Under the pieces are notes generated by a model, which did no database searches, was not told the origin of the DNA, and saw only the letters and a list, made by a program, of their open reading frames with translations. This document shows positions 1 through 60,717 of a stretch of DNA of 60,717 nt, piece by piece. Every line of letters starts with the position of its first letter. Position 1 is the stretch's first letter. The translations under genes were made by a program, and so were the position numbers. The stretch is taken from positions 1 to 60,717 of the forward strand of contig ONWV01000001.1 of assembly GCA_900321635.1 (NCBI GenBank), given 5' to 3'. The DNA comes from an uncultured Spirochaetaceae bacterium. GTDB taxonomy: Bacteria; Spirochaetota; Spirochaetia; Sphaerochaetales; Sphaerochaetaceae.

Positions 1-320
1 TCACCTTCTGCCAAAAGATTGCCAACACCAGCACTTAGACCTTCCGATAATATATTAACTAAGAAATTCAGTTTGTTAATAATCATGGTATAATTACCAT
101 AGAAAGCAACCTTGACAACAGAGACAAACATACCAACCATGATTTCGTCACTGCGATAGAGAATAAAATCTTTAATCTTTTGAACAAAAATTTGGCGGGT
201 CTTTTTCAGTACTTCAGGATATTTCTTTAAATTTTGTCGTCCTTTCTTCAAGTCAATATTGACCCATGGATATAATTGTTGGATACGGTGATTGAAAATG
301 ATGATACCAATGAAGTTGAT
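1..320 (-). other. Flippase-like (Wzx) segment fused in frame to the TamB-like gene
   Basis: The minus-strand frame reads like the middle of an oligosaccharide flippase: a helix with FIGIIIF, then RIQQLYPWV, a charged cytosolic loop, SDEIMVGMFVSVVKV, YGNYTMIINKLN and SAGVGNLLAEG. These match the MATE/MVF-fold exporters of O-antigen units. Base composition is visibly AT-richer and codons end more often in A/T than in the rest of the gene. The switch lies around 305-330. A contig-end assembly chimera is the likeliest explanation; a true gene fusion or recombination scar is possible. Confidence 0.6.
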
Positions 321-3300
321 GAAGGAATTATCCTTTTCTGGATAGTAGAACTCAATGTCGTGGCCTGTTGTAATTGTGACATCAAGTTCCATTGGATTTT
401 CGGAAGAAGAAGGAGCATAGTACCACTGGGGCAACTCATTCTCGATTCTGAATGAAATCAGCGCATTTGTTACGTTTATGTCGGCTACAAACCTGTTCGG
501 ACCGCTGTAGATGCCGTAGTCTATATAACCTGTCACATCTCCGCGGACATCCATCTCAAAGTCGGACACATTCGGATACCAGAAGTCAATCGGGGTGTCC
601 TTGTTCACATTCAGCCTGACGTTGAAGGATTCGAATTTTCCTCTCTGCATGGTCATATCAACAGCAACATCGCCGTAGAAATACCTTCCGTCGGCCTCGC
701 TGTAACCTGACATTGGAGTCTTTGAGATTGATATCACATGGTCGTTCAGCGAGACGGCAACGTTCTTTGCGGTCATGACCTGGTCCGGCAGATAGAACAG
801 CGTCATTTCATATGACTGACAATAGGCCATTCCGTAGAAACTTGGATTGGACGGGGTTCCGCAGATGAAGACATCTCCTGTCACTATTCCATCCCTGAAT
901 CCGAAATCAGGGGCATTGATGAACTGGTTCAGAATCGGAAGCGGGAACTGAATGTCCGTAACCATGAGATCCAGACGGCTTCCCAGATATCCTTTTGCAT
1001 TGAAGCCGAATATGAAATCATGCTCGATTCCTATATCCGTATAACCTGTCGTCAGGTCTATGTAGCCGTGAAGCATGTTTCCGCTGAGATTGAGAATTCC
1101 GTTTGACAGGTTCACATCAAGCTTTGTATCGGCAACCTCATATCCGTCTTCAAGATGAACATCCGAGATTCCCATGGTGAAATCCACGCTGTAAGTACCG
1201 CCAGATATAATCTGGAGAATGCTGTCTGTAAGGGATTCGACCTTGGAGTTGATTGCAATCCTGGCACTTTGAGTGACAAGGTCCCCTGATTTGAAAAGCT
1301 TTTCGTTCTTGACGCCGAAAGATCCGTCAAGAATCATCTGCTTGAAATCCGCGACAAAATTGATGTCATTGACCTGAAGATTCCCAAGCTTTCCCTTGGA
1401 ATCATACATTGTCACAGCCAGGTCATCGTAGATGAGATTCAGGTCAAAGCTGTTGCTCTGTCCCCAGCTCAGATTACCTTTGGCATAGAATGCGCTGTCA
1501 CGCTGGCCCAAGGCAGACATGCTGATTTGCACACCGTCCGTCTTGTTGTCGTTGTATTTCATATCCAGGTAGAACTGATCATCCGTAACCGATGCATGCA
1601 GCTTTGATAGGCTTGACGGAGATGTGAAGTCCATAAAACCTTCAAGGTCCTTTGTATCAAGCTTAAGAAGCGACGGAATATCCTTGAATGAGAAATCCAA
1701 GGATCCTTCAAGCCTATGGACCTCCGAGTCAACTTCAACCGATGCCTGTGTAATCAGAACCCGTCTGTTGGAGAAATCAAGATCAAACCCTACTCCGAAT
1801 CCATTGGAAAGATGTGCATCAAAATGCTTAAGACCGATTCTATACTCAGAAGTTGAAGTATTGAATGTGGCATCAATGAAGCTTTCTATATCCAAAGAGA
1901 TGTTATCTCTGGGATAAATCTGAAGATGCTTGAGCACTCCTCCAAGTTTTATTAGTTCCTCATCCTTTCCTAGATTCAGAGACAGAAGATCTCCTTCAAA
2001 GGAAATTCTAGCAGGGCTCACGGATGCATTTGCCTTCAGATTGATGGGATCCTTGCCCAGAACAGGAGCCTTGATTCTGACATCAGCCTCAATGCTGTTC
2101 AGATCCTGCCAATTGACGTTTCCCCAAAGGCCGGCGTCCTCCACCAAAGGAGAAGTGAGATTGAATTCATAGGTTCTCATTCCCCTTGTATGGGAGAATA
2201 CCATCTGGGCAAGTTCGCTTCCGTCCGAAGCATTCTGAAGAAGAAGTCTTCCGTCAGGAATAAGCTCAGCAATCTCAAGCGTTCCTTCATAAGAAAGTCT
2301 CAGGCCCTCAGCCGTCACGGCAAGGGTTTCAATCGTGGCCGTACCATTGTCCAGAGTCGACTCGAATGTGAATGCAGCGCTTATGGGAGACTCCCCTACG
2401 TTCAGATCACGCACCGCCGTGTTGATCGAAACTCTGCCGTTATTCACGGCCCTGATGAGATCCGTATCCCGAGGAAGGCTCTGAATCTTTCCCTTCAGAA
2501 GTGTTCCGATATAATCAGAGAAGCCCTCATCCAGCCGTGCATTGATTACTACGTTTCCGTTGACCGCAGTCTTTTCCGAAACAAGGCCGGTCTTTTCAAG
2601 AACAGCGTCATAAAAGCCTTTGTAAGTATATGGGAGCAGGTTGCTCAGGAACATGTTCAGCTGAAGCTGACCGCCGTAATAGCCGAAAAAAGCACTGATA
2701 TCGTTGGAGCTTCTAAGTTCTCCTCTGACAGTTCCATCATCATTGAGATTAAAAGAGGCGCTTGCGCTGCTGCTAAGACTTGCCATCCTGATATCTGATA
2801 CCTGGAAGTCCGCACTTTTGATACTCAGATCCGAACCCAAAGCGGCATCGGCATCCACATTGAACGAAAAATCACGGACAAGAGGACTTTCGATGTTGCC
2901 GAGAACTGCAGAGCGCACCCTTAAGCCAAGGCCTGTGGAAGAATAGGAATAATCCAGAACAAGAGTTGAGACATCAAGACTGTTGATGCCCTCCTCTTTC
3001 AGACCTGAGAAAACGGTATTCTTCAGACTCAGCTGGCCCAGGCTGCTGAGATTGGCTGTATTCAGGGAAATGTCACCTGAAAGACCATGAGAAGACAAGC
3101 TCTTATCCGATAAGGAAACCTTGATGTCATCCGTGGCAATACCGGCCGAGGCTCCCTCTTTTCCGTCATATGAAGTTGAGAGAACAAGGTTGCTTACTGA
3201 AAAGTCAGCCCCGAGGCCTGCGACAGATCCTCCGGTTTTTCTTATGTCCATCTTCAGAGTCGCAACAGAAGAAGATGTGTCATAGTCAGCATTGACCGTA

Positions 3301-4148
3301 AGACCGCTTACTGAGGCATCAATGTCCAGATCCGTGCCTTTGACTGCGGCATCATCCACATACAAGGCTGCAGAAATCTTGGAGTCCCGGATTGTTGCTA
3401 TCGCCGACCCGGCGTCAAGCTTCAGAAGGTCCCCGTAACGGCCGTCTGCGATTGAAAGATATGCTGTCAGATCCTCTCCCATCGAGGCTCTTATATCATT
3501 GACAACAATCTCATCCGACCCGAATACTCTGGCAGAGATGAACGGAATGTTGAATGCTGCATCCTTTACGACATAGCCTTTGTCCATGTCCATTGTGGCA
3601 TTGATGCTGCCGCTTTTGGCCTGCATCTCATTGAAAGAGACATCAACGGTAAGATTCGAGACCCTGGCGGATATCGCAGTCTTTGAAAATGGAGGATCGG
3701 AGCTGTTATCTGTATCCTTGGCCTGAGACTGAGAAGGAGTCTCCGGGGCAGATACCATGGCCCTGATCTTTTCTATGGTTGAATCATTGATGTGGACTGA
3801 TGCATCCGAAACAAGAATATCGGCACGGGGACTGTTTAAGCCCATCGCGGCTCCTACAAGTCTGAGAATGTTGAGTGAGATATCCACATGGTCTATCCTC
3901 ACAGCCTCAAAGCCGTCATCCGTCATGACACGGACACCGTTGATTCTAAGGCCCTTCATCAGGGTGCTGCCTACGGATTCCATGGTGATACCAATCCCTG
4001 CATTCCCCTGTGAAATCACAGAACTGACGGCCTGTTTCACCTTCTTCAGCCCGTATGTGGATGCATGGAAAAACAGTACTGCAAGCAGCACTGTCACAAC
4101 CAGCAAAGCCGAGACAACAACTGAAGAGACCGTTCTTCTGAATTTCAT
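1..4148 (-). CDS. TamB/AsmA-like translocation and assembly protein, open at the left edge and apparently chimeric near its end
   Basis: One reading frame stays open from the ATG at 4148 to the window edge (about 1380 codons). The N-terminus has a basic start and one hydrophobic segment (residues about 9-27), a signal anchor. It is followed by some 1250 residues of low-complexity, Ser/Asp/Asn-rich beta-strand sequence typical of the AsmA/TamB (DUF490) proteins, which form hydrophobic grooves between inner and outer membranes and help lipid or outer-membrane protein transport. No close paralogue group can be assigned. From about base 320 leftwards the same frame encodes membrane sequence of a polysaccharide flippase, not the TamB C-terminus (see the separate entry). 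There is no Shine-Dalgarno; a -10 box lies 7 bases before the ATG. Strong for TamB-like, weak for any exact role. Confidence 0.72.
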   Translation of the reverse strand, partial: MKFRRTVSSVVVSALLVVTVLLAVLFFHASTYGLKKVKQAVSSVISQGNAGIGITMESVGSTLMKGLRINGVRVMTDDGFEAVRIDHVDISLNILRLVGAAMGLNSPRADILVSDASVHINDSTIEKIRAMVSAPETPSQSQAKDTDNSSDPPFSKTAISARVSNLTVDVSFNEMQAKSGSINATMDMDKGYVVKDAAFNIPFISARVFGSDEIVVNDIRASMGEDLTAYLSIADGRYGDLLKLDAGSAIATIRDSKISAALYVDDAAVKGTDLDIDASVSGLTVNADYDTSSSVATLKMDIRKTGGSVAGLGADFSVSNLVLSTSYDGKEGASAGIATDDIKVSLSDKSLSSHGLSGDISLNTANLSSLGQLSLKNTVFSGLKEEGINSLDVSTLVLDYSYSSTGLGLRVRSAVLGNIESPLVRDFSFNVDADAALGSDLSIKSADFQVSDIRMASLSSSASASFNLNDDGTVRGELRSSNDISAFFGYYGGQLQLNMFLSNLLPYTYKGFYDAVLEKTGLVSEKTAVNGNVVINARLDEGFSDYIGTLLKGKIQSLPRDTDLIRAVNNGRVSINTAVRDLNVGESPISAAFTFESTLDNGTATIETLAVTAEGLRLSYEGTLEIAELIPDGRLLLQNASDGSELAQMVFSHTRGMRTYEFNLTSPLVEDAGLWGNVNWQDLNSIEADVRIKAPVLGKDPINLKANASVSPARISFEGDLLSLNLGKDEELIKLGGVLKHLQIYPRDNISLDIESFIDATFNTSTSEYRIGLKHFDAHLSNGFGVGFDLDFSNRRVLITQASVEVDSEVHRLEGSLDFSFKDIPSLLKLDTKDLEGFMDFTSPSSLSKLHASVTDDQFYLDMKYNDNKTDGVQISMSALGQRDSAFYAKGNLSWGQSNSFDLNLIYDDLAVTMYDSKGKLGNLQVNDINFVADFKQMILDGSFGVKNEKLFKSGDLVTQSARIAINSKVESLTDSILQIISGGTYSVDFTMGISDVHLEDGYEVADTKLDVNLSNGILNLSGNMLHGYIDLTTGYTDIGIEHDFIFGFNAKGYLGSRLDLMVTDIQFPLPILNQFINAPDFGFRDGIVTGDVFICGTPSNPSFYGMAYCQSYEMTLFYLPDQVMTAKNVAVSLNDHVISISKTPMSGYSEADGRYFYGDVAVDMTMQRGKFESFNVRLNVNKDTPIDFWYPNVSDFEMDVRGDVTGYIDYGIYSGPNRFVADINVTNALISFRIENELPQWYYAPSSSENPMELDVTITTGHDIEFYYPEKDNSFINFIGIIIFNHRIQQLYPWVNIDLKKGRQNLKKYPEVLKKTRQIFVQKIKDFILYRSDEIMVGMFVSVVKVAFYGNYTMIINKLNFLVNILSEGLSAGVGNLLAEG

Positions 4149-4155
4149 CGCTACG

Positions 4156-4184
4156 ATTATAACAGCTAGAAGCTCATTACGTAA
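4156..4184 (-). promoter_or_regulatory. Promoter of the TamB-like gene, leaderless type
   Basis: On the minus strand TTACGT (4184-4179), a 17-base spacer and a perfect TATAAT (4161-4156) are followed 7 bases later by the ATG at 4148. No Shine-Dalgarno fits between them, so the transcript probably begins at or next to the start codon. Confidence 0.55.
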
Positions 4185-4193
4185 TATATATGA

Positions 4194-4223
4194 TTGAAAT
4201 ACACACGCGTTTTTGGGTATATT
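4194..4223 (+). promoter_or_regulatory. Probable promoter of the thymidylate kinase gene
   Basis: TTGAAA (4194-4199), 18-base spacer, TATATT (4218-4223). The predicted start near 4230 leaves a short leader carrying the GGAGG at 4245-4249. Confidence 0.45.
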
Positions 4224-4253
4224 TTCATTGGGATTGGTGCCATGGGAGGTTGT

Positions 4254-4865
4254 ATGGCTGATGTTCTGAAAGGGTTCTGGGTACTTGAAGGCCTGGATGG
4301 TGCAGGAACAACTACGCAACTTAAGAATCTTGAGGCCTACATGCATGGCAAGGGAATAAGCGTTTTCCGCACAGCCGAGCCCACAATCTACGAATCAGGC
4401 CTTTTGATCAGGCGTGTTCTTAGCGGTCAGTTCAAAGTCCCTCAGTCAACAACAGCCTATCTCTTTGCCGCCGACCGCGACAATCATCTTAATAACAGTG
4501 AGTACGGAATCAAGGCACACCTTGCGATGGGCGAAAAGGTCATCTGCGACAGGTATTTCTTCTCATCCTTGGCATACCAGAGCATCGGATTTGATTTTGA
4601 CGAGGTTCAGCGCCTGAACAGCGCTTTTCCCTATCCCGAGCTTGTTTTGTATGTCGATACCCCTGCAGAGGACTGCATAAAGCGCATCGATTCACGTGGA
4701 AATGAAAAGGAAATCTATGAGAAGCTGGACTATCAGATAAAGGTCCGTGAAAACTACGAGCGTATCTTCTCCGCTCTTCCTCCCGGCTGCCGTCTCATCA
4801 GGGTCGACGGAACTCTTTCCCGTGAGGAAATCTTCGATTACCTGGTCAAGGAAATAGGAATCTGA
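4254..4865 (+). CDS. tmk: Thymidylate kinase (dTMP kinase)
   Basis: Phosphorylates dTMP to dTDP with ATP in DNA precursor synthesis; cytosolic. The 203-residue product has the usual length, the family N-terminus EGLDGAGTTTQ, the conserved AEPT segment, DRYFFSSLAYQS (the DRY/DRF motif contacting the nucleotide) and the VDTPAEDCIKRI stretch before the LID. The ATG at 4254 is chosen because GGAGG lies five bases upstream; an upstream in-frame start at 4194 would add 20 unrelated residues. Odd point: the P-loop, normally GxDGxGKTT, reads GLDGAGTTT, with Thr where the Walker A Lys is expected. Stands alone between the TamB-like gene and the BMP transporter operon. Confidence 0.9.
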   Translation: MADVLKGFWVLEGLDGAGTTTQLKNLEAYMHGKGISVFRTAEPTIYESGLLIRRVLSGQFKVPQSTTAYLFAADRDNHLNNSEYGIKAHLAMGEKVICDRYFFSSLAYQSIGFDFDEVQRLNSAFPYPELVLYVDTPAEDCIKRIDSRGNEKEIYEKLDYQIKVRENYERIFSALPPGCRLIRVDGTLSREEIFDYLVKEIGI

Positions 4866-4904
4866 GACCACAGGCACTTTGTTGCCATTTGTTGCATTTT
4901 TTTA

Positions 4905-4934
4905 TTGCGACCGCATTTTTCACTGTGGTAGAAT
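4905..4934 (+). promoter_or_regulatory. Promoter of the BMP-type ABC transporter operon
   Basis: TTGCGA (4905-4910), 18-base spacer, TAGAAT (4929-4934). The predicted leader is about 40 bases and ends with GGAGGA before the GTG start at 4983. Confidence 0.5.
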
Positions 4935-4982
4935 TGCAATATCGTATGATTGTCCTTCATTGCAAGGCGGAGGAACGAAATA

Positions 4983-6518
4983 GTGCAAACAAACTGTGCA
5001 ATTGAACTGAAGAACATCAGAAAGACCTTCGGTTCTGTTGTCGCCAATGACGAGATCAACCTCCAGATAAACAAAGGAGAGATTCTCTGTCTGCTCGGAG
5101 AGAACGGAAGCGGAAAAACAACTCTGATGAACATGCTCTCAGGAATCTACCAGCCAGACAGCGGAGAAATCTACAAAGAAGGCAGCCTTGTCTCCATAAG
5201 ATCACCCCGCGATGCCTATGCTCTTGGAATCGGAATGATTCACCAGCATTACCATCTGGTAGACGTATTCACCGCAGCCCAGAACATCATCCTAGGAATG
5301 GATGACCAGAAACTGGACCTAAGTGCGGTTAACGACAAGGTCAAGGAAATCTGTGACAGATACGGCTTCCACGTGGACCCCAAGAAGAAGGTCTACGACA
5401 TGTCGGTTTCACAGAAGCAGACAATCGAGATTGTCAAAGTCCTCTACAGAGGAGCCGAGATACTGATTCTTGACGAGCCTACCGCTGTCCTTACACCGCA
5501 GGAGACCGACAAGCTGTTCGCCGTTCTGCGGAACATGAAGAAGGACAACAAGGCCATAGTCCTTATCACACATAAGCTGGCTGAGGTTCTTGCCGTATCC
5601 GATAAAGTTGCTATCCTCAGAAAGGGAAAGTACATCGGAATCGTCGAGACAAAGGATGCCACGGCACAGTCGCTTACCGACATGATGGTCGGACGTGCCG
5701 TAAAGCTTAACATCAACCGCCCTGTCTATGACAATCCTCATGACAAGCTTGTTGTAAACGGCCTCACGGTTGTGGACAACGAAGGCGTAAGCAGACTTGA
5801 TAATGTCTCATTCACCGCAAAGGCCGGAGAGATTCTGGGAGTCGCCGGAATCGCAGGATCCGGTCAGAGGGAACTTCTGGAGTCCATCACAGGTCTCTAC
5901 CCCATCAAGAGCGGATCGATTAAGTTCGTCAATGAGGACGGAAGCACGAATGAGCTTGTGGGAAAGACACCTATGCAGATCCGTCAGGCCGGAGTCGGAA
6001 TGGGCTTTGTTCCTGAAGACAGACTCGGAATGGGTCTTGTAGGTTCAATGGGAATGACAAGCAACATGATGCTCAGATCCTGGAGAAACGGAAGGAGCAT
6101 CTTCTTCAACAAGAAGTCGCCTGAGGCACTTGCAAACAAGGTCTGGAAGAATCTTGAGGTTGTCACCCCCTCCACAGACTTCCCTGTAAGAAGAATGAGC
6201 GGAGGAAACATCCAGAAGGTCCTTGTCGGAAGAGAAATTGCATCAAGACCACCGGTTCTTCTTACCGCATATGCAGTAAGAGGTCTGGATATCAATACTT
6301 CCTATGCCATCTACAACCTCCTAACAGACCAGAAGATGAGCGGCTCTGCCGTCATGTATGTCGGTGAGGAGCTGGATGTTCTTCTTGAGCTCTGCGACAG
6401 GATTCTGGTCCTGTGCGGAGGAAAGGTCAGCGGCATTGTGGATGCAAGAAAAACAACCAAGGAAGAAATCGGACTTCTTATGACCACAGTAGGCGGACAT
6501 GAAGGAGGTGAACAATGA
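4983..6518 (+). CDS. BMP-family ABC importer, double ATPase subunit
   Basis: Powers import of a nucleoside-like (or riboflavin-like) ligand with the two permeases and the binding protein that follow. About 511 residues carry two ATPase domains as in RbsA/MglA/NupO proteins. Domain 1 has GENGSGKTT (Walker A), a weak signature (SVSQKQ) and LILDEPT (Walker B). Domain 2 has GIAGSGQRE in place of Walker A and MSGGNIQK as signature, with a degenerate Walker B (LLTAYAVRGLD), so only one site is likely fully catalytic, as usual in this group. The GTG start follows GGAGGA by about eight bases; an ATG at 4950 is in frame but has no Shine-Dalgarno. The gene overlaps the next by 4 bases (ATGA), indicating translational coupling. 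Substrate not deducible. Confidence 0.88.
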   Translation: MQTNCAIELKNIRKTFGSVVANDEINLQINKGEILCLLGENGSGKTTLMNMLSGIYQPDSGEIYKEGSLVSIRSPRDAYALGIGMIHQHYHLVDVFTAAQNIILGMDDQKLDLSAVNDKVKEICDRYGFHVDPKKKVYDMSVSQKQTIEIVKVLYRGAEILILDEPTAVLTPQETDKLFAVLRNMKKDNKAIVLITHKLAEVLAVSDKVAILRKGKYIGIVETKDATAQSLTDMMVGRAVKLNINRPVYDNPHDKLVVNGLTVVDNEGVSRLDNVSFTAKAGEILGVAGIAGSGQRELLESITGLYPIKSGSIKFVNEDGSTNELVGKTPMQIRQAGVGMGFVPEDRLGMGLVGSMGMTSNMMLRSWRNGRSIFFNKKSPEALANKVWKNLEVVTPSTDFPVRRMSGGNIQKVLVGREIASRPPVLLTAYAVRGLDINTSYAIYNLLTDQKMSGSAVMYVGEELDVLLELCDRILVLCGGKVSGIVDARKTTKEEIGLLMTTVGGHEGGEQ

Positions 6519-7609
6519 GCGAAGCTGGAAAAACTCCTCTTATCAGGCTTGTCAAACGCGTAAAGGGAGACATGATAAGCCCCAGAAAGATCTGGGCCAT
6601 CAGAATCGGATCAATTCTGTTTGCATTCATTTTGGGAATGATTCCAATCCTCATGGCAGGTTCCAACCCGTTCCAGAGCTATGGAATCATCATAAGCGGC
6701 GCACTTTCAAAGCCCGGCTATATCAGACAGACGGTTAAGCGTGCAGTTCCTCTTTTGGGAGCCGCATTGGCTATTGCCCCGTGTTTCAAGATGCGCTTCT
6801 GGAACATCGGAGCCGAAGGTCAGATCACGATGGGTGCCATTTTCGCATCTGCTATCGCAATCTGGTTCCAGGACAGCATCCCTGCCCTTCCGCTTCTTAC
6901 CCTGATGATGCTTGCAGGAATTGCAGGCGGAGCCTTATGGGCTTTTATTCCAGGTTTCTTCAAGGCAAAATACAACACCAATGAGACGCTCTTTACGCTC
7001 ATGATGAACTACATAGCCATCGGCATTGTCAGATGGCTTCAGGGCGGACCCTGGGAAGGAAGACCCGGAACACAGATCATTCCGATGTTCAAGGATAACG
7101 CAAGACTTCCCAACGTCTTCGGAATCTACTGCGGATGGATCATCGTCTTAATCCTTGTAGTGGTTGTACATATCTACATGAACTTCACAAAGCACGGTTA
7201 TGAGGTCGCCGTCATAGGTGACTCCATCAACACAGCCCGCTACGCCGGAATGAACGTCGGTTGGGTCATGATGAGAACCATGCTCTTTTCAGGTGCCATC
7301 TGCGGATGTGTCGGTTGGATGCTTGTCTCAGGTGCAAACGGAACACTGAATGCCGATGTCGCAGGAGGCGTAGGTTTTACCGCAATTACGGTAGCCTGGC
7401 TCAGCCAGCTGAACAGCTTCGCAATGATAATCATTGCAGGCATTCTGGCCATCATCGGAAAAGGTTCAACAACGCTTCAGACAAAACTCAACGTTCCTGC
7501 ATCAGTTGCTGATATCGTTTCCGGAATACTGCTCTTCTGTATGCTCGGTTGTGAGTTCTTCATCAACTACAGGATGGTATTCAGAGGAAAGAAGGAGGGC
7601 AAAGTATGA
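6515..7609 (+). CDS. BMP-family ABC importer, first permease
   Basis: Inner-membrane subunit of the same importer, 364 residues with about nine or ten hydrophobic helices, related to the branched-chain amino acid/RbsC permease superfamily and the NupP/YufP group. Characteristic stretches are the central WNIGAEGQI segment, NTNETLFTLMMNYIA, and GYEVAVIGDSINTARYAGMNV, the cytosolic coupling helix region that contacts the ATPase. Overlaps its neighbours on both sides by 4 bases, so the three genes are tightly coupled. The first 30 residues are basic and cytosolic. Confidence 0.9.
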   Translation: MSEAGKTPLIRLVKRVKGDMISPRKIWAIRIGSILFAFILGMIPILMAGSNPFQSYGIIISGALSKPGYIRQTVKRAVPLLGAALAIAPCFKMRFWNIGAEGQITMGAIFASAIAIWFQDSIPALPLLTLMMLAGIAGGALWAFIPGFFKAKYNTNETLFTLMMNYIAIGIVRWLQGGPWEGRPGTQIIPMFKDNARLPNVFGIYCGWIIVLILVVVVHIYMNFTKHGYEVAVIGDSINTARYAGMNVGWVMMRTMLFSGAICGCVGWMLVSGANGTLNADVAGGVGFTAITVAWLSQLNSFAMIIIAGILAIIGKGSTTLQTKLNVPASVADIVSGILLFCMLGCEFFINYRMVFRGKKEGKV

Positions 7610-8598
7610 GCTTCCTTAATTCAGTAGTACTTCTTTTCGCAGCAGCAGGAGCCTACGGCACTGCTCTGATGTTCGGAACCATAGGTGAGATCCTCACTGA
7701 GAAATCCGGTAACCTGAACCTTGGTGTGGAAGGAATCATGTACATGGGAGGAATCTTCGGTCTTATTGCTCCTAACATGTACGAGATGGCTGTCGGTGAC
7801 AGCGCAAGTCCGTTTGTCGCAATCATTCTTGCAATACTTGCCTCGTTTGCAGTCGGAGCCATAGCCGGAGCATTATTCTCCTTCATCACAGTAACCCTTC
7901 GTGCGAACCAGAACGTCACAGGTCTTGCAATGACAACTTTCGGCACAGGTGTCGCAAAGTTCGCAGGAGAGCTCAGAAGAATGCAGGTCGGCGGTTATGT
8001 AACCCTTTCAAACAAGATGAAGTTCGCCTTTGACAAGCACTTCATGCCGGACTTTTTGAAGAAGATTCCCGTCATCGGAAAGATTCTTTTCGACCAGTCG
8101 GAATTCTTCTATCTTGCAATCATCGCCGCAGTTCTGCTTCACCTCTTTCTGACAAAGACAAAGACAGGTCTTTATCTCAGGTCTGTCGGAGAGTCCCCTG
8201 TCACAGCTGATGCCGCAGGTATCAACATCACAAAGTACAAGTACCTTGCAACCATGATCGGAGGCGGAATCTCTGCAATCGGAGGTATGGTCTACACAAT
8301 GACAACAGCAGGCTGTGTCTGGATCGAGGCTTCTCTTGCCGGAACCGGATGGCTTGCAGTTGCACTTGTCATCTTCTGCACATGGAGACCTATAAACGGA
8401 ACATGGAGCTCAGTGTTGTTCGGAGCTTTGATGATCATGTATCTTAGAATCATCATAAAAGGCTTCCCTATCGAGCTTTACAAGATTCTTCCGTATGTGG
8501 TCACCATCGTAGTCCTGGTAATCACAAGTATGAAGAATATCAAGGACAAGCAGCCACCTGCATCACTTGGTCTGAATTATTTCAGAGAAGACAGGTAG
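7606..8598 (+). CDS. BMP-family ABC importer, second permease
   Basis: Second, non-identical membrane subunit (330 residues, NupQ/YufQ-like). Recognisable by TIGEILTEKSGNLNLGVEGIM near the N-terminus, the TVTLRANQNVTGLAMTTFG segment and the coupling sequence LYLRSVGESPVTADAAGINI. Several transmembrane helices with a short cytosolic C-terminus. Start ATG overlaps the stop of the first permease. An 81-base gap with a UUCG hairpin separates it from the binding-protein gene. Confidence 0.9.
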   Translation: MSFLNSVVLLFAAAGAYGTALMFGTIGEILTEKSGNLNLGVEGIMYMGGIFGLIAPNMYEMAVGDSASPFVAIILAILASFAVGAIAGALFSFITVTLRANQNVTGLAMTTFGTGVAKFAGELRRMQVGGYVTLSNKMKFAFDKHFMPDFLKKIPVIGKILFDQSEFFYLAIIAAVLLHLFLTKTKTGLYLRSVGESPVTADAAGINITKYKYLATMIGGGISAIGGMVYTMTTAGCVWIEASLAGTGWLAVALVIFCTWRPINGTWSSVLFGALMIMYLRIIIKGFPIELYKILPYVVTIVVLVITSMKNIKDKQPPASLGLNYFREDR

Positions 8599-8621
8599 GA
8601 CTTGGTGTGTTAGAATGATTT

Positions 8622-8635
8622 TAGTCTTCGGACTA
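8622..8635 (+). other. Intercistronic UUCG hairpin before the binding-protein gene
   Basis: TAGTC-TTCG-GACTA forms a short stem closed by a stable UUCG loop, 24 bases after the permease stop; a second small stem (GGGC/GCCC) lies at about 8655-8665. There is no U-tract, so it is not a classical terminator. It could protect the 3' message or lower read-through so that binding protein and membrane subunits are made in different amounts. Confidence 0.35.
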
Positions 8636-8679
8636 CATCATATTTAAAAATGATGGGCTTGGCCCACAAAGGAGTGTTT

Positions 8680-9885
8680 ATGAAAAAACTTACAGTGGTT
8701 CTTTTGATTGCTCTTCTTGCTCTTTCTGCCGTATTTGCTCAGGGCGGCTCAGAAACAGCTTCAAAAAGCAAGGCAACAAAGATCGGTTTCGTCGTAATCA
8801 ACGATGAGTCAGACCAGGGTTACACTTGGAACTTCGTCAACGGTATGGAAGCCGCAGTCAAGCAGTTGAGAGCTGAAGGCTACAGCATCGATCTTCTGTA
8901 CAAGAAGAACACAACCGAGTCAGCAATCTGTAAAGATAACAACATCGAGCTTGCTGAGGAAGGATGTGAGATCATCTTCAACAACAGCTACGGATTCGAG
9001 CCCTACATGCTTGAGGCTGCAAAAGAGTATCCGAATACAAAGTTCGTCGGAATGACAAACTGCGGATCTCAGGTTGACGGAAATCCCAACACCTACAACG
9101 CATTCGCAGCCATTTATGAGGCCCGCTATGTTGCAGGTATCGCAGCCGGTATGAAGCTCCAGCAGGAGATCAACGAAGGCAAGATCAAGGCTTCTGAGGC
9201 AGTCATGGGTTATGTCGGAGCATTCTCATTCGCAGAGGTTATCTCCGGTATGTCAGGATTCTATCTTGGTGCCAAGAGCGTCTGCCCGAGCGTCACAATG
9301 AAGGTCTACTTCGTCGGAACATGGGGCGATGCTACTCTTGAGGAAGCTGCAGCCAATGCTCTCATCGATGCAGGATGTAAGCTCATCTCACAGCATTCTG
9401 ATACAACATCCCCTGCTCTCGCAGCTCAGAAGGCAGGCATCTTCCATGTCGGTTACAACACAGACATGACAAAGGTTGCTCCTAATGCTTCACTGCTCTC
9501 TTCCAGAATCGACTGGACAAGATACTTCTACACATTCATCAAGAATCACATTGATGGAAAGGAGAACAAGTCTGACTGGACAGGAACATATGCAGAAGGC
9601 GATGTCAAGGTCACAGATCTCAACACAGCTATCGCAGCTCCTGGAACACAGGAAGCAATGGATAAGGCTATCAAGGCTTTCCACGACGGAACCCTCAAGG
9701 TATTCGATCTCTCAACATTCACAATCGAGGGAAAGAAGGGAACAAACGAGACTATGTACGACAGTTTCGCTGCTGTTCAGGGTAACGCAACATACGATGG
9801 ATTCTTCCACGAGTCAGAGCTCCAGAGTGCTCCATACTTCGTCGGTAAGATCGATGGTATCGAGTGGCTCAACGCTGCTTATTGA
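8680..9885 (+). CDS. BMP-family periplasmic substrate-binding protein
   Basis: Ligand receptor of the upstream importer. About 401 residues: a signal peptide of about 20 residues (MKKLTVVLLIALLALSAVFA) followed by QGGSE, with no lipobox Cys, so it should be cleaved by signal peptidase I rather than lipidated, unlike many BMP/TmpC proteins. The mature part follows the BMP fold: KIGFVVINDESDQGYTWNF, YKKNTTESAICKDNN, CEIIFNNSYGF, YEARYVAGIAAGMK, AFSFAEVISGMSGF, VYFVGTWGDA, LISQHSDTTSPALAAQKAG and VGYNTDM. It is about 40-60 residues longer than purine-binding PnrA. ATG at 8680 is preceded by AAAGGAG; an upstream in-frame ATG would spoil the signal peptide. Ends at a strong terminator. Ligand unknown; nucleosides are likely by family. 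Confidence 0.88.
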   Translation: MKKLTVVLLIALLALSAVFAQGGSETASKSKATKIGFVVINDESDQGYTWNFVNGMEAAVKQLRAEGYSIDLLYKKNTTESAICKDNNIELAEEGCEIIFNNSYGFEPYMLEAAKEYPNTKFVGMTNCGSQVDGNPNTYNAFAAIYEARYVAGIAAGMKLQQEINEGKIKASEAVMGYVGAFSFAEVISGMSGFYLGAKSVCPSVTMKVYFVGTWGDATLEEAAANALIDAGCKLISQHSDTTSPALAAQKAGIFHVGYNTDMTKVAPNASLLSSRIDWTRYFYTFIKNHIDGKENKSDWTGTYAEGDVKVTDLNTAIAAPGTQEAMDKAIKAFHDGTLKVFDLSTFTIEGKKGTNETMYDSFAAVQGNATYDGFFHESELQSAPYFVGKIDGIEWLNAAY

Positions 9886-9905
9886 TTACTGCTCTGCAGA
9901 AAATC

Positions 9906-9935
9906 AGAGGGCTCCTTTCGGGAGCCCTCTTTTTT
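9906..9935 (+). terminator. Rho-independent terminator of the BMP operon
   Basis: AGAGGGCTCC-TTTC-GGGAGCCCTCT followed by a run of T. The stem is perfect and GC-rich. Read from the other strand the stem follows the adenylate kinase stop, but the U-run there is poor, so bidirectional action is uncertain. Confidence 0.9.
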
Positions 9936-9953
9936 GTCTGTGAAATGATTGCG

Positions 9954-10577
9954 TCAGAGTGCGGCTTTAAGACGCTCAAAGACATCTGACGGTTTCACAG
10001 ATGCATCGATTTCCTTGATAAGACCCTTTTTCCTGTAGTAGTCAATCAGGGGTTTAGTCTGGCTTTCGTAGACCTCAAGGCGGTGCACAATGGCATCTTC
10101 CTTGTCATCAGGTCTCTGGATGAGATCCTCTCCGGTCTCATCGTCCTTTCCTTCTACTTTAGGAGGATTGAAGACGATGTGATAAAGCCTTCCTGTGGAA
10201 GGACACATTCTTCTTCCGGAAAGGCGCTTTACAACCTCTTCCATCGGAACCACGAAGTTAACTACGGCATCAATATCCGTCATCTCAGCCAGGGCATCAG
10301 CCTGCGGGATTGTGCGCGGAAATCCGTCAAGGATGAAGCCGTTCTTGCAATCAGGCTCGGCAATGCGGTTTTTTACCATCTCGATTGTCACTGAGTCAGG
10401 GACAAGACCTCCTGAAGCAAGGATTTCCTTTACCTTGAGACCAAGCTGTGTCTCATTCTTGATATTGCTTCTGAAAAGATCGCCTGTCGAGATGTGCGGG
10501 ATGTTGAAGAACTCCTTTGCCCTTACGGCTATAGTCCCCTTTCCTGCTCCCGGAGGGCCCAAAAAAACCATTTTCAT
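9954..10577 (-). CDS. adk: Adenylate kinase
   Basis: Interconverts 2 ADP and ATP plus AMP in the cytosol. The 207-residue protein has GPPGAGKGT (P-loop, residues about 8-16), the AMP-binding [10 protein letters not shown] stretch, [13 protein letters not shown], and a long-form LID beginning [13 protein letters not shown]. The LID lacks the four-Cys zinc set of Gram-positive enzymes. The ATG at 10577 is preceded by GGAGG; 19 further in-frame codons upstream do not resemble the family. Diverges from the uracil phosphoribosyltransferase gene with overlapping -35 boxes. Confidence 0.95.
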
Positions 10578-10624
10578 CCTATTTCCTCCATACTTTGTTT
10601 TAGGGGTAAAAACCCCTTTCGGCA

Positions 10625-10653
10625 ATGTTAGCACAAAAAACTGTATTGTGCAA
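10625..10653 (-). promoter_or_regulatory. Promoter of adk
   Basis: Minus strand TTGCAC (10653-10648), 17-base spacer, TAACAT (10630-10625). The leader contains a small AGGGGT-AAAA-ACCCCT hairpin. Its -35 overlaps that of the divergent promoter inside TTGTGCAA. Confidence 0.5.
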
Positions 10654-10674
10654 AAACACTGTGTGCATTATCAT
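10646..10674 (+). promoter_or_regulatory. Promoter of the uracil phosphoribosyltransferase gene
   Basis: TTGTGC (10646-10651), 17-base spacer, TATCAT (10669-10674), ending 18 bases before the ATG at 10693, with GGAGG between. Confidence 0.5.
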
Positions 10675-10692
10675 TTTCACGGAGGTTTGAAT

Positions 10693-11748
10693 ATGGATAT
10701 TCAAGGAAGAAAAGTTACAATCCACGCACAGGACCTTGATGGTTTTCTGAAGGACATAGACAAAGAACGCATCGACCATGTAAACAAGCTTTATGAGGCC
10801 AGTATCGAAGCCTGCAAGATGATTGAGGCAGGAAAAGGCGGAAAAGAGGAACTGGTCGAAGCCCAGGGTCAGATCGGAAAATATCTTGAAAGTGTTGTGG
10901 AGCAGGAACCGAGAATCCATGTTTACTGCTTCGAATCCCCGAAAGAGCAGCATGCGGCAGCCAGCCGTCTTGTTGCAAAGCTCAGAGACCCCAACACAGG
11001 CCATGAGGAATTCTTGTACTACATTCAGAGAGCCTATGAGCTTTTGTTCACACACATCTATACTGACAACGCAATGAAGACCAAGAGATCCATCATTGCA
11101 AAGACTCCTGTCACAAACCCTTGCAGAAACTATGCAGTACATAGAATTCCTGATGTAGACAACCTTACAAAGGACTCTGTCATGTGCGTCATGCTCCGCG
11201 GTGCCCTGCTTCCCAGCATGATCATCAGCAAGGAGATTCAGGACTACAGCTCAAACGGACTTATCACTCCGTTCGCTCTTTTCAGAATCAAGAGAGACGA
11301 GACCAAGAAAGAGACCAACATGGCATATGTTCTTGATTTGGACAAGTCATTCTTTGATTTCAAGGAACTTGACGGAAAGGATCTGGTATTCGCAGACCCG
11401 ATGAACGCAACAGGCGGCTCACTGATTACAATCGTCAACTACCTCAAGGAAAACGGTGTCAAACCCAGAAGCATCAAGTTCATCAACGTCATCTCCGCCC
11501 TGAAGGGATCTTTGAGAATCGTCAGAGCAATCCCCGAGTGCGAAGTCTTCACTCTCTGGATGGATCCGGTTCTCAACGATGCTGCGTATATTCTTCCGGG
11601 ACTTGGAGATGCCGGAGACAGACTTAACGGCGTTGACCTTCCGGGCAACCCGAGAAACATGATTCAGCTCATAGCTGATTACGGTGCAACCATCACCAAT
11701 CTCTACAGGGCACAGGTAAAGAAAATTGAAGAGACGGTGCTCAGCTGA
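10693..11748 (+). CDS. upp: Uracil phosphoribosyltransferase with an extra N-terminal domain
   Basis: The C-terminal about 210 residues match UPRT, which makes UMP from uracil and PRPP: MCVMLRGALLPSM, the PRPP loop ADPMNATGGSL, and the uracil-binding AAYILPGLGDAGDRLNG. Ordinary bacterial Upp has about 210 residues; this product has 351. Its first about 140 residues are charged and mainly helical, with no domain that I recognise. The chosen ATG follows GGAGG closely; the frame is open further upstream but that part is antisense to adk. The downstream lipoprotein gene starts inside its last codons, so the two are probably co-translated. UPRT assignment is strong; the N-terminal domain's role is unknown. 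Confidence 0.85.
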   Translation: MDIQGRKVTIHAQDLDGFLKDIDKERIDHVNKLYEASIEACKMIEAGKGGKEELVEAQGQIGKYLESVVEQEPRIHVYCFESPKEQHAAASRLVAKLRDPNTGHEEFLYYIQRAYELLFTHIYTDNAMKTKRSIIAKTPVTNPCRNYAVHRIPDVDNLTKDSVMCVMLRGALLPSMIISKEIQDYSSNGLITPFALFRIKRDETKKETNMAYVLDLDKSFFDFKELDGKDLVFADPMNATGGSLITIVNYLKENGVKPRSIKFINVISALKGSLRIVRAIPECEVFTLWMDPVLNDAAYILPGLGDAGDRLNGVDLPGNPRNMIQLIADYGATITNLYRAQVKKIEETVLS

Positions 11749-12334
11749 AATTAGGCGCATCGCTTTACTCGTTATTGTTACTCTAATGTTCTGTCTCTGT
11801 GCCTGCCGTACAACGACGGGCACGGATCACGATCAGATTGTAAAGGCATCAATTAACCTTGCTGACTCCTATGTCAGCCTTTCCAGGTATGAGGACGCCC
11901 TTTCCGTCTACGACAGGGCCATTGAGCAGGCCGATGACTACAGACTCTATTACAACAAGGCCATAATCCTCTCGGATCTTGGAAGAAACCTCGAGGCTGC
12001 CAGGCTCTGCTCTGAAAGCTTCGATCGTTTTTCCGACATCCTTTCCTTCAAGATTGCCGAGGCCAAGTACCTGAGACTTGCAGGTGACAACTCAGGCTCA
12101 TATTCAGCCTACCTCAAGGCCCTTGAGCTTAACCCCTACGACAGGGACACTAGAATCAGACTCATAGACAACCTTATCGAGGACGGACAGAACCAGATGG
12201 CCTATGATCAGGCGCTTTTGATGTGGAACCAAGGTTACAGAGACGAGAAAGGAATCGAGTATCTTTATACTTTGCAACCAAATAACTGGGAGATTCTATA
12301 CTTTCAGATTACAGGCAAAACTAAAGAGCGATAA
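11726..12334 (+). CDS. TPR-repeat lipoprotein
   Basis: A 202-residue exported lipoprotein. After a short basic start there is a hydrophobic stretch and CLCAC, with the second or third Cys as the lipid-attachment site. The rest is tetratricopeptide-like: INLADSYVSLSRYEDALSVYDRAIEQ, LYYNKAIILSDLGRNLEAARLC, and YSAYLKALELNPYDRDTRIRL, giving about four helix pairs. Likely a periplasm-facing scaffold; no partner can be named. The start is a TTG lying 23 bases inside the upstream gene. Its 3' end overlaps the convergent chromate transporter gene by 14 bases. Confidence 0.72.
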   Translation: MKRRCSAEIRRIALLVIVTLMFCLCACRTTTGTDHDQIVKASINLADSYVSLSRYEDALSVYDRAIEQADDYRLYYNKAIILSDLGRNLEAARLCSESFDRFSDILSFKIAEAKYLRLAGDNSGSYSAYLKALELNPYDRDTRIRLIDNLIEDGQNQMAYDQALLMWNQGYRDEKGIEYLYTLQPNNWEILYFQITGKTKER

Positions 12335-12857
12335 TGCCGAAAACCGCTCCTACGGCAATCCAGATTATCGGGTGAACCTTCTTCCATTTCAGACAACAGA
12401 ACAAAAGTACGGCAAATGCAACAAGTGGCAGTATCATAATCTTTTTCTCTGAATCCAGGAACGTAAGAGGCAACAGCTGCCACAGAGCATAAAGCAGAAG
12501 GCCTATGACCGCAGCTCTAAGATACTTGAAGACGGTCTTTACAACAGGTCTTTCCGAAAAATGGGAAAGAAGGCTGGCGATAATCACGATTATTATCACA
12601 GACGGGGTCACAAGACCTATTGTCGCAACAAGACCCCCGAGGATTCCTGCAGTCTCAAAGCCGACATAGGTTGCCATGTTTACACCTATGGGACCCGGAG
12701 TGGATTCGGATATAGCAATCATGTTGGCAAGCTCTGATGTTGTGAACCATCCTGTTCTTGCACTTATGTCAAACAGAAACGGAACTGTGGCCATTCCGCC
12801 GCCTATTGCAAAAAGACCCGTCTTGAAGAACTCCCAGAACAAGCGCAGAAAGATCAT
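12321..12857 (-). CDS. Chromate transporter family half protein (CHR domain)
   Basis: One of two short CHR-domain membrane proteins encoded in tandem; together they replace the single double-domain ChrA. The 178 residues begin with the family mark FFKTGLFAIGGGMATVPFL and contain ISESTPGPIGVNMATYVG, followed by four or five hydrophobic helices. The family exports chromate or related anions by proton antiport; the physiological substrate in an anaerobe may differ. Start overlaps the upstream partner by 4 bases. Confidence 0.85.
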   Translation of the reverse strand: MIFLRLFWEFFKTGLFAIGGGMATVPFLFDISARTGWFTTSELANMIAISESTPGPIGVNMATYVGFETAGILGGLVATIGLVTPSVIIIVIIASLLSHFSERPVVKTVFKYLRAAVIGLLLYALWQLLPLTFLDSEKKIMILPLVAFAVLLFCCLKWKKVHPIIWIAVGAVFGIIAL

Positions 12858-13429
12858 GACTTATCCTCCCCGCTTTTCTTCTTACCAGTGAAGAAAATAA
12901 GAAGTCCGAAAGATATTGTGCATATGACGATGACAACTGGCGAGATTCCAAGAAAAAGCTGAAGTAGAAGCGCGGATACAGCAACTATTGCAGTACCCAC
13001 ACTTGAGACAGCCTTTTTTACAAGATTTATGACAGCTGTAATCATCAGGGCACAGACGGCGATTCTTATGCCTTCAAATGCCTTTTTCACATAAATGTTG
13101 TCCTGAAACATCTTCAGAACAGAAGCTAAAGCCGTGATGATGACAATGGATGGAAAGATTACTCCGAAAGTGGCGACTATGGAACCGAGGATCCCGCGTT
13201 TTTTATAGCCTATGAATGTTGAGACATTTACAGCAATCACTCCAGGCGTGCACTGACCTATGGCATAGTAGTCAAGCATCTGCTCGCTTGTTGTCCAGTT
13301 GTGGTTGGTCACTACTTCCCTTTCAAGAATCGGAAGCATGGCATAGCCGCCTCCGAAAGTCATGACGCCGACTTTGGCAAATGTAAGAAACAGAGACCAG
13401 AGACTGGTCTTCTCTTCGTCAGTTTTCAT
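12854..13429 (-). CDS. Chromate transporter family half protein (CHR domain), partner
   Basis: 191 residues with the second copy of the CHR pattern: FAKVGVMTFGGGYAMLPIL, then YAIGQCTPGVIAVNVSTFIGYK and about five membrane helices, ending in a short basic Lys-rich tail. Probably forms a heterodimer with the downstream half protein. The start overlaps the RNase H stop by 4 bases, so the three genes form one operon read from the leaderless rnhA promoter. Confidence 0.85.
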   Translation of the reverse strand: MKTDEEKTSLWSLFLTFAKVGVMTFGGGYAMLPILEREVVTNHNWTTSEQMLDYYAIGQCTPGVIAVNVSTFIGYKKRGILGSIVATFGVIFPSIVIITALASVLKMFQDNIYVKKAFEGIRIAVCALMITAVINLVKKAVSSVGTAIVAVSALLLQLFLGISPVVIVICTISFGLLIFFTGKKKSGEDKS

Positions 13430-13872
13430 TTCTGAAACTTCTCCATCTCTTTTCTGACAAGGGAGTCACACATCTCGTTGTATTTTATTCCGGCATGGCC
13501 TTTTACCCATGTCCAGCGGATTTTGTTGGAAGCGTTGAGAGAATCGAGTTTTTCCCAAAGGTCCTTGTTCTTCACAGGATCCTTTGAAGCTGTTCTCCAT
13601 CCGTTTTTCTTCCAATTGATTATCCAGGTGGTGATTCCGTTCTTCACATACTGGCTATCGGTTGAAATATTCATCTCACTGACTCCCATCACCGAGGAAT
13701 CCTCAATTGCGCGGATTACAGCAGTAAGCTCCATCTTGTTGTTCGTAGTCTGAGCCTCTCCGCCGCTTGAGTAGGAAAGCACTTTTCCATCTGAGATTAT
13801 AACGAACGCCCAACCGCCCGGGCCTGGATTTCCGGAACAGCCCCCGTCTGTGAAAATATCGACTTTGTCCAT
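13426..13872 (-). CDS. rnhA: Ribonuclease HI
   Basis: Cleaves RNA in RNA-DNA hybrids (primer and R-loop removal). The 148-residue product has DIFTDGGCSGNPGPGGWA with the first catalytic Asp, the catalytic Glu in NKMELTAVIRAIE, the Asp in ISTDSQYVKNGI, and the C-terminal WVKGHAG with the His loop. The ATG at 13872 is picked because the protein then starts right at the first strand and because a -10 box sits exactly 6 bases before it; no Shine-Dalgarno is present. First gene of an operon with the two CHR half transporters. Confidence 0.93.
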   Translation of the reverse strand: MDKVDIFTDGGCSGNPGPGGWAFVIISDGKVLSYSSGGEAQTTNNKMELTAVIRAIEDSSVMGVSEMNISTDSQYVKNGITTWIINWKKNGWRTASKDPVKNKDLWEKLDSLNASNKIRWTWVKGHAGIKYNEMCDSLVRKEMEKFQK

Positions 13873-13878
13873 GTCTCG

Positions 13879-13908
13879 ATGATAGTCTAATTTGTGCCTT
13901 GACATCAA
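13879..13908 (-). promoter_or_regulatory. Promoter of rnhA, leaderless type
   Basis: Minus strand TTGATG (13908-13903), 18-base spacer, TATCAT (13884-13879), then six bases to the ATG at 13872. The -35 overlaps the opposing -35 of the ABC binding-protein gene. Confidence 0.5.
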
Positions 13909-13928
13909 GATTAGTGAAAAACTAAGAT
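13899..13928 (+). promoter_or_regulatory. Promoter of the B12/iron-type ABC importer operon, leaderless type
   Basis: Consensus TTGACA (13899-13904), 18-base spacer, TAAGAT (13923-13928), then six bases (TTCAGT) to the ATG at 13935. There is no Shine-Dalgarno. Confidence 0.6.
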
Positions 13929-13934
13929 TTCAGT

Positions 13935-14810
13935 ATGTTCAAGAAAACACTAACCCTAATACTTGTTGTAATCTGTATCATTCCCCTCTTCGCCCAAGGT
14001 TCAAATGAGGTTTCCGTCACAAAAACAAGCGGCCTGAGAATCGTCTCTCTGGCACCGAATGTGACTGAGATGATCTATGCTTTGGGAAGCGGTGACAACC
14101 TTGTAGGAAGAACCGACTACTGCAACTATCCCCAGGAAGCCCAGAATGTTCAGAGCATCGGAACCCTCTGGGATCCGAATATGGAGACAATCCTTGCTCT
14201 TGATGCCGATATTGCCATCGCATCATCCATCGTGGATCCCTCTTTCATTGAAAGCCTCAACAAGGCCGGAATCAAGGCCTATCAGTTCTACGAGGAAAAC
14301 AGCTATGAGGGCACTTACACCCTGATTGAGAAGGTCGCTCAGGTAATCGGAAAACAGGCCGAAGGTGAAAAGATCATTCAGGATATGAAAGCCAGAGCTG
14401 AGGAAATCAGGAAAATCACATCCATGGTCAACATGAGACGCAGCGCAGTCTTTATCATCGGATACGGTGACTGGGGCGATTATGCAGCAACAGGAGACAC
14501 TTTCCTGGATGGTGTCATAGAAGCCGCAGGCGGCGTCAATGCTGCAAAAAGCGGCATAGCATGGTCAATAAGCAAGGAGCTTCTTCTTGAAAAGGACCCA
14601 GATGTAATTCTGCTTTCAGGCAACCAGGGAACAGATCCCCAGACGGAGATTGCCACCTTCACAAGCCTTGAACCATACAGCCGTCTTTCTGCTTGCAAGA
14701 ACGGCAAAGTCTATGTGATAGACGGCGATGCCGCACAAAGACAGGGTGTCAGAACCATAGATACTGTTGAGGAGATAGCAAGACTCCTTTATCCCGGTCT
14801 TTTCATCTGA
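13935..14810 (+). CDS. Periplasmic binding protein for cobalamin or iron complexes (BtuF/FepB-like)
   Basis: 291 residues: a signal peptide ending LFAQG without lipobox, then the class III binding fold joined by one long helix. Family marks are RIVSLAPNVTEMIYALGSGDNLVGRTDYCNYP, the NMETILALDADIAIA segment, and DPDVILLSGNQG in the second lobe, ending at VRTIDTVEEIARLLYP. Delivers ligand to the permease/ATPase encoded next. Sequence alone does not separate vitamin B12 from ferric siderophore or haem. Single-Gln signal cleavage resembles the BMP protein in this window. Expressed from a leaderless promoter. Confidence 0.83.
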   Translation: MFKKTLTLILVVICIIPLFAQGSNEVSVTKTSGLRIVSLAPNVTEMIYALGSGDNLVGRTDYCNYPQEAQNVQSIGTLWDPNMETILALDADIAIASSIVDPSFIESLNKAGIKAYQFYEENSYEGTYTLIEKVAQVIGKQAEGEKIIQDMKARAEEIRKITSMVNMRRSAVFIIGYGDWGDYAATGDTFLDGVIEAAGGVNAAKSGIAWSISKELLLEKDPDVILLSGNQGTDPQTEIATFTSLEPYSRLSACKNGKVYVIDGDAAQRQGVRTIDTVEEIARLLYPGLFI

Positions 14811-14825
14811 TTCAAGGGTTCTGGC

Positions 14826-15812
14826 GTGCAGTTAAATAGAAGACCGCATCTGATTGCAGTCATACTGATTCTCACAATTGTTCTTCTGACCATCGCAGGT
14901 ATTTCAGTAGGATCTGTGAGAATCACTGTCGCCGACATACTAAAGGCAATCTTCAGGCCTCAGAGTATATCTAGGAACACGGCATACATAATACGGAACC
15001 TCAGGATTCCACGGGTCCTTTCATCCATCGTCATAGGCTCTGCCCTGGCCCTGTGCGGTCTCATATTCCAATGCGTGTTCAGAAACCCCATGGCCGATTC
15101 CTATGTTCTGGGAATATCATCCGGAGCCTCATTCTTTGTAGGTCTTGGTTTTGTGGTGGGAATCAGCTTTGCCGATGTCTCACTTCCCGTTGTGGCCTTC
15201 TTGGGATCCATGCTGACAACAGCTCTTCTATTTGCAATTAGCCGCAGGAACACAAATTCTCTGCTTCTTACAGGAATCTCGCTGAACTTCCTTTTAAGCG
15301 CCCTTACAACACTTACAATCTACCTATCTGACAAACGGGCAGAAAGCATCCTGTTCTGGACGCTGGGGAGCCTGGGAAACTCAAACTGGTCAAGGCTTTT
15401 CATACTATGCGGGGTTCTGGCCGTGGCCTTTGTAATTGTCTATTCAAACTGCAGTTCTATGGACCTTCTGCTTCTGGATGACAGCACTGCCCTTTCCAGC
15501 GGTCTTGATGTGAAAAAGAAGAGAATCCTGCTGTTGTCCGTAGCCTCGGTCGTCACGGCCACAGTGGTATGCTTCAGCGGAATAATCGGCTTTGTGGGCC
15601 TTATGAGCCCTCATTTCATCAGAATCCTCGTAGGTCCGAAGCACAGACGCCTGATTCCTCTTTCCATGATGATGGGCTCTGTGATCCTGCTTATCTCTGA
15701 TATGATCTGCCGCTTCATAGTCCCGCCATCGGAACTTCCCATAGGAATTGTGACATCTATTCTCGGTGCCCCTGTTTTCATGCTGCTTTTAAGGAGAAAA
15801 CGCCGTGGATGA
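14826..15812 (+). CDS. FecCD-family ABC permease (cobalamin/iron complex importer)
   Basis: 328 residues with the roughly ten-helix BtuC/FecCD layout. Diagnostic stretches are RNLRIPRVLSSIVIGSALALCGLIFQ near helix 2, FRNPMADSYVLGISSGASF, LTGISLNFLLSALTTL, and the C-terminal GIIGFVGLMSPHFIR which contacts the ATPase. GTG start, 15 bases after the binding-protein stop, preceded by a weak AAGGGTT. The 3' end overlaps the ATPase start by 8 bases. Confidence 0.92.
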   Translation: MQLNRRPHLIAVILILTIVLLTIAGISVGSVRITVADILKAIFRPQSISRNTAYIIRNLRIPRVLSSIVIGSALALCGLIFQCVFRNPMADSYVLGISSGASFFVGLGFVVGISFADVSLPVVAFLGSMLTTALLFAISRRNTNSLLLTGISLNFLLSALTTLTIYLSDKRAESILFWTLGSLGNSNWSRLFILCGVLAVAFVIVYSNCSSMDLLLLDDSTALSSGLDVKKKRILLLSVASVVTATVVCFSGIIGFVGLMSPHFIRILVGPKHRRLIPLSMMMGSVILLISDMICRFIVPPSELPIGIVTSILGAPVFMLLLRRKRRG

Positions 15813-16557
15813 GATGATCAGAATCAAAAACCTATGCGGCGGATATGCCGAAAACCAGGTAATCAAAAACCTCTCCCTTGATATTGCAAAAGGCGGATTC
15901 ACTGCAATTGCAGGGCCCAACGGAGCGGGAAAAAGCACACTTCTCAAGTATCTCATCAAGGAACTCGGATGTCCGGAAAGCACAGTTTTCATAGAAGACC
16001 GCGACATCAGACAGATCAGCCAGCTTGAGATTGCAAGACTTGTAAGTTTTCAAGGTCAGTATGTTCCGAGAAGCGAGGAATTCACAGTACGTGAAGTCGT
16101 GGCCCTTGGCAGGTTCTCATACGGTGATGTTGATAGAAACACAAAAGAAGTTGAAAAAGCATTGAAGCTTTGCAGAATAGAAGGTCTTGCCGACAAATAT
16201 GTAACAAGGATTTCCGGCGGTGAATTCCAGCTTGCCATGCTTGCCAGAACCATATGTCAGAACTCGGACATCCTTGCCCTGGATGAGCCTATCAACAACC
16301 TTGACCCACGGCATCAGATAATGCTCATGAACCTTCTTAAAGACCTTTCAGCCAACGGAAAGACAGTACTTTGTGTGATGCATGACTTAAATGCGATTCT
16401 CCGAAGCTGCGACAAGTGCATACTCCTCAAGGATGGGTCAATATTTGCTTACGGTGAAACAAAATCAGTTCTGACAGAAGAAATTATCAAAGCAGTGTAC
16501 GGAATTGATGTGCAGATAATCGACCACCAGGGAAAAGCAGTGATTCTTTTCAAGTGA
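15805..16557 (+). CDS. ABC ATPase of the cobalamin/iron complex importer
   Basis: 250 residues with GPNGAGKST (Walker A), SGGEFQLAMLART (signature with the typical Q-rich context), ILALDEPINNLD (Walker B) and the switch His in CVMHDLNAIL. Matches the BtuD/FepC/FhuC group in length and motif spacing. GTG start with AAGGAG at 15791-15796. Completes the binding protein-permease-ATPase set; no TonB-dependent receptor is nearby. Ends six bases from the convergent CYTH gene. Confidence 0.92.
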   Translation: MDEMIRIKNLCGGYAENQVIKNLSLDIAKGGFTAIAGPNGAGKSTLLKYLIKELGCPESTVFIEDRDIRQISQLEIARLVSFQGQYVPRSEEFTVREVVALGRFSYGDVDRNTKEVEKALKLCRIEGLADKYVTRISGGEFQLAMLARTICQNSDILALDEPINNLDPRHQIMLMNLLKDLSANGKTVLCVMHDLNAILRSCDKCILLKDGSIFAYGETKSVLTEEIIKAVYGIDVQIIDHQGKAVILFK

Positions 16558-16563
16558 CGGCTT

Positions 16564-17151
16564 TCAGCCGCGTTCCTTGCCTATTTCCCTTAGCATCTTG
16601 TTATAGCCTCTGGCTTCAACGGCATCTTCGCTTATTCCGGTAAGAGAAAGCACTTTCCTAAGAGTCCTGTCAGCTGCCTCAAAGTCAAAGTTCTCAAGGC
16701 TTTCGGGGCAGATTTCCATCTCAAGATACCAGCCTAGGAATCTGATGTCCAAAAGCTCTATGTGGATGTCAAAGCCGTCAATGCGGGCTCTGTATCCGTA
16801 GCCTTTTTTCCACTTGAGCCTGCACACCTGAAGCCCTATTCCGCTGCAAAATGAAAGGATTCTGTCCCACTGATTGTCCGGACAGCAGAACTCAAGCTCC
16901 TGATTCTCCTCGGTGCCTTTTTCAGTCTTGGTCTTGGAGGGTTTTGCGGTAAACAGGACATCAGGTCCGTCTGCATTCATCTCACGTCTGGTTCTGAAGA
17001 TGGGATCTCCGTCCTCAGTATGCGACCAGTAGATATCGAACTTGCTGGTACTACCCAGGTCCTTCACATCGGGTAGTGCAAGTATCGAGCTTCTGACCCT
17101 GTCCAGATCGCTTTCTTCCACGCGGGCCTTAAGTTCAATCTCGTATGCCAT
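16564..17151 (-). CDS. CYTH-domain protein (class IV adenylate cyclase / triphosphatase-like)
   Basis: 195 residues opening with EIELKAR, the ExExK signature of the triphosphate tunnel metalloenzymes. Further matching points are the FRTRREM strand, VLFTAKPSKTKTEKGTEENQELEF, the RLKWKKGYGYRAR basic segment and LEMEICPE. Members hydrolyse inorganic or thiamine triphosphate or cyclise ATP; the sequence does not decide. ATG preceded by GGAGG. Second gene after the membrane protein, 13 bases apart, so co-transcribed from the 17948-17976 promoter. Confidence 0.82.
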   Translation of the reverse strand: MAYEIELKARVEESDLDRVRSSILALPDVKDLGSTSKFDIYWSHTEDGDPIFRTRREMNADGPDVLFTAKPSKTKTEKGTEENQELEFCCPDNQWDRILSFCSGIGLQVCRLKWKKGYGYRARIDGFDIHIELLDIRFLGWYLEMEICPESLENFDFEAADRTLRKVLSLTGISEDAVEARGYNKMLREIGKERG

Positions 17152-17164
17152 CCGATGCCTCCTG

Positions 17165-17941
17165 TCAGTCCTTCCACGGGAAGATCATTCCCTTGAAACT
17201 TCTGGGACCGACCAGCTGTCTCTCCTCATAAAGAAGGTCTTCCCAGTTGAGGTCCTTCTTGGTGCAGTCAGGATTTGCTTCCAGGAAATCATACTTGAGC
17301 ATTAGAAGCTTCACAGTATCCATTCTGGAAAGGGAAATACCGGCAACACCCGGAATCATGAATGCGGTTAGAACAGTCAGAACCAGGTCTATGACCGTCC
17401 TGAAGGCAAGGAAGAAACTTGTTCCCAGATTATCTGCCACAAGAATGAAGCTCTTCTTGAGTGTTTTGAAAGCTCCGTCCGCCTCCATATGAAGGCAAAG
17501 CGGGAAATAATACTGAAGGGCAAGAACGACAATGACTGTCATCCAGAACAGCATCATTCCCATTATAAGGCCGAAGATGTTTCCGAAGGCCAGATAGAAC
17601 GGTATTCCGTAAAGACAGATCAGAATCAGAATAATCAGAATTGCAAAATGAAGGACAACATGTCCGAAATGGAATCTGAAGGCGTCCTTCACTGCCTTGA
17701 AACCGCCTTTCTTGTTACGGCTGTATCCGAATGTAATTGAACTGAGATAAAGGGAATAGCAGCTGAAAAGGAAAATGGCAAGGGCTGAAACTGCAAAGAA
17801 CGCACCCATGTTCACATCAATGAAAAGGGTTCCGAGATACAGAAGTCCCAGCGGAGCCACAATGCAGAGGCTCATAAGAACCAGCATGAGCAGATTGTCC
17901 CAAATATCGAAAAAAACCTTCTTGAACAGAAAACCAATCAT
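17165..17941 (-). CDS. Multi-pass membrane protein of unknown function
   Basis: 258 residues with about six hydrophobic helices in two groups, separated by a soluble basic loop (FGYSRNKKGGFKAVKDAFRF). The layout recalls YesL/DUF-type membrane proteins that pair loops with short amphipathic helices (ADGAFKTLKKSFILV), and ends in a 60-residue soluble tail with DLLYEERQLVGPRSFKGMIFPW. I do not recognise a named family with certainty. It leads an operon with the CYTH protein. The ATG has no Shine-Dalgarno; a -10 box lies six bases upstream. Confidence 0.6.
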   Translation of the reverse strand: MIGFLFKKVFFDIWDNLLMLVLMSLCIVAPLGLLYLGTLFIDVNMGAFFAVSALAIFLFSCYSLYLSSITFGYSRNKKGGFKAVKDAFRFHFGHVVLHFAILIILILICLYGIPFYLAFGNIFGLIMGMMLFWMTVIVVLALQYYFPLCLHMEADGAFKTLKKSFILVADNLGTSFFLAFRTVIDLVLTVLTAFMIPGVAGISLSRMDTVKLLMLKYDFLEANPDCTKKDLNWEDLLYEERQLVGPRSFKGMIFPWKD

Positions 17942-17947
17942 AAGAAA

Positions 17948-17976
17948 AATTTACTATCAAGTCCTTTTCATGACAA
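17948..17976 (-). promoter_or_regulatory. Promoter of the membrane protein/CYTH operon, leaderless type
   Basis: Minus strand TTGTCA (17976-17971), 17-base spacer, TAAATT (17953-17948), six bases, ATG at 17941. Confidence 0.5.
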
Positions 17977-17992
17977 CCACAAATAAAAGTTT

Positions 17993-18730
17993 TTATTCGA
18001 AAATTATGTAAACTGGGGCATGGTCGGAACCAAGAATCTGTGAATCTATTCCCGCCTGCTTCACCCTGTTTTCAGACCTTTTGGAGACAAGCCAGTAATC
18101 AATTCTCCAACCCGTGTTGCGCTCTCTGGATTTGAAGCGGTATGACCACCAGCTGTATGCATCTTTAAGATCCGGATAGAAATACCTGAAGGTATCCGTG
18201 AAACCGCTTTCAAGGAGCTTGTCAAAGCTCTGGCGCTCCTCAATGGTAAAGCCGGCGTTTCTGAGATTCGTCTTGGGATTCTTTATGTCTATCTCCTTAT
18301 GTGCAACATTCATATCGCCGCAGATAAGGACGGTTTTCTTTTTATCAAGTTCTTTCACATACTCCCTGAAATCCGCATCCCACTGAAGCCTGAAGTCAAG
18401 CCTTGCAAGCTCGTCCTGCGAGTTCGGAGTATAGACATCCACAACATAGAAATCTTCAAACTCAAGAGTACACACCCTACCCTCATTGTCAGATCCGAAA
18501 GTAACGGACAGAGGCTCTTTCTTTGAAAAAACAGCCGTTCCGGAGTAGCCCTTCTTCTGAGCATAGTTGTAGTAGCAGTGATAGCCGCTAAGATCCAGAC
18601 TAAGCTGTCCTTCTGAAAGCTTGATTTCCTGAAGACAGAATACATCCGCATCCTGCTCTTTGAAATAATCCAAAAAGCCCTTGCCAAGCACAGCCCTCAG
18701 TCCGTTCACATTCCAAGAAATGAGTTTCAT
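17993..18730 (-). CDS. xth: Exodeoxyribonuclease III / AP endonuclease
   Basis: Base-excision repair enzyme nicking at abasic sites. The 245-residue product has the EEP-family marks [22 protein letters not shown] (metal-binding Glu), [23 protein letters not shown] with catalytic Asp/Asn, [33 protein letters not shown], and the C-terminal GSDHAPV with catalytic His. GGAGGG precedes the ATG at 18730; an earlier in-frame start adds six residues without reason. Single gene, divergent from the E2-like gene. Confidence 0.94.
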
Positions 18731-18793
18731 CTGCCCTCCGATACGCATGGAACCGCATATAGTTACGATTCACTAGTATATATTAATACACAG

Positions 18794-18822
18794 TTGACCT
18801 TGATGTTAAGTAATGATACTTT
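18794..18822 (+). promoter_or_regulatory. Promoter of the E2-like/acyl-CoA synthetase operon
   Basis: TTGACC (18794-18799), 17-base spacer, TACTTT (18817-18822). The leader to the ATG at 18860 carries AGGGAG at 18844-18849. Confidence 0.45.
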
Positions 18823-18859
18823 AGTCACTGATAATAATACTACAGGGAGACAACTCCTT

Positions 18860-19777
18860 ATGGCAATGAAAACAAAAAAGCAGAAGGGCGAGAAGTACGA
18901 CGCTTATCTTGTCAAAAACATCGACCCATTGCAACAGTTCATGCTCAGCCTGCTGGGAAACAGAACAGAAAACGAGGCAGTAGCCCATTTCGACATTGAA
19001 ATGTCTGCTCTTGACCAGTATATCAAGAACAAAAACAACCAGAATCCGGAATACAAGTACACATTCTTCCATGTCTTCTGCGCCGCCTTAGGCAGAACAA
19101 TCGCGGAAAGGCCCAGAATGAACTACTTCATCAGAAACGGACGCTTCTATGAGAGAAAGGAAATCTCCATCGCCGCCATAGCAAAGAAACAGAAGAAAGA
19201 CGGAGCAGAAGAAGGCCTGATCATGATGCGCTACCACAAGGACGATGACAGATCACCTGTTCAGCAGATGCATGAGTCCATCTGCAAGCAGGTCTTCCAT
19301 ATCAGAAGCAGCAAGGAATCACATGATGACACAACCAAAATCATGCAGAAGCTTGTCAACCTCCCCCGCTTCATCTACAACCTGGTGGTAAAGTTCATTC
19401 TCAGCTCGGACAGAAAGGGAAAGCTTCCCAAGGACCTTGCTGACGCAAATCCTTATTCAAAGACATGTTTTGTTTCGAACCTCGGTTCCATCAAGATGGA
19501 TGCACAGTACCACCACCTTGCTAACTTCGGTTCAAACTCTTTCTTCGCAATCATCGGAAGAAAAGATAAAAAGCCTGTCTTCAAGGATGACGGAACATTC
19601 GAGATGAAGGAGTTCCTCCCCATCTCGTTCACAATTGATGAGAGAATTGGTGATGGCGTGTACTTTGCCAACACCATCAAGATATTCAAGGCCTATATGA
19701 TGCGCCCTGAACTATTGGATCTTCCTGCCAACCAGAGTGTGGATATCCGCCCGGTTGAGGAAGAACTGGGACTTTGA
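18860..19777 (+). CDS. E2-like acyltransferase-fold protein lacking the lipoyl domain and the catalytic His
   Basis: About 305 residues resembling the catalytic domain of 2-oxo acid dehydrogenase E2 subunits (chloramphenicol acetyltransferase fold): AHFDIEMSALDQYI early, YTFFHVFCAALGRTIAERPRMNYFI, the CFVSNLGSIKMDA segment and the C-terminal SFTIDERIGDG. In true E2 the last motif is DHRxxDG; here the catalytic His is Glu while the Asp is kept. There is no lipoyl or peripheral-subunit-binding domain. The next gene, 15 bases on, is an acyl-CoA synthetase, so a CoA-ester-related role is likely, but the activity may be altered or lost. ATG at 18860 is chosen over an upstream start at 18794 that would lie inside the promoter. 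Confidence 0.72.
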   Translation: MAMKTKKQKGEKYDAYLVKNIDPLQQFMLSLLGNRTENEAVAHFDIEMSALDQYIKNKNNQNPEYKYTFFHVFCAALGRTIAERPRMNYFIRNGRFYERKEISIAAIAKKQKKDGAEEGLIMMRYHKDDDRSPVQQMHESICKQVFHIRSSKESHDDTTKIMQKLVNLPRFIYNLVVKFILSSDRKGKLPKDLADANPYSKTCFVSNLGSIKMDAQYHHLANFGSNSFFAIIGRKDKKPVFKDDGTFEMKEFLPISFTIDERIGDGVYFANTIKIFKAYMMRPELLDLPANQSVDIRPVEEELGL

Positions 19778-19792
19778 TTATTGGAGATGAAC

Positions 19793-21523
19793 ATGAAGTA
19801 TTCAGAAGAAGAAATAAAGATCGCACCATGGCTCAAGAGCTACGGTGATGTAGAATTCCACCTCAACTACCCTGATTTCTCAATGAGCGATGCTCTTTTT
19901 GAGAGTGCACGCAAGTACCCGGATCAGGTAGCTCTCACATTCCAGGAAAGGGATACAACCTATGCACAGCTTGTCCCGCAGATTGTCCAGGCTGAGAAGG
20001 CCTTCAGGGCAATCGGAATCAAGGAAGGTGATGTGGTCACTGTCTGCATGCCCAACGTGCCTCAGACTGTTGTCAGCCTCTATGCCATCAACGCTATCGG
20101 AGCTGTTGCCAGCATGATTCATCCCCTTTCAGCAGTTCATGAGATTGCCTTCTATCTGAAGGAAGCCCAGAGCAGGACCCTCATCACACTTGATCAGTTC
20201 TACTATAAGGTGAAAAAGGTTCAGGAGCTTGTCGATCTGGATCACATAATCATCGCCAGAGTCTCCGATGCCCTTGGTTTTGTCAAAAAAACTGCATACA
20301 AGCTTCTTAAAGAGCGCAAGTTCGAAAAGTTCACTGAAAGCTCAAAGCTCATCACATGGAAGACATTCATGAACAAGGCTAAGGAGTGTGATGTAGATCC
20401 ATCCGTTGTAAAGAAAGGAAAGGACCTTGCAGTCATCCTCTTCTCAGGCGGAACCACAGGTGTCACAAAGGGTATCAAGCTGACAAACCTCAACTTCAAC
20501 GCCCTTGCAATGCAGACAGGAACCATGTGCAACAAACCTATTACAGGAAAGACAATGCTTGCCGCAATGCCGATGTTCCACGGCTTTGGTCTGGGTGTCT
20601 GCGTACACACTCTCATGTTCTGGGGCGGACGCAGCGTCCTGGTTCCTCAGGTCAGCGTCAAAGGCTATTCAAAGCTTCTTAAGACAGCACAGCCGAACTA
20701 TATCGCAGGCGTTCCTACCCTTTATGAAGGAATCACAAGAAACAAGGAAATGGACAATGTCAATCTGGCATGCCTCATGGGAGTCTTCTCCGGCGGCGAC
20801 AGCCTCTCGGTTGAGCTTAAGAAGAAGCTGGACAAGTTCCTTGCCGACCACGGAGCAACCGTCAGAGTCAGAGAGGGCTACGGAACAACAGAGTGTGTCA
20901 CGGCAAGCTGCCTGACTCCCTACAACAAGGAAAAGGAAGGTTCAATCGGTCTTCCCTATCCTGACACCTACTACAAGATCTGTAAGCCAGGCACCACCGA
21001 GGAAGTTCCCTACGGTCAGGACGGCGAGATCTGTCTCAGAGGACCTTCTGTCATGCTCGGATACATCAACCATGAGGAAGAGAACAAGAACACCCTGGTC
21101 AAGCACGAAGACGGTTTCACATGGCTTCATACCGGAGACATGGGATACATGGATGAGGAAGGCTTCATCTACTTCAAACAGAGAATCAAGCGCATGATCG
21201 TCACAAGCGGATACAACGTATATCCTTCACAGCTTGAGAACATCATCGATGCACTTGACGAGGTCCAGATGAGCTGCGTCATCGGAGTTCCTGATCCGTA
21301 TAAGATTCAGAAGGTCAAGGCTTTCGTACAGCTCAGACAGGATGTTACACCCAGCGACGAAATCAAACAGAAGATTCTCTCATACTGCAAGGAAAGAATC
21401 GCCAAATACGCCATGCCTTATGATATTGAGTTCCGTGAGCAGCTTCCGAAGACACTTGTCGGAAAGATCGCATACACGGTTCTTGAGAAAGAGGAAATGG
21501 AAAAGCTTAAGAAAGCACAGTGA
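19793..21523 (+). CDS. AMP-dependent acyl-CoA synthetase/ligase
   Basis: About 576 residues of the ANL superfamily: activates a carboxylate to acyl-AMP and then to acyl-CoA. Motifs are ILFSGGTTGVTKGIKLTNLN (P-loop), the AAMPMFHGFGLGV substrate wall, GYGTTE, LHTGDMGYMDEEGFIYF (hinge Asp and ribose-binding region), RIKRMIVTSGYNVYPSQLEN and the C-terminal LPKTLVGKI with the adenylation Lys. Substrate unknown, possibly medium-chain or aromatic acids. GGAG sits six bases before the ATG at 19793. Co-transcribed with the E2-like gene. Its stop abuts the stop of the convergent gene without a single spacer base. Confidence 0.9.
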   Translation: MKYSEEEIKIAPWLKSYGDVEFHLNYPDFSMSDALFESARKYPDQVALTFQERDTTYAQLVPQIVQAEKAFRAIGIKEGDVVTVCMPNVPQTVVSLYAINAIGAVASMIHPLSAVHEIAFYLKEAQSRTLITLDQFYYKVKKVQELVDLDHIIIARVSDALGFVKKTAYKLLKERKFEKFTESSKLITWKTFMNKAKECDVDPSVVKKGKDLAVILFSGGTTGVTKGIKLTNLNFNALAMQTGTMCNKPITGKTMLAAMPMFHGFGLGVCVHTLMFWGGRSVLVPQVSVKGYSKLLKTAQPNYIAGVPTLYEGITRNKEMDNVNLACLMGVFSGGDSLSVELKKKLDKFLADHGATVRVREGYGTTECVTASCLTPYNKEKEGSIGLPYPDTYYKICKPGTTEEVPYGQDGEICLRGPSVMLGYINHEEENKNTLVKHEDGFTWLHTGDMGYMDEEGFIYFKQRIKRMIVTSGYNVYPSQLENIIDALDEVQMSCVIGVPDPYKIQKVKAFVQLRQDVTPSDEIKQKILSYCKERIAKYAMPYDIEFREQLPKTLVGKIAYTVLEKEEMEKLKKAQ

Positions 21524-22642
21524 TCAGATAAGGGAGAACGTGATGTTGTTGTAGACAACCACGTCTCCCCCTATTTTTGTACAGGCCTTCATCACTCCGT
21601 CCTGGGAGCAGATGATGGCCACGGAATGCTCGACCTCATGGGCAAAGCGATAGCCAGATCTGTGTCTTGTTCCGTTGTCGTTGAAGCGTTTTGTCTTATC
21701 AGGCTCGTCATCGTTTTTCAAAAACCTCATAGAAGGCTCACGCTTTCCCATCTTATCGGTAAGAATTTCAACTCCGAATCCAATCAAATCCAGATTCTTG
21801 GTAAGAAGAACCGCACCGTCGACGGTTGTGAGCTTTGCGATGAAATCCGCATAGGATGAAAGCTCCTTCTCCCTTGCAGTCTCGGAAATATCGATAAGGC
21901 TCTTTTCTTCCTGAAAGAGATACCTGCACGGAAGCTTGAACTTGATTCCCACATACTTTGAGCAGGCCTCCTCTGAAGGAACAATCAGAATGGTTCCGCC
22001 GTGCTGGTAGGAATCAACATTCCAGAGAACACGTGACATGAACTGACAAAGCTCCTCATGAGGAACGGATGAACCGCTTTTTAGCTCCTCGGCCACATAG
22101 CCTTTGACAAACACATCCGGTCTTGAGATGACCGTACGGCCGAAACAGTAGCTTACAAGAGACTTCTCTCCGAAACAACCGTCGATTTCTCCCGGGCTCT
22201 TTACGTAGATGTTCGGAATCATCGGCATGCGGTTTCCGTCAGAAATCTCTCCTATTGCCATCTTCTCCCATGAGGTATATGAAGCAATCATACCGGTTAT
22301 CAGAAACGGGTCTGAAGATGTGTCCAAACACAGATAGCACATGTTGGGGTTCAATGCGGGAGCAAGCTTATGAAGTCCGTCCACTGAGAAAGGAATCGGC
22401 TTTTCCAATGTAAGCTTGTGGGCATAGACAAAAGCATCAAGATAATCAGAATCCCCTGAGAGAAAGCACACTCTGTATGATGCGAAGCGAAGTTCATCAC
22501 GTATGCAGCTTGCGTTCAGAAGCGTGGAGCAGATTTTGATAAGAATATCCTTTGAAGGTAGAATCTGCTCTTCTTCAGGAGCTTGTACATTCCTGTTGTA
22601 CGAATCGCAGAACACATCCACGAATTTGATAATCTCTTCCAT
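21524..22642 (-). CDS. Diadenylate-cyclase-like protein (DisA_N/DACNV-type)
   Basis: 372 residues. The C-terminal about 110 carry the two marks of diadenylate cyclases: VDGAVLL (DGA, residues 275-277) and NGTRHRSGYRFA (RHR, 326-328), followed by SVAIICSQDG. The N-terminal 250 residues match nothing that I recognise and have no membrane segment. Proteins of this layout are called probable DAC-related sensors, but retention of both motifs leaves c-di-AMP synthesis possible. AGGGAAAG precedes the ATG. It stands alone, convergent with the acyl-CoA synthetase. Confidence 0.7.
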   Translation of the reverse strand: MEEIIKFVDVFCDSYNRNVQAPEEEQILPSKDILIKICSTLLNASCIRDELRFASYRVCFLSGDSDYLDAFVYAHKLTLEKPIPFSVDGLHKLAPALNPNMCYLCLDTSSDPFLITGMIASYTSWEKMAIGEISDGNRMPMIPNIYVKSPGEIDGCFGEKSLVSYCFGRTVISRPDVFVKGYVAEELKSGSSVPHEELCQFMSRVLWNVDSYQHGGTILIVPSEEACSKYVGIKFKLPCRYLFQEEKSLIDISETAREKELSSYADFIAKLTTVDGAVLLTKNLDLIGFGVEILTDKMGKREPSMRFLKNDDEPDKTKRFNDNGTRHRSGYRFAHEVEHSVAIICSQDGVMKACTKIGGDVVVYNNITFSLI

Positions 22643-22702
22643 CTATGCTTTCCCTATTAGGCCGTATTTGTTTAATTATATTCCGTTAATCGGAATCTTT
22701 AA

Positions 22703-22741
22703 AGATAAAAAACAGGGCCGCATATTCAAATACGGCCCTGC
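22703..22741 (-). terminator. Terminator after the eda-kdgK gene
   Basis: Minus strand CAGGGCCGTAT-loop-ATGCGGCCCTG followed by TTTTTTATC. Marks the end of the uronate operon. Confidence 0.85.
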
Positions 22742-22758
22742 AAAATGCATAATGATAA

Positions 22759-24483
22759 TCAGCGCTGGACTCTTCCGGAGCCGTCTCCCTTGCAAAGGGC
22801 TTCGACCTCGCTTCTTCTTGTGAGGTTGAAATCGCCCGGAATCGTGTGCTTCAGAGCTGAAGCGGCAACGGCATAGTTTAAGGCAAACTCCTCATCCTCA
22901 TAATTCAGAAGTCCGAAGATGATCCCTGCTGCAAAGCTGTCTCCTCCGCCTACTCTGTCGATGATGTCGTTCATATCATAGTGACGTGAGTGATAGAATC
23001 CACCCTTTCCGTTCAAAGCGGCGCTCCATCCGTTTCTGTCCGCACTTCTGGACTCTCTGAGAGAGACGGCGACATGAGAGACATTCGGGAACTGCTTCTT
23101 CACTTCCTCTGTCAGAACCTTGTACACATCAGTATCGATTTTGCCTGATGTGACATCAACAGGTGCCGAGATGTCCAGACACTTCTGGATATCCTCTTCG
23201 TTGGCGATAATGACATCTGCATACTTTGTAAGCTCACGCATGACCTCAGGTGCGCTCTTTCCGTACTTCCAGAGCTTCTTTCTGTAGTTCAGGTCGATTG
23301 AGACCTTGGCTCCTGCCTTCTTTGCAGCCTTCATTGCAGAAAGCGCGCAGTCGGCACAGCTCTGGCTCACGGCAGGTGTGATTCCTGTCACATGGAACCA
23401 GTCGGCTCCATCCATGATCGCATCAAAATCAAAGTCAGAGGGCTTTGCCTTGGCAATGCAGCTGTCAGCTCTGTCATAGACGACAAGACTCGGTCTCTGA
23501 TCAGCACCTGTCTCAAGGAAGTAGATTCCTACTCTTCCGCCGTCAACCATGTTGATTCTGCTGACATCAACACCGTGCCGTCTTATTTCAGCTACTGCAC
23601 TCTCTCCGATTGCGTTCTTAGGAAGAGCTGTCACAAACTGAGCATGCTCGCCGAACATTGAAAGAGATACTGCGACATTGGCCTCACCGCCTCCGAATGT
23701 GGCTTCAAGCTTCGGAGACTGGAAGAATCTCTCGTGCTCCGGAGACTTCAGTCTGAGCATGATCTCACCGAAGGTGACGATCTTGTGGACTCTGTTTTTC
23801 TCAACGGGCTTGGAAGGCTGGGCCTTGGGCTCTTCCTTCTTGCCGCTTCTGAGATCCTTGATTGCAGTCACAGCCTCTTTGCAAAGCATTGTGATCTTAG
23901 CCCAGTCCTGCTTCTCAATGATATCACCCTTGGCCATCCATGAACCGCCTACCGCAACCACATAGGGGCTTGTAGTATATTCAGCAAGATTTGCCATTGA
24001 GATGCCGCCTGTTGTCATGAATCTGACACTTGGGAAAGGTCCGCAGAGGTCCTTGATCATCTTTACTCCGCCGGAAGATTCTGCAGGGAAGAATTTTAGG
24101 ACATTAAGACCAAGTCCTACTGCAGCCTGTACCTCGCTTGCGGTGCAGACACCTGGGAAAACAGGAACAGAGTGCTCTTGGCACCATCTGACAAGCTTTT
24201 CATCAAGACCCGGGGAGACAATGAAGGAAGCTCCCGCATCAATGGCCTTCTGTGCCTGCTCGATTGAAAGAACAGTACCTGCTCCGCACATCATCTGAGG
24301 ATAGGCCTTGCTGATTCTTCTGATGGATTCCTCTGCAGCCGATGTTCTGAATGTAACCTCTATGCAGGGAATTCCTCCGTCCAAAAGAGCCTTTGCCAAA
24401 GGCACGGCCTTCTCTGCGTCCTTCAGGACTATGACAGGGACAATTCCCAGGCTTTCAATTGTACTTAATAGTTTATCAGCCAT
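22759..24483 (-). CDS. KDPG aldolase fused to 2-keto-3-deoxygluconate kinase
   Basis: A single chain of about 574 residues joins the last two steps of KDG catabolism. Residues about 1-205 are Eda: IEVTFRT with the catalytic Glu, CGAGTV, FIVSPG, FPGVCTASE and the Schiff-base Lys in NVLKFFPAE. After a Lys/Pro-rich linker (about 215-230) a PfkB kinase follows: FGEIMLRL, FGGGEANVA, DLNYRKKLW, VIIANEED and the catalytic GGGDSFAAG. KDG would be phosphorylated by the C-terminal half and cleaved to pyruvate and glyceraldehyde-3-phosphate by the N-terminal half. GAGGGGG precedes the ATG at 24483. Last gene of the uronate operon. Confidence 0.9.
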   Translation of the reverse strand: MADKLLSTIESLGIVPVIVLKDAEKAVPLAKALLDGGIPCIEVTFRTSAAEESIRRISKAYPQMMCGAGTVLSIEQAQKAIDAGASFIVSPGLDEKLVRWCQEHSVPVFPGVCTASEVQAAVGLGLNVLKFFPAESSGGVKMIKDLCGPFPSVRFMTTGGISMANLAEYTTSPYVVAVGGSWMAKGDIIEKQDWAKITMLCKEAVTAIKDLRSGKKEEPKAQPSKPVEKNRVHKIVTFGEIMLRLKSPEHERFFQSPKLEATFGGGEANVAVSLSMFGEHAQFVTALPKNAIGESAVAEIRRHGVDVSRINMVDGGRVGIYFLETGADQRPSLVVYDRADSCIAKAKPSDFDFDAIMDGADWFHVTGITPAVSQSCADCALSAMKAAKKAGAKVSIDLNYRKKLWKYGKSAPEVMRELTKYADVIIANEEDIQKCLDISAPVDVTSGKIDTDVYKVLTEEVKKQFPNVSHVAVSLRESRSADRNGWSAALNGKGGFYHSRHYDMNDIIDRVGGGDSFAAGIIFGLLNYEDEEFALNYAVAASALKHTIPGDFNLTRRSEVEALCKGDGSGRVQR

Positions 24484-24497
24484 CTGCTTTCCCCCTC

Positions 24498-25889
24498 TCA
24501 CTTTCCTTCGAAGTATCTCTTTGCATTGTTGAAAGAAATATCCTGAACCATTGTTCCGATAAGGTCAAAGTCAGCCGGAATCTCTCCGTCCTCGATCCAT
24601 GTTCCCAGCATGTTGCACAGAATTCTTCTGAAGTACTCGTGTCTGGGGTAAGAGAGGAAGGAACGACTGTCTGTGAGCATTCCGACGAATCTAGAAAGAA
24701 GACCGAGGTTTCCAAGAACCTTCATCTGCTCGGTCATTCCGTCGATATGATCGCAGAACCACCATGCGCTTCCCATCTGGATCTTTCCGGGAATGTCTTT
24801 CTGAAAGCATCCCATCAGTGTTCCGATCGGATAGTAATCCTTAGGATTGAGTGTGTAGATGATGGTCTTTGGAAGTGCATCCTTGCTGTCCAAAGTATCC
24901 ATGAATCTTGAAAGCTTATAGGCAAGTTCGTTGTCGGTGACTCCGTCATAGCCTGTATCAGGACCCAGAGCCTTGAAAGCCCGGCTGTTGTTGTTTCTTG
25001 AAGACTGCATGTGAAGCTGCATCACAATACCCTTTTTAGCATACTGCTCGGCAAGGGACATGAGGATGTAGGTTCTGTAGATTTCAGCTTCCTCTGAAGT
25101 GACACTCTTTCCTGCTCTGGCCTTGAGGAAAATCTCATTGACCTTTGCATCTGAAGCCGGTGCGTAAGGCGGAACAATTATGGCATGGTCTGTTGCAAGA
25201 CATCCGTTCTGAATGAAGAAATCAAGGCGCTTTGTAAGTGCTGTCATTACATCGGAAGCAGATGTGATGTTTACTCCTGATGCCTTGGCAAGCTTATCGA
25301 TATAAGCATTGAAGCCCTCTGCATCAATGTTCATGGCCTTATCAGGTCTGTATGAAGGAATGACCTTGGTTTTGGTCTTTGCAGCCTTTCTGATGGCCTC
25401 ATGATACTCAAGTGTATCTGCAGGGTCATCAGTGGTTCCTACTGCATAGACATTGAACTTTCTGAAGATTCCGTATGCATCAAGATCCGGGTCCTCTTTG
25501 AGCTTTCTGTTGGCCTCGTCATAGATTTCGCGGGCAGTCTTGGGAGAAAGCGGAGTGTCTATTCCGAAGAATCTCTGAAGCTCAAGGTGTGACCAGTGAT
25601 AGATGGGGTTTCCGATTGCATGAGCAATTGTATCTGCATAGTGCAGAAAGCGCTCAAAATCATCGCCCTGCTTCTCGTCATAACCGTTGGACCTCATCTG
25701 TCTCCATTTGTAGTGATCTCCGTAAAGCCATGCACTTGTGATGCTGGGCTCTCTCTTGTTGTCGGCGATCTCCTTGGGAATCAGATGGCAGTGATAGTCG
25801 AAAATCGGCATCTGTTTTGCATATTCATGATAGAGCCTGACGGCGCTGTCATTTTTCAGAAGGAAGTTTTCATCCATAAATTTCTTCAT
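24498..25889 (-). CDS. uxaC: Glucuronate/galacturonate isomerase
   Basis: 463 residues, usual length. Isomerises D-glucuronate to fructuronate and D-galacturonate to tagaturonate. Metal-site motif FDYHCHL near residue 30, AWLYGDHYKWRQMRSNG, YHWSHLELQRFFGI, VYAVGTTDDPADTLEYH, IVMQLHMQ and GSAWWFCDH are all family features. AAGGGGG before the ATG. Lies 12 bases after the LarA-type gene and 14 before the aldolase-kinase gene. Confidence 0.95.
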   Translation of the reverse strand: MKKFMDENFLLKNDSAVRLYHEYAKQMPIFDYHCHLIPKEIADNKREPSITSAWLYGDHYKWRQMRSNGYDEKQGDDFERFLHYADTIAHAIGNPIYHWSHLELQRFFGIDTPLSPKTAREIYDEANRKLKEDPDLDAYGIFRKFNVYAVGTTDDPADTLEYHEAIRKAAKTKTKVIPSYRPDKAMNIDAEGFNAYIDKLAKASGVNITSASDVMTALTKRLDFFIQNGCLATDHAIIVPPYAPASDAKVNEIFLKARAGKSVTSEEAEIYRTYILMSLAEQYAKKGIVMQLHMQSSRNNNSRAFKALGPDTGYDGVTDNELAYKLSRFMDTLDSKDALPKTIIYTLNPKDYYPIGTLMGCFQKDIPGKIQMGSAWWFCDHIDGMTEQMKVLGNLGLLSRFVGMLTDSRSFLSYPRHEYFRRILCNMLGTWIEDGEIPADFDLIGTMVQDISFNNAKRYFEGK

Positions 25890-25901
25890 TTTGTTCCCCC
25901 T

Positions 25902-27143
25902 TTAGGAATTGAACTTTTCACGGTTGATCCAAAGACCAAGAGCCGGATTAGGAATGTAGAAGATCTCTTCTCCGTCCACTGTGTTGTAACCGTACTTGAG
26001 CTTCTCAGGATCATACTTTTTGGAAAGTTCCTCATATGAAGCCGGAATGAATCCGACATCCTGGATCTCTTTCTGCGAGATGTCACGAACGGCATAGGTG
26101 ATTGAGAATCTTCCGTCGCTTGAACCGTGAATCAGGTGTGCGGCAACTCCCATGTTGGCCTGAAGGTCCTGATTCTCATTCAGAAGCTCCAGAGTGTGAA
26201 TTCTGCCCTTGTAGCCGTACTTTCTGATAAGAGCATCGTTTGTCTTGTCCTCACCGAACTTGTCAACAGCCGGAGCCAGGACAATCAGCTGACCGCCGTC
26301 GGCAATAGCCATTCTTGTGCGGTAGACAGCCTTGTTTCCCAGCCATGTGCTGTGGAATTCCTTCTCGTTCAGATATACGACACACTTCTTGATTCCTGTT
26401 TCGACATAGTCGATGTTCTTTTCCTGTGAAAGCTTCACGGCATCCTCAAGCGGCTTTCTGCCCTCTCCTATGAACAGACCGTGGGTCTGAATCACATCAT
26501 CGGGAGCGGTACAGACAGTGAGCATCCAAAGAATGTTCGCCTTCTTTGACAGATAATGCTCAAGAGCGTAGTCAAAGATGCGTCTGACAGGTGTAAAGTC
26601 GCGGCCCATCATTCTTTCCATGCCGTAGACGGCACCGATGATGTGGCTCTGGTTGATCATGTCCGATCCGCCTGCTCCGACAAAGAGGTTCTTTGCCTGG
26701 TTGGCCATGCCAATGACCTCATGAGGGACGACCTGACCTATTGAGAGCACAAGGTCGAAAGACGGATCCAGGACCATCTTGTTTACCTCTACAGCCACAC
26801 CCTTCTTCCAAAGACCTTCTGTGACCTCTGAAACAAACGAGGCGGGAACCTCGCCTATGTTGGTCACATCGTGACGCCAGTCATGGGCATGGAACTTTGA
26901 AAGAGGAATATCTCCGTACATGGCCTTGATTTCCTTCTCGGTCATTGGAACGTGTGTTCCCAAGGCCTCGAGAAGCTCAACACCGACGTTGTTCTCTACG
27001 CACCAATGATATGCGATGTTGGCAATCAGTCCTGCGTTTGAAAAACATCTGGTGTAGTCAGGAACGACCATCAGTATCTTTTTCGGTTTTCTCTGCTCCA
27101 AAGCAGAAATCACCATTTTCTTGATTTCTTTTTCAGTAAGCAT
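25902..27143 (-). CDS. LarA-family nickel-pincer racemase/epimerase, probable sugar-acid 2-epimerase
   Basis: 413 residues with LarA-family marks: VVPDYTRCFSN, the LEALGTHVPMTEKE segment, HDWRHDVTNIG, and VVPHEVIGMANQAKNLFVGAGG, which contains a His and the Lys expected to bind the NPN nickel cofactor. The family inverts alpha-hydroxyacids; members include lactate racemase and D-gluconate 2-epimerases. Its place between 6-phosphogluconate dehydrogenase and uxaC argues for D-mannonate/D-gluconate as substrate rather than lactate. It would need the LarB/LarC/LarE cofactor enzymes, not in this window. RBS AAGGAA. Preceded by a terminator hairpin, so its transcription may be partial read-through. 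Confidence 0.82.
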   Translation of the reverse strand: MLTEKEIKKMVISALEQRKPKKILMVVPDYTRCFSNAGLIANIAYHWCVENNVGVELLEALGTHVPMTEKEIKAMYGDIPLSKFHAHDWRHDVTNIGEVPASFVSEVTEGLWKKGVAVEVNKMVLDPSFDLVLSIGQVVPHEVIGMANQAKNLFVGAGGSDMINQSHIIGAVYGMERMMGRDFTPVRRIFDYALEHYLSKKANILWMLTVCTAPDDVIQTHGLFIGEGRKPLEDAVKLSQEKNIDYVETGIKKCVVYLNEKEFHSTWLGNKAVYRTRMAIADGGQLIVLAPAVDKFGEDKTNDALIRKYGYKGRIHTLELLNENQDLQANMGVAAHLIHGSSDGRFSITYAVRDISQKEIQDVGFIPASYEELSKKYDPEKLKYGYNTVDGEEIFYIPNPALGLWINREKFNS

Positions 27144-27165
27144 TGGATTTCCTTTTGTATCCCCA

Positions 27166-27199
27166 ATAAAACGGTTCCACCCGCAATGCGGATGGAACC
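27166..27199 (-). terminator. Terminator or attenuator after gnd inside the uronate operon
   Basis: Minus strand GGTTCCATCCGCA-TTGCGGGTGGAACC followed by TTTTATT. The stem is strong but the U-run is short, and genes of the same pathway follow in the same direction, so partial termination is likely. Confidence 0.7.
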
Positions 27200-27206
27200 T
27201 GAAAAA

Positions 27207-28661
27207 TTATGCGTTGTAAGTTGAAGCTGAGGTGCTTCCGCCTTCGCCTGTCCAGTTGGTGTGGAAGAACTTTCCTCTCTCCTGGTCCACTCTCTCATAG
27301 GTGTGGGCGCCGAAGTAGTCTCTCTGTGCCTGAAGGAGGTTTGCAGGGAGTCTGTCAGTTGTGTAACCGTCGAAGTAGCTAAGGGCGCTTGAGAATGCCG
27401 GTGTGGGGATTCCGCAAAGAGCTGCGTTAGCGACAACCTTTCTCCAGGACGGGAGAAGACTCTCGATCAGTGACTTGAAGTACGGATCAAGAAGCAGGTT
27501 GGAAAGCTCCGGGTTCTTGTCGTATGCTTCCTTGATCTTTCCGAGGAATGTAGAACGGATGATGCATCCGCCTCTCCACATCAGTGCGATTCCGCCGTAG
27601 TTGAGCTTCCAGCCGTAGTTCTTGGCTGCAGCCTTCATCAGGACATAGCCCTGGGCATAGGAGATGATCTTGGAGGCAAGAAGAGCCTTTCTGATATCCT
27701 CGATCATAGCAGCCTTGTCGCCTGTGTACTTTTCTCTCTTGACCTTGTACTCTGCGCTGGCCTCGACACGCTCTGCCTTCATTGCAGAAAGGCATCTTGC
27801 AAAGACAGCCTCACCGATCAGAGTAAGAGGAACGCCCTCGTCCAGAGCGGCGATTCCTGTCCACTTTCCGGTACCCTTCTGACCTGCGGTATCAAGAATC
27901 TTGTCTACAAGAGGCTTTCCGTCCTCATCCTTCTTGGCGAGAATCTCGCTTGTGATCTGGATGAGATAGCTGTCAAGCTCGGTCTTGTTCCACTTTGTGA
28001 ACACTTCGTGCATCTCGTCGGGATTCATTCCCAAAAGGTCCTTCATAAGCTGATAGGCTTCGCAGATGAGCTGCATGTCGCCGTACTCGATTCCGTTGTG
28101 GACCATCTTTACAAAGTGACCAGCACCGCCGTTTCCGACCCAGTCGCAGCAAGGACTTCCGTCCTCTACCTTTGCACTTACAGCCTGGAAGATCGGCTTG
28201 ACCAAAGGCCATGCTGCCTCTGATCCGCCCGGCATCATGGACGGTCCCTTCAATGCTCCCTCCTCTCCGCCGGAAATACCTGTTCCGATGTAGAGAAGAC
28301 CCTTGGACTCGACATACTCACAGCGTCTGATGGTATCGGGGAAGTGGCTGTTTCCGCTGTCAATGATGACATCGCCCGGCTCAAGGACAGGAATAAGCTT
28401 CTCAATGAAGTCATCGACTGCCTGGCCTGCCTTGACAAGAAGCAGGACCTTTCTGGGTCTTGCGAGGTTGTCTGCCAGTTCCTGGATGCTGTGGCATCCG
28501 ATGATGTTCTTTCCCTTGGCTCTGCCGCTTGTGAAGGCATCTACCTTCTCGACTGTTCTGTTGTAGACAGCGACTGTGAAGCCCTTGGACTCCATATTCA
28601 TAACAAGGTTCTCACCCATTACGGCGAGACCGATTAATCCGATATCTGCTTTTTTAGCCAT
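27207..28661 (-). CDS. gnd: 6-phosphogluconate dehydrogenase, decarboxylating
   Basis: 484 residues, full length. Oxidises 6-phosphogluconate to ribulose-5-phosphate and CO2. N-terminal Rossmann fold GLIGLAVMGENLVMNM followed by NRT, the NADP+-type ending; substrate-binding GGEEGALKGPSMMPGG and catalytic GHFVKMVHNGIEYGDMQ with the essential Lys; ILDTAGQKGTGKWT and the C-terminal RDYFGAHTYERVD. AGAGGT precedes the ATG, three bases after the kinase stop. Its presence inside a hexuronate operon is unusual and central to the pathway proposed below. Confidence 0.96.
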   Translation of the reverse strand: MAKKADIGLIGLAVMGENLVMNMESKGFTVAVYNRTVEKVDAFTSGRAKGKNIIGCHSIQELADNLARPRKVLLLVKAGQAVDDFIEKLIPVLEPGDVIIDSGNSHFPDTIRRCEYVESKGLLYIGTGISGGEEGALKGPSMMPGGSEAAWPLVKPIFQAVSAKVEDGSPCCDWVGNGGAGHFVKMVHNGIEYGDMQLICEAYQLMKDLLGMNPDEMHEVFTKWNKTELDSYLIQITSEILAKKDEDGKPLVDKILDTAGQKGTGKWTGIAALDEGVPLTLIGEAVFARCLSAMKAERVEASAEYKVKREKYTGDKAAMIEDIRKALLASKIISYAQGYVLMKAAAKNYGWKLNYGGIALMWRGGCIIRSTFLGKIKEAYDKNPELSNLLLDPYFKSLIESLLPSWRKVVANAALCGIPTPAFSSALSYFDGYTTDRLPANLLQAQRDYFGAHTYERVDQERGKFFHTNWTGEGGSTSASTYNA

Positions 28662-28664
28662 AAA

Positions 28665-29741
28665 TTACCTCTTTACTCTTGCGTTGCCTTTGTAGATGGA
28701 CATAATCTGATCCTCATCAGCCGGCGTGCCGTAGTCTGTGAGAACTGTTGTTGCAAGAACACCTGTTGCCCAACCGAACTTGATCCAGTCTTCCTCAGGC
28801 TTTCCTGAAAGAATTGCATACAGAAGACCGCCGACGAATCCGTCTCCGCCGCCGATTCTGTCCATGACCTGAATCGGTCTTGGAAGCTCTTCGTACCAGT
28901 TGTTTCCGACACTGACAAGTGCGCCCCAGTTGTGCTCGTTGGCACTGACAACCTCTCTGAGGGTTGTGGCATAGACCTGAGCGTTAGGATAGGACTTCTT
29001 GACCTCTCCGATCATTCCCTTGAACTGCTCGATCTTGTTTGCAAGATCCTTTCCACCGGCCTCAGGGCCCTTCATTCCGAGACAGAGCTGGAAGTCCTCT
29101 TCGTTTCCGACAAGGATGTCAGCAACTGATGCAATCTCGCTGAATGCAGCACTAAGCTCCTTCTCTCTGCCCTTCCAGAAGCTTGCTCTGTAGTTCAGGT
29201 CGAAGGCAATGAGGGTTCCGTTCTTCTTGGCTTCTCTTGCAACATCAAGACAGAACTGTGTTGTCTCGTGGCTCAGAGCTGCAATCAGTCCTGAAAGGTG
29301 GAGAATCTTGACTCCGTCCTCTTTGAAGATCTTCTTCAGATCAAAGTCAGAAGCCTTGAGAGTTCTTCCGACCTCACCGGATCTGTCGTTCCAGACTCTG
29401 GGTCCGCGGCTTCCGAAACCGCTGTCAGCGATATTGAACTGGTGTCTGTAACCCCAGGCTCCGCCCTGCTCTACTTCAGGTCCGGTGTACTCGATGTTTC
29501 TGAATCTGAGTTCGGCCTTGATGAATGATGCAATCGGGCTTTCCTTGACAAATGATGTCAGGACCATGGTCTTAAGGCCAAGGGAGGCAGAAACGTTGAG
29601 AACGTTGCTTTCTGCACTGGTTGCCTGAAGTTCGAAAAGATGGCTTGTGTGAACAGGAAGTCTGTTTGCAGGGGTAATTCTCACACCCATGCTGGTCGGA
29701 CACACAAGATCGTACTTGCTGTTTTCTCTAAGTTTCAACAT
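28665..29741 (-). CDS. PfkB-family sugar-acid kinase (KDG kinase-like, or gluconate kinase)
   Basis: 358 residues of the ribokinase fold: SNVLNVSASLGL (usually GGxxxN), SGLIAALS, IAFDLNYRASFWKGRE, ADILVGNEEDF and the catalytic RIGGGDGFVGG, with Asp as general base. Similar to the kinase half of the Eda-KdgK fusion, so it is a second sugar-acid kinase in the same operon. KDG is the default substrate, but co-transcription with gnd makes D-gluconate plausible. AGAGGAG before the ATG. Lies 3 bases from gnd and 15 from uxuB. Confidence 0.82.
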   Translation of the reverse strand: MLKLRENSKYDLVCPTSMGVRITPANRLPVHTSHLFELQATSAESNVLNVSASLGLKTMVLTSFVKESPIASFIKAELRFRNIEYTGPEVEQGGAWGYRHQFNIADSGFGSRGPRVWNDRSGEVGRTLKASDFDLKKIFKEDGVKILHLSGLIAALSHETTQFCLDVAREAKKNGTLIAFDLNYRASFWKGREKELSAAFSEIASVADILVGNEEDFQLCLGMKGPEAGGKDLANKIEQFKGMIGEVKKSYPNAQVYATTLREVVSANEHNWGALVSVGNNWYEELPRPIQVMDRIGGGDGFVGGLLYAILSGKPEEDWIKFGWATGVLATTVLTDYGTPADEDQIMSIYKGNARVKR

Positions 29742-29756
29742 GTTCTGTCTCCTCTC

Positions 29757-31352
29757 TTAAGCTACTGTATTATGCAGGGTCTTCCTTACTGCACCGGGAC
29801 CTGCGTTCATGCTCTGGAAAGCGGAAATGACTGCATCGCAAAGCGGTGACTTGAGGACGTTGTATCCCCAGATATCCTCTCTTGAGAGAATCTTGTCCAG
29901 CTCTCCGCCCTTCAGTGGTTTTCCGAAGCTGATTGAGCTGATATCGGCATGTGCTGACTCTGCAAGCGGATCCGGGCTGAGCTCGAACGGCTTTCCGTTG
30001 TCATCGATTGCCAGAAGGTATCTGATCCAGGAAGCCAGGACAACAGGGATGACCTTGAGGTTCGCAAGGTCCAGATTGTTCTCTCTGTATGCCTTGACGG
30101 TCTCGCCGAAGCGGATTGCAAGCTTCTGGCTTGTATCCGTTGCGATTCTCTGCGGTGTGTCAGGCATAAACGGATTGGGAAGTCTCTTGTAGACGACATC
30201 GTCGATGAATGCCTTCGGAGAAAGAATCTTGGGATCTGTGACAACAGGAAGACCCTCGACATAGCCCAGTCTCTCGATGTATTTGACGATATCCTGGTCC
30301 TTCATCTCATCGGAAATCTTGGTGTATCCGAGAAGACAGCCCATGACGCTCATTGCGGTGTGCAGAGGATTGAGGCAGGTGCAGACCTTCATGCGCTCGA
30401 CCTTTGTGACTGTATCACGGTCTGTGAAGTAGACACCGGCCTTGTCCAGAGCAGGTCTTCCGTTGGGGAACTTGTCCTCAACAACAAGGTACTCGCACTC
30501 CTCTGAGTTGACGAATGCTGCGACGTAGGATCTCTTGGCGGTGATGATGACATCCATGTCTTCAACTCCGTCCTTCTTCAATGTCTCGCAGACCATCGGA
30601 TCCGGTCTTGGTGTGATTTTGTCGATCATTGACCATGGAAAGCTGACCTGCTTCTCATCGCAGAGCCAGGTAACGAAATCCTGTGAGACCATGCCCATCT
30701 CGGCCCATCTCTTTGCAATTGTGGAGATACCTGTGAACAGCTTAAGTCCGTTCTGAGAACAGTTGTCCATGCTCACGACGGCGATAGGATATTTTCCGGC
30801 CTTGAATCTCTCATTAAGAAGGGAGACGACCATGCAGCAGATTGTCGAGCACTTCTCAGGTCCTCTGAGAATATCATCCTGAACATACTGCGGAGCTGTG
30901 GCATAGCCCTTCTCCGTGATGGTGAAGCTGACCATCTGAAGTGCAGGATTCTTGAAAATCTCCACAAAGTTCTTCCACTCAGGTCTCTGGGTATTGCAGA
31001 CCATGGCATCTGCGACAGAGGCGCAGACTTCCTTGTCCACAGTTCCGTCGGCCTTGAGGGTGACGTTGATGTTGATGTTGTCAAAAGGCTTGTAACCCTT
31101 TGTCACAACTTCCTCGTCAAAACCTTCACCAACAATAATTCCGCTGTCTGCCAGATTCTTATTCAAAAGGTCCTGCATCCTTGCGGCAAGGAAGATGCGG
31201 AAAATGTTTCCACCACCGAAATGAACCCACTTGCAGGCCTTGGCGGTGTTTTCTCTCATTTTCTCAATGTCATACTGAGGGAGCTTATAGCCCTTCTCAA
31301 TCCACTGTTTCCTTGATTCAGCGTTTTCAATGCTCTTTAAATTAAGTTTCAC
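29757..31352 (-). CDS. uxuB: Mannitol-dehydrogenase family oxidoreductase, probable fructuronate reductase
   Basis: About 531 residues. Reduces D-fructuronate to D-mannonate (or tagaturonate to altronate) with NADH. N-terminal dinucleotide site WVHFGGGNIFRIF (family GxGNIGRG), then FTITEKGYA, VSMDNCSQNGLKL, CEYLVVEDKFPNGRP, NPLHTAMSVMGCLLGY with the catalytic Lys/Asn/His region further on. The GTG at 31352 follows AAGGAGG by 7 bases; the frame is open upstream but that part lies inside uxaE. With no altronate or mannonate dehydratase nearby, the exact product fate is open. Confidence 0.86.
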   Translation of the reverse strand: MKLNLKSIENAESRKQWIEKGYKLPQYDIEKMRENTAKACKWVHFGGGNIFRIFLAARMQDLLNKNLADSGIIVGEGFDEEVVTKGYKPFDNININVTLKADGTVDKEVCASVADAMVCNTQRPEWKNFVEIFKNPALQMVSFTITEKGYATAPQYVQDDILRGPEKCSTICCMVVSLLNERFKAGKYPIAVVSMDNCSQNGLKLFTGISTIAKRWAEMGMVSQDFVTWLCDEKQVSFPWSMIDKITPRPDPMVCETLKKDGVEDMDVIITAKRSYVAAFVNSEECEYLVVEDKFPNGRPALDKAGVYFTDRDTVTKVERMKVCTCLNPLHTAMSVMGCLLGYTKISDEMKDQDIVKYIERLGYVEGLPVVTDPKILSPKAFIDDVVYKRLPNPFMPDTPQRIATDTSQKLAIRFGETVKAYRENNLDLANLKVIPVVLASWIRYLLAIDDNGKPFELSPDPLAESAHADISSISFGKPLKGGELDKILSREDIWGYNVLKSPLCDAVISAFQSMNAGPGAVRKTLHNTVA

Positions 31353-31366
31353 AGGAGCCTCCTTAA

Positions 31367-32803
31367 TTACTTCTGGAGAATATCTTTGACATGATGTCCG
31401 ATGTGATCGAAGAGAAGCTGTGCATACTCTTCTCTGTACTTTCTCCACAGTGTGTAGAGCTTGTCTTTGAAGGCATAGCTGCCATCTTTGTTCTTCTCAT
31501 TGAGAATAAGACCGTATGTGATGTGGATCAGCTGTCTTGAGTCGTTCAGCTTAAACAGATCCGGAAGCTGCGCATCAGTAAGTGTGTCGATATTAGGAAT
31601 CTTGTTCAGATCAGTTGTGACATGGTAGTAAGCTGTCGCAGCCTCAAAAGCTGTGAGAGCATACTTGTGAACTGCTCTGTAAAGGCTCGGATCCTTGATG
31701 GCAACAAGCTTCATTGCCTCAAGCCAGTTTGTTCCGGCAGTCTTGAGGTGGAAGCGACCCTTTGTCTCCTTTCCTGCTGACGGGAAGATGGAGAACTTAT
31801 CAGATCCGCTGTGGATGGAAATCTTGTAACCGAAGTGTCTTGAGATTGCGGCATGGATCTTCATCTCAGCTGAGAACTGCTTGATATCACCTATGTAATC
31901 GATACCCTTCTGGAACTCTCCGCAGAATCTCGGAGCAACCGTGCTGACGCGGACCTTGTGTCTGACAAGCTCGTTGGCAACAAAGAAGTGCTGAGCAGGA
32001 AGAGTCGGAGTCATTGTCTCGTCGATTGAAACCTCGAAGTCTGCAAGCTGTTTTCCGTTGCTGATGATTTTATTGAAGAAGATATCAATGGCGTGCTCGA
32101 TTGCCTTTGAATAGATGAGAACAGTTCTCTTGTAAAGCTCCTCATCGAATGAGATGACAACGCCCTCTCCGACATCGAAGCTCTTATTCATATAGATATC
32201 CTCAAGGTCCTTGTTAGGAACATACTTGGAAAAGACCTGTTCCTTTGAAAGATGCTCGATTGTATTGTCAATCTGCTCGCTGCAGTCCAGTGTGATCATG
32301 GTGCATCCGCTTTCAAGAGCATAGCTGACCTCCGAGGCAGTCTTGACGTGGTCTCCGTCGGCACCCCAGCCTGTCTTGTATCCGCATCTGAAAACAGCGA
32401 AGCTTGCGCTGTCGATGACATCAGCGAATGTTCTGTTTGTGAGATTCAGCTCTCTGATTGACTGCTGAGCCAGAATCGGAGTCACCTCAGGATACTTCTT
32501 GAAAACTCTGAGATGTCCGTCTGTTGCGATTCCAAGGCGGTCTCCTACTCCCACTGTCTTGTCCCTGTCCAGAACTCTTGTCGGAGTTGTCCACGGGAAA
32601 AGTGCACGCATCTTAACTGCATTGGCATGGCAAAGAGGAGCCAATGTATACTCCTTTCCATCTGCGCTGACCTTCTCACCCTCGAAACCGAGTGCAGGAT
32701 CTGCAATAAAATAGTCCTTGTCTTCTGCAGCTACCATGCAGAGACCATCGTTCACCGAATCCTTGTAAATGTCGAACTGACGACCATCAGATGTCTTGAA
32801 CAT
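31367..32803 (-). CDS. uxaE: Tagaturonate/fructuronate epimerase
   Basis: About 478 residues of the UxaE family, first characterised in Thermotoga, which interconverts D-tagaturonate and D-fructuronate so that galacturonate and glucuronate feed one route. Conserved parts are RDKTVGVGDRLGIATDGHLR, the SIRELNLTNRTFADVIDSAS segment, FRCGYKTGWGADGDHVKT, SVAP-like TVAPRFCGEFQKGIDYIGD and SIHSGSDKFSIFP with His/Asp/Lys residues. GGAGG precedes the ATG at 32803; an upstream in-frame start would run across the promoter. First gene of the operon, divergent from the GntR regulator. Confidence 0.9.
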   Translation of the reverse strand: MFKTSDGRQFDIYKDSVNDGLCMVAAEDKDYFIADPALGFEGEKVSADGKEYTLAPLCHANAVKMRALFPWTTPTRVLDRDKTVGVGDRLGIATDGHLRVFKKYPEVTPILAQQSIRELNLTNRTFADVIDSASFAVFRCGYKTGWGADGDHVKTASEVSYALESGCTMITLDCSEQIDNTIEHLSKEQVFSKYVPNKDLEDIYMNKSFDVGEGVVISFDEELYKRTVLIYSKAIEHAIDIFFNKIISNGKQLADFEVSIDETMTPTLPAQHFFVANELVRHKVRVSTVAPRFCGEFQKGIDYIGDIKQFSAEMKIHAAISRHFGYKISIHSGSDKFSIFPSAGKETKGRFHLKTAGTNWLEAMKLVAIKDPSLYRAVHKYALTAFEAATAYYHVTTDLNKIPNIDTLTDAQLPDLFKLNDSRQLIHITYGLILNEKNKDGSYAFKDKLYTLWRKYREEYAQLLFDHIGHHVKDILQK

Positions 32804-32827
32804 TAGATTTCCTCCATATGTAGTTTC

Positions 32828-32856
32828 ATCATAAGATGATTTAGCTGACAAATCAA
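32828..32856 (-). promoter_or_regulatory. Promoter of the uronate operon (uxaE onwards)
   Basis: Minus strand TTGATT (32856-32851), 17-base spacer, TATGAT (32833-32828). Its -35 lies inside the left arm of the inverted repeat at 32853-32872, so a repressor bound there would block it. Confidence 0.6.
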
Positions 32857-32872
32857 CTAAAATATCAGTTGA
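32853..32872. promoter_or_regulatory. Probable GntR operator between uxaE and gntR
   Basis: Perfect 6-base inverted repeat TCAACT-8-AGTTGA. The left arm covers the uxaE -35 and the right arm the gntR -35, consistent with one regulator controlling both directions, and a FadR/ExuR-type FCD regulator is encoded next to it. Confidence 0.55.
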
Positions 32873-32897
32873 AATTGAAAAAACTTTGTTGGATAAT
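32869..32897 (+). promoter_or_regulatory. Promoter of gntR, leaderless type
   Basis: TTGAAA (32869-32874), 17-base spacer, GATAAT (32892-32897), six bases, ATG at 32904. Confidence 0.6.
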
Positions 32898-32903
32898 AAA
32901 AGC

Positions 32904-33554
32904 ATGCTAACCGATTTAGTCTACAACGATCTGCGATCCAAAATACTCAGCCTTGAGATGAAGCCAGGAACGGAACTGAGCTTCACCACTCTCAAGCCGC
33001 TCTACAATGTCAGTATCTCCCCCATCCGGGATGCTCTGAAACGCCTCCAAAGTGAAGGTCTTGTAGAGATCAAACCCCAAAGCGGCACATCTGTCTCTCT
33101 TATAAATATGGCTAAGGTAAGAGACGAGAGATTCCAGAGGCTGTTTCTTGAACTGGGCGCGGTTGAGAAGGCTTTTGACACCGGGATTAGCAAGCAACTC
33201 ATTGAGCAGTGGGAAATTAGCATCCAAAAGCAGAACGATTGCTTTGCATGCAGGGACACCACATCATTCCTAAAACTTGATAATGACATGCATAGGTTGC
33301 TTTTCCGGGCCTGCGGTCATGAGAAGGTTTTTGATCAGATTCTGGCAACAAGCGGAAACTACCACCGAATAAGAATGGTCAGCTACCTGTTTGATGAAAT
33401 CTTCTCAAACGCAATTGAGCAGCACAAAATTATATTAAGCGCTCTTAAGGACGGATCCATGCAGGATGTGCTTAATCTTGAACGCAAGCACATTTCCAAA
33501 CTTGACATGGAGACTGCCGGATACCGCAGGGCTTACCCGCAGTTCTTTAAGTAA
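32904..33554 (+). CDS. GntR-family regulator with FCD domain, probable uronate-responsive repressor
   Basis: 216 residues. N-terminal winged helix: VYNDLRSKILSLEMKPGTELS, then VSISPIRDALKRLQSEGLVEIKPQSGTSVS (recognition helix and wing). C-terminal helical FCD domain with the metal/ligand residues in LDNDMHRLLFRACGH, RIRMVSYLF and EQHKIILSAL, as in UxuR/ExuR-type regulators that bind hexuronate intermediates. Divergent from uxaE with an inverted repeat over both -35 boxes, so it most likely represses the operon and itself. ATG at 32904 is six bases after the -10; an upstream TTG would precede the transcription start. Confidence 0.9.
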   Translation: MLTDLVYNDLRSKILSLEMKPGTELSFTTLKPLYNVSISPIRDALKRLQSEGLVEIKPQSGTSVSLINMAKVRDERFQRLFLELGAVEKAFDTGISKQLIEQWEISIQKQNDCFACRDTTSFLKLDNDMHRLLFRACGHEKVFDQILATSGNYHRIRMVSYLFDEIFSNAIEQHKIILSALKDGSMQDVLNLERKHISKLDMETAGYRRAYPQFFK

Positions 33555-33606
33555 TATATCAGTTACAATCCTTTCAGGGGCCTCCTCTCAGAGACCCCGC
33601 TGAGGA

Positions 33607-33642
33607 CAAAAAAAGAAGACGGCTGAACACCGTCTTCTTTTT
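33607..33642. terminator. Bidirectional terminator between gntR and the STAS gene
   Basis: AAAAAAAGAAGACGG-CTGAACA-CCGTCTTCTTTTT: a perfect stem flanked by A and T runs, usable for both converging genes. Confidence 0.88.
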
Positions 33643-33658
33643 GTCTGCTTCGGTAACC

Positions 33659-33955
33659 TTACTGGATTGTGAAGAAATCCAGAAGACCGGTTACAGAAAG
33701 AACTTCGCGAACCATCTCGGGCAGATTCTTAAGAACCATACCACCGCGCTTGCTCATTGTCTTGTAAGCTGAAAGAAGGACACGAACTCCTGCAGATGAG
33801 ATGTACTCAAGATCCTGGAGATCCAGAATAAGCTCAGTCATGCCGTCGAGAGACTCAGTAAGATCTGCGTTGAGAACAGGAGCAGTATTGGTGTCAAGAC
33901 GACCTGATACGCTGTATGTAATCTTAGTTCCCTCTACATTCTTCTTGAATTCCAT
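33659..33955 (-). CDS. STAS-domain anti-sigma factor antagonist
   Basis: 98 residues, whole SpoIIAA/RsbV fold: VSGRLDTNTAPVLNADL, LILDLQDLEYISSAGVRVLLSAY with the phosphorylatable Ser in SSAG, and MVREVLSVTGL. It would release a sigma factor or other target when dephosphorylated. The SpoIIE-type phosphatase encoded just upstream is its natural partner; no RsbW-like kinase is in the window. GGAGG before the ATG, and its own -10 box at 33989-33994. Confidence 0.92.
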   Translation of the reverse strand: MEFKKNVEGTKITYSVSGRLDTNTAPVLNADLTESLDGMTELILDLQDLEYISSAGVRVLLSAYKTMSKRGGMVLKNLPEMVREVLSVTGLLDFFTIQ

Positions 33956-33988
33956 TGAAATCCTCCCCGGACAAAATCGTCCTTATGT

Positions 33989-33994
33989 ATTATA
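33989..33994 (-). promoter_or_regulatory. -10 box of the STAS gene
   Basis: Minus-strand TATAAT in the context AGTATATAAT; the -35 is poor. A small GGAC-GATTTT-GTCC hairpin lies in the leader, so the gene can be expressed apart from the phosphatase. Confidence 0.4.
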
Positions 33995-34035
33995 TACTCT
34001 TATTTTCGAAAAAAATCCATATCCTTTGTTCAAAT

Positions 34036-36198
34036 TCAGCTCTTACTTCCCAAATACTCCATACAGAGCATTGTAATGTCGTCGAATTGCTGAACACCGT
34101 CGGTAAATCGGTTTATACCGGCATTGACGTTACTCAGAAGTGCCCTGATTGAAGCATCCGGGTTGCTGTTAAGAGCTTCGAGCATCCGCTTCTCACCGAA
34201 AAGCTCGTTCTGGGCATTGGTGGCTTCCACTACTCCGTCTGTGTAGACAAAAATCTTGTCACCGGGATCGAGCTTGATCTTGTGATCCGGGAACTTCATG
34301 TTCTCCATGGCAGCGACTGCAGGAGAATGGCTGTACTTGATAAGCTCAAACTTACCGTTCTTCTTCTTAAGACAAGGATGCTCGTGACCTGCGTTGGAAA
34401 CCAGACCTTCTCCGGTTCTGATATCGACTATGGCAAGCCAGACTGTTACGAAGAAATCAGTCTTGTTTCCTTCAGCCAGCTGGTTGTTCACATCATAGAG
34501 AATCTCAGACGGTGTTCCGCCCATCTGAGCCCTGTTCTTGATCAGAGTCTTTGCAATGACCATGAATAAAGCTGCCGGAACGCCCTTTCCGGAAACATCG
34601 GCAATGACAAGTGCCAGGTGGTCATCATCAACAAGGAAGAAATCGAAGAAGTCGCCTCCGACCTCCTTTGCAGGATGCATTGTAGCAAAGACATCAAACT
34701 CAGTTTTGTTTGGATAAGGCGGGAATATGCTGGGAAGCATGTCAGCCTGAATCTGTGTGGCCACATTCAGCTCGGCACCGATTCTCTCCTTCTCCGCGGT
34801 TACCCTTGTGACTTCCTCGATATAATGCTGGTTCTTTTTCGAAAGTTCCTCAAAAGCCTTGGCAAGAACCTCGATTTCATCCTTTGTCTTGTAGATGTCA
34901 TCCATCTTGAAGATGAAATTACCACCTTCCAGCTTACGGATGTATTTTGTCAGCCTGTTCAGCGGCTTTGTGATTCTGTTTCCAAGAAACACGGCCTGAC
35001 CCAGCGAAACCACAAATACGGCGACAAGTACCAGAAGAACAATCTGAAGCGTGGATTTGATATGCTGATAGAACTCAGCAGTGGTCCTTGCTGAAACTGC
35101 GTCAAACGTGCTGTCCAGCTTAGGAATAAGGGAAAGAGCCTCTGCCTTGTCTACGGCACTTACCAGCAGCCAACCGATGCTCTGCATGGAAGATCCGATC
35201 AGGATGTACTCCTTGCCGGCATAATCTGTTATCAGATACGGCGAATAATCCCCTTTCATGGCACGGGTCACATATTCCCCGAGTCTTTCATCAGAAGAAT
35301 CCCTGAGATCAACTCCCTCCATCACAAAATACGGAGAAATAAGTCTCTGGCCATCTGGAGCGAAGATAACGCTTCCATCCTGGTTGACAATGAAAATAAA
35401 ACCGCTTGCCTCGAGTGATGAAGAAATCCACTTTTCAAGAGTTCCGAGGAAAACATCGGCACTTACGACAGCAACCACTCGACCATCAAAGGAAACAGGA
35501 ATGGAAGCCGTAATCGCAGGTTCCTTGGAGAACAGATCCCTTATGACATTGGAATAGTATATACCGTCAACCTCAATGGCTCCGGAATACCACTCTCTGG
35601 TCCTTGGATCTACATTGATCGGTTTACCGTTTTCATCGAGCTTGGAGTTGGCTCTGGCATCCGTTACGAAGGTAATGCCCTCTGGGAATGATACGGCACA
35701 TGAATCCAGACCACCGTCACAGTAGAATGAAACAAGAAGATCCGAAATAGTCTGCATTTTAGCGCCAATAGCCTTAATCTTCGGATCTTCAATATTCAGG
35801 CCCTCGGTATAAAGCATGCGCATGGCAGGAACACCTTCCGATGCAAATTCAGGATACGGGGAGCCCGAATACTTTATTTCCTCTTTGCTTCTAAAGACTT
35901 CCTCAACCATATCTGCCAGAACCGTGAGTTTCTTTGCAACTTCATCAAAAGAATTGTTCAAAAGAAAAGCTTCCAGGTTGCTGGTTCGTGTAGTCAGATT
36001 GGTAATAGCCTCTTCAAGATAATCCGATGAAAGACTCTTGACGGAATCGTTCTGGTCTTTGCTTTCCCTGACGAGCATTTCTCCCAGATAGTTGATTCTC
36101 ACATTTACCACGAGCAACATCGAAAAAGAAACAATAATCAGAGAGACAAGAACCAGAATGATTAATTTCGTTTTCATACTGAAGAAACCTTTATTCAC
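34036..36198 (-). CDS. Membrane sensor PP2C phosphatase (dCache-HAMP-SpoIIE)
   Basis: 720 residues. Transmembrane helix at about 9-30; a large periplasmic sensor of dCache type (about 35-375, with FVTDARANSKLDENGKPINVDPRTREWYSGA and FIVNQDGSVIFAPDGQ); second helix about 385-405; HAMP (NRITKPLNRLTKYIRKLEGG); coiled coil (about 455-490); then the SpoIIE/RsbU phosphatase with EVGGDFFDFF, LALVIADVSGKGVPAALFM, NAGHEHP and FVYTDGVVEATN, holding the metal Asp residues. Probably dephosphorylates the STAS protein downstream in response to an external ligand. The GTG at 36198 overlaps the kduI stop; an ATG at 36177 is an alternative. Confidence 0.9.
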   Translation of the reverse strand: MNKGFFSMKTKLIILVLVSLIIVSFSMLLVVNVRINYLGEMLVRESKDQNDSVKSLSSDYLEEAITNLTTRTSNLEAFLLNNSFDEVAKKLTVLADMVEEVFRSKEEIKYSGSPYPEFASEGVPAMRMLYTEGLNIEDPKIKAIGAKMQTISDLLVSFYCDGGLDSCAVSFPEGITFVTDARANSKLDENGKPINVDPRTREWYSGAIEVDGIYYSNVIRDLFSKEPAITASIPVSFDGRVVAVVSADVFLGTLEKWISSSLEASGFIFIVNQDGSVIFAPDGQRLISPYFVMEGVDLRDSSDERLGEYVTRAMKGDYSPYLITDYAGKEYILIGSSMQSIGWLLVSAVDKAEALSLIPKLDSTFDAVSARTTAEFYQHIKSTLQIVLLVLVAVFVVSLGQAVFLGNRITKPLNRLTKYIRKLEGGNFIFKMDDIYKTKDEIEVLAKAFEELSKKNQHYIEEVTRVTAEKERIGAELNVATQIQADMLPSIFPPYPNKTEFDVFATMHPAKEVGGDFFDFFLVDDDHLALVIADVSGKGVPAALFMVIAKTLIKNRAQMGGTPSEILYDVNNQLAEGNKTDFFVTVWLAIVDIRTGEGLVSNAGHEHPCLKKKNGKFELIKYSHSPAVAAMENMKFPDHKIKLDPGDKIFVYTDGVVEATNAQNELFGEKRMLEALNSNPDASIRALLSNVNAGINRFTDGVQQFDDITMLCMEYLGSKS

Positions 36199-37037
36199 AC
36201 AAGTTCCTCTGTTTTAATCCAGTCCTGATCATCATATGCACGGTTTTCTCCGCACATAGCCCAAATGAATGTATAGTTGCTTGTTCCGCATCCTGCATGG
36301 ACAGACCATGAAGGATTGATTACGGCCTCGTCATTATGCATGACGATGTGCCTTGTCTGATCAGGCTCACCCATGAAGTGGAACACAACATTGTCCTTGG
36401 GAATATCAAAGTAGAAATAGACTTCCATCCTGCGCTCATGAGTGTGCATCGGCATGGTGTTCCAAACCGACCCTTCCTCAAGGTGAGTAAGGCCCATTGA
36501 AAGCTGGCATGTGTCCAGTACATCCGGATGAAGATACTGGTTGATGGTTCTCTCGTTGCTTGTGGCCTGAGCACCCAGATGCTTGTGGATGGCCTTGTCG
36601 AACGGAATGTGGCGAACCGGCTTGGGAGTATGGGCAGGTGTTGTGCAGATGAAGAACTTGGCAGGGTCATTCTTGTCAGAAGACTCGAACTCTACCTTCT
36701 TTGTTCCCATGGGAAGATAAAGACCGTCCCAGTGGTCCATCTTATACTCCTGTCCGTCGGCAAAGACCTTTCCAGGACCTCCGATGTTTATTGTTCCCAT
36801 TTCTCTGCGCTCCAGCATATATGTCACACCGAAGTTCTTCCATGGGTCTATGTTCTTCTGCAGATCAAGTCTTTGTTTGACAGGCATGGCACCCATGGTG
36901 ACTATTCTGTCCACATGAGAATAGACGGCACTGACATCGTCGGCCTTGAAAATGCCTGTGATCAGAAACTCATCTCTGAGCTCTTCAGTGGTCATCCTTT
37001 TGAAAGGTTCTTTTCCTGTAGAATATCTGATATCCAT
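36195..37037 (-). CDS. kduI: 5-keto-4-deoxyuronate isomerase
   Basis: About 280 residues. Converts 5-keto-4-deoxyuronate, from unsaturated pectin or glycosaminoglycan fragments, to 3-deoxy-hexosulonate on the way to KDG. Cupin-like metalloprotein: MDIRYSTGKEPFK, LERREMGTINIGGPGKV, MDHWDGLYLPMGTKKV, and the zinc ligands in MPMHTHERRMEVYFYFD and SWSVHAGCGTSNYTFIWAMCGEN. AGGAG precedes the ATG at 37037. No KduD reductase is adjacent. Its stop overlaps the start of the SpoIIE-type gene, an unusual coupling of a catabolic enzyme with a signalling protein. Confidence 0.94.
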   Translation of the reverse strand: MDIRYSTGKEPFKRMTTEELRDEFLITGIFKADDVSAVYSHVDRIVTMGAMPVKQRLDLQKNIDPWKNFGVTYMLERREMGTINIGGPGKVFADGQEYKMDHWDGLYLPMGTKKVEFESSDKNDPAKFFICTTPAHTPKPVRHIPFDKAIHKHLGAQATSNERTINQYLHPDVLDTCQLSMGLTHLEEGSVWNTMPMHTHERRMEVYFYFDIPKDNVVFHFMGEPDQTRHIVMHNDEAVINPSWSVHAGCGTSNYTFIWAMCGENRAYDDQDWIKTEELV

Positions 37038-37060
37038 GTGTAATCTCCTAACTATATATG

Positions 37061-37090
37061 AGCATAGCATAAATCATAATCCGTCTACAA
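37061..37090 (-). promoter_or_regulatory. Promoter of kduI
   Basis: Minus strand TTGTAG (37090-37085), 18-base spacer, TATGCT (37066-37061), with AGGAG in the short leader. Confidence 0.45.
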
Positions 37091-37113
37091 TGTGAAAAAA
37101 ACGGCCAAAATGT

Positions 37114-37142
37114 TTGCGAAAACGACCTTTTTATCTTATGCT
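37114..37142 (+). promoter_or_regulatory. Promoter of the sugar isomerase gene, leaderless type
   Basis: TTGCGA (37114-37119), 17-base spacer, TATGCT (37137-37142), six bases (ACAACC), ATG at 37149. Confidence 0.5.
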
Positions 37143-37148
37143 ACAACC

Positions 37149-38027
37149 ATGTTGGATTTAGGTTTCAGAACACATGATTTCGGTAGGAAATTCAAAAATG
37201 CAGAGGAAATCGGACAGCTGGCAAGCTCTTTCCGCAAGAATGCCTGTCTGCACTTCGCCCCATACAAAGTCCTGGATGATGCACCCAAGCCCATGAACTG
37301 CGATTGGGCTTCATCAGTGAAAAAAGACCTTGAGAAAAACTCGGTTAGAGTTGCAGTCCTTGGCTGCTATATCAACCCTGTTCACCCCGATCCCGAGGTT
37401 CTTGAAAGCGAACTTGGGAAATTCGAAAACGGCATTGAGGTGGCAAACAGCCTGGGAGCTGCTCTTGTTGCCACGGAGACAGGTTCACTGGATCCCAGAA
37501 ACGTCAGGTGCGAGGATACATGGTCAGACAAGAACTGGGCCAGATTTCTTAAAATAATAGAGCGCCTTCTCAACAAAGCCGTGAAAAACAATGTGATCAT
37601 GGCAATTGAGGCTGTTGCTGACAAGAACACTGTAGATGACCCTGTGAGGATGTTCAAGGTCATGGAGACCTTCAAATCCCCAAACCTCCGCTGTCTTTTC
37701 GATGCAGTGAACATCATGCCCATCAAGGGAGTTGCGGACTTCTATTCCTACTATGATGAAGCAGTTTCCATGCTTGCCCCCTACATAAGCGCAATGCACC
37801 TCAAGGACTTTGTCTGGGCAGACTCCATGCCAAACTATCCGTTTGCCGTAGGTCCTGTAAAGAAAGGAAACATCGCCATAGGCGAAGGCCTTATGCCTTG
37901 GAAGACGATCTTCGGAATCTACAAGAAGTATAAAGTTGACAACGTCCCTATGACTTTAGAGAACTTCAATCCCCAGACTCTGCCAAATAGCCTGGAATAC
38001 ATTGAGAAAACCTACGCGGAGGCCTGA
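37149..38027 (+). CDS. Sugar phosphate isomerase/epimerase (xylose isomerase-like TIM barrel)
   Basis: About 292 residues with the AP-endonuclease 2 fold: NSVRVAVLGCYINPVHPD, ALVATETGSLDP, VIMAIEAVADKNTVDDPVRM, LRCLFDAVNIMP, ISAMHLKDFVW and VPMTLENFNP supply Glu, Asp and His metal ligands in the expected order. Many such enzymes act on ketohexoses, inosose or uronates; next to kduI a uronate-related substrate is a guess. ATG at 37149 is six bases after a -10 box with no Shine-Dalgarno; the frame is open upstream to 37092, before the promoter. Confidence 0.83.
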   Translation: MLDLGFRTHDFGRKFKNAEEIGQLASSFRKNACLHFAPYKVLDDAPKPMNCDWASSVKKDLEKNSVRVAVLGCYINPVHPDPEVLESELGKFENGIEVANSLGAALVATETGSLDPRNVRCEDTWSDKNWARFLKIIERLLNKAVKNNVIMAIEAVADKNTVDDPVRMFKVMETFKSPNLRCLFDAVNIMPIKGVADFYSYYDEAVSMLAPYISAMHLKDFVWADSMPNYPFAVGPVKKGNIAIGEGLMPWKTIFGIYKKYKVDNVPMTLENFNPQTLPNSLEYIEKTYAEA

Positions 38028-38030
38028 TCA

Positions 38031-40322
38031 TCAAAGCTTGCTTCTGATGATCTTTCCGCTTGTGGTTTTTGGAAGTTCGTCTCTGAACACAACCAGCCTC
38101 GGATACTTGTACGGGGCTGTGTGTTCCTTGACGTAGTTCTGAATCTCTTTCTTAAGCTCGTCCGTGGGCTCTGTTCCTTTGGTAAGAACAACAGATGCCT
38201 TTACTATCTGGCCTCTTACAGGATCCGGAGCTGCGGAAACACCGCATTCAAGGACATACGGAAGCTCCATGATGACAGACTCAATCTCAAACGGTCCGAT
38301 TCTGTAACCTGAGCTCTTGATGATGTCGTCAGTGCGTCCCACATACCAGTAGAAGCCGTCCTCATCAATCCATGCGGTATCACCTGTGTGATAATAGCCG
38401 TCATGCCAGACCTCAGAAGTCTTCTCAGGATCGTTGTAGTAGCCTGTGAACAGTCCGCACGGGGCACCGTTCTTGACATTGATGACAATCTCTCCGGTTT
38501 CTCCTGCTGCAACGCTTTCTCCGTTAGGTCCCATGAGACTGACATCATAAATCGGAGCCGGCTTACCCATTGAACCGACCTTGTGGCCGGCACCTACCAG
38601 GTTTCCTATGATCATGGTGCTTTCACTCTGACCAAAGCCCTCGTGAATCTGAAGTCCCGTAAGTTTTTCAAACTGTCTGTAGACCTCAGGATTCAGAGCC
38701 TCACCTGCCGTTGTCATATAGCGCACCGATGAGAAGTCATACTTGGAAAGGTCTTCCTTGATCATCATCCTGAGCATCGTAGGAGGTGCGCAGAAGCTTG
38801 TGATCTGATACTTTGCGAACATCGGCATGATGTCTGCCGCATTGAAGCGGTCGAAGTCATAGACGAATGTGGCGCTTTCTGCAAGCCACTGTCCGTAAAG
38901 CTTACCCCACATGGCCTTTGCCCAGCCTGTATCCGAGATTGTGAAATGCAGTCCGTCCTCCTGGGCGCAGTGCCAGTATTTTGCAGTATGGAAATGACCC
39001 AGCGGGTACTTGTGGTTGTGCATCGCGATTTTCGGATAGCCTGATGTTCCTGAAGTGAAGAACATGAGAAGAAGGTCATCTCCGCATGGAGAATCCTCTG
39101 TTCTGGGGAAGTTCGATGAGAACATCTTGTATTCCTCATCAAAGCTCCTCCACCCTTCACGGCTTGTGTTGACGATGATCTTGTTCTTGAGTGTCGGACT
39201 GTTTTTCTCAGCTTCCTCGATATGCTCGGGGATGTTGTCATCCGGTGTGCAGATTATCGTGCTGACTCCTGCTGCGTTCAGACGGTACTCGATATCATGA
39301 GCAAGAAGCTGATTTGTGGCCGGAATCACAACGGCACCCAGCTTGTTGAGACCAAGCATGGCATACCAGAACTGATAGTGACGCTTAAGTATCAGCATGA
39401 CCCTGTCGCCCTTCTTGATTCCGAGGCTCTTGAAGTAGTTGGCGCATCGGGCAGACTCCCTCTTCATGTCCAGAAACGAGATTCTGCGCTCGGTCTTGTC
39501 CTTTGAAATATGAAGCATGGCAAGCTTGTCAGGATTTCTCTTGGCAAGGACATCCACGATATCAAAGGCGAAATTGAATTTCTCGGTGTTCTTGAAAGTG
39601 ATTTTCTCAGGCGTTCCCTTACTGTTGAGCTGAACATCAATGTAGTTGTGCCACAGTCTTTCACTGTCATCGACTCTCCTCACCTGAAGTGCGGCAGGAG
39701 AATAAGTGACAGGAGTAAGCTCGGGAATCGGAGCTCCCGTGGGATTCATGACAATGGCATAGAACTCACAGTCCTTCCCGTTTACGGCAATCATTCCGTG
39801 AGGAGTCGAAGAGCTGAAATAGATGCTGTCTCCGGGACCCAGAGTCGTTCTGTGCTCACCTACCTGAACCAGGAGGTTTCCGGAAATGACAAGGTCAATC
39901 TCCTGCCCGTCGTGGCTTGTAAGCTCAATATCCTTGTGCTGGGCTTCCTCGTCATAGCGGCTTTTTACATACAGAGGCTCAGCGATTCTGTTCTGAAATG
40001 CATAAGCCAGGTTGTAATAGGTCATTCCATGTGCGTTGGAAATCTCCTGTCCTGCCCCCGAACGGGTGACAGTGAAGGACCTCAGAGTCGGGCTGTGACC
40101 TTCGATGATGTCGGTAACATCAACGCCAAGAGCCAGGGCGCACCTGTATATGAACGTAAAGTTCAGATCACCTGTTCCGGACTCGCATGCAAGGTACTCT
40201 TCCCTTGAAGTCTGGGTCTTGGATGCCATCTCATACGTGGTCAGGCCCTCGATCTCTCTGAGTTCCTTGATTCTAGCCGCCATTTCCTGAATCTTGTAAT
40301 CAAGTCCCGTAATCTGTCCCAT
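38031..40322 (-). CDS. HTH-cupin-acyl-CoA ligase fusion protein
   Basis: 763 residues in three parts. Residues about 12-73 are an XRE-type helix-turn-helix (AARIKELREIEGLTTYEMASKTQTS). About 98-192 are a cupin (GQEIDLVISGNLLVQVGEHRTTLGPGDSIYFSSSTPHG). From about 225 a full AMP-forming ligase of the medium-chain acyl-CoA synthetase type follows: MFFTSGTSGYPKIAMH, GFGQSES, YHTGDTAWIDEDGFYWYVGRTDDIIKSSGYR and LPKTTSGKI with the adenylation Lys. The first two parts alone are a known regulator layout; joined to the ligase, the enzyme could sense or be steered by its acid substrate or bind DNA. Last gene of the hpt-purA-purB operon, eight bases after purB, with AAGGTG as RBS. Confidence 0.88.
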   Translation of the reverse strand: MGQITGLDYKIQEMAARIKELREIEGLTTYEMASKTQTSREEYLACESGTGDLNFTFIYRCALALGVDVTDIIEGHSPTLRSFTVTRSGAGQEISNAHGMTYYNLAYAFQNRIAEPLYVKSRYDEEAQHKDIELTSHDGQEIDLVISGNLLVQVGEHRTTLGPGDSIYFSSSTPHGMIAVNGKDCEFYAIVMNPTGAPIPELTPVTYSPAALQVRRVDDSERLWHNYIDVQLNSKGTPEKITFKNTEKFNFAFDIVDVLAKRNPDKLAMLHISKDKTERRISFLDMKRESARCANYFKSLGIKKGDRVMLILKRHYQFWYAMLGLNKLGAVVIPATNQLLAHDIEYRLNAAGVSTIICTPDDNIPEHIEEAEKNSPTLKNKIIVNTSREGWRSFDEEYKMFSSNFPRTEDSPCGDDLLLMFFTSGTSGYPKIAMHNHKYPLGHFHTAKYWHCAQEDGLHFTISDTGWAKAMWGKLYGQWLAESATFVYDFDRFNAADIMPMFAKYQITSFCAPPTMLRMMIKEDLSKYDFSSVRYMTTAGEALNPEVYRQFEKLTGLQIHEGFGQSESTMIIGNLVGAGHKVGSMGKPAPIYDVSLMGPNGESVAAGETGEIVINVKNGAPCGLFTGYYNDPEKTSEVWHDGYYHTGDTAWIDEDGFYWYVGRTDDIIKSSGYRIGPFEIESVIMELPYVLECGVSAAPDPVRGQIVKASVVLTKGTEPTDELKKEIQNYVKEHTAPYKYPRLVVFRDELPKTTSGKIIRSKL

Positions 40323-40330
40323 ATAACACC

Positions 40331-41704
40331 TTACTTTCCGATTATCTGTTGTGTCATCCGCACGGCATCGCCATAGTAGTCGGACGCATCAAGACAACGT
40401 GTAATCTCATCTTCGTTCATGAATTTCAAAATCGAGGCCTCTTTGCAAAGCAGATCCACCAGGGGATTGTCCTTGCCTTCCTGGACACATGCCCAGGCCT
40501 TGAGGCTCTGCTCTCTTATGACTTCGTGCATCATCTGCCTGTCGGCTCCACGGCGTCCAAGCTCCATTAAAAGCCTTTCGGTAGCCGCAAACACTCCATA
40601 TGCCTCAAGATTTCTCCTGATAGTTGCCTCGTGGACATTCATTCCGCTTACAACCTTCTTAGCAGTCAGAAGAACCTCATCAAGAGCCAAAAACGCCTGC
40701 GGCAGAAAGAGCCGTCTGTTGGCACTGTCATCCAGTGTTCGCTCCAGGATACTAAGCGATGCATTATCCCAAGCTCCGGGAACAAGTGAATGGACATAGC
40801 GGCAGAGGCTGTCAATCTTCTCGCAGTTAATCGGATTCCTCTTGAACGGCATTGCAGAAGATCCCACCTGAGACTTTCCGAAAGGCTCAGACCACTCGCC
40901 TATTGCAGTGCTCTGAAGCATTCTGAAGTCAAGGGCGAACTTTGCAAGGGCACAGGAGAGGCTGTCTAAAGCATGCATGACCCTAAGATCCTGGGTTCTG
41001 GGGTACACCTGTGTAGCTCCCTTGAATGCCTCAAGACCCAGAGCCTTCATGACTTCGTTGTCCAGGTCCTCAGAGCTGATAGTCTTTCCTTGAAGAAGGC
41101 ACTTGTAGCTGGCTCTGGTTCCCACAGCACCCTTCATGCCCTTTCCGAGAATCTCAAGATTCTCAAGTTCATTCAGACATATGTCCAGATCTTGGACAAC
41201 AAGGGCAAGCCTATAGCCTACAGTGGTTACCTCAGCACTCTGAATGTGTGTGAATGCCATACATGGAAGGTCTTTGTATTTCTCAGCCTTCTCTGCAAAG
41301 ACAGACCTTAACTCACGAGTTCTGGCTATGATGATATCCAGCGCCTGTCTGAGTCTCAGGGCATCAGCGTTATCCAGAACATCCATGCTGGTAGCACCAA
41401 GATGGATAATTCCTCCGCCTGTTTTGCACTGCTCGGCAAAAGTCCTGATTTCCGCCATCAGGTCATGATGGATGGTGCTTTCAATCTCCAGGGCTCGCTC
41501 GATGTCAATCTCATCGGCGTGGGCCTTAAGGTCCGCAAGCTGCTCATCGGAGACAAGGCCGGCCCTGTTCTGAACGCCGGCTAATGCAATCCAGATTCTT
41601 CTGAGAAGTAGGCGCTTGTTCTTCTCCGACCAGACGGCCTTCATTTCATCCGAGCCGTATCTCCAGGTCAGAGGTGAGATGAATGTATCAAAACCAAAGT
41701 CCAT
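40331..41704 (-). CDS. purB: Adenylosuccinate lyase
   Basis: 457 residues of the fumarase/aspartase superfamily; splits adenylosuccinate to AMP plus fumarate and SAICAR to AICAR. Signature SSAMPFKRNPINCE with the catalytic Ser loop, IIHLGATSMDVLDNAD, and AFTHIQSAEVTTVGYRLA with the general-acid His. Sits 16 bases after purA. With hpt and purA it completes hypoxanthine to IMP to AMP salvage. Confidence 0.94.
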   Translation of the reverse strand: MDFGFDTFISPLTWRYGSDEMKAVWSEKNKRLLLRRIWIALAGVQNRAGLVSDEQLADLKAHADEIDIERALEIESTIHHDLMAEIRTFAEQCKTGGGIIHLGATSMDVLDNADALRLRQALDIIIARTRELRSVFAEKAEKYKDLPCMAFTHIQSAEVTTVGYRLALVVQDLDICLNELENLEILGKGMKGAVGTRASYKCLLQGKTISSEDLDNEVMKALGLEAFKGATQVYPRTQDLRVMHALDSLSCALAKFALDFRMLQSTAIGEWSEPFGKSQVGSSAMPFKRNPINCEKIDSLCRYVHSLVPGAWDNASLSILERTLDDSANRRLFLPQAFLALDEVLLTAKKVVSGMNVHEATIRRNLEAYGVFAATERLLMELGRRGADRQMMHEVIREQSLKAWACVQEGKDNPLVDLLCKEASILKFMNEDEITRCLDASDYYGDAVRMTQQIIGK

Positions 41705-41720
41705 GCTCTGTCCTATTTTC

Positions 41721-42983
41721 TTACAGAATAATGATCTGATCTCTTTCAGGTCCGACTGAGACGTAAGAGACCTTGCAGTGTGCGTACTTGCCTATGGCCT
41801 TTACGTACTCCTGAGCCTCCTTAGGAAGATCCTTGAAGCGGCGGCAGCCTGTTGTATCAGTCTTCCAGCCCTTGAAGGTCTTGAAAATCGGCTTGGCCTC
41901 TTCCTGTCCCTTTGTGTCGGGAAGATACTTTGTGATCTTTCCGTTCAGTTCATATGCCTCGCAGACCTTGATCTCATCAAAGGAGTCAAGGACATCCAGC
42001 TTTGTGACGGCAATGGATGTGAATCCGTTGAGGTAGGACGAATAATCAAGAGCAACCGCATCAAGCCAGCCGCAGCGTCTGGGACGTCCTGTGGTGGCAC
42101 CGAACTCAGCTCCGACCTCGCGCAGCTTCTTTCCGTCCTCATCGAACAGCTCGGCTGTGAACGGACCGCCGCCTACACTTGTGGAATAAGCCTTGGTGAC
42201 TCCGATGATCTCTGTAATCGCATTGGGAGCAATGCCTGAGACATTGGCAGCTCCTCCGCTTGTCGGGTTGCTTGAAGTTGTATACGGATAGATTCCCCAG
42301 TCTAGGTCTCTCATGATTCCGAGCTGACCCTCAAGGACAATCTTCTTCTTTGCAGCGACAGCCTTTCTGACAATAGGAAGGGTATCAGCGATGTGTGAGC
42401 CGAACATATTCTTCCACTCGATGCACTTATCCATAAGCTCATCGACTGTGAAGGTCTTAAGTCCGTAATACTCAAGCTCGCGGTTCTTCTTGGGAAGGAT
42501 GTTCTGGATATGGGCTCTGAGACCTACAAGATCCAGAAGTTCGCCTACTCTGATTCCGATACGGGCAGCTTTGTCGCTGTAACACGGACCGATTCCGCGC
42601 TTTGTGGTTCCGATCTTGTCATGATCTGATCTCTTTGACTCCTCGGCTCCGTCAAGCAGGCAGTGGTACGGCATGATGAGATGGGCTCTGACATCCACAA
42701 GAAGATTCTTATGAAGTTCTTTCGGAATTCCGTCAAGCTCCTGCTTCATGGTATCAAAGTTAACAACGGCTCCGACTCCGACGATGCTCTTGGCCTTCTT
42801 GTTGAAGATTCCCGAAGGAATGATGTGAAGTGCAAACTTTCCGTAGTCATTCACAACAGTATGGCCTGCATTGTCTCCGCCCTGGTATCTGATAACGACA
42901 TCAGCGTCGGTTGCGAGATAGTCTACTATCCTTCCCTTTCCTTCATCGCCCCACTGGGCTCCGATAATTGAAGTAACTGCCAT
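41721..42983 (-). CDS. purA: Adenylosuccinate synthetase
   Basis: 420 residues. Joins IMP and aspartate with GTP. N-terminal GAQWGDEGKGRIVDYLA with catalytic Asp, GGDNAGHTVV with catalytic His, GTTKRGIGPCYSDKAARIGIRVG, EGQLGIMRDLDWGIYPYTTSSNPT and TTGRPRRCGW. The family usually has ILFEGAQG; here LEGQLGIM is a small variant. RBS is a weak GGAGC. Middle gene of the purine salvage operon. Confidence 0.96.
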   Translation of the reverse strand: MAVTSIIGAQWGDEGKGRIVDYLATDADVVIRYQGGDNAGHTVVNDYGKFALHIIPSGIFNKKAKSIVGVGAVVNFDTMKQELDGIPKELHKNLLVDVRAHLIMPYHCLLDGAEESKRSDHDKIGTTKRGIGPCYSDKAARIGIRVGELLDLVGLRAHIQNILPKKNRELEYYGLKTFTVDELMDKCIEWKNMFGSHIADTLPIVRKAVAAKKKIVLEGQLGIMRDLDWGIYPYTTSSNPTSGGAANVSGIAPNAITEIIGVTKAYSTSVGGGPFTAELFDEDGKKLREVGAEFGATTGRPRRCGWLDAVALDYSSYLNGFTSIAVTKLDVLDSFDEIKVCEAYELNGKITKYLPDTKGQEEAKPIFKTFKGWKTDTTGCRRFKDLPKEAQEYVKAIGKYAHCKVSYVSVGPERDQIIIL

Positions 42984-42995
42984 TTTCAGCTCCTA

Positions 42996-43565
42996 TTATT
43001 TAGGGATTCTCATCTCGGCGATGTACGGAAGAGTCCTGTACTGCTCGCCGTAATCAAGTCCGTATCCCACGACCCAGACATCGGGAATCGTGAAACCTAC
43101 ATACTTGAGGTCAACAGCAACCTTGTGGCGATCCGGCTTCTCAAGAAGGACCGTCGTATTGACAGACTTTGTTCCTCTTGCAAGGAAGTTCCTGACAAGA
43201 TAGTCCAAAGTGTAACCGGTATCCAGAATGTCCTCCACAATCAGAACATGGTGGTTCTCAAGACTCCTTCTTGTATCCATCAGAAGCCTGACGTTTCCGG
43301 ATGACTCGCTTCCGCTCCCGTAGCTTGAGACAGCTATGAAATCGATGACATGGGGAATCGTGAGCTTTCTGCAGAGGTCTGCGAGATAGATGAACGAACC
43401 CTTGAGGACTCCGACAAGAATCAGCGGCTCAGTGATGTCCGCATAGTCCTTGTTGATCTGGTTTGCAAGCTCAGTCACACGCCTTTGAATCGTGTCCGCA
43501 TCGATGAGGACTCTCTCAAGATCGTTTGTGAGAGGCGGAATTGCTATTGAACGTATTTTTTCCAT
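42996..43565 (-). CDS. hpt: Hypoxanthine phosphoribosyltransferase
   Basis: 189 residues. Makes IMP or GMP from base plus PRPP. LVGVLKGSFIYLADL, FIAVSSYGSG, the PRPP loop VLIVEDILDTGYTLDYL, and the C-terminal YVGFTIPDVWVVGYGLDYGEQYRTLPYIAEM are diagnostic. GGGAG precedes the ATG at 43565; an upstream in-frame ATG lies within the promoter. First gene of the purine salvage operon. Confidence 0.95.
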   Translation of the reverse strand: MEKIRSIAIPPLTNDLERVLIDADTIQRRVTELANQINKDYADITEPLILVGVLKGSFIYLADLCRKLTIPHVIDFIAVSSYGSGSESSGNVRLLMDTRRSLENHHVLIVEDILDTGYTLDYLVRNFLARGTKSVNTTVLLEKPDRHKVAVDLKYVGFTIPDVWVVGYGLDYGEQYRTLPYIAEMRIPK

Positions 43566-43581
43566 GTGATACTCCCGGTTC

Positions 43582-43611
43582 AGCATAGTTTTTTTGCGTT
43601 TTATAGGTCAA
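43582..43611 (-). promoter_or_regulatory. Promoter of the hpt-purA-purB-ligase operon
   Basis: Minus strand TTGACC (43611-43606), 18-base spacer, TATGCT (43587-43582). Confidence 0.55.
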
Positions 43612-43644
43612 TAGAGTCTGATATATTATTTAAATATAATCGGG

Positions 43645-44256
43645 TCACACACCGAGCTTTTTAAGCTCGTTTTTGGCATCCTCAACACCCTTGAAGACAA
43701 TGCCTTTCATGCCAAGCTTTCTTGCACCTTCGATGTTCTCGGGATAGTCGTCTATGAACACAGACTGTTCAGGGACAAGGTTGAACCTTTCAAGGAGAAT
43801 CCGATAGATCTTCGGATCAGGCTTCATGCACTTCTCAAAGGCTGAGACAACATAGCCTCTGGCCTTCTTGAAAAAAGAATATTTGTTTTTGATGAAAGTA
43901 AATCCGTCAGCCGAATAATTAGAAAGAATGTAGATATTCAGACCCTTGTCATAAACCCAGTCGTATAGTTCCTTCTCGGTATCCTTCTTAAGCTCGTAAA
44001 GATTCATCCAGCCGGGAGTGAAGAATGCCCTGATTTCTTGTTCAAGATCGGGATGCCTTGAGATAAAGGCAGGAAGCGCGTCCGTGTATGTCATGTAGAT
44101 GCCCATATCCAGATCATGCCAGACCTGGTCACGGAAGATTGCATCGCAAAGAGCATCCTCGGTTTCTTTGTCAAATCCCAGATTGGTTACGAATGACCTG
44201 GGGTCATATTTGACCATCACGCCGCCAAGGTCGAAAACAACGTTCTTTATAGCCAT
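43645..44256 (-). CDS. HAD-superfamily hydrolase
   Basis: 203 residues, class I cap. VVFDLGGVMVKYD holds motif I (the second Asp is replaced by Gly, as common in the YihX/alpha-glucose-1-phosphatase and epoxide-hydrolase-N groups), ILSNYSADGF is motif II, the Lys of KARGYVVSAFEKCMKPDPKIYR is motif III and FIDDYPENIEGARKLGM is motif IV. Likely a sugar phosphatase of YihX type. ATG at 44256 lies six bases after a -10 box with no Shine-Dalgarno; the open frame further upstream overlaps the divergent citrate synthase gene. Confidence 0.85.
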   Translation of the reverse strand: MAIKNVVFDLGGVMVKYDPRSFVTNLGFDKETEDALCDAIFRDQVWHDLDMGIYMTYTDALPAFISRHPDLEQEIRAFFTPGWMNLYELKKDTEKELYDWVYDKGLNIYILSNYSADGFTFIKNKYSFFKKARGYVVSAFEKCMKPDPKIYRILLERFNLVPEQSVFIDDYPENIEGARKLGMKGIVFKGVEDAKNELKKLGV

Positions 44257-44262
44257 GCGGAT

Positions 44263-44291
44263 ATGATATTCCACTTCACAATTTTGAGCAA
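44263..44291 (-). promoter_or_regulatory. Promoter of the HAD hydrolase gene, leaderless type
   Basis: Minus strand TTGCTC (44291-44286), 17-base spacer, TATCAT (44268-44263), six bases, ATG at 44256. It interleaves with the divergent citrate synthase promoter. Confidence 0.45.
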
Positions 44292-44303
44292 TTGGAATAA
44301 GAT
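44275..44303 (+). promoter_or_regulatory. Promoter of citrate synthase
   Basis: TTCACA (44275-44280), 17-base spacer, TAAGAT (44298-44303), short leader with GAGGGGG before the ATG at 44332. Confidence 0.45.
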
Positions 44304-44331
44304 ACTGCAAACCTAAGTGAGGGGGCGCAGC

Positions 44332-45633
44332 ATGACAGTTGAAAAGCAGAAGGCACATCTGATTCTTCCGGGCGACAAAGATGTCCAGCTTGATGTAATT
44401 ACCGACAACATGGGAAATAACAGCATTGACATCGAAAGACTTCGTGCCAACACCGGATACATCACATACGATCCGGGTTTTGCCAACACCGGATCCTGTC
44501 TTTCTTCCATATGTTACATTGACGGAGAGAAAGGAATCCTGCGCTACCGCGGCTATGACATCGAGGACCTTGTAGAGAACTGCGACTTCATAGAGGTTGC
44601 CCATCTTCTGGTCAAAGGCGTCCTTCCAAATGCGGCGGAAAGAAAGAACTACCAGATGCTTCTGAACAAGCACTCGATGCTGCACTACAACATGCAGAAC
44701 TTCTTCCGCTCCTACCCTCAGGACGCACACCCCATGTCCATTCTGGCAAGCATGGTAGCCTCGCTATCTGCCTTCTATCCGGAAATGGAAGAGCGGGACC
44801 CTGAAGAGAACATCGACCTTACGGTCACAAGGATGCTCTCAAAGATGAGAACTATCGCCGCCTTCATCTACAGACAGGCCAACGGACTTCAGTTCGTAGA
44901 TCCCAGATGGGAATACATGTACTGCGAGAACTTCCTGAACATGATGTTCTACACTCCGGTCAACAACTACCACCCTGATCCTGTCCACGTGGACCTTCTG
45001 AACAAGCTTCTGATTCTTCACGGAGACCATGAGCAGAACTGCTCCACTTCTGCGGTAAGACTTGTAGGTTCATCCGAGGCGAACCTCTATGCATCGGTCG
45101 CAGCAGGTGTTTGCGCACTCTGGGGTCCCAAACACGGCGGAGCCAACCAGGCAGTCATGGCCATGCTTAAAAACATTGTGGATAACGACATACCTGTTGA
45201 GGATGTAATAGAAAAAGCAAAGAGAAAGGACAATCCTTTCGTACTTTCAGGCTTTGGTCACAGAGTCTACAAGACATTCGATCCAAGAGCAAAGATTGCA
45301 AAGAAGATGAATCTTACGATGCTCAATGCAAAGCACACTGAAGATAAGCTTCTGGAGGTTGCCCTCAAGCTTGAGGAAAAGGCTCTGACCGATGATTACT
45401 TCATCGAACGCCATCTGTATCCGAACATCGACTTCTACACAGGAATCATGTTCCATATGATGGGCTTCCCGCAGCAGATGTTCACAGTCCTGTTCGCCAT
45501 GGGAAGAACACCTGGCTGGATTGCACACTGGCTTGAGTGGAGACATGACATACACCAGAAACTCGGCCGCCCGCGCCAGGTCTATGTAGGTCCGATGGAG
45601 AGAAAGGTGGTTCCTCTCAACCAGCGCCCGTAA
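44332..45633 (+). CDS. gltA: Citrate synthase
   Basis: About 433 residues. Condenses acetyl-CoA and oxaloacetate. Family marks GILRYRGYDIEDL, LHGDHEQNCSTSAVRLVGSSEANLY with the first catalytic His, WGPKHGGANQAVMAML, FGHRVYKTFDPRA with the second His, and NIDFYTGIMF with the catalytic Asp; RQVYVGP near the end. The ATG at 44332 follows GAGGGGG. Its stop codon directly abuts the stop of the convergent icd gene. Confidence 0.96.
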   Translation: MTVEKQKAHLILPGDKDVQLDVITDNMGNNSIDIERLRANTGYITYDPGFANTGSCLSSICYIDGEKGILRYRGYDIEDLVENCDFIEVAHLLVKGVLPNAAERKNYQMLLNKHSMLHYNMQNFFRSYPQDAHPMSILASMVASLSAFYPEMEERDPEENIDLTVTRMLSKMRTIAAFIYRQANGLQFVDPRWEYMYCENFLNMMFYTPVNNYHPDPVHVDLLNKLLILHGDHEQNCSTSAVRLVGSSEANLYASVAAGVCALWGPKHGGANQAVMAMLKNIVDNDIPVEDVIEKAKRKDNPFVLSGFGHRVYKTFDPRAKIAKKMNLTMLNAKHTEDKLLEVALKLEEKALTDDYFIERHLYPNIDFYTGIMFHMMGFPQQMFTVLFAMGRTPGWIAHWLEWRHDIHQKLGRPRQVYVGPMERKVVPLNQRP

Positions 45634-46821
45634 TTACAGATTAGAGATTAGAATCTTACCGAATTCTCTTGTTCCGACGCACGTTGCAGTGCGTCCTTCC
45701 TTGACCATGAGGCTGTAGAAGTCTTTTGTCACATGTCCGCCACTGATGGATTTTTCTACAGCATGAAGAACCATGTCGGCAGCCTCAGAGTAACCTGCAT
45801 GACGAAGAAGCATCTCACCGGAGAGAACCAATGACAGAGGATTCACAATATCCTTTCCCGCAATATCAGGCGCTATGCCGTGTGTTGCCTCAAAGATTGC
45901 GCATCCTGTATCATAATTGATGTTGGCACCTGGAGATATTCCGATTCCTCCGACCTGTGCGGCAAGGGCGTCTGATACATAGTCTCCATTGAGATTAAGC
46001 GTTGCCACAACATCATACTCTTCAGGCTTGAGAAGAATGTTCTGCAAAAACGCATCACAGATACAGTCCTTGATTTCCAGATCGTCTTCTCCCTCTCTGG
46101 GAATAAATGTCTTTGAATCACGGACAACTGCACCGTACTTATTCTTTGCAAGTTCATAGCCCCAGGCTCTGAATCCGCCCTCGGTGAACTTCATTATGTT
46201 ACCCTTATGGACCAATGTGACGTTTCTTCTGTGATTGGAAAGAGCATAGTCAATCGCAGCTGAGATAAGGCGCTCAGAGCCTTCCCTGCTTACAGGTTTT
46301 ACTCCGATGGCGCTTGTCTTTGGGAAACGGATCTTCTTGACACCCATATCATCCTGCAAGAAGCTGATGACCTTATTCACTTCTTCTGTTCCCTGAGCCC
46401 ACTCTATTCCTGCATAGATATCCTCCGTGTTCTCACGGAAAACAACCATGTCCACCTTCTCAGGATGCTTTACAGGAGAAGGAACCGTGTCAAAGTACTT
46501 CACGGGTCTGAGACAGACATAAAGATCCAAGTTCTGTCTAAGAGCAACATTTATGCTTCTTGCTCCCTTTCCGACAGGCGTCATCAAAGGTCCTTTTATC
46601 GCAAGGCCGACCTCGCGGATTCTCTTGAGCGTTGCATCAGGAAGATTTGTTCCGAATAGCATCTCTGCCTTACCGCCTGCAAAAGCCTCTTCCCATGCAA
46701 GGGCCTTTTCTCCATTGTAGGCTTTGTCCATAGCAGCATCAAGAACAGCCCTCATGACGGGTGTGATTTCTGACCCTACTCCGTCGCCTTCAATATAGAT
46801 AACTTTTCTGAAATCAGTCAT
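45634..46821 (-). CDS. icd: Isocitrate dehydrogenase, NADP-type
   Basis: 395 residues. Oxidises isocitrate to 2-oxoglutarate. [15 protein letters not shown], the substrate loop [22 protein letters not shown] with the Ser that AceK phosphorylates in enterics, [62 protein letters not shown] and [26 protein letters not shown] before the ATG, one base after the aconitase stop, so both are one operon. Confidence 0.94.
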
Positions 46822-46822
46822 G

Positions 46823-48760
46823 TCAAAGAGCCTCCCTGATCAGATTGAGCCTTCCGCCACAGATCAGCATCTGTCTCTGAAGAGCACTTACATGAAGCTT
46901 CATCTGAATGTCGTAGCCGCCTGTGATGTTTTTAACGGTAATATCCTTTCCGCTTTTGACCTGCTCTATGGCGTTTTCAATTACAAGCTCATCGCCTTGG
47001 TTCAGCTTCTCATAGTCCTTCTCGTCTGAGAAAGTCAGAGGAAGGATTCCGAAGTTGCACAGATTTGCCTGATGGATTCTCTCAATGGAAAGTGCCATCA
47101 CCGCCTTGACTCCCAGATACATCGGACAGATTGCTGCATGCTCTCGGGAAGAGCCCTGACCGTAGCTCTGTCCTGCGACGATTATGTTACCAATTCCCTT
47201 GTCTCTGTTTTCTGCAGCTCTCTTTGAGAACTCCGGATCCACCGGCTCAAAGACGTACTGTGAATACTTTTTGATGTTGGATCTGTACTTGAGTCTGGCT
47301 CCTGCAGGCATTATGTGATCCGTTGTAATCTTATCGCCTACTTTCAGCGTCACAACAGATCTTATCTCATCCTCAAGCTTGGTGCATTTCGGTGGTTCTC
47401 CGATGTTCGGACCGCGGACGATTTCAACATCTTTTCCATCCGATTTAGGAAATATAAACATCTTATCATCGTATTTTGAGGCTTTTTGCTGCGGAACATG
47501 AATTTCAGGCAGTCCCAGAGTCGTGGGATCAGTAATCACTCCTGTAAGTGCGCTTACCGCTGCAGTCTGGGGACTTACAAGGTAAACCTGGGCATCCTTG
47601 GTGCCTGAACGGCCCTCGAAATTACGGTTGTTTGTCCTGAGACTTACGCCGTTTGACTTTGGTGAGAAATGGTTTCCGATACAGAATCCGCATGCGCTTT
47701 CAAGTATGCGGGCCCCGCTGTCCAGCATCTTGAGCATGGTTCCGTCAGATGTGATTTTTCTAAGAACATCCCTTGATCCCGGAGCAATTCCAAGACTTAC
47801 ATGTTCTGATATAGTTTTGCCGTCAAGGATGGCTCCGACGATATACAAGTCAGCATAGGATGAGTTTGTACAGGAACCGATTGCAACCTGATTCACCTTA
47901 AGACCTGCAATCTCACTGACCTTCTTTACGTTGCCTGGAGAATGAGGACATGCGGCCATGGGAACAACCTTTGAAAGGTCTATCTCAAACAGTCCGTCAT
48001 ACTTTGCATCAGAGTCTGCGCTTAAGGCTTTATAGTCACCTTCCCTGCCGTTGGACTTCAGAAACTCACGTGTAATCTCATCGGAGGGGAAAACTGATGT
48101 TGTGACTCCGCACTCTGCACCCATGTTGCAGATAGTGGCCCTTTCAGGGATACTCAGGCTCTTTACTCCAGGTCCTGTATACTCAAAGACTGTATTCACG
48201 TTTCCTTTGACACCGAAGTGCTGAAGGACGGTCAGAATCACATCCTTTGCACTGCAAAACGATCTGAGCTTTCCTGTAAGCCTAATCTCAATCACCTTGG
48301 GACAGATTATGGAAAATGGAACACCTGCCATGGCAAGGGCCACATCAAGACCTCCTGCTCCTATTGCAATCATTCCTATTCCGCCGCCTGTGGGTGTATG
48401 GGAATCAGAGCCGATTAAGGTCTTTCCGGGGATTCCGAAGCGCTCGAGATGCACCTGATGGCAGATTCCGTTACCGGGTCTTGAGTAAACAATACCCTTG
48501 GAAGCGGCCACTGACTGAAGATAGCAGTGGTCGTCGGCATTCTCAAAGCCTACCTGGACAGTGTTATGGTCCACATAGCTTACCGCAAGTTCGTTTCTGA
48601 TATGGTCAAGACCCAGAGATTCGAACTGAAGATAGGCCATGGTGCCGGTTGCATCCTGTGTCAGCGTCTGGTCGATTTTCACATCTATGCTGCATCCTGC
48701 CTCAAGTTTCCCACCGGTAAGATGAGAAGCCAAAACCTTGTAAGTAACTCCAAGTCCCAT
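46823..48760 (-). CDS. Aconitate hydratase
   Basis: 645 residues, the shorter anaerobe-type aconitase. Isomerises citrate to isocitrate with a [4Fe-4S] cluster. [38 protein letters not shown] with the first cluster Cys, [14 protein letters not shown] with the other two, [19 protein letters not shown] and [14 protein letters not shown] of the swivel domain are clear. GGAGGG before the ATG. With icd and the convergent gltA it gives the oxidative half path from oxaloacetate to 2-oxoglutarate. Confidence 0.94.
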
Positions 48761-48780
48761 GGTCCCTCCGATATATAATA

Positions 48781-48810
48781 TTTATACCATTTTTACGTAT
48801 TCTTATTCAA
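48781..48810 (-). promoter_or_regulatory. Promoter of the aconitase-icd operon
   Basis: Minus strand TTGAAT (48810-48805), 18-base spacer, TATAAA (48786-48781), just after the stop of the esterase gene. Confidence 0.55.
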
Positions 48811-48817
48811 TCTTGAA

Positions 48818-49486
48818 TCACAGTTCCCTGAGGAATGAAGCAAGAAGTTTTCCTATGGCCACATGGCCGTTGTCATTGAAGTGCAGTCCGTCTCCCGTGT
48901 ACTTTTCAAAATCCTCTTTCCAGTTCGGATCTATGCCCAGATCTTCATAGAGATTGAGAACCGGAACGTTTTTCATCCTGCAGATTTCAACAATGTCATC
49001 AACATAGTCCTTCAGGCTCAGACCAACTATTCCATACAGATTCTTTTTCTTCTCAGGCGCAAGAAAGTCATCTTTTCTGTGAGCAGGAGTCATCACAACA
49101 AGTGTTGCCTTGGGATAAAGCTCGCGTATCTTATCAATAAGGTAGTTCATGCAGCCGCAGAATGTTATGCGGCATTTGTCACCGATGGAGCCGATTGGCG
49201 CATCTCCGTGCTCATAGTCGTTTGTTCCTCCGAACACCACAATGACATCTGAAGACACGTCCATGTCAAAGCAGCGGCCGCAGAAATCCAGATCATGGCG
49301 GGCCTTCTCACTCGGTGTGAACTGATGTGCGATTCTTGTTCCGCTGATTCCGTAGTTGTTCACCTTCTTGAGTCCGAGCTCACGAAGAACAACGTTGTCA
49401 TATCTGTTTTTCTCTATATCAGAGACACACGCACCTTCTGTGATGCTGTCACCCAGAAAGCTTACTGTTTTTCCCTTCAAATCCAT
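48818..49486 (-). CDS. SGNH/GDSL-family hydrolase
   Basis: About 222 residues, no signal peptide. VSFLGDSITEGACV (block I, nucleophile Ser), NNYGISGTRIA (block II Gly), VVFGGTNDYEHG (block III Asn) and DGLHFNDNGH (block V Asp/His). Probably an esterase, for instance a carbohydrate or lipid deacylase; substrate not deducible. AGGAGA precedes the ATG at 49486. Confidence 0.85.
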   Translation of the reverse strand: MDLKGKTVSFLGDSITEGACVSDIEKNRYDNVVLRELGLKKVNNYGISGTRIAHQFTPSEKARHDLDFCGRCFDMDVSSDVIVVFGGTNDYEHGDAPIGSIGDKCRITFCGCMNYLIDKIRELYPKATLVVMTPAHRKDDFLAPEKKKNLYGIVGLSLKDYVDDIVEICRMKNVPVLNLYEDLGIDPNWKEDFEKYTGDGLHFNDNGHVAIGKLLASFLREL

Positions 49487-49564
49487 AAACACTCTCCTAA
49501 AGGTAATAATGCCTATGTGCAGATTACAACAAAACAGAGCTTTAGTCTAATGAGAGTGTCTTAT

Positions 49565-50686
49565 TCAGTCCTCGCTTCCGCTTTCATCCAGCTTGGCAAG
49601 CTTCTTCATGATTTCAGGAATATCGATATTCTGAGGACAGTGCTCAGCACAGGATCCGCATCCTATGCAGTTTGATGGCTTCTTGTCAGGCTCGATATCC
49701 TTGAGATTATCCTCCCAGCGTCTGTTATATTTATATTCGTTATAAATCTTTAGAAGCTCAGGAATATCCAAGTTCATGGGACAGTTCGGTGTGCAGTAAT
49801 GACATGATGTGCAAGGAATGGTGAAGCCCTTCTTGAAGTCATGGGTAATCTGTTTCAGAAATGCCATCTGATCGGGATTAAGAGCATTGTCATTCTCAAA
49901 GGTTTTAAGGTTATCCTTGACCTGATCCATATCGGACATACCGCTGAGCATCACGATGATGTTGTCATGAGCCATGAGCCATCTGAAGGCCCAGGAAGAA
50001 ACTGACCAGGTGCTCTGCTCTTTCTTCAGCTTTGCATCAAGCTCAGGTGTGAGGCTGGAAAGACGGCCGCCTCTGACAGACTCCATGACAATGATCGGAA
50101 TGTTGCGCTCTGTCAGAATGTTGTACTCCTGCTCAGTAGTACCGAATTCCCAGTCAAGGTAGTTCATCTGAATCTGGGCAAAATCCCATTTATGGGCATC
50201 AGCAAAGCGTCTGAGGGTGTCAGGCTTGGCATGTGAAGAGAATCCGAAGTACGTGATCTTTCCCTCTTTCTTCATCTGCTCGAAGAAATCTATACAGCCG
50301 CAGGAAAGAAGGTTTTCTATGTTGCGCTCCGACATACAGTGAAGAAGGTAAAAATCAATGTGGTCGGTCTGAAGACGCTCGAGCTGCTCCTTGAAAACCG
50401 CCTTATAGTCCGGATTGGCACGGTAGTTGAATTTGGTGGCGATATAGAAGCTTTCACGCGGATAACGCTTCATAGCCTCTCCCACGCATTTTTCTGAATC
50501 TCCGTTCTGATATACGTAGGCTGTGTCAAAATAATTGACACCGTTTTTGATTGCCAAATCAATCATTTGATGAGCCTGCGGATAGTCAATCGGAAACTCC
50601 CCCTTCTTGCCTGTAAGAGACGGAAGTCTCATGTTTCCCATACCAAGTTTTGAAAGCTTTATTCCCTTGAAATCACTGTAGATCAT
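49565..50686 (-). CDS. Aldo/keto reductase with C-terminal [4Fe-4S] clusters
   Basis: 373 residues. AKR barrel with GMGNMRLP, NYFDTAYVYQNGDSE (catalytic Asp and Tyr), FYIATKFN (Lys), DFYLLHCMSE (His) and FGFSSHAKPDTLRRF. A ferredoxin-like tail follows: CTSCHYCTPNCPMNLDIPEL and CIGCGSCAEHCPQNIDIPEI. Such enzymes are common in anaerobes and may reduce carbonyls with ferredoxin or couple electron carriers. AGGAGAGG before the ATG. Confidence 0.93.
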   Translation of the reverse strand: MIYSDFKGIKLSKLGMGNMRLPSLTGKKGEFPIDYPQAHQMIDLAIKNGVNYFDTAYVYQNGDSEKCVGEAMKRYPRESFYIATKFNYRANPDYKAVFKEQLERLQTDHIDFYLLHCMSERNIENLLSCGCIDFFEQMKKEGKITYFGFSSHAKPDTLRRFADAHKWDFAQIQMNYLDWEFGTTEQEYNILTERNIPIIVMESVRGGRLSSLTPELDAKLKKEQSTWSVSSWAFRWLMAHDNIIVMLSGMSDMDQVKDNLKTFENDNALNPDQMAFLKQITHDFKKGFTIPCTSCHYCTPNCPMNLDIPELLKIYNEYKYNRRWEDNLKDIEPDKKPSNCIGCGSCAEHCPQNIDIPEIMKKLAKLDESGSED

Positions 50687-50730
50687 AACCCTCTCCTGAA
50701 ACAGATGATTGCATAATAATGCATTATCAA

Positions 50731-50765
50731 AGAAAAAGCCACCGGATTATCAGATCCGATGGCCT
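50731..50765 (-). terminator. Terminator of gpmA
   Basis: Minus strand GCCATCGGATC-loop-ATCCGGTGGC followed by TTTTTC, directly after the mutase gene. Confidence 0.85.
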
Positions 50766-50784
50766 GTTGTGGAAATAATGCTTA

Positions 50785-51531
50785 TTATTTAGCCTTTCCC
50801 TGGTTTGCAACTGCTGCCATTCTGGCTGCAAGAGCTTCCTGGTCGCCCAGGTAATACTTCTTTGTGACCTTGAAGTTGTCGTCGAACTCATAAACCAGAG
50901 GTGCTCCGGTAGGAATGTTGACTCCCAAGATATCTTCATCGCTCAGGTTGTCAAAATACTTGACAAGAGCTCTGAGTGAGTTTCCGTGGGCAGCGATGAT
51001 TACGCGCTTTCCGGCCTTCATATCCTTCTTGATAACGCCCTCGAAGTAAGGAACAACTCTCTCGATTGTAGTCTCAAGGCTCTCTGTAAGTGGAAGATCC
51101 TTGGGATCAACTGAAGCATAGATTGCCTGGTTTGCCGGGTTTCTCTTGTCGCTGACCTCGAGTTTTGGCGGCTTAACGTTAAATGATCTTCTCCAGATCT
51201 TAACCTGCTCCTCTCCGTACTTCTCTGCGGTCTCAGCCTTGTTCAGGCCCTGAAGAGCACCGTAATGTCTCTCATTGAGCTTCCAGGTCTTGATGACAGG
51301 CAGCCACACACGGTCCATCTCATCAAGGATGTGGTTCAGGGTGTGGATTGCTCTCTTGAGGTATGATGTGTAGCAGACATCAAAGTCATAACCCTCAGCC
51401 TTGAGAAGCCTTCCGGCAGCCTTGGCTTCCTCGTGGCCCTTCTCACTGAGATCAACATCAGTCCAACCTGTGAACAGGTTCAACTTGTTCCATTCACTTT
51501 CACCGTGTCTAACCAACACAAGCTTCATCAT
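50785..51531 (-). CDS. gpmA: 2,3-bisphosphoglycerate-dependent phosphoglycerate mutase
   Basis: About 248 residues. Interconverts 3- and 2-phosphoglycerate in glycolysis. [27 protein letters not shown] contains the phospho-His, [43 protein letters not shown] and [12 protein letters not shown] with the second His. GGAGG eight bases before the ATG at 51531. Has its own terminator. Confidence 0.96.
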
Positions 51532-51600
51532 TCTATGTACCTCCAAAGGTTACTTATTTTCAGTCGTTAAATAATCTCACAAACACAGACTCATGTCCAG

Positions 51601-53145
51601 TCAATCTGGTATGTCAAACAGACCTTCCTCGATACCGGAAAGGATATCCTGATATTTGCTGTCCAACGAGTGCTTGTTTGTAGATACCTTCTTGTGAAGA
51701 TTGACCGCTGCCGTGGACTTTGCAATGGGCTGAACAGTTCCGGCTCCTGCGACACAGCCGCCGGGACATGCCATACCTTCCAGAAGATAGCCGTTGTACT
51801 TTCCTGCCTTGGCAAGAAGCATGAGCTTTCTGCATTCATCAAGGCCCTGAGCGCTTGCAACATTGATTTCACGGTCAGGATAAAGGTCCTTGATGCAGTT
51901 GACAACAGCCTGAGCAACTCCGCCTGAGACTGCAAAGCCTCTTCCGTCAGCGGAAGCTCCGTGCATGGCATCAAGAGGCTCAAGTGCGGCAAAATCCACC
52001 TCTTTGGCCTCGAACATGCCCTTTATCTCCTCGAATGTAAGAACAAAGTCCACATCACTTCTGATTGTCCTTCTTCCGGCCTCAAGCTTCTTTGCAGCAC
52101 ACGGACCTATGAAAGCCACCTTACATCCCGGATGGTGCTTTTTGATCATTCTGGCTGTGAGAACCATCGGGGTCAGGGCCATTGAAATGCAGCTGCTCTG
52201 CTCTGGGAACAGCTTTTTCGCCATCATTGCCCATGCAGGACAGCACGATGTTGCCAAAAACGGCTTTTCGGATGGAACTTCACGCACAAAGTCATGAGCT
52301 TCCTCGATTGTGCACAGGTCTGCTCCGATTGCAACTTCAATTGCATCCTCGAATCCCAGAGCCTTGAAGGCAGGTCTGATCTTCTCTGGAGTGAGATCCG
52401 GTCCGAACTGACCGGCTACTGACGGAGCCACTGCGGCATAGACAGGTGCGTCGCCACGGATTGCCTGGATTGTCTGGAATATCTGGGCTTTGTCGGCTAT
52501 GGCGCCGAACGGGCAGTTTGCAAGACACATTCCGCACGAAACGCATTTGTCGTAGTCGATATTGGCTCTTCCGTATTCATCGGATTTGATTGCGTTCATT
52601 CCGCATGCGGCTGCACAGGGACGTCTGAGTCTGATGATGGCGCTGTACGGACAGACATCTATACATTTTCCGCATTTGATGCACTTGTCCTGATCTATGA
52701 CAGACTTTCCGTGGACGAATGAAATGGCACCTTTTGGACAGATTTCACGGCACGGATGGGCAAGACAGCCCTGACAGGCATCTGAGACTTTGACAACATT
52801 ATCAGGGCACGAGTGGCATGCAAACTTGATGATGTTGATAAGTGGCGGTTCGTAGTATTTTTCAGGCTTTACGCACTCTTCTGCCCTGAATGTTACAGGA
52901 GCCTGTTCGGCTGCCGAACGGGCATCAAGGCCCATGGCAAGGCGCATGCGCTCCTCAACAATAGCTCTCTCTAGAAACACGCTGTCGCGATATTTAGATA
53001 CCTCTCCGGGAATGATCTTGTAAGGGATTTCGGCAAGTTTCGCAAGATCGCCTTCTTTGTAGTCATATGACAACCTTGCGATTTCAGCAAACACATGCTT
53101 TCTGATGTCGTTTACTGAAGTGTAGATTCCTCTCATGTTGCTCAT
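51601..53145 (-). CDS. Monomeric [FeFe] hydrogenase (group B-like)
   Basis: 514 residues. An about 90-residue N-terminal region without recognised fold, then ferredoxin-type clusters (CHSCPDN..., CQGCLAHPCREICPKGAI, CIKCGKCIDVCPYSAI, CVSCGMCLANCPFGAI), then the H-cluster domain with TSCCPAW (L1), GPCAAKKLE (L2) and EGMACPGGCVAGAG (L3). It makes or oxidises H2 with ferredoxin. L2 starts with Gly instead of Met, as in group B enzymes. AGGAGG before the ATG. HydEFG maturases are not in the window. Confidence 0.92.
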   Translation of the reverse strand: MSNMRGIYTSVNDIRKHVFAEIARLSYDYKEGDLAKLAEIPYKIIPGEVSKYRDSVFLERAIVEERMRLAMGLDARSAAEQAPVTFRAEECVKPEKYYEPPLINIIKFACHSCPDNVVKVSDACQGCLAHPCREICPKGAISFVHGKSVIDQDKCIKCGKCIDVCPYSAIIRLRRPCAAACGMNAIKSDEYGRANIDYDKCVSCGMCLANCPFGAIADKAQIFQTIQAIRGDAPVYAAVAPSVAGQFGPDLTPEKIRPAFKALGFEDAIEVAIGADLCTIEEAHDFVREVPSEKPFLATSCCPAWAMMAKKLFPEQSSCISMALTPMVLTARMIKKHHPGCKVAFIGPCAAKKLEAGRRTIRSDVDFVLTFEEIKGMFEAKEVDFAALEPLDAMHGASADGRGFAVSGGVAQAVVNCIKDLYPDREINVASAQGLDECRKLMLLAKAGKYNGYLLEGMACPGGCVAGAGTVQPIAKSTAAVNLHKKVSTNKHSLDSKYQDILSGIEEGLFDIPD

Positions 53146-53218
53146 GGGCGTCCTCCTGACAAGAACAATCCTAACATAAGCACATGTGTTAATCTACTAA
53201 ACTTTTTTGTCGTAATCC

Positions 53219-53989
53219 TCAGTTGGTCTTCATGAATCTCTTATGTGTGGTTCCGTCGTAATCCGACCAGACCTCTCCGTCGTCACTGACCTGTATTTTT
53301 ATGCCGTTTCCAAGCTCAAGTGCACCGTCATTCGTGTATGTGGCTCCGTGTCCTATTCCTGATGTCGGATGTTCATCTCCATAAGGACCGCCTTCCGCAT
53401 ACACAGAACCGCCTTCAATTTGGACAACTCCCCCGTTTGCTTCGAGTCCTCCGCCGATTCCGGCTCCATACTCTCCGCCTTTCGCGTAGACAGTACCGCC
53501 TGTGATTTTGACAACTCCGCCTTTTCCTTGGTAACCACCGCCTATTCCTGCTCCGCAGTTGCTATGACCTGAGCAATTAGCATAGGCTTTGACTGTTCCT
53601 TCTGTAATGATAATTTCACCGCAGGATTTTCCGGATGTTCCTCCGATTGCAGAGTCGTTTTCGCCGCTGCCGTTTTGGGCGTTAAGCGTACCTTTCCCTT
53701 TGATTGTAAGTCTGCTTCCGTTGTTGACGGTAATTCCTTCCATCGCGTACAGTTTTCTCCCATCGTTGAGAATCAGAGTCACATTGCCTTCTACGGTAAT
53801 ACGTTTTCCCGGTCTGTCGAAAAACACATCCCTTTTCAAAACATATGTTTCACCGTCGTTCCACGTGGTCATCGAACTGGTAAGAACAATGGATCCGTCA
53901 GCCAGAAGCTCGGGTTCTTTAGGTTCATTACAGGAAACAGACACTGCAAGGACAAGGATTGCAGCAAGAAGAATAAAAGCCTTTTTCAT
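53219..53989 (-). CDS. Glycine-rich surface lipoprotein
   Basis: 256 residues. Signal peptide with lipobox ending VSVSC (Cys about 20). Residues about 70-100 read like a parallel beta-helix start (VEGNVTLILNDGRKLYAMEGITVNNGSRLTIKGKGTL), then three or four glycine-rich repeats of about 30 residues (GEIIITEGTVKAYANCSG, GVVKITGGTVYAKGGEYGAGIGGG, GVVQIEGGSVYAEGGPYG). C-terminus GTTHKRFMKTN. Similar to the frameshifted gene at 55898-57408 and to the cut gene at the right edge (ending HRYMKTN). Probably surface-exposed; adhesion or carbohydrate binding is only a guess. GAGGGG before the ATG. Confidence 0.72.
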   Translation of the reverse strand: MKKAFILLAAILVLAVSVSCNEPKEPELLADGSIVLTSSMTTWNDGETYVLKRDVFFDRPGKRITVEGNVTLILNDGRKLYAMEGITVNNGSRLTIKGKGTLNAQNGSGENDSAIGGTSGKSCGEIIITEGTVKAYANCSGHSNCGAGIGGGYQGKGGVVKITGGTVYAKGGEYGAGIGGGLEANGGVVQIEGGSVYAEGGPYGDEHPTSGIGHGATYTNDGALELGNGIKIQVSDDGEVWSDYDGTTHKRFMKTN

Positions 53990-54109
53990 TTTCAGCCCCT
54001 CTCATTACAAATGCCCAATCCCGCAAGCCTTTTGCTGACAATAGGATATCACATTTCTCAAAAAGGAGTAGAGACAAAGTGTAAGATGCTAAAGATTTTG
54101 GAGAAATGT

Positions 54110-54547
54110 TTAGATTAGATCGTCCAGAAGAAGCTCACAGCCTTCAAGAATATCCTGATAGGCCGTCTCGAAATCATCCGTGTACCATGGGTCTGCTATT
54201 GCCCGGTCTAAGAGATATGAAATCTTTCCATCAGGGTCAGAGCCTGTCATGCGCCTTGCATTGTGATAGTTCTCTGAGTCCATAACAAGAATATGGTCAA
54301 AGTGGCGGTAGTCATCCATGTCCATCTGACGGGCTCTGTGACGCACAACAGGAACACCGTGACGAGTCAGGATGCGCACAGCAGGAGGATACATGGGATT
54401 TCCTATCTCCTCTCGGCTTGTGGCAGCGCTGTCTATCTCAAAATCATCCAGCACACCCCGCTCTTCTGCCAGATGTGTGAAAATGCTCTGAGCCATAGTG
54501 CTTCTGCAGATGTTGCCGTGGCAGACAAAAAGAATTCTTAGTCGCAT
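54110..54547 (-). CDS. Low-molecular-weight protein tyrosine phosphatase
   Basis: 145 residues. ILFVCHGNICRSTMAQSIF is the P-loop (C-x5-R) with nucleophile Cys at about 9; the general acid Asp is in IADPWYTDDFETAY. Usual length. It starts 12 bases after the DUF4143 ATPase stop and so is probably read from that gene's promoter. Dephosphorylates tyrosine- or arginine-phosphorylated proteins; partner unknown. Confidence 0.92.
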   Translation of the reverse strand: MRLRILFVCHGNICRSTMAQSIFTHLAEERGVLDDFEIDSAATSREEIGNPMYPPAVRILTRHGVPVVRHRARQMDMDDYRHFDHILVMDSENYHNARRMTGSDPDGKISYLLDRAIADPWYTDDFETAYQDILEGCELLLDDLI

Positions 54548-54558
54548 TATTCATCTAA

Positions 54559-55716
54559 TCATTGCCAATCCCGCCACCCAATATATTTTGTGCCGTTGAT
54601 TGTCATCGTAAGGTCTCCAAGGTAATAAACCGCACTGCTTGCAGAGGAATCAGCCCTAAGATCAAGATATCGCCTTGAACTTGAAGAATACTTTGATTCA
54701 GGTGTACTTGAGCTTTTTATCTCTATTGCAATCGGTTTTTCCCAATCTGCAATTACATCGACTTCCAGTCCGTTCTTGTCTCGGAAGAACGAAAGGTTCG
54801 GACGTCTACCTTTGTTCAGTCTGGATTTCATCAGTTCGGAAATCGCGAATGTCTCCACTACAGCACCTTTGTACTGGCTTAGAAGAAGAGCTTCCTTTGT
54901 CTCCAGCCTAAGAAGATGACAAAGAAGCCCTGAATCGTTGAAGTAGAGTTTCGGTGTTCTGACAAGCTTCCTTCCAAGATTCTTCACATCCGGTTCAAGC
55001 AGATTGATTATGAAGGAATTCTCAAGGATGGAAAGCCAGGTTTTAATGGTTGGAGCAGAAACACCTACATCCCTGGCAATATGTTCCATTGAGAGCAACT
55101 GTCCGCTGTAGACTGCACAGATTTGTATGAACTTCTTGAAAGTCGAAAGATTTCCCGGGTTAATCTGGCCGGAGACATCCTGTTCAAGATAGGTCTCCAG
55201 ATAGTTTTCATACCAGTCATATGTCACAAAGTGCCTGGAATCGTCATGCAAGGGGGGAAATTGGCCTTTGTGTATGAGATCATATGGATTACCCGGAAGG
55301 TTTCCCACCTGCTTCAACTCTGAAATGGAGAATGGAAGTAACCTGACAAAGGCAGCTCGTCCTGCAAGACTGTCAGACATGTTCTTCTTAAGCCTGAATT
55401 GACTTGAACCTGTAAGAATGAACTTGCCAGGGACACCAACGTTTCTGTCGACATCAAGCTTGATTGCATCAAATAGGAATGGGACCTTCTGTGCCTCATC
55501 TATAATTGCACCGTTAGGGAAAGCCATAACGAAATCTGTAGGATTGGATTCTGCCAGATTACGTATATTGGCATCATCGAATGAGATGTATTGTTTTTCA
55601 GGAAATGTGGATTGAGAGAGTGTGGACTTGCCACTCTGTCTTGGTCCCGTGATACATACGACAGGAAACTGGGATGACAATCTGAGAAGTGTTTCTTTTG
55701 CTGACCTTGGTATCAT
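54559..55716 (-). CDS. AAA_14/DUF4143 ATPase
   Basis: About 385 residues. N-terminal P-loop VVCITGPRQSGKSTL, ISFDDANIRNLAESN and IIDEAQKVPFLFDAIKL (Walker B); a helix-turn-helix-like part (SMEHIARDVGVSAPTIKTWLSILEN); then DUF4143 with a PD-(D/E)xK-like segment NGLEVDVIADWEKPIAIEIKSS. Members are common, mobile between anaerobes and of unknown function. The ATG at 55716 is inside the first of three direct repeats and seven bases after a -10 box, with no Shine-Dalgarno. Confidence 0.88.
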   Translation of the reverse strand: MIPRSAKETLLRLSSQFPVVCITGPRQSGKSTLSQSTFPEKQYISFDDANIRNLAESNPTDFVMAFPNGAIIDEAQKVPFLFDAIKLDVDRNVGVPGKFILTGSSQFRLKKNMSDSLAGRAAFVRLLPFSISELKQVGNLPGNPYDLIHKGQFPPLHDDSRHFVTYDWYENYLETYLEQDVSGQINPGNLSTFKKFIQICAVYSGQLLSMEHIARDVGVSAPTIKTWLSILENSFIINLLEPDVKNLGRKLVRTPKLYFNDSGLLCHLLRLETKEALLLSQYKGAVVETFAISELMKSRLNKGRRPNLSFFRDKNGLEVDVIADWEKPIAIEIKSSSTPESKYSSSSRRYLDLRADSSASSAVYYLGDLTMTINGTKYIGWRDWQ

Positions 55717-55772
55717 AATCCAAAGTGTAATAGTAGGATAATCCAAAGTCAATAGCTAGCCAAATCCAAAGT
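55717..55772. repeat. Three direct repeats with exact 23-base period in the DUF4143 ATPase promoter
   Basis: AATCCAAAGT occurs at 55717-55726, 55740-55749 and 55763-55772, 23 bases apart each time. Copy 1 lies between the -10 and the ATG, copy 2 overlaps the -35, copy 3 lies upstream. Looks like a cooperative operator. Confidence 0.8.
55724..55752 (-). promoter_or_regulatory. Promoter of the DUF4143 ATPase gene, leaderless type
   Basis: Minus strand TTGACT (55752-55747), 17-base spacer, TACACT (55729-55724), seven bases, ATG at 55716. Confidence 0.55.
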
Positions 55773-55842
55773 ATGTACTAGCTTATAAGCGGATAACAAT
55801 ATAATGCCAATCACTTAAAGGGCACTGGGGCATGTATTACCC

Positions 55843-55880
55843 AAAAAAAAAGCCTCTCGAGGATATAAACCCGAGAGGCC
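55843..55880 (-). terminator. Terminator of the InlB-repeat/glycine-rich gene
   Basis: Minus strand GGCCTCTCGG-loop-CGAGAGGC followed by nine T. Its GGCCTCTCGG arm is shared with the terminator at the right edge of the window. Confidence 0.88.
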
Positions 55881-55897
55881 AATAGTTGAATATCAAA

Positions 55898-57286
55898 TCA
55901 ATATGCAGACGGTGCAGCAGTTGTTACATTCATGTATTCGCCTGTGAAACCGGCCCATTCACCTGAATAGTTTGTTACATTATCTGTGGGATTCTGTGAG
56001 TTTCCATAATACAGATACCATCCAGAATTAATTGCAAGATCGGATTGTTGGAGTTCTCCAAATCCGATTGTCAGTTTTCCGCAACTATCACCACTATTTC
56101 CCATTCCAATTCCAATAGCAGATCCGCCACTTGCTGCAGTTACAGTTCCTCCATTGATGATAACATTACCACCGCTACCTCCGTTACCACCACCGATTCC
56201 GGCTCCAGCGAAACCACCTTTAGATGTGACAGTTCCACCAGTGATTGTAATAGTTCCACCATCTTTTCCTATATAACTACCACCGATTCCGGCTGCATTA
56301 TCTCCACCTTCGGCTGTAACAGTTCCATCGTTGATTGTAATATTTCCACCGGCACTGCCATTACCACCGCCTATGCCAGTTCCAAAAGGTCCACCTTTGG
56401 CTATAACAGTTCCACCGTTGATTGTAATAGTTCCACCGTCACATCCTTCACCACCACCGATTCCGGCTGCAGCATCGCCTCCGGTTGCAGTTACGGTTCC
56501 ACCGTTGATGGTCACGGTTCCACCATAGGCACCAAAATCACCACTACCGATTCCGGCTCCATCTTCCCCTCCGGTTGCATTTATGATTCCGCCATTGATG
56601 GTAATTTCTCCGCAAGCATCCTCTGAATCATCACCGCCGATTCCTGCCTGATACGTTAATCCCGTAGCATTCAGTTTTCCGGAACCTTCAATTGTGAGCG
56701 AATTACCCTCTTTGACTGTGATTCCACTTGAAGCTGTAAGGGTCATGCCCTCAGGAAGAATAAGTGTGACATCCCCCGTAACCACAACTCGGCCTGTGAT
56801 GGTTACATCCTTGGACAAAGAAAACACTTTGCCAATGCTCTGATCCCATCTCGTGTTGTCACCCATAGTAGCCAGGTCAACTATCGTCCACTGAGCATAC
56901 AGAATGACGTTACCGACGGCTTTGATATTAGCCTTATCGTCGTAATGAACTCCGCCGCCGGCTCTTTTTGTATCCCAACCCGTGAACAAATACCCATTCT
57001 TGGTATATTTGTTCGGTCTTAAAGCTGTTTCCTCATTTTCCTTGACCCACTGGAGATATTCCATACCCGGTGCGCCGTTGGGATCGAAGATAACCAGCTC
57101 TACATTATCATACCACTGGGCATACAAGGTTGTGTTTTCCTCAAAACGGACTGTGTCGGCATCATAATACCAATCTCCGCTTCCATCAGACGCTGTGTTC
57201 CAACCAGCAAAAAAATGGTTTTCTTTTTCAAAAACATTTTTTGAAAGCTCTACATCTTCGCCTTTATATGCCTTAAGATCGGCCAT
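55898..57286 (-). CDS. InlB-repeat and glycine-rich-repeat surface lipoprotein, frameshifted in its signal peptide
   Basis: The listed frame gives 462 residues. Two InlB/Listeria-Bacteroides repeats (about 18-58 and 93-133, each ending LYAQW) are followed by a beta-helix start (VTGDVTLILPEGMTLTASSGI) and six glycine-rich repeats of about 29 residues (226-403; TVTINGGTVTATGG then AGIGGG). The true start is the ATG at 57408 after AAGGAG: it encodes MKKALVLLLTAF and would continue LVSLFISC (lipobox) if one base were added near 57370. As it stands, that frame stops after 19 codons. Either a sequencing/assembly deletion or a real pseudogene. Paralogue of the 53219 gene. Confidence 0.75.
   Translation of the reverse strand: MADLKAYKGEDVELSKNVFEKENHFFAGWNTASDGSGDWYYDADTVRFEENTTLYAQWYDNVELVIFDPNGAPGMEYLQWVKENEETALRPNKYTKNGYLFTGWDTKRAGGGVHYDDKANIKAVGNVILYAQWTIVDLATMGDNTRWDQSIGKVFSLSKDVTITGRVVVTGDVTLILPEGMTLTASSGITVKEGNSLTIEGSGKLNATGLTYQAGIGGDDSEDACGEITINGGIINATGGEDGAGIGSGDFGAYGGTVTINGGTVTATGGDAAAGIGGGEGCDGGTITINGGTVIAKGGPFGTGIGGGNGSAGGNITINDGTVTAEGGDNAAGIGGSYIGKDGGTITITGGTVTSKGGFAGAGIGGGNGGSGGNVIINGGTVTAASGGSAIGIGMGNSGDSCGKLTIGFGELQQSDLAINSGWYLYYGNSQNPTDNVTNYSGEWAGFTGEYMNVTTAAPSAY
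56078..56611 (-). repeat. Six tandem about 87-base coding repeats
   Basis: Each unit encodes about 29 residues of pattern xITINGGTVTAxGGxxxAGIGGGxxxxGG. Units differ at many positions, so they are old duplications, though recombination could still change copy number. Confidence 0.75.
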
Positions 57287-57408
57287 CTCACCGCTGGTGC
57301 TTCCATTGCCATCGAATGAAATTGTTATTTCAACCTTAGGCTCCGCACATGAGATGAAAAGCGAAACCAGATAAATGCTGTAAGTAATAAAACCAGTGCT
57401 TTCTTCAT
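57287..57408 (-). other. Out-of-frame 5' end of the InlB-repeat lipoprotein gene
   Basis: ATG at 57408 with AAGGAG upstream encodes a typical signal-peptide start; from about 57370 the downstream frame continues as LVSLFISCAEPKVEITISFDG, joining smoothly to the listed CDS. The break has no homopolymer. Confidence 0.7.
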
Positions 57409-57442
57409 ATCTATGCTCTCCTTGCCTTCTTGTCCTTTTCCT

Positions 57443-57471
57443 AGTCTATCTTACACATGACATTAAAACAA
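57443..57471 (-). promoter_or_regulatory. Promoter of the InlB-repeat lipoprotein gene
   Basis: Minus strand TTGTTT (57471-57466), 17-base spacer, TAGACT (57448-57443), leader with AAGGAG. Confidence 0.45.
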
Positions 57472-57523
57472 CTTTGACTTCTTAGGACAATATCGCTTCT
57501 TACTGTATATCACATAGTCGGAT

Positions 57524-57916
57524 TCAGAATCTGATAACTCTCGGAGCTTCGGTAAACGATGAAAAGGTGGCCGTTGCATCTTTCAGATAATATACGGCTG
57601 TGTTCCCGTCATCCTCGTTATACATTGCCCTCAGATCCGGATAGGCATCCAGCATGTGCTTTCTTGCCTTGCGCCTGTCGTCAAGAATCAAATCTGCACG
57701 CACTCTGATCCATTTCCCTTCCATGAAAGCACATATCTCAGCTTTAGGATTCTTCTCAAGCTGTTTTGCAACGTCCTTTCTCAGACCGGTCTGGATATAA
57801 AGTCTGTTTTCAAACATATCGATGGTGCCGAATGGCCTGACTCTGGGCTGATCGCCCTCTGCTGTTGCCAGATAATAAACCCCGGCTTTTTTCAAAAAAT
57901 CATAAACTTCTTTCAT
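57524..57916 (-). CDS. Pyridoxamine 5'-phosphate oxidase family protein
   Basis: 130 residues with the split-barrel flavin fold: VYYLATAEGDQPRVRPFG, RLYIQTGLRKDVAKQLEKNPKAEICAF, WIRVRADLI. The small single-domain size points to an FMN- or F420-binding reductase-like protein rather than true PdxH. GAGGT before the ATG. 42 bases after the AlbA-type gene. Confidence 0.88.
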   Translation of the reverse strand: MKEVYDFLKKAGVYYLATAEGDQPRVRPFGTIDMFENRLYIQTGLRKDVAKQLEKNPKAEICAFMEGKWIRVRADLILDDRRKARKHMLDAYPDLRAMYNEDDGNTAVYYLKDATATFSSFTEAPRVIRF

Positions 57917-57958
57917 TTTATCTTTACCTCGCTGTAATTGTACACCTTTCCAATTATA

Positions 57959-59311
57959 TCAGATTAAATACCTGGACTGCTTCCCCATCTTCTGCTGTCT
58001 GAGTTTTCCGCTGTCGCAAAGAATCTTGAGACACAAAAAAGCCTTGGTGGAACCCACATTGAACTTATCCTGAACATCCTTGCGGGTTATGGTCCCCTGC
58101 TCTTTTGCAAGTCTCAGAATTGAATCCGCAAGTTCATCCCTAGGCACATTGTTCACAGCGTACTGAGGCCGTGGTTCGGAAATCAGATTTCCGGAGTAAT
58201 AATCATCAATTGTTTCATTTCGGTTGAACAGAGTAACTTTGAATGCTCCTCCTACAGCCTGGAATTTGGGACTACATGAGAATCCCTTATACGAATCCAG
58301 TATCTTTCTCACCCCGGTGCCAAATCCTTCCACAAGACCAAGTCGGAGGAAAACTGAAGCCAGATTTGGATTTCTCCAGTCAGACATACCTAGAAATACC
58401 GCATCCAGAGTCAGCCCACTTACAAGGCCTCCAAGAGTAAGGAATTCAATATGGTCGTTGTAAATGTTGATAATTGTGCTCCCTGACGGCAGGTAATCCC
58501 TGTGTATGATGCAGTTTAAGAGTGCTTCCCTTACTGCCACCTCCGGATAATCTCTCTGATCGGTACGCAGCAGGCCTGTGAAAGTTGCCTTTATCTCATT
58601 TCTTCCATCGATGTATTCATAAACCTCTTTCAATTGTTTGAGTACTGAACCGGAAAACTCTCTTCTGGCTCTGAAGATGGAACCGTCGTTACCCTGAAAT
58701 ACTGCAACCTTTATGGTATGCGGACATTGGTCAGACAAAAGAAGCGCCAGATTATTGAAAAGATTATCGTCTCCCAGCATCTTCAAGGTTCTCATCTGGG
58801 CCTGTCCGAAATTCATTGATCTGGATTTCATTTCATTTCTCAGAGAATTGAATGTGAGGTTCTGAATCTGGCTCCGACTCTCTTCGTATGATTTGCCTGA
58901 TGTCTCCATTATCATTTCTCTGATGCCCACTTCATTCAAAGGAAAACATGCGGAACCTCTTCTGACATAGACACCGCTTGGTCTTAGTCCCTCTTTCTTC
59001 AGATAATATGGTCGTTCGGTTCCTATGGAGACTGTAGCCTTAACAACGGTTTTACCTTCCATTTTAAGCGGTCTGATTTGAATGAAAGGCATAAGATCCG
59101 GGAGAATACTGTCATGAATAAGGTTGGTCAGCCGACCCATCACATCATCAGGATTATCAACACCTATTACTGAGCCGTCATATGCTATACCGAAATAAAG
59201 ATTACCTCCCTCTGTATTGGCAAATGCAATCAGTTCCTTTGCGGTGCTTGAAGGAAGTTCCCTATTGTCTCTGTCCAGCTCTTTGAACTCAACATTTACA
59301 CTTTCGATCAT
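57959..59311 (-). CDS. AlbA_2/Schlafen-like ATP-binding transcriptional regulator
   Basis: About 450 residues. N-terminal AlbA_2 (Schlafen AlbA) domain: VEFKELDRDNRELPSSTAKELIAFANTEGGNLYFGIAYDGSVIGV. A HATPase_c_4-like part (PEVAVREALLNCIIHRDYLPSGSTI, GLVEGFGTGVRKILDSY) and a C-terminal winged helix (GTITRKDVQDKFNVGSTKAFLCLKILCDSGKL) follow. Often annotated as RecG-like regulator; function unknown. AAGGAGGT precedes the ATG at 59311. The promoter carries repeats of GCGAAAG and a 9-base inverted repeat, suggesting self-control. Confidence 0.87.
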   Translation of the reverse strand: MIESVNVEFKELDRDNRELPSSTAKELIAFANTEGGNLYFGIAYDGSVIGVDNPDDVMGRLTNLIHDSILPDLMPFIQIRPLKMEGKTVVKATVSIGTERPYYLKKEGLRPSGVYVRRGSACFPLNEVGIREMIMETSGKSYEESRSQIQNLTFNSLRNEMKSRSMNFGQAQMRTLKMLGDDNLFNNLALLLSDQCPHTIKVAVFQGNDGSIFRARREFSGSVLKQLKEVYEYIDGRNEIKATFTGLLRTDQRDYPEVAVREALLNCIIHRDYLPSGSTIINIYNDHIEFLTLGGLVSGLTLDAVFLGMSDWRNPNLASVFLRLGLVEGFGTGVRKILDSYKGFSCSPKFQAVGGAFKVTLFNRNETIDDYYSGNLISEPRPQYAVNNVPRDELADSILRLAKEQGTITRKDVQDKFNVGSTKAFLCLKILCDSGKLRQQKMGKQSRYLI

Positions 59312-59321
59312 GATTACCTCC

Positions 59322-59378
59322 TTCTTTCGCATCGTTCGCTTTCATTCTAACGCGAAAGAAAGCGAAAGTAAAGCGAGG
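59322..59378. promoter_or_regulatory. Repeat-rich operator of the AlbA-type gene
   Basis: TTCTTTCGC (59322-59330) and GCGAAAGAA (59352-59360) form a perfect 9-base inverted repeat around the predicted transcription start. GCGAAAG recurs at 59362 (10 bases on) and GCGAGG at 59373, so sites lie on one helix face. Confidence 0.55.
59344..59372 (-). promoter_or_regulatory. Promoter of the AlbA-type gene
   Basis: Minus strand TTTACT (59372-59367), 17-base spacer, TAGAAT (59349-59344), within the repeat block. Confidence 0.45.
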
Positions 59379-59382
59379 TTCA

Positions 59383-59781
59383 TTAATTCACTTGTTTGCT
59401 AAGATTCTTTTCTTTTTCAAAGAACGCTTTCTTCAACTGTTGGTATTCCTTCTCTGTGCAGACCTCTCGGCATTTTGGTTCGAAAGACTTCGTGACAACA
59501 AAGCAATCCTTCATGTTGTCGCACGGGTAAGAACTGCAGGCAGCACATGTTCTGATTCCTCTGTCCTGGCAGCATTTGACAACGTGGTATCTGCACCAGT
59601 TTTCCGGCTTACAGCCCATACATGAAATCTCTTCGTTTGTCACAATGTGGTCACGATACCCGATTTTCATCCATAGCTTTGCAGTCTGTCGAAGTTCTTC
59701 ATCGGTCTTTTCATACGGATGAGCCACATATCTTGGACAGGAGGCGCAATCATTTCCGCAGGCGGCTATTATCTTATCCAT
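59383..59781 (-). CDS. DUF3795 Cys-rich protein
   Basis: 132 residues with the DUF3795 pattern of paired Cys: ACGNDCASCPRYVAHP, ISCMGCKPENWCRYHVVKCC, RTCAACSSYPCDNM. Probably binds zinc or an Fe-S cluster; function unknown. GGAGG before the ATG, 18 bases after the nucleosidase-like gene, so co-transcribed with it. Confidence 0.85.
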   Translation of the reverse strand: MDKIIAACGNDCASCPRYVAHPYEKTDEELRQTAKLWMKIGYRDHIVTNEEISCMGCKPENWCRYHVVKCCQDRGIRTCAACSSYPCDNMKDCFVVTKSFEPKCREVCTEKEYQQLKKAFFEKEKNLSKQVN

Positions 59782-59799
59782 CAGAAAAGCCTCCGTATT

Positions 59800-60579
59800 T
59801 CACGTGTCTGTGTATTCAAGGACTTTTTCAAGAAGGTCCTTCACAAGACCGCAGCTAGTGTAGGCTGCAAACTGCTGAAATACATCGCTTTTTCTTTCAT
59901 CTGCGAAATCGCAGACGCTCTTGGCAATTATCACGTGAGGTTTAGGATTTCTTGCATGGGTTGCGGCATATGCTACGCCGTAGCCTTCCATCTCAACACC
60001 TTCCGTTTCCTTGAAGCCCGTCAGTACCTGCTTTTGCAAAATGGATTTATTTGCCACAACAGCGGTACCGCTGGCAAGAGGTCCGAAGTGCGTGAGGTAC
60101 TCATTTTCACTGGATTTGATATACTTGAGAATTGAATCCAGATAATCACCAGTGATGTTTACGACAGTGGGTCGTGGGTTAAATCCAACTTCTCCGAAGA
60201 CAATCTCCGCCTCATTTGGTGAGACGTATTTTCCATTGGAGAAGTTCCATACGGAACTGGCCAGAAGAACATCACCATATTCCTGATTGGAATAAGCGGT
60301 GATATCCCCTGTTCCCGCTGCAATACCTGGCATGATCACATATTCAGGGGTAAAGAGAGTAATCATCTTCATGGTGAGGGCGGCACTTGCCGTCATACCC
60401 ATCTCATCCTGCTGTGAACTGATTATCCTGAGCTTTCTTCCGTCTCTCTGAACAAAAGCTTCCATATAGGCCTGGTCATCACCTTCAATGTGCAGATCCG
60501 TCCAGTCATACATCCGCATGACTGCCTCTTTCTCAGTTTCAGTTACATAGATAATTATCGCATATGACCTATAGCCCAT
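59800..60579 (-). CDS. Phosphorylase/nucleosidase-fold protein (MTAN/PNP-like)
   Basis: 259 residues. The PNP_UDP_1 fold is visible from MPGIAAGTGDI, GDVLLASSVWNFSNGKY, and the nucleoside-binding VEMEGYGVAYAA, followed by IIAKSVCDFADERK with the catalytic Asp. The N-terminal IIIYVTETEKEAVMRMYDW resembles the first strand with an acidic insertion found in family members attached to signalling or defence proteins. Actual substrate unknown. GAGGT before the ATG; -35 TTGCTT and -10 TAAAAT upstream. Confidence 0.8.
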   Translation of the reverse strand: MGYRSYAIIIYVTETEKEAVMRMYDWTDLHIEGDDQAYMEAFVQRDGRKLRIISSQQDEMGMTASAALTMKMITLFTPEYVIMPGIAAGTGDITAYSNQEYGDVLLASSVWNFSNGKYVSPNEAEIVFGEVGFNPRPTVVNITGDYLDSILKYIKSSENEYLTHFGPLASGTAVVANKSILQKQVLTGFKETEGVEMEGYGVAYAATHARNPKPHVIIAKSVCDFADERKSDVFQQFAAYTSCGLVKDLLEKVLEYTDT

Positions 60580-60600
60580 TAATCAATACCTCTAGGCTAG

Positions 60601-60629
60601 ATTTTAGTCCACAGAAAACAGAAAAGCAA
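60601..60629 (-). promoter_or_regulatory. Promoter of the nucleosidase-like/DUF3795 operon
   Basis: Minus strand TTGCTT (60629-60624), 17-base spacer, TAAAAT (60606-60601). Confidence 0.45.
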
Positions 60630-60662
60630 CAAAAAGGCCTCCCGGAACGAATCCGAGAGGCC
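60630..60662 (-). terminator. Terminator of the cut lipoprotein gene at the right edge
   Basis: Minus strand GGCCTCTCGG-ATTCGTT-CCGGGAGGCC followed by TTTTTGTTG. Confidence 0.85.
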
Positions 60663-60693
60663 AATTGACCATTATGTATCTGTTTAATTCAGA

Positions 60694-60717
60694 TCAGTTG
60701 GTTTTCATGTACCTGTG
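60694..60717 (-). CDS. C-terminal end of a glycine-rich lipoprotein paralogue (cut by the window)
   Basis: The last codons read HRYMKTN-stop, nearly the same as the KRFMKTN-stop of the lipoprotein at 53219-53989, and a terminator follows. Only seven codons are visible, so the call rests on this match. Confidence 0.5.
   Translation of the reverse strand, partial: HRYMKTN

Follow-up and report, generated by a model that had tools for sequence, protein, structure and literature searches.

Three exact copies of the 10-base unit AATCCAAAGT are located at 55717-55726, 55740-55749 and 55763-55772 of the DNA stretch analysed here (60,717 nucleotides, hereafter the window), with spacings of 23 and 23 bp. 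The tandem repeats span the predicted promoter of the gene that follows them, which encodes a PDC-S01-type ATPase. The most likely explanation, which we hold with reasonable confidence, is that each ATPase of this family represses its own promoter by binding an iteron-like operator private to its gene. Self-binding and repression are inferred; there are no binding, footprint or expression data.

The gene lies on the minus strand, where the repeat unit reads ACTTTGGATT and the units are laid out as TACTTTGGATTTGGCTAGCTATTGACTTTGGATTATCCTACTATTACACTTTGGATTATG. The order on this strand is TTGACT (55752-55747), 17 bp, TACACT (55729-55724), TTTGGATT and the ATG (55716-55714). TTGACT and TACACT are predicted from the sequence to be the -35 and -10 hexamers. 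The copy at 55763-55772, an exact match, is located upstream of the -35 hexamer. The copy at 55740-55749 begins with ACT, which supplies the last three bases of the -35 hexamer; the copy at 55717-55726, which abuts the start codon, likewise begins with ACT and so supplies the last three bases of the -10 hexamer. The repeat period thus equals one hexamer plus the -35/-10 gap (23 = 6 + 17). The initial annotation had described three 10-base repeats at 23-base spacing, covering the -10/start, the -35 and the upstream region; the exact triple is confirmed, and its placement is borne out by the hexamers of the predicted promoter.

Among equally spaced 10-mer triples (11-100 bp) in the window, AATCCAAAGT is the only one. 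The chance expectation for such a triple is about 5e-6 per window, and none was found in 60 simulated windows. The two-copy 23-bp pattern of AATCCAAAGT has a single site in the host genome (1.83 Mb, about 81% complete). An origin by chance is at odds with this expectation. Duplication of a promoter could be considered, as two sigma-70 hexamers are embedded in two of the repeats, but TTTRGATT, the core of the repeat, does not correspond to a sigma-70 element and is kept beside the promoters of Bacteroidales homologues. Chance or promoter duplication is already refuted by the comparative data, and we give it practically no weight.

Transcription is predicted to start at the ATG or immediately beside it, which makes a leaderless message likely. 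Some homologues have their repeats near the start codon, and the repeats might then work in RNA, as a leader or a small RNA. In the window gene and in Bacteroidales, however, they are located at or upstream of the predicted transcription start and would not be transcribed; a role in RNA is very improbable.

The ATPase gene (54559-55716, minus strand) encodes 385 aa with AAA_14 and DUF4143 domains, and an alignment indicates that homologues use the same start ATG. The P-loop ATPase domain, with the Walker A motif GPRQSGKS, is encoded at 55315-55668 (Pfam AAA_14, E 1.6e-24). The protein matches the PADLOC PDC-S01 profiles with an E value of 2.9e-94; these profiles also match proteins of other repeat classes. 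PDC-S01 is a phage-defence candidate in PADLOC, and the anti-phage link of the present gene is inferred from this. NCBIfam gave no family for the protein, and a sequence search against solved structures gave no match. In the AlphaFold2 model, which is confident (mean pLDDT 93.3), an AAA core is accompanied by a winged helix-turn-helix and by a PD-(D/E)XK-like region. According to the model (mean pLDDT 93) and the alignment, the winged helix-turn-helix comprises residues 203-260 (54937-55110), with helices 210-217 and 221-233 and strands between 237 and 259. Helix 221-233 (APTIKTWLSILEN) is inferred to be the recognition helix. The HTH-like segment suspected in the initial annotation is thus a confidently modelled fold. 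In the nuclease-type region (54697-54870), E288, E294, D320 and E332-x-K334 are invariant across 28 aligned sequences, and the PD-(D/E)XK strands are present in the model as judged by eye; this part had no fold search of its own. The nearest solved folds, over 246 residues, are the archaeal ATPases PAB2304 (2qen, Z 15.2) and SSO1545 (2fna, Z 14.6), which share the ATPase and winged-helix region at 17-18% identity. To our knowledge, no role for upstream repeats is known for either.

Homologue loci at 56-70% identity are spread over many phyla, which is a sign of wide transfer, although the loci come from metagenome bins, in which individual assignments may be mistaken. Upstream of these close homologues, two to seven ACTTTRGATT-type units are present at 22-23 bp. 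The tandems are kept in Spirochaetes, Bacteroidales, Clostridia, Planctomycetaceae, Riflebacteria, Coriobacteriaceae and Cardiobacteriaceae; the strict form is found in 36 of 44 loci, and several of the others are truncated or slightly degenerate. The repeat unit is unchanged among close homologues while the promoter consensus varies by host. A TTGACT-N17-TAnACT promoter is present in 20/26 non-Bacteroidales homologues and in 0/15 from Bacteroidales, where TAnnTTTG abuts the last repeat unit in all 15. No flanking gene is common to the homologue loci, save in a few related Bacteroidales, and no operon partner common to the loci was found. Thus, the travelling companion of the operator is the ATPase gene itself. 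Among 247 genomes of the phylum, the tandem occurs in five: at the ATPase gene, two homologues, one relic and one site with spacing 24, which is probably due to chance. The relic (G261) retains the repeats and the last 25 residues of the ATPase gene. The tandem is therefore almost exclusive to the ATPase gene or its relic, and the repeats are not scattered elsewhere, the case that would have refuted the original proposal.

Several deletion derivatives were observed (L219 1500-1620; L069; L139), in which only the last 25 residues, or the C-terminal two thirds, of the ATPase gene remain, fused to the repeats. We also considered whether the repeats delimit a mobile unit and rejected this: 270 kb of homologue loci contain no other tandem, save one at a rearranged gene. 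Phage decoys were also rejected, with one possible exception. The strict tandem is present in seven viral contigs, mostly within apparent coding sequence as judged by eye, and none of these contigs encodes the ATPase. One viral contig without an ATPase gene (L229, about 12278-12310) has a ACTTTGGATTTTTCG doublet that is apparently intergenic.

The repeats are specific to the gene. In an archaeon of the Methanomassiliicoccales (G307, 1.5 Mb), 32 family members (DUF4143 genes) are present, and at least 18 of them have private repeat arrays; repeats were found in 18 of 20 sampled genes. Except for one paralogue pair, no cross-gene match rises well above background, a few marginal ones scoring 12-13 against a shuffled maximum of 12. 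When one of these repeat units was searched against the whole genome, it was present solely at its own gene. The window's own genome likewise has four different repeats, at the genes at C41, C52, C82 and C65. These results bear on the possibility that a separate host regulator, sensing infection or stress, uses the repeats as its operator and that the ATPase is merely the regulated gene. Overlap with the promoter alone leaves the binder unnamed, and to that extent such a regulator is admissible. But the motif stays with the gene across phyla that differ in their regulators, no neighbour gene is conserved, and the different motifs of PDC-S01 genes in one genome would require one host regulator per paralogue. 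We consider a separate regulator unlikely.

Similarity among operators tracks similarity among the proteins (Mantel r 0.65). Once overall similarity is removed, residues 211-235, the helix-turn-helix, give the strongest remaining association of any part of the protein in the full set (partial r about 0.27). This correlation is suggestive of the helix-turn-helix as the contact; it is modest, the helix-turn-helix does not lead in the close subset, where other windows rank equally, and ancestry was not corrected for. A one-residue specificity switch (Pro222 with GAA-type repeats, GAT versus GAA; Mann-Whitney 2.7e-5) was downgraded, as it represents a single change on the tree.

A degenerate PDC-S01 paralogue is present in seven genomes of the genus (L021 1465-2547, at C52 of the window's genome, and L012-L016 and L029). 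It has lost the Walker A, Walker B and PD-(D/E)XK residues, and its AAA_14 domain is no longer detected by Pfam. The helix GVSAPTxKTWLSxL (G(V/I)S(A/S)PTxxxW) and ACTTTA repeats at 23 bp are kept. These repeats are located between the paralogue and a divergent hexapeptide-transferase gene, which is followed by a gene of the phosphoglucomutase/phosphomannomutase family. The paralogue looks like a domesticated regulator. In it, selection appears to have retained the DNA-binding part together with its site, and as far as comparison of sequences can tell, this is the strongest natural evidence for self-binding. The earlier suggestion that the ATPase itself may be the regulator is accordingly supported by comparative data alone; direct binding has not been shown.

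The paralogue is also relevant to the possibility that the repeats are a nuclease recognition or protection site (a self/non-self mark, or a homing or insertion site) rather than mainly a transcription operator. The invariance of the PD-(D/E)XK residues in the aligned group, the wide transfer of the ATPase gene and the start of the deletion derivatives near the repeats would all suit such a site. It does not account for repeats that are in register with the promoter hexamers and are kept by paralogues without nuclease residues. The downstream flank of the gene has no repeat copies. A nuclease site is improbable.

Repeats before PDC-S01 genes are a feature of the wider family. The self-similarity of the upstream regions of 135 distinct members peaks at lags 22-24 and 32-34, and repeats at these lags are present in 72 of the 135, compared with 10/264 control upstreams (Fisher 1.7e-30). 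Family members hidden among the controls, and divergent neighbours, were removed from the control set; some undetected members may remain. In a fresh sample (archaea, Acidimicrobiales and others), for which lags and threshold were set beforehand, 39/60 upstreams have repeats, or 35/56 without four genes seen previously, and the in-gene control gave 0/60. The initial annotation proposed a scan before other DUF4143 genes and named an absence of comparable repeats there as its other refuting outcome. This outcome did not occur: homologues have gene-specific repeats at similar spacing. The class of repeat period depends on the protein type. Proteins of the GxKWxGK type have repeats in 24 of 25 cases, mostly at lag 23; the GxRQxGKT-W/Y/E types have them at lags 32-34 in 17 of 24; the clade of the window's ATPase gene shows lags 22-23. 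The two period classes, about 22.5 and 32.5 bp, are one helical turn apart. Lag 31 is frequent among the Acidimicrobiales genes of the fresh sample, and a 31-bp period was observed before PDC-S01 genes at L292, L295, L296 and L299.

At the scored lags, roughly half of the family upstreams show no direct repeats; some of these have inverted repeats instead, and others have neither. The clade with a GxSHNT recognition helix has no direct repeats, and an inverted repeat of about 33-47 bp is often located at its promoter. A palindrome score of at least 10 was reached by 25 of 63 genes without direct repeats, compared with 11% of controls, which is weaker evidence. In this clade, an inverted repeat of about 33-47 bp overlies the promoter at L052, L058, L073, L074, L076, L083, L084, L085, L166 and others. 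SLFN_AlbA_2 regulators, drawn in many cases from the same genomes, were scored as a second control; 8/44 have repeats at the scored lags, several of them best at 11-12 bp (Fisher 1.4e-5 versus 35/56). Thus, repeats before regulator genes are not exclusive to the PDC-S01 family. Upstream repeats are present at the SLFN_AlbA_2 genes L332, L340, L347, L349, L350 and L364, and several of them have a phase of 11-12 bp or close to a multiple of it.

In the proposed mechanism of self-repression, the three repeats would be the self-addressed operator of the encoded ATPase, whose winged helix-turn-helix would contact them. The protein would probably be an oligomer on the repeats, each repeat being bound by a single subunit or a single helix-turn-helix; oligomerisation is inferred. 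With a 23-bp period, neighbouring sites would be separated by roughly two turns of the helix and would stay in register with the -35 and -10 hexamers; their occupancy would therefore block RNA polymerase. The defence gene would be held low until the ATPase is released or diverted, and release on infection is likewise an inference. A further proposal is possible but doubtful: PDC-S01 may comprise thousands of mutually orthogonal self-addressed immune ATPases, in which the private array is both operator and reference ligand and holds the AAA+/nuclease inactive as a counted oligomer. Loss of the complex, competition or remodelling in infection would then both derepress the gene and activate the protein.

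Iteron-binding plasmid Rep proteins and toxin-antitoxin autorepression offer familiar parallels, in which a protein binds its own promoter at direct repeats arranged in tandem and spaced by about two helical turns. PDC-S01 differs from these in having no replication origin or antitoxin partner, and in having two periods (about 22-24 and 31-34 bp). A closer likeness is RptR, which represses a type I restriction-modification defence island via three direct repeats in the promoter (PMC12255303). RptR is a small separate regulator with a TAGCTA core, whereas here the effector ATPase is the inferred repressor and the motif varies by gene. The TAGCTA palindrome that RptR-type repeats carry is absent from the repeats of the window's ATPase gene; TAGCTA occurs once, between the copies at 55763-55772 and 55740-55749. 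Direct-repeat autoregulation and a defence island repressed via three direct repeats are therefore already known.

PDC-S01 has been described as a fusion of an ATPase with a PD-(D/E)XK domain, an architecture shared by the window protein, and is ranked as the fourth most common prokaryotic defence system; operator repeats are not mentioned in the accessible part of that source (PMC12988326). In bovine rumen genomes, it is reported to be the individual defence locus that occurs most often (PMC13356809). No mechanism for PDC-S01 was found in the open-access papers searched, where DUF4143 appears in Thermus Argonaute expression work and the titles and abstracts on COG1373 were irrelevant. Private promoter-overlapping repeat arrays as a trait of the family are undescribed there, subscription papers and preprints being outside the scope. 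What appears to be new within this scope is a private array over the promoter of the effector gene as a trait of an abundant candidate defence family, in bacteria and archaea. Such a fixed-period, gene-specific cis-element names the likely ligand of each PDC-S01 protein. The repeats make binding testable with short oligonucleotides and aid the annotation of members and relics, and the family is a source of many repressor-operator pairs that are probably orthogonal, 18 of them in one archaeon.

In the neighbourhood of the ATPase gene, a gene with SLFN_AlbA_2 and HATPase_c_4 domains is located at 57959-59332. Glycine-rich repeat proteins of the GGTVTATGG type are encoded on either side of the ATPase gene, at 53219-53989 and 55898-57286; judged by eye, both are likely secreted.
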